From positions 1 through 31,314 of the IMG/VR virus record IMGVR_UViG_3300007538_000106: DNA of 31,314 nucleotides. One strand, 5' to 3'. Origin of the DNA: a virus. A program made the translations under genes and the position numbers. Under the pieces are notes generated by a model. The model was given only the letters and a program-made list of their open reading frames with translations. It was not told the origin of the DNA and searched no databases. This document shows positions 1-31,314 of the stretch, in pieces. How positions within the stretch are numbered: position 1 is the first letter of the stretch; every line of letters begins with the position of its first letter.

Positions 1-123
1 TACCATTTTACGATTTATGTTTGAATCCTATAACTATGTGGAAAGATAGCAGAAGAGATTTAACAAGGGAACAGTTAAGAGCTAATAGAGAACAACGAAT
101 AATAAGAGAAAATGCAAAAAAGA
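1..123. repeat. Terminal direct repeat, left copy
   Basis: Bases 1-123 are identical to the last 123 bases of the window (31192-31314). The repeat lies inside a small coding sequence whose start codon is before the right copy (31179) and whose stop is after the left copy (131). Neither linear end would therefore carry an intact gene. This points to a circular molecule, or a circularly permuted genome, assembled with a fixed-length overlap, rather than to true packaged terminal repeats. Confidence 0.9.
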
Positions 124-131
124 CTATTTAA
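1..131 (+). CDS. Small basic protein spanning the contig join, 3' part
   Basis: This is the C-terminal part of a 47-residue protein that begins at 31179 and continues here when the ends are joined; the frame is open through the join and stops with TAA at 129-131. The joined product starts MKKFIPFYDLCLNPITMW and ends in a strongly basic, charged segment rich in Arg, Glu and Gln. It has no membrane segment and no family I recognise. Its 3' end overlaps the next gene by 20 bases. It follows the methyltransferase gene by only a few bases, so it probably belongs to the same transcript. Confidence 0.6.
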   Translation, partial: PFYDLCLNPITMWKDSRRDLTREQLRANREQRIIRENAKKTI

Positions 132-378
132 AATCCTTACGTTAACTGATTTATTAATAACTGAAATTGATGAACCAAGTTTAACAGCAAGAAACGAAAC
201 AAAAGAGTTTTTAGAAGCTTTACAAAAAGTTCAAGAATTAGGTTTGCCAATTTTAGATCAATTCTATACTAATAAACAAGTTTCAACAACTACTTTTTTC
301 AATTTAATGGGGCAAAAAATTGAATATATTTTTAAAAAAGAATTTGATAAAATAAAAAATTATGGAAAATTACATTGA
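112..378 (+). CDS. Hypothetical protein, 88 aa
   Basis: Small soluble protein of unknown function, with alternating charged and hydrophobic residues that suggest mostly helical structure. It overlaps the join-spanning gene upstream by 20 bases and the following gene by 17 bases, the compact overlapping arrangement of phage early operons. The ATG at 112 is the only start that keeps this spacing. Its position just upstream of a winged-helix-like protein and a NinG-like nuclease suggests a role in replication or recombination, but nothing in the sequence shows what it does. Confidence 0.65.
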   Translation: MQKRLFKILTLTDLLITEIDEPSLTARNETKEFLEALQKVQELGLPILDQFYTNKQVSTTTFFNLMGQKIEYIFKKEFDKIKNYGKLH

Positions 379-643
379 GCAAGTTAAAGAAGCAAAAAGA
401 AACAGATTTCTAATGTGTTATTCTTATGCAGTAGGTTGGTTGAAATATAAAACTAAATTTACATCAGAAGATTTAATTGAAGATTATGAAAAAACAGGCG
501 CACCAATTCCAGAAGAAAAACGAGTTTGGGGAGCAGTTATAAGAGAAATGAAAAAAAGTAAATTAATTAGTCATTTTGGATTTGATATTTATAAAAATCC
601 TAAAGGTCATAAAAAACCAATCAACGTATGGAAAGTAAGTTAA
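362..643 (+). CDS. Winged-helix-like phage protein, 93 aa
   Basis: The central part has the look of a small winged helix-turn-helix domain: a helix with SEDLIEDYEKTG, a loop with a proline pair, then a helix (RVWGAVIREMKKSKLI) followed by a short hydrophobic hairpin ending in a conserved-looking lysine/proline-rich tail. Proteins of this size and pattern are common in the replication regions of tailed phages, where they are usually annotated as hypothetical or as DNA-binding. It overlaps both neighbours by about 16 bases. Role in DNA binding is inferred from pattern only; no catalytic motif is present. Confidence 0.6.
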   Translation: MENYIEQVKEAKRNRFLMCYSYAVGWLKYKTKFTSEDLIEDYEKTGAPIPEEKRVWGAVIREMKKSKLISHFGFDIYKNPKGHKKPINVWKVS

Positions 644-1056
644 TTAAAAAGTATGAAAGTAGATCTATTAAACATTTGCTAAATACAGCAACAACGCATT
701 TTAATAGATTTATAAGGCAAAGAGATGCGCCTGATGGTTATGGACATTGTATTTCGAGCGGTCAAAGATTGAGAGTTCCAAGTGATAGCGCACAAGCTGG
801 ACATTTTTATTCTGGTGGTAAGTATCCACAATTAAAATTTAACGAAGATAACGTACATCTACAAGGTAAATCAGATAACTATTTTAACGGTGGCAATCTT
901 TTAGAATATAGAAAAAATCTAATAGAAAAAATAGGCATTGAAAGAGTTGAAAAATTAGATGAATTAGCAGCAAATAAGAAGCGTTTTAAATGGGATAGAA
1001 TTTTTTTAATTGAAATAATAGAAAAATATAAAAAAATAAATAAGAATGCAAAGTAA
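628..1056 (+). CDS. ninG: NinG/Rap-like recombination endonuclease
   Basis: Member of the lambda NinG (Rap) family, structure-specific nucleases that resolve branched DNA during phage recombination. Family landmarks are present: an N-terminal basic helix, the AGHFYS motif (about residues 57-62), the following NEDNVHLQ segment (about 72-79), and the GGNLLEYRKNLI helix. The canonical family has two Cys pairs that bind zinc. Here the first pair is reduced to a single Cys41 followed by ISSG, and the second is absent (GKSDNYF). The His of the AGH motif and the Asn-rich core are kept. Length (142 aa) is normal. It overlaps the preceding gene by 16 bases and the next by 11. Function is well supported by family; activity without the full zinc site is inferred. 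Confidence 0.85.
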   Translation: MESKLIKKYESRSIKHLLNTATTHFNRFIRQRDAPDGYGHCISSGQRLRVPSDSAQAGHFYSGGKYPQLKFNEDNVHLQGKSDNYFNGGNLLEYRKNLIEKIGIERVEKLDELAANKKRFKWDRIFLIEIIEKYKKINKNAK

Positions 1057-1258
1057 AAAATTATCAATAATTGAAGCAGTTTCAAATACAATTATCGGAT
1101 TGGTAACTTCTTTTGCAATTCAACTAATAATTTACCCTTTTCTAAATATTGAAGTTTCAATTAGTCAAAATATTTTAATAACATTTATATTTTTCATTGC
1201 TTCAATTATTAGAGGATATTTAGTTCGTAGATTGTTTAATAAAATTAAAAATATTTAA
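1046..1258 (+). CDS. Small membrane protein, DUF7220-like
   Basis: A 70-residue protein with two hydrophobic segments (about residues 13-31 and 42-56). The pattern QSKKLSIIEAVSNTIIG near the start and SIIRGYLVRRLFN near the end is that of a small phage membrane protein family which I recall as DUF7220. It would lie in the inner membrane with short positively charged ends. Its role in phage biology is unknown. It overlaps the nuclease gene upstream by 11 bases and is followed immediately by another small gene. Confidence 0.65.
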   Translation: MQSKKLSIIEAVSNTIIGLVTSFAIQLIIYPFLNIEVSISQNILITFIFFIASIIRGYLVRRLFNKIKNI

Positions 1259-1259
1259 A

Positions 1260-1418
1260 ATGAAAAGAGGAGGTAAAAGAGCAGGAGCTGGAAGGAAATT
1301 AATTTATGGAGAACCAACTATACAAATTGGTTTCAAAGTTCCTAAAAGCAAATCAAAAGAATTTAAAGAATTTTGTAAAAATAAATTAAAAGAGTATGTT
1401 TTATTTACTATAAATTAG
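1260..1418 (+). CDS. Small basic protein with GxKRxGAGRK motif, 52 aa
   Basis: Starts one base after the stop of the previous gene, ends with TAG at 1416-1418. The N-terminus carries GGKRAGAGRK, a basic motif seen at the start of many small phage DNA-binding proteins and terminase-small-subunit-like proteins, followed by a segment (IQIGFKVPKSKSKEF) that resembles the beginning of a ribbon-helix-helix fold. It is too short to be a terminase subunit, and a better candidate for that exists at 8147. A DNA-binding or regulatory role is inferred. Its stop codon is followed directly by a promoter-like TATATTTG. Confidence 0.6.
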   Translation: MKRGGKRAGAGRKLIYGEPTIQIGFKVPKSKSKEFKEFCKNKLKEYVLFTIN

Positions 1419-1426
1419 TATATTTG
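1419..1426 (+). promoter_or_regulatory. Bacteroidota-type promoter -7 box (TATATTTG)
   Basis: TATATTTG matches the TAnnTTTG -7 consensus of the primary sigma factor in Bacteroidota. A T-rich stretch (GTTTTATTT, 1398-1406) sits about 21 bases upstream in place of a clear TTTG. Transcription would begin near 1432-1434, exactly at the start of the structured leader that follows, and would serve the replication genes from 1520 on. Confidence 0.5.
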
Positions 1427-1432
1427 TAGAAT

Positions 1433-1511
1433 GTGAGTAGTAGCACAGTTAACTAATTTTTACAAAGCCTCTTTTGATTCAGTCTACTACCTGATGATAA
1501 AGGGGTTTTTT
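1433..1511 (+). ncRNA. Candidate structured leader or small RNA (attenuator or pseudoknot)
   Basis: Two pairs of complementary segments interleave. GTAGTAG (1437-1443) is the exact complement of CTACTAC (1484-1490). CCTCTTT (1468-1474) pairs with AAAGGGG (1499-1505) with one G-U pair. The order A-B-A'-B' makes either a pseudoknot or two competing folds. A further TCAG/CTGA helix (1479-1482 with 1491-1494) places CTACTAC exactly in the hairpin loop. Six T follow the second helix. With a promoter box just upstream, this could be an attenuator for the initiator gene or a short terminated RNA. Seen: the pairings. Inferred: transcription and function. Confidence 0.5.
1467..1511 (+). terminator. 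Rho-independent-like terminator upstream of the initiator gene
   Basis: A hairpin with lower helix CCTCTTT/AAAGGGG and upper helix TCAG/CTGA, separated by a small internal loop, with an 8-base loop TCTACTAC and a run of six T at 1506-1511. It would end or attenuate transcription entering from the genes at 112-1418 or from the promoter at 1419, nine bases before the next start codon. Confidence 0.55.
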
Positions 1512-1519
1512 ATTACCAA

Positions 1520-2167
1520 ATGAAACCAACAAAAAGAAAAGCTTTTAATTTTCTACGGAGTTACTTTGACGTGTTAAATGAGCTGAAAGACAAAGATGAT
1601 AAACTTAATTTTTTACTTTCAATAATAAATAAACAATTTTTAGACGAAGATCCAAAAGACTTGAATTTTATAGTAAATCTATGTTATGAAAGTCAAAGGC
1701 ATTCAATAGAAAGTAGTGTAAAAGGTTGGAAACGTGCAAGTAAAACTGATTTAATAGGGAACAATCTATACACCCCCCCGACCCCCAAGGGGTTAGACCC
1801 CCCGACCCCCAAGCAGGAAGAAGAAGAGAAAGATAAAGAAGAAGAGAAAGAGAAACAAGTTATATATACAGAAAATGATTTTTTAAAACGTTGGAAAGAT
1901 GCAAGATTGTACTATGATAAAAAACCAACTAATATAACTAAATTGATTCAATCTGAAAAAGTTAATTTTAATTATATTGTAAAAAATTATACACCTAAAC
2001 AAATAGATGAAGCAATATCTGGATTGTTTTTTCAAGATACTTATAAAAGCACAAGATTAAGACCAACACACTTTCTGGAGTTAGAACACTTTGAAAAATA
2101 TTTAACGTGTTTTGAAACAAAAGAAAAACTGTTTACTAATAATATTAAAAAAGTTGAGAGATTATGA
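1520..2167 (+). CDS. Replisome organiser-like protein (DUF6291-like N-terminus)
   Basis: The first 60 residues (AFNFLRSYFDVLNELKDKDD and the helix after it) resemble the N-terminal domain I know as DUF6291, found in phage replication-initiation proteins of the DnaD/replisome-organiser kind. Residues about 85-112 are a low-complexity linker: a duplicated TPPTPK stretch, then a run of Glu and Lys. The C-terminal half (ENDFLKRWKDARL to the end) is helical. It is followed with a 4-base overlap by an unknown gene and then by a RecA-fold ATPase, the usual order initiator then helicase or loader. The linker is encoded by a strikingly GC-rich DNA repeat. Initiator function is inferred. Confidence 0.6.
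   Translation: MKPTKRKAFNFLRSYFDVLNELKDKDDKLNFLLSIINKQFLDEDPKDLNFIVNLCYESQRHSIESSVKGWKRASKTDLIGNNLYTPPTPKGLDPPTPKQEEEEKDKEEEKEKQVIYTENDFLKRWKDARLYYDKKPTNITKLIQSEKVNFNYIVKNYTPKQIDEAISGLFFQDTYKSTRLRPTHFLELEHFEKYLTCFETKEKLFTNNIKKVERL
1774..1813. repeat. GC-rich direct repeat with potential G-quadruplex on the minus strand
   Basis: The 16-base unit CCCCCCGACCCCCAAG occurs at 1774-1789 and again at 1798-1813, spaced 24 bases apart, inside the initiator-like gene. On the minus strand this gives four runs of five or more G within about 40 bases. It stands out sharply from the AT-rich surroundings. It encodes a Pro-rich linker, so the coding constraint there is weak. It may be part of a replication origin or a captured short host-type repeat; both are inferences. 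Confidence 0.7.
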
Positions 2168-2619
2168 CACCATACCAAACAATTGAAAATTTAAAAAAAG
2201 AAGTTGCTAATTTAAAATATGAACTTAAATATTCAAAGAATAAACAAAAAGATGCTAAACGTATAAATACTATTATAACTGTTTTAAATGAGTTTGATGA
2301 TATGTTATTACATAAATATAAAACAGATGCTGTAAATCGTCTTATTTACGGTTTAATACTTGAATATTATAAACGTTATAATGTTGGAAGTGGTGGAGAA
2401 ATTCCTTTGTATAAAATGATAGATGAAATTGATAATACTTTAGCATATGATGCAGAATATAAAAAACTTGAAATAATAAGCCAATTAAAAACAAATTATA
2501 TTTCTAATTTAATTAAAAAGAATGAAATTGAATTATGGAATTTTGAATATCCTGACTTTGAATTCATGTTATCTGATTTATTAACTCAATTTAAAACCAC
2601 CTTAAAATGGAATTTGTAA
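2164..2619 (+). CDS. Hypothetical protein with N-terminal coiled coil, 151 aa
   Basis: Starts with a 4-base ATGA overlap with the initiator-like gene and overlaps the ATPase gene by 13 bases, so the three are almost certainly translated together. Residues about 5-35 have a heptad-like pattern (IENLKKEVANLKYELK), followed by an all-helical region with several aromatic residues. No enzyme motif or family is recognised. Its place between initiator and ATPase makes an accessory replication role, such as loader or adaptor, plausible. Confidence 0.6.
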   Translation: MTPYQTIENLKKEVANLKYELKYSKNKQKDAKRINTIITVLNEFDDMLLHKYKTDAVNRLIYGLILEYYKRYNVGSGGEIPLYKMIDEIDNTLAYDAEYKKLEIISQLKTNYISNLIKKNEIELWNFEYPDFEFMLSDLLTQFKTTLKWNL

Positions 2620-3464
2620 ATTTAGATGATTTAGAAGAAAAAACAGGAAAGGAATTATATAAAGATTGCTTTGTTAATTTAGATCGTAAATTAAAAGACC
2701 AAGATATATTAATATATTATGGATATGATGATCAAAATAGAAGAGTAGGAGCGTTAACAAGAGGCGAATATAGTTGCATTGTTGCACCTGCTAAAAATAA
2801 GAAATCTTTTAATAAATCTTTAATTGTTGCTGCTTATGTTGGTGGAGATGCTACAAGTTATTCAAATCATATAGTAGGAAATAGAAAAAATGAAGGTTAT
2901 ATAATTGATTTAGATACCGAACAAGGTGAGTTTTACGCTCAAAAGACATTTCAAAGAGTTGAAAGAATTGTTGGAAACCGCTATAAAAATTATATTCCTT
3001 TAGAAAGTAGAAAAAAATCAGTAGAAGAACGTATAAAATTAATAGAATGGCTTATAAATGAAAGTGAATTTAAAGGTAAAATAGATTTATTAATAGTAGA
3101 TGGAATAGCTGATTTAGTTCATAACACTAATGACATTGAGAGCGGGGCTAAGTTAGCTGAAAAGATGTTAAAATGGACTGGTGAAGGAGATTTACATATG
3201 TGTTTAATTATTCATAAAGTTGCTGGAGCTGATAAAGCAAGAGGTCATTTAGGGACAGCAGTCACAATTAAAGCTGAAACTATTATATTTATGGATAGTT
3301 TAGTGGATGATTCAGGAAAAATAATAAATCATAATACAGTTAAAATAAGATGTGGTTATGTTAGAGGTATGAAATTCGAAGATTTTTATCTAAGCATAAA
3401 TAAGGAAGGATTGCCATTTACGCACGATGAAGAAATTATAAATAAAAATGATGTTCCTTTTTAA
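2607..3464 (+). CDS. RecA-fold AAA ATPase, phage replication helicase or loader
   Basis: The order of motifs is that of AAA_25/RepA-like and DnaB-like RecA-fold ATPases. The phosphate-binding loop lies at about residues 60-67 (APAKNKKS); a strand IDLLIVDGIADL (about 159-170) gives the Walker B aspartate D165; a LIIHK strand near residue 200 fits the following sensor strand. The Walker A is unusual in lacking the glycines before the Lys-Ser, a form I associate with relatives in Bacteroidota. At 285 aa it lacks a separate primase or DnaB N-terminal domain. It probably unwinds DNA at, or loads helicase on, the phage origin. It ends just before a promoter and the DnaA-like gene. Confidence 0.75.
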   Translation: MEFVNLDDLEEKTGKELYKDCFVNLDRKLKDQDILIYYGYDDQNRRVGALTRGEYSCIVAPAKNKKSFNKSLIVAAYVGGDATSYSNHIVGNRKNEGYIIDLDTEQGEFYAQKTFQRVERIVGNRYKNYIPLESRKKSVEERIKLIEWLINESEFKGKIDLLIVDGIADLVHNTNDIESGAKLAEKMLKWTGEGDLHMCLIIHKVAGADKARGHLGTAVTIKAETIIFMDSLVDDSGKIINHNTVKIRCGYVRGMKFEDFYLSINKEGLPFTHDEEIINKNDVPF

Positions 3465-3472
3465 AAGAAATA

Positions 3473-3504
3473 GTTTTTTTATTCAAAATAAATAAGTATA
3501 TTTG
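3473..3504 (+). promoter_or_regulatory. Promoter upstream of the DnaA-like gene
   Basis: TATATTTG at 3497-3504 matches the TAnnTTTG -7 element. The box GTTTTTTTATTCAA at 3473-3486 lies with its G exactly 24 bases upstream of the -7 box. The same 14-base box with the same 24-base spacing precedes the ERF gene (28827-28858), which supports a shared phage promoter type. The start codon follows at 3521. Confidence 0.6.
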
Positions 3505-3520
3505 ATAAACATTAAAAATT

Positions 3521-3907
3521 ATGGAAGAAAAAATAACATTAGAACTGGTAAAAAAAGATATTGAGAGATATTTTAATATTGAAGATATTGGAATTAAAAG
3601 CAGAGAAAGAAATTTAGTAATGTACCGTAGATTATACTATACTATAAGTAGAAAATATACTTCAGAAAGTTTAGCAAATATAGGCATAAATGTAAATAGA
3701 GATCATTCAAGCGTTATAAATGGCTTAAATAAGTATAATGAATTAATTTTATATTTTAATAATGTTTCAGATTGTTATAAATTATTAAAAGAAAAATATA
3801 ATAGCATTAAATTAAAACATAATAAAATTGATATTGAAATTCGCTTTTGTGATCTTTTAAATAATAAGATTTTAACCAGAAAACAAATTGAATTACAGTT
3901 AAATTAA
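3521..3907 (+). CDS. Free-standing DnaA domain IV-like DNA-binding protein
   Basis: Residues about 30-75 match the C-terminal DNA-binding domain of DnaA: RNLVMYRRLYYTISRKYTSESLANIG followed by the signature NRDHSSVINGL (about 59-69), which corresponds to the DnaA box-recognition motif with RDHS. There is no AAA+ ATPase domain, only a short helical N-terminus and about 50 extra residues after the domain. DnaA domain IV binds DnaA boxes at origins, so this protein may bind the phage origin, compete with host DnaA, or act as a regulator. It has its own promoter and is followed 11 bases later by another gene. Confidence 0.75.
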   Translation: MEEKITLELVKKDIERYFNIEDIGIKSRERNLVMYRRLYYTISRKYTSESLANIGINVNRDHSSVINGLNKYNELILYFNNVSDCYKLLKEKYNSIKLKHNKIDIEIRFCDLLNNKILTRKQIELQLN

Positions 3908-3918
3908 CACAAAACATT

Positions 3919-4164
3919 ATGAAAAAATTTAATATAAATGACAGTATTTACATACAAATTACAAAAGAAGGTTGGGATCACTTGCGCTTAACTGTGGGAT
4001 TAGATTATATAAAACATTGTATTAAACCTTATGAAGTTATAATAGACAATTGTGTATGGTTTAAACTACAAGCCCACAGTGTGTTTGAATTACTACCTAT
4101 AAATTTTGGAGGGCAACCAACTTATAGTACAAATATAATGTTTGATGAAAAAGACCTAAAATAG
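3919..4164 (+). CDS. Hypothetical protein, 81 aa
   Basis: Small soluble protein starting MKKFNINDSIYIQITKEGWD. This opening is common in small proteins of Bacteroidota phages, but no function is known to me. It begins after the leader CACAAAACATT, typical of the AT-rich leaders in this genome. Its TAG stop is the first triplet of a 24-base repeat (4162-4185) that recurs at the stop of the gene ending at 6263. Confidence 0.6.
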   Translation: MKKFNINDSIYIQITKEGWDHLRLTVGLDYIKHCIKPYEVIIDNCVWFKLQAHSVFELLPINFGGQPTYSTNIMFDEKDLK

Positions 4165-4185
4165 TTATTTTTTATGTACATAGTT
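4162..4185 (+). repeat. Dispersed spacer repeat, copy 1
   Basis: TAGTTATTTTTTATGTACAT followed by AGTT. All 24 bases recur exactly at 6261-6284, in both places starting with the stop codon of a small gene. Shorter variants of the core TTTTTTATATACATNGTT lie at 4828-4846 and 5477-5497. The core contains the palindrome TATGTACATA. Confidence 0.8.
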
Positions 4186-4186
4186 G

Positions 4187-4228
4187 TTTACTGTTTTCTA
4201 AAATATATAAAACAGATTTTAACAATTT
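4187..4228. repeat. Intergenic palindrome
   Basis: The spacer holds CTGTTTT and AAAACAG facing each other around an 11-base loop (4191-4215), flanked by TTGTT and AACAA arms. In single-stranded DNA or RNA it would fold into an imperfect hairpin. It separates two small genes and follows the dispersed spacer repeat. Confidence 0.5.
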
Positions 4229-4240
4229 AAAAATAACATT

Positions 4241-4342
4241 ATGGATATAAACATAGAAATATTTAAGATAACAACATTTGCACTTTTGATAATAGGACTT
4301 GCTATAATTATCGTAAAAGTAAAACAAAGATTAAAAAAGTAG
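4241..4342 (+). CDS. Very small membrane protein, 33 aa
   Basis: An ORF from ATG 4241 to TAG 4340-4342 with one hydrophobic segment (about residues 8-25: FKITTFALLIIGLAIIIV) and a basic C-terminus (KVKQRLKK), as expected for a single-pass protein with its C-terminus inside. The leader ATAACATTATGG matches those of neighbouring genes. Function unknown; single-pass peptides of this kind are common in phage early regions. Confidence 0.5.
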   Translation: MDINIEIFKITTFALLIIGLAIIIVKVKQRLKK

Positions 4343-4405
4343 TATATAGTTACCAACTGATTTGTATAACTTTTAGTTGCGATTAATTAAATAAACAAAA
4401 TAAAT

Positions 4406-4711
4406 ATGGAACAAGACAAGAAAATATTATTAGAATGGGCAACGACTTATGGAGAAGATAAAGACGATGTTAGAGCAGCAATGTATGGTGAAGATTTAAT
4501 GATTGAATTTGCTAAATATTACCATACCGAGCAATTAAAGTTATGCGAAGTTAGTTATCAGTTTAATGAAAAACACACAGCTAACCACGATAGAAAAAAA
4601 TGTAACTGCCAAGAATTAGCCTTTAAAGTAGATAGTTTGAAAATAGAGAACGATCCAGAAGCTGAACAACACTTAATAAATGATAGATTAGTGTGTTACT
4701 TCAAGCATTAA
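4406..4711 (+). CDS. Hypothetical protein, 101 aa
   Basis: Acidic soluble protein with no recognised domain. A CNCQE stretch near residue 67 and single Cys elsewhere do not form a clear zinc site. The start is preceded by the leader CGATTAATTAAATAAACAAA, which resembles leaders of other genes in this island. It lies between spacers with GTTACCAAC (4349-4357) on the left and a long palindromic region on the right. Confidence 0.6.
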   Translation: MEQDKKILLEWATTYGEDKDDVRAAMYGEDLMIEFAKYYHTEQLKLCEVSYQFNEKHTANHDRKKCNCQELAFKVDSLKIENDPEAEQHLINDRLVCYFKH

Positions 4712-4726
4712 ATTACTGCTAACTTA

Positions 4727-4846
4727 ATAGTATATGAAAAGTGTTATATAAAACCCTTTTAACGTCAAAAATAGCTTAAATGTACGTTTATGTACAAATA
4801 AGTATAATTTATAGCACTTATTATAACATTTTTTATATACATAGTT
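4727..4846. repeat. Palindrome-rich spacer with dispersed repeat copy
   Basis: This gap between small genes holds several facing segments: an outer pair AAAAGTGTTATA (near 4738) and TATAACATTTT (near 4823), equal apart from one bulged G; AATAAGT (near 4798) with ACTTATT (near 4817); and TGTAC with GTACA (near 4782-4798). The right end is a variant of the spacer repeat, TTTTTTATATACATAGTT (4829-4846). The left end carries AGTATATG, a motif also found at 5382-5389 and 6475-6482. No gene is seen here. Confidence 0.5.
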
Positions 4847-4877
4847 ATTATTAGTTAAAGACAAAAATAAAACAAAT

Positions 4878-4943
4878 ATGAAAGATTTAAACGAACAAAT
4901 AGAAGTTATTATAGCAAACTTAGTAAACATCAAACTGCAATGA
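4878..4943 (+). CDS. Possible very small or truncated protein, 21 aa
   Basis: ATG 4878 to TGA 4941-4943 encodes MKDLNEQIEVIIANLVNIKL plus one residue. The start has a good A-rich leader, and the opening MKDL resembles that of the 100-residue protein at 7408. It may be a truncated or frameshifted remnant, since the following bases contain a run of eight T. Low confidence that it is functional. Confidence 0.3.
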   Translation: MKDLNEQIEVIIANLVNIKLQ

Positions 4944-5025
4944 TTGGTCGCCTTTTTTTTAATAATTGTTACCAACTAAATACGATAAACAAAGTGCGAA
5001 TATTAACAAAATAAACTTAATAAAA

Positions 5026-5175
5026 ATGAAAGAAGTAAGAATTACAACATTGATTTTCTTTTGGGGATTTATACTATCATCTGAAATTATAAAAAATAAT
5101 TATTTGCAAGCAATATCTCTATTTGTTGGAATTTTTTATGGTTGTATATATATTTATTTAATAGTAAAAAAATAA
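5026..5175 (+). CDS. Small two-segment membrane protein, 49 aa
   Basis: From ATG 5026 the product is 49 residues with two hydrophobic segments (about 6-20 and 28-47) separated by a short polar turn (SSEIIKNNYLQ). An upstream in-frame TTG at 4966 exists, but it lies in the spacer with GTTACCAAC and would add an unlikely polar extension, so ATG 5026 with its leader AATAAACTTAATAAAA is preferred. Function unknown. Confidence 0.5.
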   Translation: MKEVRITTLIFFWGFILSSEIIKNNYLQAISLFVGIFYGCIYIYLIVKK

Positions 5176-5226
5176 GCATTTTGTTTAATGAGAGTTATTA
5201 AACGTTTTAATTTTAATATCATAAAT

Positions 5227-5364
5227 ATGGAAAAAGCAATACCACACATCGGAAGATTTGCAATAACATTTGCAGCTGTAATGGCATTAACACATAATCA
5301 GGAAGTTTTAGGAATTACATTATTATTAGTAAGAATTTCATTAATTTTCACCAAAAAAAATTAA
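5227..5364 (+). CDS. Small membrane-associated protein, 45 aa
   Basis: ATG 5227 to TAA 5362-5364, a product starting MEKAIPHIGRFAITFAAVMA with hydrophobic segments around residues 10-21 and 28-41 and a basic end (TKKN). The leader AATTTTAATATCATAAAT in front of it is nearly the same as the one before the gene at 6324, which supports this start. Function unknown. Confidence 0.5.
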   Translation: MEKAIPHIGRFAITFAAVMALTHNQEVLGITLLLVRISLIFTKKN

Positions 5365-5386
5365 TATGTTTTATAACGTTTAGTAT

Positions 5387-5524
5387 ATGGAAAGTAGGGG
5401 ATTAAAAGAAAACAAGCCAAGTGAGTGTGGTGGCACTTCTTTAATGAAATACACGTTTGTTAATCACACAGACCCCTTATTTTTTATATACATTGTTGGT
5501 TACTGTTTAACGATTAAAAAATAA
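5387..5524 (+). CDS. Possible small protein, 45 aa
   Basis: ATG 5387 to TAA 5522-5524 encodes a product beginning MESRGLKENKPSECGGTSLM. The first 30 residues look like a genuine polar protein. The last 15 (from LFFIYIVGYC) are encoded by the dispersed spacer repeat, so the C-terminus may be a read-through of a spacer into which the frame happens to be open. The start sits in the recurring AGTATATG motif. Confidence 0.4.
   Translation: MESRGLKENKPSECGGTSLMKYTFVNHTDPLFFIYIVGYCLTIKK
5477..5503 (+). repeat. Dispersed spacer repeat, copy 3, with GTTGGTTAC
   Basis: TTATTTTTTATATACATTGT and the following T (5477-5497) match the repeat at 4162 and 6261 closely. It runs into GTTGGTTAC (5495-5503), which is close to the reverse complement of GTTACCAAC found at 4349, 4968 and 5658. 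The small gene at 5532-5654 is thus flanked by an imperfect inverted pair. Confidence 0.65.
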
Positions 5525-5531
5525 ATACATT

Positions 5532-5654
5532 ATGAAGAAATCTAAAAGACCTAAAACAAGCACAGAATTTAAAACAAATAATATAAGTACTGATACTATT
5601 GTGGTTATGGTAATAATATGGTTAATAACACTATTGTTTATAGGTGTTAGTTAA
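5532..5654 (+). CDS. Small single-pass membrane protein, 40 aa
   Basis: ATG 5532 to TAA 5652-5654. The N-terminal half is basic and polar (MKKSKRPKTSTEFKTN), the C-terminal half is one strong hydrophobic segment (about residues 22-39). This fits an inner-membrane peptide with its N-terminus in the cytoplasm. The leader CGATTAAAAAATAAATACAT resembles those of the genes at 4406 and 5708. Function unknown. Confidence 0.5.
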   Translation: MKKSKRPKTSTEFKTNNISTDTIVVMVIIWLITLLFIGVS

Positions 5655-5666
5655 ATTGTTACCAAC
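5654..5666 (+). repeat. Spacer motif AATTGTTACCAAC
   Basis: The same 13 bases occur at 4964-4976, and the core GTTACCAAC also at 4349-4357. Each copy directly follows or lies just after a small gene. Together with the T-rich repeat they punctuate the island. Function unknown. Confidence 0.55.
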
Positions 5667-5707
5667 GTTAAAATATATAATTAGTTAAACCGATTAAATA
5701 AAATAAA

Positions 5708-5944
5708 ATGAGAATATATAATATAATTACAATAGTAAAAGAACATAGTAAAGCCAAAGAGCAAGTTAAAAAAGATACTGTAATATTAGCCGATAATGAT
5801 GATTTAGATGAATTTATACAAATGATGTATGGATGTTGGTTTGATGTAATTAGCTTTGAATACGAAGAGGCTAATATGGTACATATAAGCAAGAACTATA
5901 TAAAACAAGAAGCATTGAAAGTAATGGAAGTAAGGTTTAATTAA
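5708..5944 (+). CDS. Hypothetical protein, 78 aa
   Basis: Soluble protein with a mixed alpha/beta look: a short strand (RIYNIITIV), a charged helix, an acidic turn (ADNDDLDE), then a hydrophobic strand with FDVISFEYE. No family recognised. The leader CGATTAAATAAAATAAA is of the island type. It is followed by a perfect 9-base inverted repeat. Confidence 0.6.
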   Translation: MRIYNIITIVKEHSKAKEQVKKDTVILADNDDLDEFIQMMYGCWFDVISFEYEEANMVHISKNYIKQEALKVMEVRFN

Positions 5945-5955
5945 TTATATATAGT

Positions 5956-5984
5956 GTTGTAAAATCGTTTTAATGTTTTACAAC
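5956..5984. repeat. Perfect inverted repeat in spacer
   Basis: GTTGTAAAA (5956-5964) and TTTTACAAC (5976-5984) are exact complements around an 11-base loop. The hairpin lies between the gene ending at 5944 and the one starting at 6030. It lacks a T-run, so it is a spacer palindrome rather than a clear terminator. Confidence 0.6.
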
Positions 5985-6029
5985 TGATTAGTACATAAAA
6001 TAGTAACGGGTTAAAAAACTAAAAACATT

Positions 6030-6263
6030 ATGAGTGAACTAAGAAAAAAACAAAAAGAAGTTAAAGAACTTATTATAAATGAATATAGTATTGTTGTTAG
6101 CCAAAAGTGGTTTAATAAGTACGTATATCATTATGCAAAATGCACACCTTTAGAAAATATAACAATGTATGAAGCATTAGACCGTATAATTAATGACCCT
6201 TCTTCTTTTGTTTTTTTTATATATGGTATGAGAGCTGAATTTGTAAATAAGAAAATGAAGTAG
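6030..6263 (+). CDS. Hypothetical protein, 77 aa
   Basis: Charged, mainly helical protein starting MSELRKKQKEVKELI, with several aromatic residues in the middle (WFNKYVYHYAK). No motif or family recognised. Its TAG stop is the first triplet of the second exact copy of the 24-base spacer repeat. Confidence 0.6.
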   Translation: MSELRKKQKEVKELIINEYSIVVSQKWFNKYVYHYAKCTPLENITMYEALDRIINDPSSFVFFIYGMRAEFVNKKMK

Positions 6264-6284
6264 TTATTTTTTATGTACATAGTT
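6261..6284 (+). repeat. Dispersed spacer repeat, copy 4
   Basis: Exact 24-base match to 4162-4185, again beginning at a stop codon. The two genes it follows (ending 4164 and 6263) are not related in sequence, so the repeat has moved or been exchanged independently of the genes. Confidence 0.8.
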
Positions 6285-6323
6285 ATATGGCAAAGCGAAC
6301 AGTTAAATTTTAATATCGTAAAA

Positions 6324-6467
6324 ATGAATAGATTTAGTATAAAATATTTAGACAAAATAAAAAAGATTGATGGTTATTACTTGAGATTTAAAGTAAACTT
6401 TAATGGTGAAGAAACCATAACAGAAGAAAAAGAAACTGCAAGATTGAGAAAATTTAATTGCATATAA
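6324..6467 (+). CDS. Hypothetical protein, 47 aa
   Basis: From ATG 6324 the product begins MNRFSIKYLDKIKKIDGYYL and contains a beta-hairpin-like stretch (YYLRFKVNFNGEETI). The frame is open back to 6273, but the leader AATTTTAATATCGTAAAA directly before 6324 matches, with two differences in 21 positions, the leader at 5209-5229 before another gene, so the shorter start is chosen. Function unknown. Confidence 0.5.
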   Translation: MNRFSIKYLDKIKKIDGYYLRFKVNFNGEETITEEKETARLRKFNCI

Positions 6468-6479
6468 CTTTAGCAGTAT

Positions 6480-6539
6480 ATGAGTAGAAAAAGTTTTAAA
6501 AATGCAAATGGCGATAGCCAAATATTTATAACAATATGA
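6480..6539 (+). CDS. Possible 19-residue leader peptide overlapping the mom-like start
   Basis: ATG 6480 lies in the recurring AGTATATG motif and opens a frame encoding MSRKSFKNANGDSQIFITI. Its TGA stop (6537-6539) overlaps the ATG of the mom-like gene (6536) as ATGA. Such an overlap usually couples translation of the second gene to the first. The frame also covers a small hairpin, TGGC-GATA-GCCA (6509-6520). Whether it is translated cannot be told from sequence. Confidence 0.35.
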   Translation: MSRKSFKNANGDSQIFITI

Positions 6540-7231
6540 AAGGATATATTTACAGCGACCAAATACCGATGTTTGGACACAAAGACATAATTGGTTATGG
6601 AACTAAAGATTTTTATGTTATTGAAATACCTAAACAAATAAGCAAAGACATAATTATAAAAAACCATTATTCTCATAAAGTTTGTAATGATGCAACAACA
6701 CATATACATTTAGGATGTTATATTGACGGTGAATTACTTGGTGTTTTACAGTTTGGCTATGCTATGAACCCTCAAAGTTGTGATTCTGTTGTAACTGGAA
6801 CTGAATTAAATCAATATAAAGAACTTAATAGAATGTGGTTTGATGATAAAGCAGAAAAAAACACAGAAAGTAAAGCAATAAGTTATAGCATAAAATATAT
6901 TAAAGGTAAATATAAGACTGTTAAATGGATTCAGAGTTTTGCTGATGAACGTTGTGGTTGTTTAGGAATAGTTTATCAAGCTGCTAATTTCAGTTATTTT
7001 GGTGAACATACAAGTGTTTTTTGGAATTTTGAGGGAGAAATATATCACAATAGTAGAATAACAAACGGGAAAAGAAATAAAAAATCAGAGTTGGAACAAA
7101 GAGGTTTTAATGAAAAAGCTGTAAAAGAAGAATTAAGACAATTTAGATACATATACTTTTTAGATAAAAGTTGGAAACAAAAGTGTACTAAAAAAGAACA
7201 ACCTTATTTAAAGCATTACAATAATGATTAA
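6536..7231 (+). CDS. mom: Mom-like DNA modification protein (GNAT-fold)
   Basis: Resembles the Mom family of phage Mu, which converts adenine in phage DNA to a carbamoylmethyl derivative and so blocks restriction. Visible family features in order: NHYSHK (about 43-48); a substrate-fold strand pair LGCYIDGELLGVLQFG (59-74); ELNRMW (96-101); a helix with NTESKAISYSIKYI (109-122); WIQSFADERCG (131-141); and IVYQAANFSYFG (145-156). The C-terminal 60 residues are basic. Length, 231 aa, matches the family. The gene sits alone as the only recognisable enzyme in an island of tiny genes, preceded by a 19-codon ORF overlapping its start and followed by a large palindrome. Family assignment is fairly firm; the exact base modification is inferred. 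Confidence 0.8.
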   Translation: MKGYIYSDQIPMFGHKDIIGYGTKDFYVIEIPKQISKDIIIKNHYSHKVCNDATTHIHLGCYIDGELLGVLQFGYAMNPQSCDSVVTGTELNQYKELNRMWFDDKAEKNTESKAISYSIKYIKGKYKTVKWIQSFADERCGCLGIVYQAANFSYFGEHTSVFWNFEGEIYHNSRITNGKRNKKSELEQRGFNEKAVKEELRQFRYIYFLDKSWKQKCTKKEQPYLKHYNND

Positions 7232-7242
7232 GTAATTAAAAA

Positions 7243-7370
7243 AGCGCAAAGGCGAAAACTTTTTTTACTTATATGCGCTGTTGGTTGCCCGATAGGGTTT
7301 ATAGTTTTTGGCTATCATTTACAGATAAACGGTTTGAGAATCATCAGCCAAAAATTACAACCAACGCATA
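7243..7370. repeat. Large imperfect palindrome after the mom-like gene
   Basis: TATGCG (7272-7277) and TTGGTTG (7281-7287) pair with CAACCAA and CGCATA (7358-7370), giving 13 pairs with a 3-base bulge on the left. Inside, TTTTTGGCT (7305-7313) pairs exactly with AGCCAAAAA (7346-7354). A mini hairpin CCC-GATA-GGG lies at 7288-7297. Upstream AGCGCA (7243-7248) could instead pair with TGCGCT (7274-7279), an alternative fold. The whole gap 7232-7407 has no gene. Size and bulges recall integron attC sites, but the conserved attC end boxes are not seen. Confidence 0.65.
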
Positions 7371-7407
7371 CTAATAAAATAAGTTTTAATTAAATAAACA
7401 ACAAACA

Positions 7408-7710
7408 ATGAAAGATTTAAAAGAAATAGTAAAAAGATTAGATAGTTTAGGTACTGAACTTTATAATAGGTTTGGAAGTGATAGTTATTTGCTAAGATGT
7501 GATTTACACGACATAAAAGCTGACTTACTTAAAATTGATTTTATTAGTAGTTCTAAAGTAGTTTTAACAGAAACACAAGATAATTGTTTAGAGTTAAGAA
7601 AAGAGATTTTAGAATTTATGGAAGCTAATAATTACTTTATAAGCACATTAAAAACCAAAAAAAATGCGATAGGTATCGTAGATAGTTACCTAAAGAATTA
7701 CAAAGGTTAA
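7408..7710 (+). CDS. Hypothetical protein, 100 aa
   Basis: Helical soluble protein starting MKDLKEIVKRLDSLGTELYN, with heptad-like spacing of hydrophobic residues in the first 30 positions. No family recognised. The leader TAATTAAATAAACAACAAAC is of the island type. Its first residues resemble those of the very short ORF at 4878. Confidence 0.6.
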   Translation: MKDLKEIVKRLDSLGTELYNRFGSDSYLLRCDLHDIKADLLKIDFISSSKVVLTETQDNCLELRKEILEFMEANNYFISTLKTKKNAIGIVDSYLKNYKG

Positions 7711-7790
7711 TATTACGTGAACTACGGATATAAAACACATAAAAACACATAACTACTTAATAATCAACGATAAATAGTTCCAAACTAAAA
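7711..7790. repeat. Spacer with short tandem repeat
   Basis: The 80-base gap holds a near-perfect tandem AAAACACAT (7732-7740) then AAAAACACAT (7741-7750), and facing segments AACTA (near 7751) and TAGTT (near 7774). No gene or clear promoter is seen. Confidence 0.4.
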
Positions 7791-8066
7791 ATGAAAGACT
7801 ATTCGATTTTGTACATAAAAAAATGGAAAATAAAAGGCTTTGATGACTATTATTTTACAACTGATAAAAAACTTTTTAATTATCGAACTAATAGGTTTTC
7901 AAAAAAAAGAGTAAAGAAATATTCAATAGGATATACTTTAAACGGAAAATTTTATATTTTAAAGAAATTAAAAGAATTAACTTCATTAATTGAATATAAA
8001 AATTATGATTTGTCAGATCATAACTCAGTTAGAAGGCTGTATGAATTTTTATCAAAAGCATCTTAG
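7791..8066 (+). CDS. Hypothetical basic protein, 91 aa
   Basis: Lys-rich protein with repeated aromatic-basic strands (WKIKGFDDYYFTTDKKLFNY, then KKYSIGYTLNGKFYILKKLK). The pattern recalls the small NUMOD-type modules that bind DNA in homing endonucleases and phage proteins, with no nuclease motif. It is the last gene before the packaging and head genes and is followed by a promoter-like element. Function is inferred only weakly. Confidence 0.55.
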   Translation: MKDYSILYIKKWKIKGFDDYYFTTDKKLFNYRTNRFSKKRVKKYSIGYTLNGKFYILKKLKELTSLIEYKNYDLSDHNSVRRLYEFLSKAS

Positions 8067-8083
8067 TTTTAACTAAAAAAATG

Positions 8084-8091
8084 TAACTTTG
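8084..8091 (+). promoter_or_regulatory. Promoter -7 box before the structural genes
   Basis: TAACTTTG matches TAnnTTTG, and the same octamer precedes the holin-like gene (25140-25147). A second candidate, TATATTTA (8123-8130), lies 24 bases before the terminase start with a T-rich box (GTTTTTTT) at 8102-8109. One or both probably drive the late operon from 8147 onward. Confidence 0.45.
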
Positions 8092-8146
8092 AAATAAAAT
8101 AGTTTTTTTGCTAAATTTTAACTATATTTACACATTAACTATATTA

Positions 8147-8545
8147 ATGGCAGGTAAATTAGGAAATAAAAATGCGGAATGGTTAACAGAAGAAGAAGCT
8201 TTGTCTATATTAGATAGGGCTTTTGGTGTTGTTTCTAACGACTGTTACTTCTTATCTGATGTTGCTGATAAATGCGATACTTATAGAGAACAGTTTAATT
8301 ATATTGCTAATAAATTTAAAGATGATAAAATCGTTTTTAACGCTATAAAAAGACTTACTAATAAATGTGAATCAATTGTTGTTGATAAAACAGCTAAAGG
8401 AGATATAAATGTAGCATTAGGCATATTTGTATTAAAATCTTATCACGGTTTAATAGAAACGTCTAAAATGCAACACGAAGGAGGTGATACTGATAAGCCA
8501 GTAACTATTATTAATTTAGGTAATGGAGTTAAACCAAATGAATGA
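8147..8545 (+). CDS. terS: Terminase small subunit-like protein
   Basis: From ATG 8147 the product starts MAGKLGNKNAEWLTEEEA, the typical opening of Bacteroidota phage terminase small subunits, which recognise phage DNA and hand it to the large subunit. The rest is helical, with a central region (NVALGIFVLKSYHG) and a flexible end rich in Gly, Asp and Pro. The frame is open back to 8108, but those extra 13 residues cover a promoter-like stretch, so the internal ATG is chosen. It overlaps the terminase large subunit gene by four bases (ATGA). Assignment rests on the opening motif and position. Confidence 0.75.
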   Translation: MAGKLGNKNAEWLTEEEALSILDRAFGVVSNDCYFLSDVADKCDTYREQFNYIANKFKDDKIVFNAIKRLTNKCESIVVDKTAKGDINVALGIFVLKSYHGLIETSKMQHEGGDTDKPVTIINLGNGVKPNE

Positions 8546-9930
8546 AACTATTACCAAAACAAGAACACGCAGTTTATTATTTAAAAGATAATACAACAAA
8601 AGAATTAGTTTATGGAGGTGCTGCTGGAGGAGGTAAGAGTGCTTTAGAAGTATTAAAGTTAATTGAAAATTGTTATTTATATCCTGGTTCAAGATGGTTA
8701 CTTGGAAGGGCTAAATTGAAATCATTAAAAGAAACCACATTAAATACGTTCTTTGAATTAACATCTAAATTAGGGATATCGAATCAATTTAACTATAATT
8801 CTCAAAGTAATGTTATTACGTTTGATAATGGTAGTGAGATACTTTTAAAAGACTTATTTTTATATCCAAGTGATCCAAACTTTGATAGTTTAGGTTCTTT
8901 AGAGATAACAGGAGCTTTTATAGATGAGTGTAATCAATGCGTTTATAAGGCTTGGCAAATAGTATTAAGTAGATGTAGATACTTACTTACAAAGTGGGAT
9001 ATTCACGGAGAGGAAACTAAAAGTATGAAAGTACTTAAAGTAAATTTTGAGGGAATACCTATTTTATGGTTAAACTCTAAAGGTGAAGAAACTCCTGGAT
9101 TAATACCAAAGATTGTTGGAACTTGCAACCCTACAAAGGGATGGGTTTATAAAGAGTTTTACAAGCCCGATAGAGATGGTACATTGCCAAATCATAGAAA
9201 GTTTATAAAGGCATTACCAACAGATAATCCATACTTACCAAAGAGTTATTTAGATTCTTTATTAAGTTTAGATAAGAATAGTAAGGAGCGTTTATACTAT
9301 GGTAATTGGGAACATGATAATGATCCAGCAACATTAATAGATACTGATAGTATTGCAGATTATTTTGGAGCTGATCACGTTAAAGCAGAAGGTGATAAGT
9401 ATATGACTATTGATGTAGCACGAAAAGGAAAAGATAATACAGTATTTAGAGTTTGGCACGGTTGGAAAGTTATACATAGATACGCAATTGATAAGAGTGG
9501 TTTAGATGAAGTAGTTAGAAAGGCTAAACAATTACAAGGAAAATATAACATACCTTTAAGTCATATAATAGCGGATGAAGATGGAGTTGGTGGTGGTGTG
9601 GTTGATTTCTTAAAGTGTAAAGGTTTTGTAAACGGTTCAAGAGCTTTAAATGATGAGAATTTTAACAACCTAAAGAGCCAATGCGGTTATAAAATGGCTC
9701 AAAAGATAGTTAATAGAGAAGTAGGTGAAATAGTAGTTGAAAGTGAAGTTATTACTATTACAAGTGAAGAAATGGAACAGGTTAAGCAAAAGGACATTGA
9801 TAAGGATGGTAAGATTGCTTTAGTTAGTAAAGATATAGTTAAACAAATGATAGGAAGATCACCAGATGAGTGGGATAGTATAATGATGAGATACTGGTTT
9901 GAATTAACACCAAAAATGTTTATGTTTTAA
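8542..9930 (+). CDS. terL: Terminase large subunit
   Basis: The DNA-packaging motor. N-terminal ATPase: Walker A GGAAGGGKS at residues 25-33, Walker B ITGAFIDEC with D128 and E129, and a coupling motif GTCNP (193-197). C-terminal RNase H-like nuclease: first acidic residue D291 in YMTIDVARKGKDNT, second acidic cluster in IIADEDGVGGGVVD (D345-D347), with a later aspartate near the C-terminus in SPDEWDS. At 462 aa it is of normal size and looks intact. It starts inside the small-subunit stop and ends two bases before the portal gene. Confidence 0.95.
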   Translation: MKLLPKQEHAVYYLKDNTTKELVYGGAAGGGKSALEVLKLIENCYLYPGSRWLLGRAKLKSLKETTLNTFFELTSKLGISNQFNYNSQSNVITFDNGSEILLKDLFLYPSDPNFDSLGSLEITGAFIDECNQCVYKAWQIVLSRCRYLLTKWDIHGEETKSMKVLKVNFEGIPILWLNSKGEETPGLIPKIVGTCNPTKGWVYKEFYKPDRDGTLPNHRKFIKALPTDNPYLPKSYLDSLLSLDKNSKERLYYGNWEHDNDPATLIDTDSIADYFGADHVKAEGDKYMTIDVARKGKDNTVFRVWHGWKVIHRYAIDKSGLDEVVRKAKQLQGKYNIPLSHIIADEDGVGGGVVDFLKCKGFVNGSRALNDENFNNLKSQCGYKMAQKIVNREVGEIVVESEVITITSEEMEQVKQKDIDKDGKIALVSKDIVKQMIGRSPDEWDSIMMRYWFELTPKMFMF

Positions 9931-9932
9931 AA

Positions 9933-11315
9933 ATGGCAAATATATTTAGTAGATTATTCAAAAATCCTAATATTAATAAATTCAATCAATCGTTTTTATT
10001 TAATTGGGGTGGAGAAAATACAACATACGATACAGACGCACCAACATATTTAGATAGTGGATATAACTATAATAGTGTTGTATTTTCTGTTATTAACCAA
10101 CAAGCAACTAAAACAGCATCAATCCCTTATTATATACGTAAAATAAAGGATAAAGGAGCAAAGAATAAATTAAATATTCTAACTAACGCTACTAAGAACA
10201 ATCTAACACCACAGCAACAAGTTAAAAAGGCTATTTTAGAGAATAAAGCGTATGAAGATAATGAATTAGTAATGCCTTTAGAAAGACCTAATGCTACTCA
10301 AAGCTGGTCTGAATTTCACGCTTTATATAAGACCTTTTACGCATTAACTGGTAACGTTTATATTTATATGTTAATGCCAGAGGATGGAATGAATAGTGGT
10401 ATTCCTATTGCTATTTATCTATTGCCTTCTCATTTAATGAAGATAGTATTGAAAAAAGATACTTCTTTGTTGGGTGTTGAAAGTCCAATTAAAGGATATA
10501 TGTTAATTGAAGGCAAACAATATATAGAATTTGAAGCCGATAAGATAATTCATATTAAAACATCTAATCCTAACTATGATGAAAATGGTGAACATTTATA
10601 TGGTCAAAGCAGATTAAAAGCAGCTTTAAGGAACTTGCAAAGTTCTAATAAGGCAATTGACCTTAATATTAAAACATTGCAATCTGGTGGTGCTTTTGGA
10701 TTTATTCACGGTAAAACAATTGCTTTTACTCCAGAACAAGCAAAAGAGGTTAAGGAGCGTTTAAAAGAAATGAATAGTAGCACAGAAGATTTAGCAAAGA
10801 TTGCTGGATTAAGTGCTGAGGTTGCTTTTACAAGAGTTAATTTAACTACTGACGAACTAAAGCCTTTTGACTTTCTTAAATACGATCAAAAACAAATATG
10901 TAATGTTTTAGGATGGTCTGACGCTTTATTAAATAATGATGATGGAGGAAAATATGATAAGCAATTACAAGAGCAAAAAAGGGTTGTAGTAGATAATATA
11001 CAACCAGATTTAATACCGTTACAACAGGCTTTTAATAAGTATTTCTTGCCTAAATTTAAAGGTTATAAAAATACTGAATTAGTTTATGATATAAGTGAAT
11101 TACCAGAGATGCAACAAGATACTAAAACAATGGTGGATTGGTGTATTTTACTTTTAGATAGAGGTGTTTTAAATAGAAATGAAGTTAGAGATATTGTAAC
11201 ATTTGATAAGATTGAAGATGCTAATATGGAAATTTACACAGTTGCAGCCGATCTATTAACATTAAGTGAAGCGATTGAAAGTGATTTTAATATAGAGCCA
11301 CCTATTAATGGCTAA
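9933..11315 (+). CDS. Portal protein (HK97-like family)
   Basis: Forms the dodecameric ring at one vertex through which DNA enters and the tail attaches. The 460-aa size, position straight after the terminase, an N-terminal clip/wing pattern with repeated NSVVFSVINQQATKTASIPYY, a central stretch GNVYIYMLMP followed by DKIIHIKTSNPNYD, and the helical region with the conserved-looking phrase GWSDALLNNDDGGKYD support the HK97-type portal family. It overlaps the next gene by 8 bases. Confidence 0.9.
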   Translation: MANIFSRLFKNPNINKFNQSFLFNWGGENTTYDTDAPTYLDSGYNYNSVVFSVINQQATKTASIPYYIRKIKDKGAKNKLNILTNATKNNLTPQQQVKKAILENKAYEDNELVMPLERPNATQSWSEFHALYKTFYALTGNVYIYMLMPEDGMNSGIPIAIYLLPSHLMKIVLKKDTSLLGVESPIKGYMLIEGKQYIEFEADKIIHIKTSNPNYDENGEHLYGQSRLKAALRNLQSSNKAIDLNIKTLQSGGAFGFIHGKTIAFTPEQAKEVKERLKEMNSSTEDLAKIAGLSAEVAFTRVNLTTDELKPFDFLKYDQKQICNVLGWSDALLNNDDGGKYDKQLQEQKRVVVDNIQPDLIPLQQAFNKYFLPKFKGYKNTELVYDISELPEMQQDTKTMVDWCILLLDRGVLNRNEVRDIVTFDKIEDANMEIYTVAADLLTLSEAIESDFNIEPPING

Positions 11316-12126
11316 TATTACTAAATACAGGCAAAAGTGGCTTAAATACCATAATAGTTATGAGAAAAGAGCTTATAAGGAATTAAGAAAGGTATTTAAG
11401 AAATGGAATAATACAATTATAAATATTGAATTTAAAGAAAGTGATATTAAAAGCCAATTATTAAGCTCAATAAGTTCAGAAGATATGTATCAAGCATATT
11501 TCGCTATTTATTACGGAATTGGTTTAATTCACGGTCAAAGAGTAGGAAAGTTCATTAACATAGAATTAGAAAAGTCATTTACATTAGCTGATTTTATAGC
11601 TTTGTTTGAACGTAATTTACCAATGTTTTTAAGAAATTACGGAATAACAAGAATACAACAAGTTCATCAATCATATTTAGATGATGTTTTTGAGTTGTTT
11701 AATGAAAGGTTATTAAACGGTAAAACATTAAAAGAAACAACTGATGAAGTGTTTGGATTGTTACGTTCACCACGTTTCTATAAATGGCAAGCCGAAAGGA
11801 TTGCAAGAACTGAAACAACAGGAGCAGCAAACTATGCAGCAACCCAAAGCGGTAACGTTAGCGGTTTTGTAATGGAGAAGCAATGGATAAGTGCAACAGA
11901 TGCAAGAACAAGAAGAAAGCCAAAAGCAAACTTTGACCATTTAGAAATGAACGGTAAAAGAGTAGGTTTAAAAGATGATTTTATCTTTAATCCTAATAGT
12001 TTAAGAGCTGATGCTTTAGGTTATCCAGGAGACCCAAAAGGATTAGCAGGAAATGTAATTAATTGTAGATGTACGGTTGCAGTAGTACCGAAAAGAGATA
12101 AAAAAGGAAATTTAATAAGAATATAA
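11308..12126 (+). CDS. MuF-like minor head protein (SPP1 gp7 family)
   Basis: The C-terminal half carries the family signature: KWQAERIARTETTGAANYA, then W-ISATDARTRRKPKANFDH, and the ending with GNVINCRCTVAVVP, typical of MuF/SPP1 gp7 domains. These proteins bind the portal and are packaged in small numbers into the head. The N-terminal half is a basic helical arm (MANITKYRQKWLKYHNSYEK). There is no toxin or other domain added at the C-terminus, as sometimes occurs. Confidence 0.9.
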   Translation: MANITKYRQKWLKYHNSYEKRAYKELRKVFKKWNNTIINIEFKESDIKSQLLSSISSEDMYQAYFAIYYGIGLIHGQRVGKFINIELEKSFTLADFIALFERNLPMFLRNYGITRIQQVHQSYLDDVFELFNERLLNGKTLKETTDEVFGLLRSPRFYKWQAERIARTETTGAANYAATQSGNVSGFVMEKQWISATDARTRRKPKANFDHLEMNGKRVGLKDDFIFNPNSLRADALGYPGDPKGLAGNVINCRCTVAVVPKRDKKGNLIRI

Positions 12127-12130
12127 TAAT

Positions 12131-12790
12131 ATGGAATTTAAGCAAATAAGTTACGATTTAAAAGAACTTGACGAAGCAAAAGGAGTTGTTATAGCGTACG
12201 CTAATGCTTATGACTTTAAAGATAGTGATGGCGATATTTCGGCACAAGGTAGTTTTGATAAAACAGTTAGCGAAAACTTTAAACGTATTCGCGTACTAAA
12301 AGATCATAACCCTACTATGATGATAGGTGTCCCATTGTCTATTGACACAAAAGATAGTTACGGTTTGTTAACTACATCTCAATTTAATATGAATAAGCCT
12401 TTAGGAAAGGATATGTTCACTGATGTTAAATTAATGCACGAGAACGGTTTAAATGCTGAATTAAGCATAGGTTACCAAGTATTGGCAAGAGATCAAAAAA
12501 ACAAAGCTATTATTAAAGAGTATAAATTAATGGAATACTCATTTCTTTCAAGTTGGGCTGCTAATGAATTAAGTACAGTTCAAGGGATAAAAGGAATAAA
12601 AGGACATTATGGAATAATGGAATTGATAGAAAAAAGCTACAATTTAGATTATTCAGACGAAAGATTAAAACAAATAGAAACAATATTAAAAGCACTTAGC
12701 AATAAAGAGCCGTTAGAAACTAACACTCCTAAGATTGAGCCGCTAACAGATAATCAAATTATTAACGAATTTATTAAAACATTAAAATAA
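12131..12790 (+). CDS. Prohead maturation protease (HK97 family, U35)
   Basis: Serine protease that trims scaffold and capsid N-termini during head maturation. The family pattern is clear: GVVIAYANAYDFKDSDGD near the start, the catalytic His59 in VLKDHNP, a strand with SFDKTVSENFKRI, and the catalytic Ser112 in NAELSIGYQV. The C-terminal tail after about residue 160 is charged and helical. It ends at the first base of the capsid start codon (TAATG). Confidence 0.9.
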   Translation: MEFKQISYDLKELDEAKGVVIAYANAYDFKDSDGDISAQGSFDKTVSENFKRIRVLKDHNPTMMIGVPLSIDTKDSYGLLTTSQFNMNKPLGKDMFTDVKLMHENGLNAELSIGYQVLARDQKNKAIIKEYKLMEYSFLSSWAANELSTVQGIKGIKGHYGIMELIEKSYNLDYSDERLKQIETILKALSNKEPLETNTPKIEPLTDNQIINEFIKTLK

Positions 12791-13920
12791 TGGAATTAAA
12801 AGAACAATTAGAGGCTTTAACCGTAAAATTAGAAGGTAAGTCTAAAGAAGAAGTAAAAACTGCTATTGAAGCGTTTGAAACTAAAAATAAAGAATCAATT
12901 GATTTAGCTGTAAAAGCTGTTCAAGATGAAATGCAAACAAAATTAGATGCTATTCAAGCACACGCTGATAAATTAGATGTGAAGCTACAAGAGAAATCTA
13001 AAAAAGAATTATCTAAAGGTGATGCTATAAAAGCTGCAATTACTGAAAATATTGATAAAATAAAATCGGTAAAAAAAGGTGCTGCTGTTGAAATTAAAGC
13101 AGTTGGAGATATGGGTACTGCTAATCTTACTGGTGATGCTCCAAGAGATTACAACTTTGATGTAGTTACTTTTCCTAATCAAAAAGTTAACGTTTCTGAT
13201 TTAGTTGGCAATGTAATGATTGAGGGCGGAACTTATACGTTCACACGTGAGGTTGTAGGTGAAGGATCTATTTCAACACAAACAGAAGGAAGTTCTAAAA
13301 CTCAAATTGATTACGATTTCTTAAATGTTGATGTTAGTACTGATTTCTTAGCTGGGTTTGCTCGTTATTCTAAGAAAATGAAAAATAACCTTCCTTACTT
13401 AGAATCTTTTGTGCCTAAAGTATTGAGAAGAGATTATGCAAAGGCTGAAAATGCTAATTTTAACGCTCGTTTAATTGCTGAGGCTACGGCATCTACTGAA
13501 ATTATCACAGGACAAAATAAAGTTGAAATGCTTATTGCTGAAATAGCTAAATTAGATGGTTTAGATAGAGATGTTAATGCTATCGTAATGACACCAGCAG
13601 ATTATTGGGACATTTTAGTTACTGAAAAATCAACAGGAGCTGGATATGGTTTACCTGGTATTGTTTCTTTAGATGGTGGAGTATTAAGAATTAATGGGAT
13701 TCCTTTATTAAAAGCTACTTGGGTAACTGCTAATAAGTACTTTGTTGCTGACTGGTCACGTATCAATAAAATAACAACAGAAGGACTTTCTTTAGATTTT
13801 AGTGAAGAAGAAGGTACAAACTTTGTTAAAAATCAAATTACTGCAAGAATTGAAGCACAAGTTGCTTTAGCTGTTGAAGATAAATTGAGTATTGTTTACG
13901 GTGACTTTACTGCTGTATAG
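12790..13920 (+). CDS. Major capsid protein (HK97 fold) with N-terminal delta domain
   Basis: Residues 1 to about 75 form a long charged coiled-coil region (EALTVKLEGKSKEEVKTAIE and following), the delta domain that acts as built-in scaffold and is removed by the upstream protease. The rest follows the HK97 fold: VNVSDLVGNVMIEGGTYTF, a central SKKMKNNLPYLESFVP, and the C-terminal DRDVNAIVMTPADYWDI and VALAVEDKLSIVYGDF strands. At 376 aa it is a normal size. A strong hairpin follows the stop, consistent with high expression relative to downstream genes. Confidence 0.92.
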   Translation: MELKEQLEALTVKLEGKSKEEVKTAIEAFETKNKESIDLAVKAVQDEMQTKLDAIQAHADKLDVKLQEKSKKELSKGDAIKAAITENIDKIKSVKKGAAVEIKAVGDMGTANLTGDAPRDYNFDVVTFPNQKVNVSDLVGNVMIEGGTYTFTREVVGEGSISTQTEGSSKTQIDYDFLNVDVSTDFLAGFARYSKKMKNNLPYLESFVPKVLRRDYAKAENANFNARLIAEATASTEIITGQNKVEMLIAEIAKLDGLDRDVNAIVMTPADYWDILVTEKSTGAGYGLPGIVSLDGGVLRINGIPLLKATWVTANKYFVADWSRINKITTEGLSLDFSEEEGTNFVKNQITARIEAQVALAVEDKLSIVYGDFTAV

Positions 13921-13933
13921 TAATTAATAATTA

Positions 13934-13959
13934 AACCACCTCATTAATTTGGGGTGGTT
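13934..13959 (+). terminator. Hairpin after the capsid gene
   Basis: AACCACCTC (13934-13942) pairs with GGGGTGGTT (13951-13959), nine pairs with one G-U, around an 8-base loop. It lies 14 bases after the capsid stop. Only a weak T-rich tail follows, so it may reduce rather than stop read-through, or stabilise the capsid mRNA. Confidence 0.7.
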
Positions 13960-13973
13960 ATTAAACAAATAAT

Positions 13974-14105
13974 ATGAAAGTAATAAAAGAATTTTACTGT
14001 ATTCAAGAACAGAAAACTTATAAAGTAAGTGAAGAATACAAAGGTAAAAGAACAGATTTAAAAGATTATTTAGAACAACCTAAGAAAGTAATTAAAAGTA
14101 AATAA
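13974..14105 (+). CDS. Small protein between capsid and connector genes, 43 aa
   Basis: ATG 13974 to TAA 14103-14105, a basic product starting MKVIKEFYCIQEQKTYKVSE. Short beta-rich proteins of this kind are often found right after the capsid gene in Bacteroidota siphophages. It may be a minor head or decoration protein, but there is no motif to show this. Codon use and leader are like those of its neighbours, so it is likely real. Confidence 0.6.
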   Translation: MKVIKEFYCIQEQKTYKVSEEYKGKRTDLKDYLEQPKKVIKSK

Positions 14106-14111
14106 AAAATA

Positions 14112-14576
14112 ATGGCATACTTAGATATCATACCGTTAGCAGATGCAAAAGTCTATTTAAGAATAGATGATACATTGACAGAGGATGACGCTCAAATTAC
14201 GAGAATGATTAAAGGTGCATTATCTTTTGTTGAAACTTGGACTAATCATATATTATATGCAAGAGATAAAGAATATAGGTTAATAAATGGTTGTGTAAGC
14301 GTATATGATTATCCTATTAATAGTGAAGTTACAGCCGATTTAGAAAGCGAAAATAAGACTTTATATACAAACTATACATTAGGTACAACTAATGATTTAA
14401 TAACGTTAAATGTAGGTTATGTAAATGTAGCTGATGTGCCACAAGAACTTATAGAAGTTGCTTTTGAAATAATTGAATTAATGTATTACGAAAAAGAAAC
14501 TAATAAAAGTCATTTAAATAACTTAGATAGCTTATCAACAATAATATTAAACCAATATAAAAGATTTATATTATAA
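14112..14576 (+). CDS. Head-tail connector protein (gp6-like)
   Basis: Begins MAYLDIIPLADAKVYLRIDD and continues with a helical core containing MIKGALSFVETWTN, the usual opening of HK97 gp6/SPP1 gp15-like adaptors that form a ring under the portal. The C-terminus has a second helix pair (VPQELIEVAFEIIELMYYEK). Size, 154 aa, and position in the head-to-tail order fit. Its stop overlaps the next start by one base. Confidence 0.8.
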   Translation: MAYLDIIPLADAKVYLRIDDTLTEDDAQITRMIKGALSFVETWTNHILYARDKEYRLINGCVSVYDYPINSEVTADLESENKTLYTNYTLGTTNDLITLNVGYVNVADVPQELIEVAFEIIELMYYEKETNKSHLNNLDSLSTIILNQYKRFIL

Positions 14577-14905
14577 TGCGTTCAAGAGCCTTTAATAAAA
14601 GAATTGATATATATGAAAGTACTGATGTTGCTGATGGCTTCGGGGGTAATACAGTTACAAATGTATTAGTTACTTCAAGTTGGGCAGATATTAAGCACGT
14701 AAATATAAATAGTAATTTAAGTACAGAATTAGGGATTTTAGCAGCAAGTAATAGCATTAGTTTAACAATGCGTAAAAGAAACGATATTACAATAGATTTA
14801 GAAACAATGTTTATTATGTATCGAGGTGAAAAATACGCTATAAAATCATTTCCTGCAAATGTTAATTTTGAAGATAACGTTATTAAAATGATATGTTCTA
14901 AATAA
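14576..14905 (+). CDS. Head closure / head-tail joining protein
   Basis: A 109-residue protein with the pattern of the phage head-tail joining family (SPP1 gp16-like): RAFNKRIDIYESTDVADGFG near the start, WADIKHV in the middle, and a strand pair YRGEKYAIKSFPANV near the end. It would seal the connector and hold the DNA after packaging. It is linked to both neighbours by one-base stop/start overlaps. Confidence 0.8.
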   Translation: MRSRAFNKRIDIYESTDVADGFGGNTVTNVLVTSSWADIKHVNINSNLSTELGILAASNSISLTMRKRNDITIDLETMFIMYRGEKYAIKSFPANVNFEDNVIKMICSK

Positions 14906-15363
14906 TGGTAAGTATTAAAGTTTCAAATATAAAAGGAATTACAGCCGCTTTTGAGAAGTACGGAGAAGATGCTGTAAAAGAATTGAGTGAGATAACTCAA
15001 ATAAGAGCGCAGGAAATAGAAGCAGATGCTAAAAATAATGCGTCTATAAAAGGTGTTTGGGATAAAGGAGATTTAGCACAAAATATAAGATCATCAGCTA
15101 TAATAAATGAAAAAGGTTTAGGTTGGACTGTTGGAGCTTATATGCCTTATTCAGCTTATCACGAATTTGGAACTGGTGGTTTAGTTAAAATACCTCAAGG
15201 ATGGGAGCAAATGGCGGCACAATTTAAAGGTAAAGGAATAAGATTAATAAATATAATAGCACGTCCTTTTATGTATCCTGCTTTTGTAAAAGGTAGAAAC
15301 CAATATAAAAAAGACATTAAAGAATCATTAAAACATTTAAATAAAAAATTTAATAATGGTTAA
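14905..15363 (+). CDS. HK97 gp10-like tail completion protein
   Basis: Pattern of the HK97 gp10 family: an N-terminal helix with AFEKYGEDAVKELSEITQ, a middle strand WTVGAYMPYSAYHEFGTGG whose YHEFGTG is the hallmark of the family, and a C-terminal ARPFMYPAFVKGRNQYKKDI. Members act at the head-tail interface during joining. Overlaps the next gene by 8 bases. Confidence 0.85.
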   Translation: MVSIKVSNIKGITAAFEKYGEDAVKELSEITQIRAQEIEADAKNNASIKGVWDKGDLAQNIRSSAIINEKGLGWTVGAYMPYSAYHEFGTGGLVKIPQGWEQMAAQFKGKGIRLINIIARPFMYPAFVKGRNQYKKDIKESLKHLNKKFNNG

Positions 15364-15787
15364 AGCGTTACCGGACAAATGGATTAGAAAAGCTATTTAT
15401 ACATCTATAAATAATATAACTGTTGATGGTGTTGTTATACCTTGCTTTGATTATAGATATACAGGTAAAAGCAAAGATAATTATATAATACTAAGCACTC
15501 AATCCAATGAAGTAGATAAGAGCATTAAATGCGGTTATAGATGGGAAAGTAGTATTTTAATAGATATTATTACAAAGTATGATTTAGGAGGTAATACAGG
15601 AAGCCGAGAATTTGCTGATAACATTTTAGATAAAGTAAGAGAATTAACAGATAATTTAACTTTAGATATTGCAAGTGGTTTAGAAATAGTAACACAAAGA
15701 CAATCGTTCCCTAATGATTTGGAAAGCGAAAATACAAATCAAATAATATTTAGAAAGTTTATAAGAATCGAATTTTTAATTAATTAA
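15356..15787 (+). CDS. Tail terminator-like protein
   Basis: A 143-residue protein in the exact place of the tail terminator, between gp10-like and tail tube genes. It has an N-terminal helix (KWIRKAIYTSINNI), followed by alternating strands with YIILSTQSNEVDK, and an internal helix (SREFADNILDKVRELTD), consistent with the alpha/beta fold of DUF3168-like tail terminators that cap the tube and stop its growth. Assigned mainly by position and fold pattern. Confidence 0.7.
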   Translation: MVKALPDKWIRKAIYTSINNITVDGVVIPCFDYRYTGKSKDNYIILSTQSNEVDKSIKCGYRWESSILIDIITKYDLGGNTGSREFADNILDKVRELTDNLTLDIASGLEIVTQRQSFPNDLESENTNQIIFRKFIRIEFLIN

Positions 15788-15804
15788 TATAAAAACAGAA
15801 ACAA

Positions 15805-16242
15805 ATGAGTAATTTTATTAAAGGTGAAAACCTAATTTTGTACATTCACGATGGCTCTATTTATAGACCTATTGCGTGTCTTACTTCAAATAGTTTAAGT
15901 CAAACCTTAAACATTATTGAAAGCCAAACTAAATGCGATCCTGGAGTTGTTATTAAAGACGCTGGAACTATGAGTTATGAAATATCTGCAGAGGGTCAAT
16001 ATATAGACACTACTTCTGTAGGTGCTCAAGTAACAAAAGCATCACACGATTATTTATATACCGTAATGGGAACGACTGTTACTTGGAAAATGGATAGTGG
16101 TTTAACAACTATGGTCGCTTATTATGGTAGTGCTGTTGTAGGTGATTTAAGTTTAGATGCTGCAGCTGGTGATGAAATGGCTACTTTTAGTTGTACTTTA
16201 GCAGGTAGTGGTGCAATTGTAATAGTTGATCCAATAGTATAA
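15805..16242 (+). CDS. Major tail tube protein
   Basis: Beta-rich 145-residue protein that would form the tail tube hexamers. It starts MSNFIKGENLILYIHDG and has the phrase RPIACLTSNSLSQTLN, followed by alternating Gly/Thr/Ser-rich strands, which is the style of TP901-1-like tail tube proteins. It lies between the terminator-like gene and the assembly chaperones, the standard position. A clear paralogue with the same SNFIKGENL / IACLTSN-type motifs is encoded at 20344. Confidence 0.85.
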   Translation: MSNFIKGENLILYIHDGSIYRPIACLTSNSLSQTLNIIESQTKCDPGVVIKDAGTMSYEISAEGQYIDTTSVGAQVTKASHDYLYTVMGTTVTWKMDSGLTTMVAYYGSAVVGDLSLDAAAGDEMATFSCTLAGSGAIVIVDPIV

Positions 16243-16258
16243 TTTTAAAGCAAAAGAA

Positions 16259-16612
16259 ATGAATAAAAAAGAAATAGAATTAAAAATAAACGATATAGTT
16301 TTAAAATGCTCATTTGGTTTAGGTTTTTTAGGTGAACTATTAGAAAATTTAGATTTATCAGTATTTGATATTGGGGAAAAGTTAGACAAAAACCCTTTTA
16401 AATGGATACCTGTATTAATGTATGAAAGTGCAAAATACACAAATGAAGATTTAGATTTAACTAAAGACGAATTAATTAATTTATTAGATAGTGAAGATGG
16501 CGGAAAAGCAATGTCTGAATTTTTAGGTGCTTTTGTCAATTCTTTAAGTAAAGATGTACCAAAACAAGAAAATGTTAAAAATACAAAAAAAGCAACTCCA
16601 AAAAAAAAATAG
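16259..16612 (+). CDS. Tail assembly chaperone, short form (gpG-like)
   Basis: A 117-residue acidic-helical protein with a basic, Lys-rich tail (TKKATPKKK). It is in the place of the lambda gpG equivalent, between tail tube and tape measure. The last sense codons lie in a run of ten A (16600-16609) directly followed by TAG, so ribosomes slipping back one base would continue into the next frame. Chaperones of this kind coat the tape measure protein during tail assembly. Confidence 0.85.
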   Translation: MNKKEIELKINDIVLKCSFGLGFLGELLENLDLSVFDIGEKLDKNPFKWIPVLMYESAKYTNEDLDLTKDELINLLDSEDGGKAMSEFLGAFVNSLSKDVPKQENVKNTKKATPKKK

Positions 16613-16947
16613 ATTGGGGTGCTGATGTTATTTCTTTTGCTTTGATGGAACTTCAATGCTCAAGTCTTGATTATGTCTATTCAATGACTTGGGCGGAGTT
16701 TCAAATAAGAGCCTTTGCTTATAGAAGGATGCAAGAAATAGAAGATTTAAGAGCAAGAGAGATAGCTTGGAACTCTTTAATAGGTTCGCACTATAATTAT
16801 AAAAAGCTACCTAAAACAAAAAACCATTTTTGGCAAATAGGAGAAAAGAAACAAATAGAAGTTAACGATTCGATGCAAGAAGCTATTAAGAAAGCACAAG
16901 AGCAATATTTTAAAGATAAAAAAGCATTAGAGGATGGCATTAGATAA
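16259..16947 (+). CDS. Tail assembly chaperone, frameshifted long form (gpGT-like)
   Basis: A -1 shift on the A run at 16600-16609 joins the upstream frame to an open frame running to TAA 16945-16947, giving about 229 residues. The downstream part, reading IDWGADVISFALMELQCSSL after the Lys run, has no good independent start near the junction; the first ATG (16642) lies inside the conserved-looking DWGADVISFALMELQ helix. The extension then has MTWAEFQIRAFAYRRMQEIE, a typical T-domain pattern. This is the standard arrangement for siphophage tail chaperones. The slip itself is inferred. Confidence 0.75.
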
Positions 16948-18454
16948 CACATTAAACATTGAAATATCTGCAAAAGTTGATGGTCTTAAGAAAGGATTAA
17001 TAACAGCTGAAAAAGGTGTTAAAAGTTTTGGAAACCAAGCTAATCAAATGGCTTCTAAAACTAATAAAATGGCAAGTGCTGTTAAGGTAAATGCTATTCC
17101 TGCTACACAAGAGTTCTCGAGAGTTATACAAGATGCACCTTATGGTATTCAAGGGGTTGCGAATAATATTCAACAATTAACATCTCAATTTGGTTATTTA
17201 AGTGCTAAAACTGGAGGGGCAAAAGCGGCATTTAAAGCAATGGTTGGTAGTTTAGTAGGTCCTGCAGGTATTTTATTAGCTGTTTCTGTTGTTACTTCAT
17301 TATTAGTTGCTTTTGGTGATGAAATAGGTAATATGATTAGGGGTTCTGAAAATGCAGCAGACAGAATAAAGAAATTAGATGAAGCTATTGGAGATTTAGA
17401 TGTTACACTTACTAATCTAAAATTAAAGAAAAAAATAGCTGATATATTTGGGCAAGATACAACTGAATTAGATAGAAAGAAATTAAAAGGATTAAAAGAT
17501 CAATTAGTTTTACAAAAGGAAAAATTAAAAGTAGCACTTGACAACTATAATATAGTAGAACAAGAAGCTACATCGTTAGGTTTATTTGATTTACCTTCAA
17601 TATCAAAAGGAGAACAAAAAGAATTAAACGAATTAGCCAGAACTTATAATTCAATAAAAAATGAAGTAGATAAGGCAAAATTTGCTATAATAGAATTGGA
17701 AGAATCATTATCAACTGGTAAAGGTGCTGAGATTTCAAATGTAATAAATATTGATGAACTAAAAAATAACATAAAAGAAGCTAAAAGAGCAATAGTAGAG
17801 CCATTAACAGCTTTATATGTTGAAGATATACCTAAACTGCAAGAAACTTCTTATATGGGTATGGGCGTTGATTTTTGGAGTAGAGTTTTAAATTATGAGA
17901 ATCTACAAATTGAAAAAGATAAAGTATTAAAAGCTTTAGAAGATTTTAATGAAAAATCAAGACAAATAATAGAAGGTGGATTACAAAATACTTTTGGAGG
18001 TATTGGTGAAGGTATTGGTGCTGCTTTAGTTAATGGCGGTAATGTTTTACAAGCCGCTGGTTCTGCTTTATTAAGTGGTTTAGGAGGTATTATGGTTGAC
18101 TTAGGAAAACAAGCTATTGCAGCAGGTATAACAATTGAGGCTGTTAAAAAAGCGTTAACATCATTATCTGGAGTTGGAGCGATTGCAGCAGGTGTTGCAT
18201 TAGTTGCTATTGGGAGTGCTTTTAAAGCTGGTGCTGGTAAATTAGGCAGCTCAATGGGTAGTAGTGGTGCTGGTGGATATTCTGGAGGTTCAAATAGTGC
18301 TAATTATGGAAGTTCAACAAGTTATAGCGGAGGAGGTTCAAGTGGTGGAACTTATGTATTTGAGATTGCAGGTACAAAATTAATAGGAGTGTTGAAAAAT
18401 ACTTTAGACAGAAATAAAAGTTTAGGAGGTTCAAATAATTTAGTATTCGGATAA
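16934..18454 (+). CDS. Tape measure protein
   Basis: At 506 aa this is a short tape measure; at roughly 0.15 nm per residue the tail would be about 75 nm (inference). Residues 1-100 are helical with many Gln, Asn and Ser. A hydrophobic segment lies at about 106-127 (LVGPAGILLAVSVVTSLLVA), and a longer Ala/Gly-rich hydrophobic region at about 365-430, which may insert into the host membrane during DNA entry. The C-terminus is rich in Ser, Gly and Tyr repeats. It overlaps the chaperone extension by 14 bases and ends directly before the distal tail gene. Confidence 0.85.
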   Translation: MALDNTLNIEISAKVDGLKKGLITAEKGVKSFGNQANQMASKTNKMASAVKVNAIPATQEFSRVIQDAPYGIQGVANNIQQLTSQFGYLSAKTGGAKAAFKAMVGSLVGPAGILLAVSVVTSLLVAFGDEIGNMIRGSENAADRIKKLDEAIGDLDVTLTNLKLKKKIADIFGQDTTELDRKKLKGLKDQLVLQKEKLKVALDNYNIVEQEATSLGLFDLPSISKGEQKELNELARTYNSIKNEVDKAKFAIIELEESLSTGKGAEISNVINIDELKNNIKEAKRAIVEPLTALYVEDIPKLQETSYMGMGVDFWSRVLNYENLQIEKDKVLKALEDFNEKSRQIIEGGLQNTFGGIGEGIGAALVNGGNVLQAAGSALLSGLGGIMVDLGKQAIAAGITIEAVKKALTSLSGVGAIAAGVALVAIGSAFKAGAGKLGSSMGSSGAGGYSGGSNSANYGSSTSYSGGGSSGGTYVFEIAGTKLIGVLKNTLDRNKSLGGSNNLVFG

Positions 18455-20341
18455 ATGGCTGTAAAATATTACATAAGATATTTTGATATTGTAGGTGTTG
18501 AGCATAGATTTAATATTTATGATGATACCTATGTAGATGAAGCGATACAAATAGAAGGAAAGGTTATATTAGATTATTCAGATACTGACGACACTTTGGA
18601 AGCTATAAGAGGGCAAGGTTTAAGTATTGAATTGGAAGCCGATGTAAATATAACATTTAGCGATTTATGGAGTGAACAAGAAAAGACTTATAGAGTAGAT
18701 TATTATAGAGCTGATCAGATTATATTTAAAGGATGGTTAAATCCAGAAGGCTTTTTTGAAGATTACGTTGGTACAAATTGGAAAGTAACATTTTATTGTG
18801 TAGATGGTTTAGGTTTTTTAAGTGATTTATCTTTTGTAGAAGATGCGACAGGTTTTCCAATTACAGGAAGAAAAAAGTATATTGAAATATTAGGTTTAGC
18901 ATTATTAAGAACAGGATTACAACAACCAATATACACTTCAATAGATATAAGATATACCGGGTTATCTGAAACTTTAGATGTGTTAGCAAACGTTTACGCT
19001 AATACTGAAAGATATATTAAAGATGATGGTGAAACTATAATGAGTTGTGAAGATGTTATAAGGGATATTTTAGAGCCTTTCGGAGCTGTTATAGTATCTT
19101 ATGAGGGTTGGTGGCATATATACAAGCCTAATCAGTTGTATAACTCAAGTACAGTAACTTTTTTCGGTTACAATTATCAAGGTATACCATTAAACCCTGA
19201 ATTTTACCCACCTACTAAAACAATAGATTTAAGTTTTACATTAGGTAGCGATTCTAACGGTTATTATCCACATCATTGTTCAGTAAATCAAAGTATAAGA
19301 AACGAATCAAGTATTGGAGCTTATCGTATAAATTATAAATACGGCCCTATACAATTATTCTTTAATAATACTACATTAATTTCTTATGATGGAGTTACTA
19401 TTAATGATTTTAAAGTTATAAGCACAACTAATTTAGTAACGCCTTTTGCAATTGGAACGGGTGGAATTACTATAAATTGTGTTAGTTCATTTCCTGGTAT
19501 AGAGCAAATAAGAAGTACTTATGGAATTTTACAAGGTGAAGATACCGCTGAAATAACTATTAATTTTAGTGATGAAACAAGAATACAAAGGCAATTTCAA
19601 TATCAAATATTTATATCTAATCAAGAGCAAGGTATTCCTTTTATAGGAGGTATTATATATTATTTAAAAGATGATTTTACTTGGGGCACTTCTTCAAATG
19701 TTTTAAATACTGCTAAAGTTGACTATGGTTCAGGAGTTACTATAAAAACAACAACACCTCCAAAGCCAGATGCAATAAGTGGAGATGGTTATATTTATGT
19801 TAGTATATGGACACCTATAAGATCAAGTGGAGATATAATATTAAATGAAGTATCTATATTAAAAATAGGTAGTGATAATGTAATCGGTGAATTTCACACC
19901 CTGCAAAGACTAACTAAACCAAGTGCAAAAGTAAAAGATGTTGTTGAAGTTGCAACAGGGGATAATTTAGCTGATATTTATGAGGGAACTATTTATAAAA
20001 GCGATTCGGAAACACCAACAGAAACTTGGAATAGAAAAGGAATAGTTGAAGAAAAGCCATTGTTAAGAATAATGGGAGAAGAAACATTAAGACTAAATCA
20101 ATTGCCTAGCAGGGTTTTTAGTGGTGATGTTTACGGTTATTTTAACTATTTTAGCATAGTAACTATAAATGGTTTAGATGGTGTATTTTTACCAATTAAA
20201 TATAGTTATGATACAATGACAAATATCATATCAGCAACTTTTAAACAGATTTATGGTGATGAAATAGCTGAATTAGACTATTTAGGAGCGTATAAATTCA
20301 CTTTAGATTATGGAAATACAGTTAAACCTACAATTATATAA
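18455..20341 (+). CDS. Distal tail / baseplate protein, 628 aa
   Basis: Large protein directly after the tape measure. It starts MAVKYYIRYFDIVGVEHRFN, followed by a beta-rich N-terminal region (about 1-130) with LSIELEADVNITFSDL and KVTFYCVDGLGFLSDL, as in distal tail or hub-type proteins of Bacteroidota siphophages. The rest is beta-rich with a few helices (ESIGAYRINYKYGPIQLFF). No peptidase, lysozyme or glycosidase motif is evident. It probably forms the tip hub connecting tube and fibres. Confidence 0.7.
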   Translation: MAVKYYIRYFDIVGVEHRFNIYDDTYVDEAIQIEGKVILDYSDTDDTLEAIRGQGLSIELEADVNITFSDLWSEQEKTYRVDYYRADQIIFKGWLNPEGFFEDYVGTNWKVTFYCVDGLGFLSDLSFVEDATGFPITGRKKYIEILGLALLRTGLQQPIYTSIDIRYTGLSETLDVLANVYANTERYIKDDGETIMSCEDVIRDILEPFGAVIVSYEGWWHIYKPNQLYNSSTVTFFGYNYQGIPLNPEFYPPTKTIDLSFTLGSDSNGYYPHHCSVNQSIRNESSIGAYRINYKYGPIQLFFNNTTLISYDGVTINDFKVISTTNLVTPFAIGTGGITINCVSSFPGIEQIRSTYGILQGEDTAEITINFSDETRIQRQFQYQIFISNQEQGIPFIGGIIYYLKDDFTWGTSSNVLNTAKVDYGSGVTIKTTTPPKPDAISGDGYIYVSIWTPIRSSGDIILNEVSILKIGSDNVIGEFHTLQRLTKPSAKVKDVVEVATGDNLADIYEGTIYKSDSETPTETWNRKGIVEEKPLLRIMGEETLRLNQLPSRVFSGDVYGYFNYFSIVTINGLDGVFLPIKYSYDTMTNIISATFKQIYGDEIAELDYLGAYKFTLDYGNTVKPTII

Positions 20342-20343
20342 AT

Positions 20344-20808
20344 ATGAGTGATTTTAAAAATGGGGTAACAAAATTAATTTTTATTTATGTAAATGGTGAT
20401 TATGTGCCTATTGGATGCTTAACTTCTAATGATTTTAGTGAGCAATCGGATATGTTGGAAACTACTACAAGACAAAATATGAATGGTTGGAAAACATCAA
20501 TCCCAACAATGCAAAGTTATACAATTTCATTTAGTGGTTTATTGACAGAAAACGATAGATCGGCAACTATATTAACTTATAGCGACTTACAACTATTGAA
20601 AAGAAATAAAACTAAAATAAGCTGGAGGTCAAATACTGTAAACCCTTTAAAAAATGATTACGGTTTTGGTTACATAACATCATTATCAAATTCAGCAGAA
20701 ATAGATAGTATGATTAGTTTTACTGCTGAATTAACTGGATATGGACAACCATATGAAAGCATAGATATACAAGATCAATTAAATTATACTTTAAATGTGA
20801 CCATTTAG
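20344..20808 (+). CDS. Second tail-tube-like protein
   Basis: Paralogue of the major tail tube protein at 15805. Shared features in the same order: an N-terminal SDFKNGVTKLIFIYVNGDYV against SNFIKGENLILYIHDGSIYR; VPIGCLTSNDFSEQ against RPIACLTSNSLSQT; and MQSYTISFSG against TMSYEISAEG. At 154 aa it is of similar length. Its place after the distal tail gene suggests a specialised ring at the tail tip, or a tube domain used in the baseplate. It is followed by a homing endonuclease gene. Confidence 0.75.
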   Translation: MSDFKNGVTKLIFIYVNGDYVPIGCLTSNDFSEQSDMLETTTRQNMNGWKTSIPTMQSYTISFSGLLTENDRSATILTYSDLQLLKRNKTKISWRSNTVNPLKNDYGFGYITSLSNSAEIDSMISFTAELTGYGQPYESIDIQDQLNYTLNVTI

Positions 20809-20823
20809 CATTTATTTATTTTA

Positions 20824-20832
20824 TATATTTAC
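20824..20832 (+). promoter_or_regulatory. Possible promoter of the homing endonuclease gene
   Basis: TATATTTAC lies 15 bases before the endonuclease start, close to the TAnnTTTG pattern but with A instead of G. The same TATATTTAC occurs before the terminase gene (8123-8131). Weak evidence. Confidence 0.3.
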
Positions 20833-20846
20833 ATAAAACATAGATT

Positions 20847-21341
20847 ATGAAAGAAATATTTAAAATAATAGCTAATTATCCGAGTTATGAAATAAGTAAT
20901 TTAGGAAATGTAAAGAGTTTAAATTATAGACAAACTAATAAAAGTAAAATATTAAAACCAGGTAAAAATGGACGTGGATATTTAACTGTTAATTTAACTA
21001 AAAATAAAAATAAGAAAAATTTTACTATTCATAAATTAATGGCAATAAACTTTCTAAATCATAAACCTTGCAAATATAAAGTTATAATAGATCATAAAGA
21101 CCATAATCCATTAAATAATGAATTAAGTAATTTACAGTTGATATCAAATAGAGAAAATTGTTCTAAAGATAAAAGAAACAAATCATCTAAATATACGGGT
21201 GTTAGCTGGTCTAATAAATATCAAAAATGGGTTAGTCAATTTTGGTTTAATGGAAAATCGATGTATTTAGGAAGTTATAAAAAAGAATATGATGCTCATT
21301 TGGCATATCAAAAAATATTAACAGATTTAACAACAATATAA
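20847..21341 (+). CDS. HNH homing endonuclease (NUMOD4-HNH-AP2)
   Basis: Three modules in order. Residues 1-50: NUMOD4 motif (IANYPSYEISNLGNVKSLN). About 60-106: HNH nuclease with IHKLMAINFL, IIDHKDHNPLNNELSNLQLI and the NRENCS end, giving the expected His and Asn residues. About 114-157: AP2-like DNA-binding domain (SSKYTGVSWSNKYQKWV). It is a free-standing mobile gene dropped between tail genes, unrelated to virion function. Its stop overlaps the next start as TAATG, so the insertion is seamless with the following fibre gene. Confidence 0.92.
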   Translation: MKEIFKIIANYPSYEISNLGNVKSLNYRQTNKSKILKPGKNGRGYLTVNLTKNKNKKNFTIHKLMAINFLNHKPCKYKVIIDHKDHNPLNNELSNLQLISNRENCSKDKRNKSSKYTGVSWSNKYQKWVSQFWFNGKSMYLGSYKKEYDAHLAYQKILTDLTTI

Positions 21342-22048
21342 TGGCTACAAGCAAAATAACATATCCAGATAAGGTTGGAGTAATTCCTAAAGACGTTCAT
21401 ATAAATCAAGTTTGGGATGACGATATGAACGAAATAAAAACAAAGCATAATTTTAATGCTAATTTAATTGATGTAAATACTACTGATATATTAACTAATA
21501 CAGCGAATATAAGCACTAATGCAGCTGATATATCTACATTAGTGGCTGGTGAAACAGTACAAAACCAAGAGAAAGGATGGGCGCACTATGTTGATAGTAT
21601 CGCAGGTAATCAAACAATAAGCACAACAAATGTATTATTAACAATTGATACTTTAGGTGCTGCAAATAGTACTATTTATTTACCAAAAGAAATAAGAGGT
21701 ATTAGTGAATTATGGGATTCAACTTTAAATAGAATAACACCTATTAGTTTAGGAGATAGTTATGATTTAAGAATAGACTTTACTATTGCAAGTAAAGCGT
21801 CTGTGCCTACTGAATTGACTTTAACTTTAGATATTGGCGGTGCTGCAACTCCGACAGTTGTTATATTAACAAGATATATATCATTATCTAAAACACCACC
21901 ATACACTATAAGCGTTGGGTTTCCTATATTTTGCTTAGAAACATTTATATTAAATGGAGGGCAAATATTCTTAAAAACAGATTCTGGAAGTATTAGTGTG
22001 TCTGCAAGAAATATAATGATAAAAAGAGATTATAAAGGAACGCTTTAA
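21341..22048 (+). CDS. Tail fibre-like protein 1, 235 aa
   Basis: The first 35 residues contain KITYPDKVGVIPKDVHINQV followed by WDDDMNEIKT. The next gene starts with almost the same segment (KITYDNKIGITPKDVHINQV). After this shared module the protein has an Asn/Thr/Ile-rich stretch (ILTNTANISTNAADIST) typical of trimeric fibre shafts, then a beta-rich end. The shared module is probably the part that docks on the tail tip. No enzyme motif. It starts on the stop of the endonuclease gene. Confidence 0.7.
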   Translation: MATSKITYPDKVGVIPKDVHINQVWDDDMNEIKTKHNFNANLIDVNTTDILTNTANISTNAADISTLVAGETVQNQEKGWAHYVDSIAGNQTISTTNVLLTIDTLGAANSTIYLPKEIRGISELWDSTLNRITPISLGDSYDLRIDFTIASKASVPTELTLTLDIGGAATPTVVILTRYISLSKTPPYTISVGFPIFCLETFILNGGQIFLKTDSGSISVSARNIMIKRDYKGTL

Positions 22049-22057
22049 ATATTAATT

Positions 22058-23368
22058 ATGACTAAAATAACATACGATAACAAAATAGGCATTACCCCTA
22101 AAGATGTTCACATTAACCAAGTTTGGGATGATGATATGAACGAGATAAAAACAGTTGTTAATGAAATTGACGATCGTTTAATAGCTGTTGAAAATGGCAA
22201 TGTAAACGTAGTTGATGTTTCTGCTGTTTGGGTTAGCGGTTTTACTTTTGATGTTACTGCTAATAATTATCCAATTTTAAATGATTATTATTATGCACCA
22301 CCAACGACTAAAATATTAAGTTCTGCTGATGCTACTTTAGATAGGATTGATTTAATTTGTGCTAAAATACCATCTATTATTGGAGGTAATGGCACAATAG
22401 TAGTAATTGAGGGAACATTAGCTACAACTTCATTGGTTGTGCCCCCAGATTATGACGCTGCTCAATATTACGTAATTAAAGAAATAATTATTAGAGCCGC
22501 TGCAACTGTTCCAACAGATATAAACGGAACAATTTTTACAAAAGAATTTGTTTATATAAACGGAACTGGAGAACCAGATGAATGGACTTTTAGCTCTAAT
22601 AGCGGAAATATAATAAATAGTGGAGGTTATATAAACGGAACAAATGTAGTGCAGGGAAATACAGCTACAATGACAAATGATGCGGCTGTAAGTGATTTGA
22701 ACTATTTAAAAGGTTTTAATTTATCTTTTGATATTACATTAAAAGCAATATTTGGAACTTCTTATATTTATATTAGATTATTAGATGTTAATGGAATATC
22801 TATTACTAATAATTTACTTATAAATAATGGAGATTATGGATTTAATGCTTCGCTTTTAACAGTTCAAAGATTAGTTATAAATGGGAATGATTTTAATTTC
22901 ATTTCTAACTCTGATGTTTACGCTGTACAAATTTTTCCTTATAAAACTTTTGCAGGTTATTTAATAGATAATATTAATTTCGGAATAGGCAGCGGATTAA
23001 CTACTCAAACCATACAAGATGGATCTATAACAGTTTCTAAATTAGCTCCAGACGTTTTAGCCTTATTCCAAGACAAAATTAAAACACTAGCAACTAATGT
23101 AATAGATTGGGCTAACCCATACGGAACGCTTTTAAGAACTTTCACAGGCACACCCGCCGTTGTTTGGACTGAAATTAACCCACCCATAACAGGAACAAAA
23201 AAAACAATTACCATTTATAGAACAGGCGCAATTGCAAGTGAGGAATTTCCTTTAAGTTATAAAATTGCAGATGGTTCAGCAGTTTATGACGATACGAAAA
23301 TTAATATGCTCGTTTTGGAATATGTAAATGGAGATGTGTTTGTTTCTAACGTTTTATACACTATATAA
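22058..23368 (+). CDS. Tail fibre-like protein 2, 436 aa
   Basis: Shares its N-terminal docking-like module with the preceding protein, then diverges completely. The middle has alternating strands rich in Asn, Gly and Ile, and a C-terminal part from about residue 325 (TIQDGSITVSKLAPDVLALF) resembling the IxDGSIxxxKL repeats common in phage fibre and appendage proteins just before the tip domain. Probably a second adsorption or appendage protein built on the same attachment module. Confidence 0.7.
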   Translation: MTKITYDNKIGITPKDVHINQVWDDDMNEIKTVVNEIDDRLIAVENGNVNVVDVSAVWVSGFTFDVTANNYPILNDYYYAPPTTKILSSADATLDRIDLICAKIPSIIGGNGTIVVIEGTLATTSLVVPPDYDAAQYYVIKEIIIRAAATVPTDINGTIFTKEFVYINGTGEPDEWTFSSNSGNIINSGGYINGTNVVQGNTATMTNDAAVSDLNYLKGFNLSFDITLKAIFGTSYIYIRLLDVNGISITNNLLINNGDYGFNASLLTVQRLVINGNDFNFISNSDVYAVQIFPYKTFAGYLIDNINFGIGSGLTTQTIQDGSITVSKLAPDVLALFQDKIKTLATNVIDWANPYGTLLRTFTGTPAVVWTEINPPITGTKKTITIYRTGAIASEEFPLSYKIADGSAVYDDTKINMLVLEYVNGDVFVSNVLYTI

Positions 23369-23370
23369 TT

Positions 23371-24093
23371 ATGAACGGACAAGCGAATTTTTTTAGAGGA
23401 GGAATAGCAGCAAATTTATTAGATAGCATTATTGCTTACTGGAAATTTGAGAATAACGTATTAGATAGTGTAGATGCAAATGATGGAGTTGCTTATGGCG
23501 TAACATACACAGATGGTTTAGTTGGTAGAAAAGCTGTTTTTAATGGTTCATCATCAAAAGTAGTCATAGAAGATAGTGTGTCTAATGCTAATTTTAGTTT
23601 TACGGATGGAGTTAATGATTTACCTTTTAGTTTTTCTTTTATCATAACTTGGTCAGATTTGAATGATGGATGGATAATAGATCGAAGAAATATTACATCT
23701 GGGAGGGAATATCAAGTTATTTACTACCAAGGTGGTTTAAGATTTCAGTTGTTTGGAACTAGTGGTAGCACACAAATAAACGCAATAATGCCTTTTTCAC
23801 CTACAATTGGTCTTGAATATAAGATGGCTTTTACCTATGATGCTAGTAAATCTGAAAATGGTCTGAAACTTTATATAGATAAAATATTGCAAGCTACCAC
23901 AAATACAATGGTAGGAGTATATAATGGAATGTTTTGGTACGGTAGACCATTTACTGTTGGTGGAGCAAGTTGGTCATCTACGGTATATTTTGGTGGAACA
24001 ATAGACGAGTTAATTGTTTGGAGAAAAGGACTTACGCAGGAAAACGTAGATTTTATAGTTGATGAACAAAATTTAGGAAATCATTTAATATAA
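23371..24093 (+). CDS. LamG-like receptor-binding candidate, 240 aa
   Basis: After a short lead (MNGQANFFRGG) the protein has the pattern of a LamG/concanavalin jelly roll: LLDSIIAYWKFENNVLDSVD and GLVGRKAVFNGSSSKVVIED, then SFSFIITWSDLNDGW, LEYKMAFTYDASKSENGLKL and the terminal GTIDELIVWRKGLTQENVDF. This domain binds glycans in many surface proteins. Standing last among the fibre genes, it is the best candidate for the tip that recognises a host capsule or other surface sugar. Binding role is inferred from fold. Confidence 0.75.
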   Translation: MNGQANFFRGGIAANLLDSIIAYWKFENNVLDSVDANDGVAYGVTYTDGLVGRKAVFNGSSSKVVIEDSVSNANFSFTDGVNDLPFSFSFIITWSDLNDGWIIDRRNITSGREYQVIYYQGGLRFQLFGTSGSTQINAIMPFSPTIGLEYKMAFTYDASKSENGLKLYIDKILQATTNTMVGVYNGMFWYGRPFTVGGASWSSTVYFGGTIDELIVWRKGLTQENVDFIVDEQNLGNHLI

Positions 24094-24097
24094 AACA

Positions 24098-24646
24098 ATG
24101 AAAAAATTAAAAATAGAAAACGGAATTAGAAAAGTTGTAAATGTTCCAAAAGACAGATACAAAGGAGTGAAAAATATTAACAAAGGTTATGAAACAATGA
24201 CCGAGTTACATTTGCAAGATGGTTTTTTAGAAATTATAAAACCTACTTTAACAGAGTTTCAAAGGTTAGATACTAATTTAAATAACGGTTTTATAGATGA
24301 AGAAAATGGAACATTTACGTATGGTGTAATTAAATTGCCAATACCAACAGATGAAGAACTTGAAATTGAACAGGAAAACGATGCTACAACTATACAAGAG
24401 CAAGTTTATGCTGGTCAACAATTTTATAACAAAATTAAAAGAAGATTATTACGTAAATTAGAAAAAGGAAATTTAACACAAAATCAATTCGATAAATTAT
24501 ACACACCTTTTAGACTTGCTTTAAATTGGTGCAATAGTGGTGATTTTGATTTAGCTTTAATTGAATTTAATAAAATTGAAGTGTTTAACAATAATAAGTT
24601 AGAAAAAATTAGATTAAAAGTATATGAAGAATTAATATCTTTATAA
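24098..24646 (+). CDS. Hypothetical protein, 182 aa, possible fibre chaperone
   Basis: Charged soluble protein: an N-terminal region (MKKLKIENGIRKVVNVPKDR) followed by a Glu-rich stretch and a helical C-terminus (FRLALNWCNSGDFDLALIEF). No family is recognised. Because it follows directly on the fibre genes, a fibre assembly or accessory role is possible, but nothing in the sequence proves it. Confidence 0.55.
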   Translation: MKKLKIENGIRKVVNVPKDRYKGVKNINKGYETMTELHLQDGFLEIIKPTLTEFQRLDTNLNNGFIDEENGTFTYGVIKLPIPTDEELEIEQENDATTIQEQVYAGQQFYNKIKRRLLRKLEKGNLTQNQFDKLYTPFRLALNWCNSGDFDLALIEFNKIEVFNNNKLEKIRLKVYEELISL

Positions 24647-24648
24647 TT

Positions 24649-25098
24649 ATGATAATTAGATATTTATTATTAGGAATTGCGTTTGGATTAATGACTGTTT
24701 TAGGATGGTTTTTAGCTCCTTTTTTATATCCTTTTAGAAAATTAATAAGAGATAATAAGGAAAATTTCTTTTGGTACTTTTTAAACGATACAAAGATAGG
24801 ATTAGATGCAGGAGATTTTGGAAGATTTAATCATAATATAATTGGTTTTTATTTACAGTGCGCAATTAGAAATCCACATTGGAATTTAAAATTAAAATTA
24901 GCTCCAAAAGTAGGATTAAAAGAAAATGTAAAAGGTGATTTAGAATGGAGGCGTTACAATTTAAAAGGTTATCAATATGCTACATATACAATTACAGGTA
25001 TTAAATATTTTAGGTTTTCATATAGTGCTGGATGGTGGTATTGTCAGTTTGGATCAAGTGACAATAGATTCATTTATAAATTAAAAATTAACGTATAA
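24649..25098 (+). CDS. Membrane-anchored protein, DUF7338-like, 149 aa
   Basis: One or two hydrophobic segments at the N-terminus (about residues 3-28: IRYLLLGIAFGLMTVLGWFL then APFLYPFR), followed by a Trp/Tyr/Asn-rich soluble domain (NIIGFYLQCAIRNPHWNLKL) ending in AGWWYCQFG. This composition recalls a phage family I know as DUF7338, found near lysis genes, but the match is from memory of the pattern. It is probably located in the inner membrane. It is followed by a promoter-like element. Confidence 0.5.
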   Translation: MIIRYLLLGIAFGLMTVLGWFLAPFLYPFRKLIRDNKENFFWYFLNDTKIGLDAGDFGRFNHNIIGFYLQCAIRNPHWNLKLKLAPKVGLKENVKGDLEWRRYNLKGYQYATYTITGIKYFRFSYSAGWWYCQFGSSDNRFIYKLKINV

Positions 25099-25139
25099 AC
25101 TGTACGGAAAAACCTTACTTTTTTTTAATAAAAATAGTT

Positions 25140-25147
25140 TAACTTTG
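25140..25147 (+). promoter_or_regulatory. Promoter -7 box before the lysis genes
   Basis: TAACTTTG matches TAnnTTTG and is identical to the octamer at 8084-8091. A T-run (25119-25126) lies about 20 bases upstream. The start codon follows at 25161. It may give the lysis cassette its own late promoter. Confidence 0.5.
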
Positions 25148-25160
25148 AATAAATAAAAAT

Positions 25161-25376
25161 ATGAAGAACATTTTAAAGAGTTGGAAAACAACAACGATAG
25201 GAATTATTATAATTATAGGCTTGTGTATAACGGTCTATAAAGATGGAATGAATATTCAAGATGCAATTTTTGGTTTGATGGCTATTGGTTTCTTTTTATC
25301 AAAAGATGGAGATCAAACACATTCAGAAAATTTTACTACTGGAGATCATCCAGACCCAAAGAAAGAAGAGAAGTAG
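25161..25376 (+). CDS. Holin-like protein, 71 aa
   Basis: Two hydrophobic segments (about residues 10-26, TTTIGIIIIIGLCITVY, and 33-47, IQDAIFGLMAIGFFL) with a basic start (MKNILKSWK) and a hydrophilic, charged tail (GDQTHSENF and on). Size and design fit a class II holin of the kind seen in Bacteroidota phages with an ending like SKDGDxTH. It would form the inner membrane lesion that releases the endolysin. It ends at the first base of the next start codon. Confidence 0.7.
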   Translation: MKNILKSWKTTTIGIIIIIGLCITVYKDGMNIQDAIFGLMAIGFFLSKDGDQTHSENFTTGDHPDPKKEEK

Positions 25377-25723
25377 TGAAAAAAACAAATCTTAAATATT
25401 ATATAGGTATTATTATTATTTTCTTAATTGATTCTTTGCCCAGAATTATTTTTAATAATAATGATAAATATGATATTTATCTGTTTTATGATCATAGTAG
25501 ATATTTAACGAATATTTTATTTGATATTTCTGGTCTTTTGAAATTTTCAATTCTAACTTTTTGGTTAATAGATTTAAGAAAGAATATTTTCACACCATTA
25601 TTTTTATTATCTATTTATGTGTGGATTTCTTATTTCTTATTTTACAATCAAATAGGAAGTATTATATCGATTCCTATGTATCTTTTAACGATATTAATTT
25701 ATAACAAAAATAAAATGAAATGA
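25376..25723 (+). CDS. Multi-pass membrane protein in the lysis cassette, 115 aa
   Basis: Starts with GTG at 25376, sharing one base with the holin-like stop. About four hydrophobic segments are visible (roughly residues 8-20, 50-63, 72-88 and 93-108), with a basic C-terminus. It may be a second holin, antiholin or membrane regulator of lysis. There is no motif to choose between these. Ends with a 4-base overlap into the next gene. Confidence 0.55.
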   Translation: MKKTNLKYYIGIIIIFLIDSLPRIIFNNNDKYDIYLFYDHSRYLTNILFDISGLLKFSILTFWLIDLRKNIFTPLFLLSIYVWISYFLFYNQIGSIISIPMYLLTILIYNKNKMK

Positions 25724-25965
25724 ATAAACAAGTAAATTTCGGGCATATCTTAGGCTTATTATCTGTAATTGTAATTCCTTTATTAATTTGGGGAATCAAT
25801 GTTGAGCGTAGATTTGAACACGTTATTATAAATACTAAAGATATTAATACAGTTACAGGGATAATTTTAAGCAATCAAAAAAGAATCCAGGATAATCACG
25901 ATGAAGTAATGACAGGGCTTCATATCATTGAATTGCAGGTAAAAGATAAAAAAGATAGAGATTGA
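25720..25965 (+). CDS. Single-pass membrane protein with coiled coil, 81 aa
   Basis: One N-terminal hydrophobic segment (about 8-25: FGHILGLLSVIVIPLLIW) followed by a helical, heptad-like region (FEHVIINTKDINTVTGIILS and on) and a charged end. This design resembles XhlA-like or inner-membrane spanin-like lysis proteins. It overlaps the endolysin start as TGATG, so translation is probably coupled. Confidence 0.55.
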   Translation: MNKQVNFGHILGLLSVIVIPLLIWGINVERRFEHVIINTKDINTVTGIILSNQKRIQDNHDEVMTGLHIIELQVKDKKDRD

Positions 25966-26465
25966 TGACAAATTCATTTAAAAAAGCATTTAAAGAACTT
26001 ATAAGTATTGAGGGTGGATATGTAGATAATCAAAACGATAAAGGAGGTAAAACAAAATTCGGTATTTCACAAAAAGCATATCCACATCTCAATATTAAAA
26101 GTTTAACATTAAAAAATGCTGAAAATATTTATTATAATGATTATTGGTTTTCTATTAAATTAGATTATATAGATGATTATAATATACAATTAGAGTTATT
26201 TGATACTGCTGTAAATATGGGAGTTTATAAAGCGTCTACAATACTGCAAGAGGCTTTAAATCTATTAAATAGAAATGGTAAAAATTATAATGATTTAATA
26301 GTTGATGGTATTATTGGGGGTAAAACTATTTCGGCTTATAATTCAGTAAATAAAAATATACTTTTAAAAGTATTAAATGGATTACAATTTATGAATTACG
26401 TTAGGATTTGCGAAAATGATAAAAGTCAGGAAGTGTTTTTTAATGGATGGATGAAAAGAGTATAA
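25965..26465 (+). CDS. Endolysin, glycoside hydrolase family 108
   Basis: Peptidoglycan-cleaving lysozyme-like enzyme that ends infection by breaking the cell wall. The GH108 signature is present at the N-terminus: IEGGYVDNQNDKGGKTKFGI, with Glu16 in EGG as the catalytic acid, and the GGKTKFGIS that follows. The C-terminal part (LIVDGIIGGKTISAYNSVN) fits the peptidoglycan-binding region usually paired with it. It has no signal peptide, so it depends on the holin. ATG 25965 is chosen over an in-frame TTG at 25962. A strong hairpin follows the stop. Confidence 0.9.
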   Translation: MTNSFKKAFKELISIEGGYVDNQNDKGGKTKFGISQKAYPHLNIKSLTLKNAENIYYNDYWFSIKLDYIDDYNIQLELFDTAVNMGVYKASTILQEALNLLNRNGKNYNDLIVDGIIGGKTISAYNSVNKNILLKVLNGLQFMNYVRICENDKSQEVFFNGWMKRV

Positions 26466-26468
26466 AAA

Positions 26469-26500
26469 AAGAGCAGAGAAATTACAAAAACTCTGCTCTT
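26469..26500 (+). terminator. Terminator-like hairpin after the endolysin gene
   Basis: AAGAGCAGAG (26469-26478) and CTCTGCTCTT (26491-26500) are exact complements with a 12-base loop. It begins 4 bases after the endolysin stop. It ends in TT followed by A, so the classic T-run is lacking on this strand, but the helix is the strongest perfect one in the window and is well placed to end the late transcript. Confidence 0.75.
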
Positions 26501-26576
26501 AAAAATGATTACCTAACACCAAACTTACTATGAAAGTATAAATTTACAAAAATTTTATACATAAACAAATATTTTA

Positions 26577-27137
26577 ATGAAAAATTATATTCCTTATATA
26601 GCAATCTGCATTTTATCAATACTTTTTTATAGGCAATGCACACTTCCTGGACCAGAACCAAAGATTTTAATTAAAGAAGTGATTGTAAAAGTACCAGAGA
26701 TTATAAATACCTTTGATACAATTACTATTTTTAAGCGTTCTAATAGCGTTAAAATAGATAGTATATATAAGAATAGATACATAAGTACAAAAGACAGCCT
26801 ACAACGTTTAAAATTGTATTTAGACGCTATTGCTGTAAAAGAATATAATCAGAATTTTAAAGATAGCACACAAAGTATAGATATCTGGACACAAACAAGA
26901 GGGGATTTAATAGCTCAAACGGTAAAATATAATATCTTTGAGCGCACTATTAAAACAAATGATACTATTATACTACCAAATAATAGAAGAACGTTAAATT
27001 TAGGGTTTGAAACTTCTACAAATTTAGATTTAAAAGCTTCTTTATTATATACGAATAGAAAAAAAACAATTTATTCTATTGGAATTAACCAAGAAAAGAC
27101 CGTTTTCATTGGTATTGCCATACCTTTAATAAAATAA
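26577..27137 (+). CDS. N-terminally anchored protein, spanin-like candidate, 186 aa
   Basis: An N-terminal hydrophobic segment (about 4-19: YIPYIAICILSILFYR), then a long periplasm-facing region with charged helical stretches (EVIVKVPEIINTFDTITIFK; KDSLQRLKLYLDAIAVKE), and a beta-rich end (NLGFETSTNLDLKASLLYTN to GIAIPLIK). Placed after holin-like and endolysin genes, it could bridge inner and outer membrane and finish lysis. It has no lipobox that would make it a standard o-spanin. The role is inferred from design and position. Confidence 0.5.
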   Translation: MKNYIPYIAICILSILFYRQCTLPGPEPKILIKEVIVKVPEIINTFDTITIFKRSNSVKIDSIYKNRYISTKDSLQRLKLYLDAIAVKEYNQNFKDSTQSIDIWTQTRGDLIAQTVKYNIFERTIKTNDTIILPNNRRTLNLGFETSTNLDLKASLLYTNRKKTIYSIGINQEKTVFIGIAIPLIK

Positions 27138-27170
27138 TTTAAAAATATTTTGAAAATAAATACTAAATCA

Positions 27171-27202
27171 TTTGTTTATATTGTTTAACTTGTTTACTTT
27201 TG
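27171..27202 (+). promoter_or_regulatory. Best-matched promoter: TTTG-N20-TACTTTTG
   Basis: TTTG at 27171-27174 and TACTTTTG at 27195-27202 are separated by 20 bases. This fits the Bacteroidota consensus TTTG, 19 to 21 bases, TAnnTTTG exactly. The first gene starts at 27223, so the leader is short. It probably drives the small-gene operon 27223-28844 early in infection using the unmodified host polymerase. Confidence 0.75.
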
Positions 27203-27222
27203 AAGTATAAAACAAACATATT

Positions 27223-27402
27223 ATGAAAAACTTACTTAATAAAATAGAAACTTTAAATATAGAAGAATTAAAAAAAATAGTTATAGCTCTAAAAAATGAC
27301 ACAACATCAGAAAGTATGTTGGTTTCAGATAAAGCAGAAAATTTATTAATTGATAAAATGGAATCTGGAGAGTTTGAAATATTTATAAATGAATTATGGT
27401 AA
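27223..27402 (+). CDS. Small helical protein, 59 aa
   Basis: ATG 27223 to TAA 27400-27402, starting MKNLLNKIETLNIEELKKIV with regular spacing of Leu and Ile, probably two helices, and a short acidic end with FINELW. First gene of the operon behind the strongest promoter. It overlaps the next gene by 7 bases. No family recognised. Confidence 0.6.
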   Translation: MKNLLNKIETLNIEELKKIVIALKNDTTSESMLVSDKAENLLIDKMESGEFEIFINELW

Positions 27403-27539
27403 ACTATAAAGAAATTATAAACACAAAGCCTCTTGGAAGTATAGAGAGGCTTAATTTAATAGCTACTTATGGTAAAAAAGAACAATCAGATGCGGCTATG
27501 AGATGTATTTTAAAACGTATTAAAAAAATTAACAAATAA
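27396..27539 (+). CDS. Small basic protein, 47 aa
   Basis: ATG 27396 to TAA 27537-27539, a product starting MVNYKEIINTKPLGSIERLN and ending in basic residues (RIKKINK). A perfect 8-base inverted repeat, AAGCCTCT with AGAGGCTT (27426-27452), lies in its coding region. The overlap with the previous gene and a continuous, non-repetitive frame suggest it is real. Function unknown. Confidence 0.5.
   Translation: MVNYKEIINTKPLGSIERLNLIATYGKKEQSDAAMRCILKRIKKINK
27426..27452 (+). promoter_or_regulatory. Perfect hairpin inside a small early gene
   Basis: AAGCCTCT (27426-27433) and AGAGGCTT (27445-27452) are exact complements around 11 bases and are followed by the AT-rich AATTTAAT. The left arm lies in ACAAAGCCTCTT, a 12-base string also found at 1462-1473 in the leader RNA of the initiator gene. 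It may attenuate the operon or be chance. Confidence 0.4.
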
Positions 27540-27545
27540 ACTATT

Positions 27546-27761
27546 ATGAAAACTATTTATTTAAAACAAAAAAGAAGCGGAAATTTTGAATTAACAAACA
27601 AAAAAAATTCAACACATAAATTTAACACTAAGAAAAATGCTTTATCTTTTTGGAATGAAAATATGAAAGGATATTCAGCAAAGAAAATAATAAAAGCGAC
27701 TTACAGAAAAAGTCAAACTTATTTTAGTACAGTAGAAGAATTATTAAATTTTATAAAATAA
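27546..27761 (+). CDS. Small basic protein, 71 aa
   Basis: Lys/Asn-rich protein starting MKTIYLKQKRSGNFELTNKK. It looks like a small beta-sheet followed by a helix (NALSFWNENMKGYSAKKIIK) and could bind nucleic acid, but no family is recognised. Starts 7 bases after the preceding stop, so part of the same operon. Confidence 0.6.
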   Translation: MKTIYLKQKRSGNFELTNKKNSTHKFNTKKNALSFWNENMKGYSAKKIIKATYRKSQTYFSTVEELLNFIK

Positions 27762-27767
27762 ACGATT

Positions 27768-27983
27768 ATGAAAACACTTTATGAACAATTAACAGACGAA
27801 CAAAGAGAACAATTAGATTTCTACGGGACTAAATATCCTCAAATTACAGCGAGAATAACTGAAACACTAAAAGAAGAATACCACAGCACTAACATAATTT
27901 TATCTATTGCCTTAGATATACACAATTGTTTTTGTAAAGGATCTTTTGACTTTTGCGAATTTACAGAAATCTTTGAAAACTAA
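27768..27983 (+). CDS. Small acidic protein, 71 aa
   Basis: Starts MKTLYEQLTDEQREQLDFYG and continues as an acidic helical protein with two Cys close together (NCFCKG). No motif recognised. Starts 7 bases after the preceding stop and is followed 8 bases later by the next gene. Acidic small early proteins often act on host targets, but this is only a general possibility here. Confidence 0.55.
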   Translation: MKTLYEQLTDEQREQLDFYGTKYPQITARITETLKEEYHSTNIILSIALDIHNCFCKGSFDFCEFTEIFEN

Positions 27984-27990
27984 ATATATT

Positions 27991-28278
27991 ATGAAAGCAG
28001 AAATTTTAGAAGCAATCGGAAAAATAGAAATATATCATTCAGAATTTGACCATCATTTTGAATGCAGTAAAAGAACTTATGCAACTTGCATTAAAAATAT
28101 TGAAAGTGAAAATTACAATATTGAGTTAGAACTTGAAGAGGAGGTAAACTGGACTGATACAGATTATTATGAACGTATTTGTGTTTTGGTTACCGGTATA
28201 ATTATCACAGATGAAAACAGTAAAGAGATTGATTGTGATATTAAAGATTTTGAAATTAAAAAAGTTTTAAATTATTAA
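27991..28278 (+). CDS. Hypothetical acidic protein, 95 aa
   Basis: ATG 27991 is preferred to a longer in-frame start at 27946 that would overlap the upstream gene heavily. The product starts MKAEILEAIGKIEIYHSEFD and has alternating strands and acidic stretches (NIELELEEEVNWTDTDYYER; VLVTGIIITDENSKE). No family recognised. Confidence 0.6.
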   Translation: MKAEILEAIGKIEIYHSEFDHHFECSKRTYATCIKNIESENYNIELELEEEVNWTDTDYYERICVLVTGIIITDENSKEIDCDIKDFEIKKVLNY

Positions 28279-28281
28279 ATT

Positions 28282-28395
28282 ATGAAAACAGAAACTATTT
28301 TTAAATATGGGTTTTTAACATTTATAATTGTTATAACTGCAATGATGTTAATTGAAGCTATTATAACTAATAATGAATTTTTATTTATACCTTAA
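28282..28395 (+). CDS. Very small membrane protein, 37 aa
   Basis: ATG 28282 to TAA 28393-28395. After a short polar start (MKTETIFKYG) it is almost entirely one hydrophobic segment (about 11-28: FLTFIIVITAMMLIEAII). It begins three bases after the previous stop. Probably an inner-membrane peptide of unknown function. Confidence 0.5.
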   Translation: MKTETIFKYGFLTFIIVITAMMLIEAIITNNEFLFIP

Positions 28396-28398
28396 ATT

Positions 28399-28542
28399 AT
28401 GAGCGAAAAAATATTTAAAATAATAGATAAAATAACTTATTGGATTCCTATAATCTTATTTTATGCTTTATTAATATTTTTCTTAATTAAGATTTTTATT
28501 CATTTACTTAACTTAATATACTTATATGGAACAAATATTTAA
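28399..28542 (+). CDS. Small membrane protein, 47 aa
   Basis: ATG 28399 to TAA 28540-28542, with a polar start (MSEKIFKIIDKIT) and a long hydrophobic stretch (about 15-43). Overlaps the next gene by 17 bases in another frame. Function unknown; it pairs with the preceding membrane peptide in the same operon. Confidence 0.45.
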   Translation: MSEKIFKIIDKITYWIPIILFYALLIFFLIKIFIHLLNLIYLYGTNI

Positions 28543-28723
28543 ACTTCACGATCAATTAAGCTACGGAAAAAAGAAACTGATATATATCATAATTGCAAAG
28601 CAATGTAATAGACAACCTAACAGCGTTAGAAATTGGTTTTGTAGTTGGCACAAAGTACCATCTAAATTTGAATTAATAACCTTAAACATATTAGAAAATG
28701 AGCATAAAAGAACAGATGAATGA
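28526..28723 (+). CDS. Small helix-turn-helix-like protein, 65 aa
   Basis: The central part (IIAKQCNRQPNSVRNWFCSW then HKVPSKFELITLNIL) has the order of a helix-turn-helix: a first helix, a turn with QPNS, and a recognition-like helix VRNWF. The protein is basic. This suggests a small DNA-binding regulator, perhaps of the early to late switch. It is the only regulator-like protein I can see in the window apart from the DnaA-like one. Confidence 0.55.
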   Translation: MEQIFKLHDQLSYGKKKLIYIIIAKQCNRQPNSVRNWFCSWHKVPSKFELITLNILENEHKRTDE

Positions 28724-28844
28724 AATTAAAAAGAACGTTTCAAATGATATGCCTCCAGAGGTATTATTTGAAATGAACCGAAAATATAGAGAACTTGAAA
28801 ATATTTTAGAATATAAAATAGATAAGGTTTTTTTATTCAATTAA
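28698..28844 (+). CDS. Small charged protein, 48 aa
   Basis: ATG 28698 to TAA 28842-28844, starting MSIKEQMNEIKKNVSNDMPP and ending in KVFLFN. A helical, charged peptide; a second in-frame ATG at 28716 is possible. It overlaps the previous gene. The 3' end of this frame contains the T-rich promoter box of the next operon. Confidence 0.45.
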   Translation: MSIKEQMNEIKKNVSNDMPPEVLFEMNRKYRELENILEYKIDKVFLFN

Positions 28845-28858
28845 AAGTATTATATTTG
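28827..28858 (+). promoter_or_regulatory. Promoter upstream of the ERF gene
   Basis: TATATTTG at 28851-28858 matches TAnnTTTG. The upstream box GTTTTTTTATTCAA (28827-28840) is identical in sequence and spacing (24 bases from its G to the -7 box) to that at 3473-3504. The start codon follows at 28880. It probably controls the recombination and methylation genes. Confidence 0.6.
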
Positions 28859-28879
28859 AAAAACTAAAAATTACATATT

Positions 28880-29494
28880 ATGAAAATTTACACTAAATTA
28901 TTAACTATTCAGAAAGCGGTTAAAGGACTTTCTAAGGATAAAAAAAGCCATAATTACGATTATGTAACTGGGAATAAATTACTGTCATTTATTAAACCTT
29001 TAATGGATGAACAACAATTAATTTTAAAACAAGAAGTACTTAGTATTGATAACGAAAGACAAGACTATAAGACTAAGTATGGAGATAAAAGCGAAATTTT
29101 AACAAAAGTTATCATGCGTTTTACTTGGATTGATTGCGAAACAGGAGAAACAGACGAAAATTTATTTGGAGCTAACGGTCAGAATGATTGGGAAAAAGGA
29201 TTGGGAAGTGCTTTGACTTATGCAGAGCGTTATTTTCTATTAAAGTTTTTTCATATTGCAACGGATGAAGACGATATTGATAACCCAAATCGTAAAACAT
29301 CAGCACCAATAAAAGAAACTCCTAAAACCGTTAATAAACCAGTGCCAACACCTAAAAGATTAACACCTAAACAACTTGAATTAATACCTACATCTACTGA
29401 GTTAGAAAGTTTAGAAACTGTTTTAAAAACGTACACTTTACAACCTAACGAAAAAGCAATAGTAGAAAATAGAATTGCAGAATTAAAAAAATGA
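28880..29494 (+). CDS. erf: ERF family single-strand annealing protein
   Basis: ERF recombinases anneal complementary single strands during phage recombination and genome circularisation. Landmarks: an N-terminal KLLTIQKAVKGLSKDKKSHN, then YDYVTGNKLLSFIKPLMDEQ (the typical Y-Y-V core), a strand TKVIMRFTWIDCETGE, and NDWEKGLGSALTYAERYFLL, the GSALTYAxRY signature. After about residue 135 follows a Lys/Pro/Thr-rich linker and a short C-terminal helical domain (TELESLETVLKTYTLQPNEK), as in other members. Own promoter upstream; followed by a Gp157-like gene. Confidence 0.88.
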   Translation: MKIYTKLLTIQKAVKGLSKDKKSHNYDYVTGNKLLSFIKPLMDEQQLILKQEVLSIDNERQDYKTKYGDKSEILTKVIMRFTWIDCETGETDENLFGANGQNDWEKGLGSALTYAERYFLLKFFHIATDEDDIDNPNRKTSAPIKETPKTVNKPVPTPKRLTPKQLELIPTSTELESLETVLKTYTLQPNEKAIVENRIAELKK

Positions 29495-29528
29495 AAAATA
29501 AATTTACTAATTAAAACATTTGACTTAT

Positions 29529-30050
29529 ATGGGAGCATCTAAAGAATTATTTACAGGAATGAGAGAAAAATCATTATATGATATTAATGAGCAGCAGCAA
29601 GAATTATTATTACAAATTGAATTAATGGACGGGGAAATTACCCCAGAGATTGATGAGCTATTACAAATTACAGAAAGCCAACTACAACAAAAAAGTATAG
29701 CTTATTTAGAGGTTATTAGAAAAAAAGAAGCCTTTAATACATTAGTTGACAACGAGATCAAAAGACTGCAACAAATAAAAAAATCTAATAACAATGTTAT
29801 AGAACGTTTAAATTCTAATTTATTATTAGCGGTTAAAACATTTGGAGTTTATGAAATTGGTTTACAAAAATTTGGCACAAGAAAAAGTAGTCAAGTTATA
29901 GTTGAAGATGTTAATAGTTTACCAGAAAAATATAAAGTAATTAAAGTTACTGAATCAGCCGACAAATCGGCACTTAAAAAAGCACTTTCAACAGGTGAAG
30001 AAATTAAAGGAGTTTATATTCAAGAAAATTTAAATCTTAAAATAAACTAA
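29529..30050 (+). CDS. Gp157-like siphovirus protein
   Basis: Matches the design of the siphovirus Gp157 family: an N-terminal long helical pair rich in Glu, Leu and Gln (NEQQQELLLQIELMDGEITP), a second helix (AYLEVIRKKEAFNTLVDNEI), and a C-terminal beta part with KFGTRKSSQVIVEDVNSLPE and YKVIKVTESADKSALKKALS. Genes of this family usually stand beside ERF or other recombination genes, as here; some members give resistance to other phages in hosts. ATG 29529 is preferred to an in-frame TTG at 29520. Confidence 0.82.
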   Translation: MGASKELFTGMREKSLYDINEQQQELLLQIELMDGEITPEIDELLQITESQLQQKSIAYLEVIRKKEAFNTLVDNEIKRLQQIKKSNNNVIERLNSNLLLAVKTFGVYEIGLQKFGTRKSSQVIVEDVNSLPEKYKVIKVTESADKSALKKALSTGEEIKGVYIQENLNLKIN

Positions 30051-30364
30051 TGGTAACTCATTTAACTAATGTTACAAAAATAATTGACGATTATAGCAAA
30101 CTTACTATAAATTCAGGAAATGAATTAAGTATTTTGCTAAAGAACTTAACTTGTGAACTTTTTTATTTAGAAAAATTTAGAAGTGAATATCAAGAAAAAC
30201 ACAATTCTATAATGCACAACGAAAAAGGAGCAGTATCAAAAGCGCTCATTTTAGCTAATGAAGAAGTTCCAGAGTTATATATGCTTAGAAGAGTTATGAA
30301 CGCAGCTTATAGAGTTGTAGATGCTTTAAGAAGTAATATAAGTTTTATAAAAAAAGAAAATTAA
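30050..30364 (+). CDS. Hypothetical helical protein, 104 aa
   Basis: Helical protein starting MVTHLTNVTKIIDDYSKLTI with a heptad-like middle (YLEKFRSEYQEKHNSI) and a helical end (YMLRRVMNAAYRVVDALRSN). One-base stop/start overlap with the Gp157-like gene, then 13 bases to the methyltransferase. No family recognised. The context suggests an accessory recombination role. Confidence 0.6.
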   Translation: MVTHLTNVTKIIDDYSKLTINSGNELSILLKNLTCELFYLEKFRSEYQEKHNSIMHNEKGAVSKALILANEEVPELYMLRRVMNAAYRVVDALRSNISFIKKEN

Positions 30365-30377
30365 TAAATAAACTACT

Positions 30378-31175
30378 ATGTTAATAAACGATCATTTTCA
30401 AAATTACAAAAGATACAATATAAGAAAAGCACAATTAGTTATAGCAGATATTCCATACAATATAGGGATTAATGCTTACGGCTCAAATCCAAGTTGGTAT
30501 AAAGGAGGAGATAACAAGAACGGAGAAAGTGAACTTGCTGGAACTGAATTTTTCGATACTGATAAAGATTTTAGAATTACGGAGTTTTTACATTTCTGTT
30601 CTAAATTATTAAAACCAGAGCCAAAAGAAAAGGGAAAAGCACCATGCATGATAGTTTTTTGTGCTTTTGAGCAGCAATTTGAACTAATCGAAAAAGCTAA
30701 AAAATACGGTTTAAATAATTATATAAATTTAGTATTTCGTAAAAACTTTTCTGCTCAAGTATTAAAAGCAAATATGCGAGTTGTTGGAAATGCTGAGTAT
30801 GGATTGATATTTTATAGGGATAAATTGCCAAAGTTCAATAATAATGGTAAAATGGTTATGAATATTTTAGATTGGCAAAGAGATACTGAAACAGAAAAAA
30901 TACATCCAACTCAAAAACCTATAAAACTTTTAGAAAGATTAATTTCTATTTTTACAGATGAAGGCGATGTTGTTATTGATCCTTGTGCTGGTAGTGGTTC
31001 AACTTTAATAGCTGCTGATAATTTAAATAGAAAAAATTATGGATTTGAAATTAAAAAAGATTTCTTCAAAGATGCAACAAGATTAATAAGTAAAAATAAA
31101 ATTAAAAAAGAAGAAATTAGATCAGTTGGATATTCAAAAACGGAGTTAGAAAAAATTAATCCTATATTATTTTAA
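30378..31175 (+). CDS. DNA methyltransferase, beta-class N6-adenine or N4-cytosine
   Basis: Motif IV, ADIPYNIG, lies near the N-terminus (residues 23-30), with the catalytic DIPY at 24-27 in place of the common DPPY. IHPTQKP (about 175-181) precedes motif I, VVIDPCAGSGSTLIA (about 198-212), with the SAM-binding loop. The order IV before I defines the beta class. The stretch between (about 50-150) holds the target recognition region. No restriction endonuclease lies nearby, so it is an orphan modification enzyme, probably protecting phage DNA together with the Mom-like protein. Target sequence is unknown. Confidence 0.88.
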   Translation: MLINDHFQNYKRYNIRKAQLVIADIPYNIGINAYGSNPSWYKGGDNKNGESELAGTEFFDTDKDFRITEFLHFCSKLLKPEPKEKGKAPCMIVFCAFEQQFELIEKAKKYGLNNYINLVFRKNFSAQVLKANMRVVGNAEYGLIFYRDKLPKFNNNGKMVMNILDWQRDTETEKIHPTQKPIKLLERLISIFTDEGDVVIDPCAGSGSTLIAADNLNRKNYGFEIKKDFFKDATRLISKNKIKKEEIRSVGYSKTELEKINPILF

Positions 31176-31178
31176 CTA

Positions 31179-31314
31179 ATGAAAAAATTTATACCATTTT
31201 ACGATTTATGTTTGAATCCTATAACTATGTGGAAAGATAGCAGAAGAGATTTAACAAGGGAACAGTTAAGAGCTAATAGAGAACAACGAATAATAAGAGA
31301 AAATGCAAAAAAGA
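31179..31314 (+). CDS. Small basic protein spanning the contig join, 5' part
   Basis: ATG 31179, four bases after the methyltransferase stop. The frame stays open to the end of the window and continues from base 124 of the left end to TAA at 129-131, giving 47 residues in total. The piece here also includes the right copy of the 123-base terminal repeat. See the entry at 1-131 for the product. Confidence 0.6.
   Translation, partial: MKKFIPFYDLCLNPITMWKDSRRDLTREQLRANREQRIIRENAKK
31192..31314. repeat. Terminal direct repeat, right copy
   Basis: Exact copy of bases 1-123. If one copy is removed the genome is a circle of 31,191 bp with an intact gene across the join. Confidence 0.9.

Follow-up and report, generated by a model that had tools for sequence, protein, structure and literature searches.

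The window analysed here, the whole 31,314 nt stretch of DNA (positions 1–31,314 of IMG/VR virus record IMGVR_UViG_3300007538_000106), carries a gene for a replication-initiator-like protein, preceded on the same strand by a promoter box and, between box and gene, by two hairpins with complementary loops (Table 1). The start codon lies 9 nt after the T-run that ends the second hairpin. The first-pass annotation had called this gene an initiator, and the assignment is favoured by a position shared with the replication genes of isolated phages and by iteron-like repeats; the protein is accordingly taken as a probable replication initiator. Members of the 215-aa family have CGACTAACCCC-like iterons and a purine-rich stretch within the gene. 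In the window and in relatives, the iteron-like repeats (GACTAACCCC / GACCCCC) are followed by purine-rich DNA, and this segment is a possible candidate for a replication origin inside the initiator gene, by analogy with lambda O, where the origin lies inside the initiator gene. Elsewhere in the window, 3521–3907 encodes a small protein carrying the C-terminal DNA-binding domain of DnaA (PF08299, E 1.4e-11), which has its own TATATTTG box near 3497.

Table 1. Predicted features of the leader and the gene that follows it, in positions of the window.
Feature	Position	Strand	Basis or remark
Promoter box TATATTTG, Bacteroidetes-type (TAnnTTTG)	1419–1426	+	Sequence; similar box in relatives
Hairpin H1: TGTG 1432–1435, loop AGTAGTAG 1436–1443, CACA 1444–1447	1432–1447	+	Parsed in sequence-divergent relatives; compensatory changes
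Kissing segment A, GTAGTAG, in H1 loop	1437–1443	+	Exact complement of 1484–1490
A/U-rich linker GTTAACTAATTTTTAC	1448–1463	+	
Intrinsic-terminator hairpin H2 with T-run	1464–1511	+	Sequence, fold, parsed relatives, compensatory changes
H2 outer stem AAAGCCTCTTT/AAAGGGGTTTT	1464–1474/1499–1509	+	11-bp terminator stem
H2 internal loop UGAU/UGAU	1475–1478/1495–1498	+	
H2 inner stem TCAG/CTGA	1479–1482/1491–1494	+	
Kissing segment A', CTACTAC, in H2 apical loop	1484–1490	+	Complementarity, parsed relatives, covariation
T-run of six T	1506–1511	+	
Replication-initiator-like protein gene, 215 aa	1520–2167	+	Iteron-like repeats inside; same position as isolates' replication genes
Iteron-like repeat ACCCCCCCGACCCCCAAG / ACCCCCCGACCCCCAAG, then purine-rich stretch, inside initiator gene	1769–1812	+	Sequence; CGACTAACCCC repeats in relatives

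The interval 1432–1511 is a predicted intramolecular kissing-loop complex, set between the promoter box and the initiator gene. The coordinates of the promoter box, both 7-nt partners, the terminator arms, the T-run and the ATG at 1520 are correct; every element that the first-pass annotation named is there, and the interleaved A-B-A'-B' order of pairing that it described is borne out by the sequence. Its 7-bp pair stands, as does its suggestion that the 5′ part of the RNA contacts the terminator loop. The open pseudoknot does not: the flanking TGTG/CACA and TCAG/CTGA helices, which it had missed, place both partners in 8-nt hairpin loops (the tip of H2 reads TCAG(TCTACTAC)CTGA), making this a loop–loop kissing contact. 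The complementary stretch also matches the loop sizes (7/7/7 nt in locus L002, 6/6/6 in L018 and 8/8/7 in the window), the fit that a kissing complex requires.

Taken alone, the fold of this sequence is not significant (z-score −1.26, with 21/200 shuffles folding as well), and GTAGTAG occurs five times in the window against about two expected; the case therefore rests on comparison. Relatives were fetched by means of the downstream protein only, without use of the RNA sequence. A search with this protein gave 22 viral loci, all 22 of which showed the same layout just upstream with different letters in the loops (examples are GCGTAGGA/TCCTACGC, GCGTCCGA/TCGGACGC, ATTGCAG/CTGCAAT and CCACCAC/GTGGTGG), and a profile search gave 56 loci. 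An automatic descriptor found the element upstream of the initiator gene in 33/45 distinct initiator loci, compared with 1/42 on the reverse strand and 0/42 in the downstream segment. The element is present in 36/44 evaluable initiator loci, with four further loci carrying a variant; the 36 comprise the 33 automatic detections, the window (where the script had mislocated the gene) and two loci read by eye (L050 and L069), and L038, whose upstream sequence is too short, is left out of the 44. No recognisable element was seen in the related phages L042, L051, L052 and L071. When a promoter was required, 57 matches scoring ≥50 were obtained on the gene strand and none on the opposite strand in 0.58 Mb, although the 57 are not independent, as loci overlap and some are counted more than once. 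Loci chosen by terminase gave 12 matches scoring ≥55, against none on the opposite strand.

All helices covary. In an alignment of 13 sequences the paired fraction was 95% for H1, 98% for the inner and 91% for the outer stem of H2, and 95% for the kissing helix, with compensatory changes at 3/5, 4/4, 7/11 and 7/8 pairs, respectively. Sliding the partners by one base halved the pairing, and 0/500 shuffles did as well on the main measures. Across 41 parsed RNAs, the match between the H1 region and the H2 loop averaged 7.6 nt for a locus's own partners and 4.4 nt for swapped partners; this set was partly selected for pairing, and the counts given earlier, from loci chosen by protein, provide the cleaner test. 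The first-pass annotation had proposed covariation as a check on its two pairs, and conservation of the pairing is thereby established. That an ordinary promoter and terminator have complementary words nearby by chance, a reading that the weak single-sequence z-score would allow, is refuted by the covariation and the strand controls and retains a negligible probability. The structure is almost certainly a genuine conserved RNA.

Architecture is conserved to a greater extent than sequence. A TAnnTTTG-like box stands mostly 4–6 nt 5′ of H1 across the relatives, and the linker is 11–20 nt in most of them, with an A-rich part first and a U-rich part after; its length bears no useful relation to stack length, since linker bases are taken up into the foot of the terminator stem. 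A model of the long-loop subtype (R1) recovered its own subtype and several others, not the window, so that the element is not one sequence family. The same element occurs in isolated phages of Flavobacterium, Cellulophaga, Polaribacter and Olleya, which were reached through terminase and then through DUF6291. No match was obtained with the DNA of the region in phage records, with the exact terminator-loop word in viral contigs, with the initiator N-terminus by tblastn in isolate phages, or with the initiator profile in genome contigs. Flavobacterium prophages with a related terminase gave no convincing element, and R1 run against the whole genomes of their hosts gave weak matches only (best E 0.012). 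The element is absent from Bacteroides LoVEphage, a faecal phage, the first 50 kb of crAss-like phi38:1, and P12024S.

Rfam returned no match at gathering in the window or in 14 loci, and none that was sensible at E≤5 in 1380–1560; the C4 covariance model in particular was matched neither at gathering nor up to E=5 in that interval. A riboswitch was rejected on the lack of an Rfam match and on the divergence of loop, stem and linker sequences, which leaves no conserved core. A plasmid antisense copy-control RNA was likewise rejected, both loops lying in one sense-strand element and the opposite strand giving no promoter-led matches at the same score. By these tests the element is a family of structured RNAs without an entry in Rfam 15, and it is not C4, plasmid antisense or riboswitch, in keeping with the earlier opinion that no described family fits. 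Nor did the literature, in which subscription papers were thinly covered, yield a description of such an element. The family is present in most of the flavobacterial phages examined that have these initiator genes, some of them cultured phages of Flavobacterium and Cellulophaga; little is known of how such phages regulate their replication genes.

The position of the element between promoter and start codon is fixed. From the end of the T-run to the next start codon is 6–48 nt, mostly 11–24, in nearly all members and whatever the gene, and hence whichever gene follows must have the element as its leader; in the window the gap is 9 nt, too short for a second promoter, and transcription of the initiator message must therefore run through the element. 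The gene that follows varies, and may be the initiator itself, a small conserved gene before the initiator, or an endonuclease of NUMOD4-HNH, HNH or GIY-YIG type. Among isolates, non-homologous replication genes follow the element in 11b, phi10:1, P12002L, phi13:2, phi19:3, elemoA/B/C, tooticki, lillamy, hattifnatt and Harreka; the gene is DUF6291 in 11b, of primosomal type in phi10:1 and lambda O-like in P12002L (phrog_678, E 1e-37). The first-pass annotation had seen neither the two additional stems nor how many phages carry the element, nor its association with homing endonucleases, nor a variant whose terminator loop also pairs with the start codon region (see below).

Promoter, intrinsic terminator and start codon thus follow one another in order on one strand, as in an attenuator leader, and a terminator so placed would be expected to attenuate the gene, as the first-pass annotation had suggested. 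The favoured reading (probability roughly 0.55) is that the leader terminates most transcripts and throttles the downstream gene through termination. Transcription would start a few bases before H1, which would fold first; the emerging H2 loop would then kiss the H1 loop, and H2 would close as an intrinsic terminator a few nt before the initiator start codon. Most transcripts would end there and be released as a compact sRNA of ~90 nt that begins in H1, finishes in H2 and keeps both loops hidden. The initiator gene would be carried by read-through transcripts alone, so that the element would limit initiator synthesis and, if the origin lies inside the initiator gene, transcription through the origin as well. 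Termination, an effect of the kissing contact upon it, and feedback in trans by the released RNA are what we infer from this layout. A classical antiterminator is not indicated, since, apart from the H1–H2 loop contact, pairing of upstream segments with the terminator arms did not exceed chance (z −0.7 for the 5′ arm of H2 and 1.1 for the 3′ arm); as the kissing contact and the terminator can also coexist, the element is not a classical switch, and the switch that the first-pass annotation offered as one of two options is not supported. The copy-number control and the free small RNA suggested there are putative. The loops appear to be meant for each other, given that the rest of the phage genomes shows no excess of kissing words (26 second targets seen, 22.6 expected). 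It counts against the termination reading that a terminator needs no kissing partner, which leaves the selective value of the contact unexplained, and so do the start-codon variant described below and the few related phages without a recognisable element.

The features that a terminator does not need could instead be recognised by something else. Tandem GA recurs in the internal loop of H2, being present on both sides in 22/54 cases against 3.4 expected, and neither this loop nor the A/U-rich linker is required for termination; a protein of phage or host, or else a ligand, might therefore recognise the kissing fold, the G.A internal loop or the linker and so free the operon at a defined point in infection. 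Unlike aptamers, the element has few invariant bases outside the promoter and terminator across relatives, and together with the absence of an Rfam riboswitch match this makes control by a protein or ligand doubtful.

A further reading places the effect of the element in cis and mainly on translation or mRNA stability, with H2 hiding the ribosome site and the kissing fold protecting the 5′ end. The closeness of H2 to the start codons is consistent with this, as is a variant in four loci (L012, L048, L049 and L056), where about 7–14 nt of the H2 loop also match the initiator start codon region by complementarity and where H1 resembles that region (for example GCGAAACGTTATGGAA / TTCCATAATGTTTCGC / GCGAAACATTATGGC in L012, 3861–4010). 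A weak case is L018, whose H2 loop is the complement of AGTGCAGT, immediately 5′ of the ATG. In the four variant loci the pairing points to a putative translational control as well. As a general rule, however, start-codon pairing was rejected: such a loop segment is lacking in the window and in most members, own matches (4.41 nt) barely differing from cross-locus ones (4.32 nt). The U-run, too, shows the conservation of a terminator. A primary role in translation or stability is thus rather improbable. In Polaribacter phage P12002L (L079, 27905–28036), a hairpin before an HNH endonuclease gene has the loop GCGTTTA, which matches two copies of AAACGC just upstream of the start codon, and may be a simpler relative of the variant.

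The kissing segments and the inner stem have diverged further than the other parts of the element. Identity was 0.53 in the kissing segments and 0.42 in the inner stem, against about 0.65 for the H1 stem, terminator stem and linker, although this comparison between parts rests on short segments; the kissing sequence was shared by only 2/205 related pairs. L013 and L014 have identical H1 stems and wholly different loops, and phages with several copies of the element use a different kissing pair for each. Such divergence would fit phage-specific labels and would also be compatible with weak constraint on sequence. The former underlies a possible, though unlikely, reading in which the element serves as a self-sensing RNA for dosage control or immunity: once released, the sRNA would use its loops to act in trans within the same phage, either on the nascent leader or on the initiator mRNA, and replication would slow as copies rise. 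On that reading the H2 loop of the variant, with H1 and the start codon region as its two partners, would resemble P4 seqB pairing with seqA and seqC. Against it, the loops sequester each other in the finished RNA, a second target is lacking in the window and most relatives, and near-identical phages keep identical loops. We can only tentatively suggest, then, an undescribed class of self-sensing phage RNAs, in which a terminator-tipped leader has its own antisense partner in the preceding hairpin, and released copies, with loops as phage-specific labels, tune in trans the termination ahead of initiator and homing-endonuclease genes. Were this true, such RNAs would set the copy number of a phage and might also make coinfecting phages incompatible.

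Several known systems share parts of this logic. The P4 CI and P1/P7 c4 antisense RNAs (Rfam C4) are short RNAs from a phage operon leader, with one segment complementary to a second leader segment and to a third near the regulated gene (seqA/seqB/seqC in P4). The variant loci have a comparable three-segment arrangement, whereas most members have no third segment and the partners here are two hairpin loops, one of them in a terminator; the C4 model, moreover, is not matched. ColE1 RNAI/RNAII and R1 CopA/CopT are copy-control kissing RNAs which resemble the element in their 6–8-nt loop–loop contacts, divergent loops and place beside a replication initiator or primer, yet they are pairs of transcripts from opposite strands, and both loops here lie in one sense-strand RNA. 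HK022 put RNA, which suppresses downstream terminators, likewise opens an early phage transcript with two hairpins, while the second hairpin here is itself the terminator. A multimer like phi29 pRNA, built through intermolecular H1–H2 contacts, could be imagined, since the loops would pair between molecules too and structure is kept without sequence conservation; it is very improbable, phi29 pRNA being encoded with and needed for the packaging motor, and the element standing at the replication gene and before homing endonucleases rather than at packaging genes. The nearest published logic is that of IsrK from the Salmonella prophage Gifsy-1, where one promoter gives a short sRNA with an intrinsic terminator and a read-through mRNA of the same operon, and where an sRNA segment is complementary to the downstream message, long pairing with orf45 being needed (PMC4825925). 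IsrK is also a precedent for a phage sRNA whose target is its own read-through product (PMC4825925). Promoter, terminator-ended sRNA and read-through mRNA are alike in the two, with complementarity to the message confined here to the variant subgroup; unlike in the present element, a kissing contact with the terminator loop within one molecule has not been described for IsrK, whose hosts differ and whose operon is not that of a replication initiator.

Loops that are bound to match each other and are otherwise free to change amount to a natural set of kissing pairs, and swapping them could test the effect of the kissing contact on intrinsic termination. Additional copies of the element stand before NUMOD4/HNH-type endonuclease genes in L028 (3342), L038 (2763), L030 (3429), L045 (766), L057 (4358), L190 (7233) and L210 (about 597). 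The kissing pair GTCGTCG/CGACGAC is common to tooticki6-1 (L210) and the L190 phage, in both cases before endonuclease genes, as if RNA and endonuclease might travel together. In one subtype, seen in L028 and L034, the linker contains an additional small hairpin (TTAGTC/GACTAA, GCTAA/TTAGC), which likewise varies with compensation.
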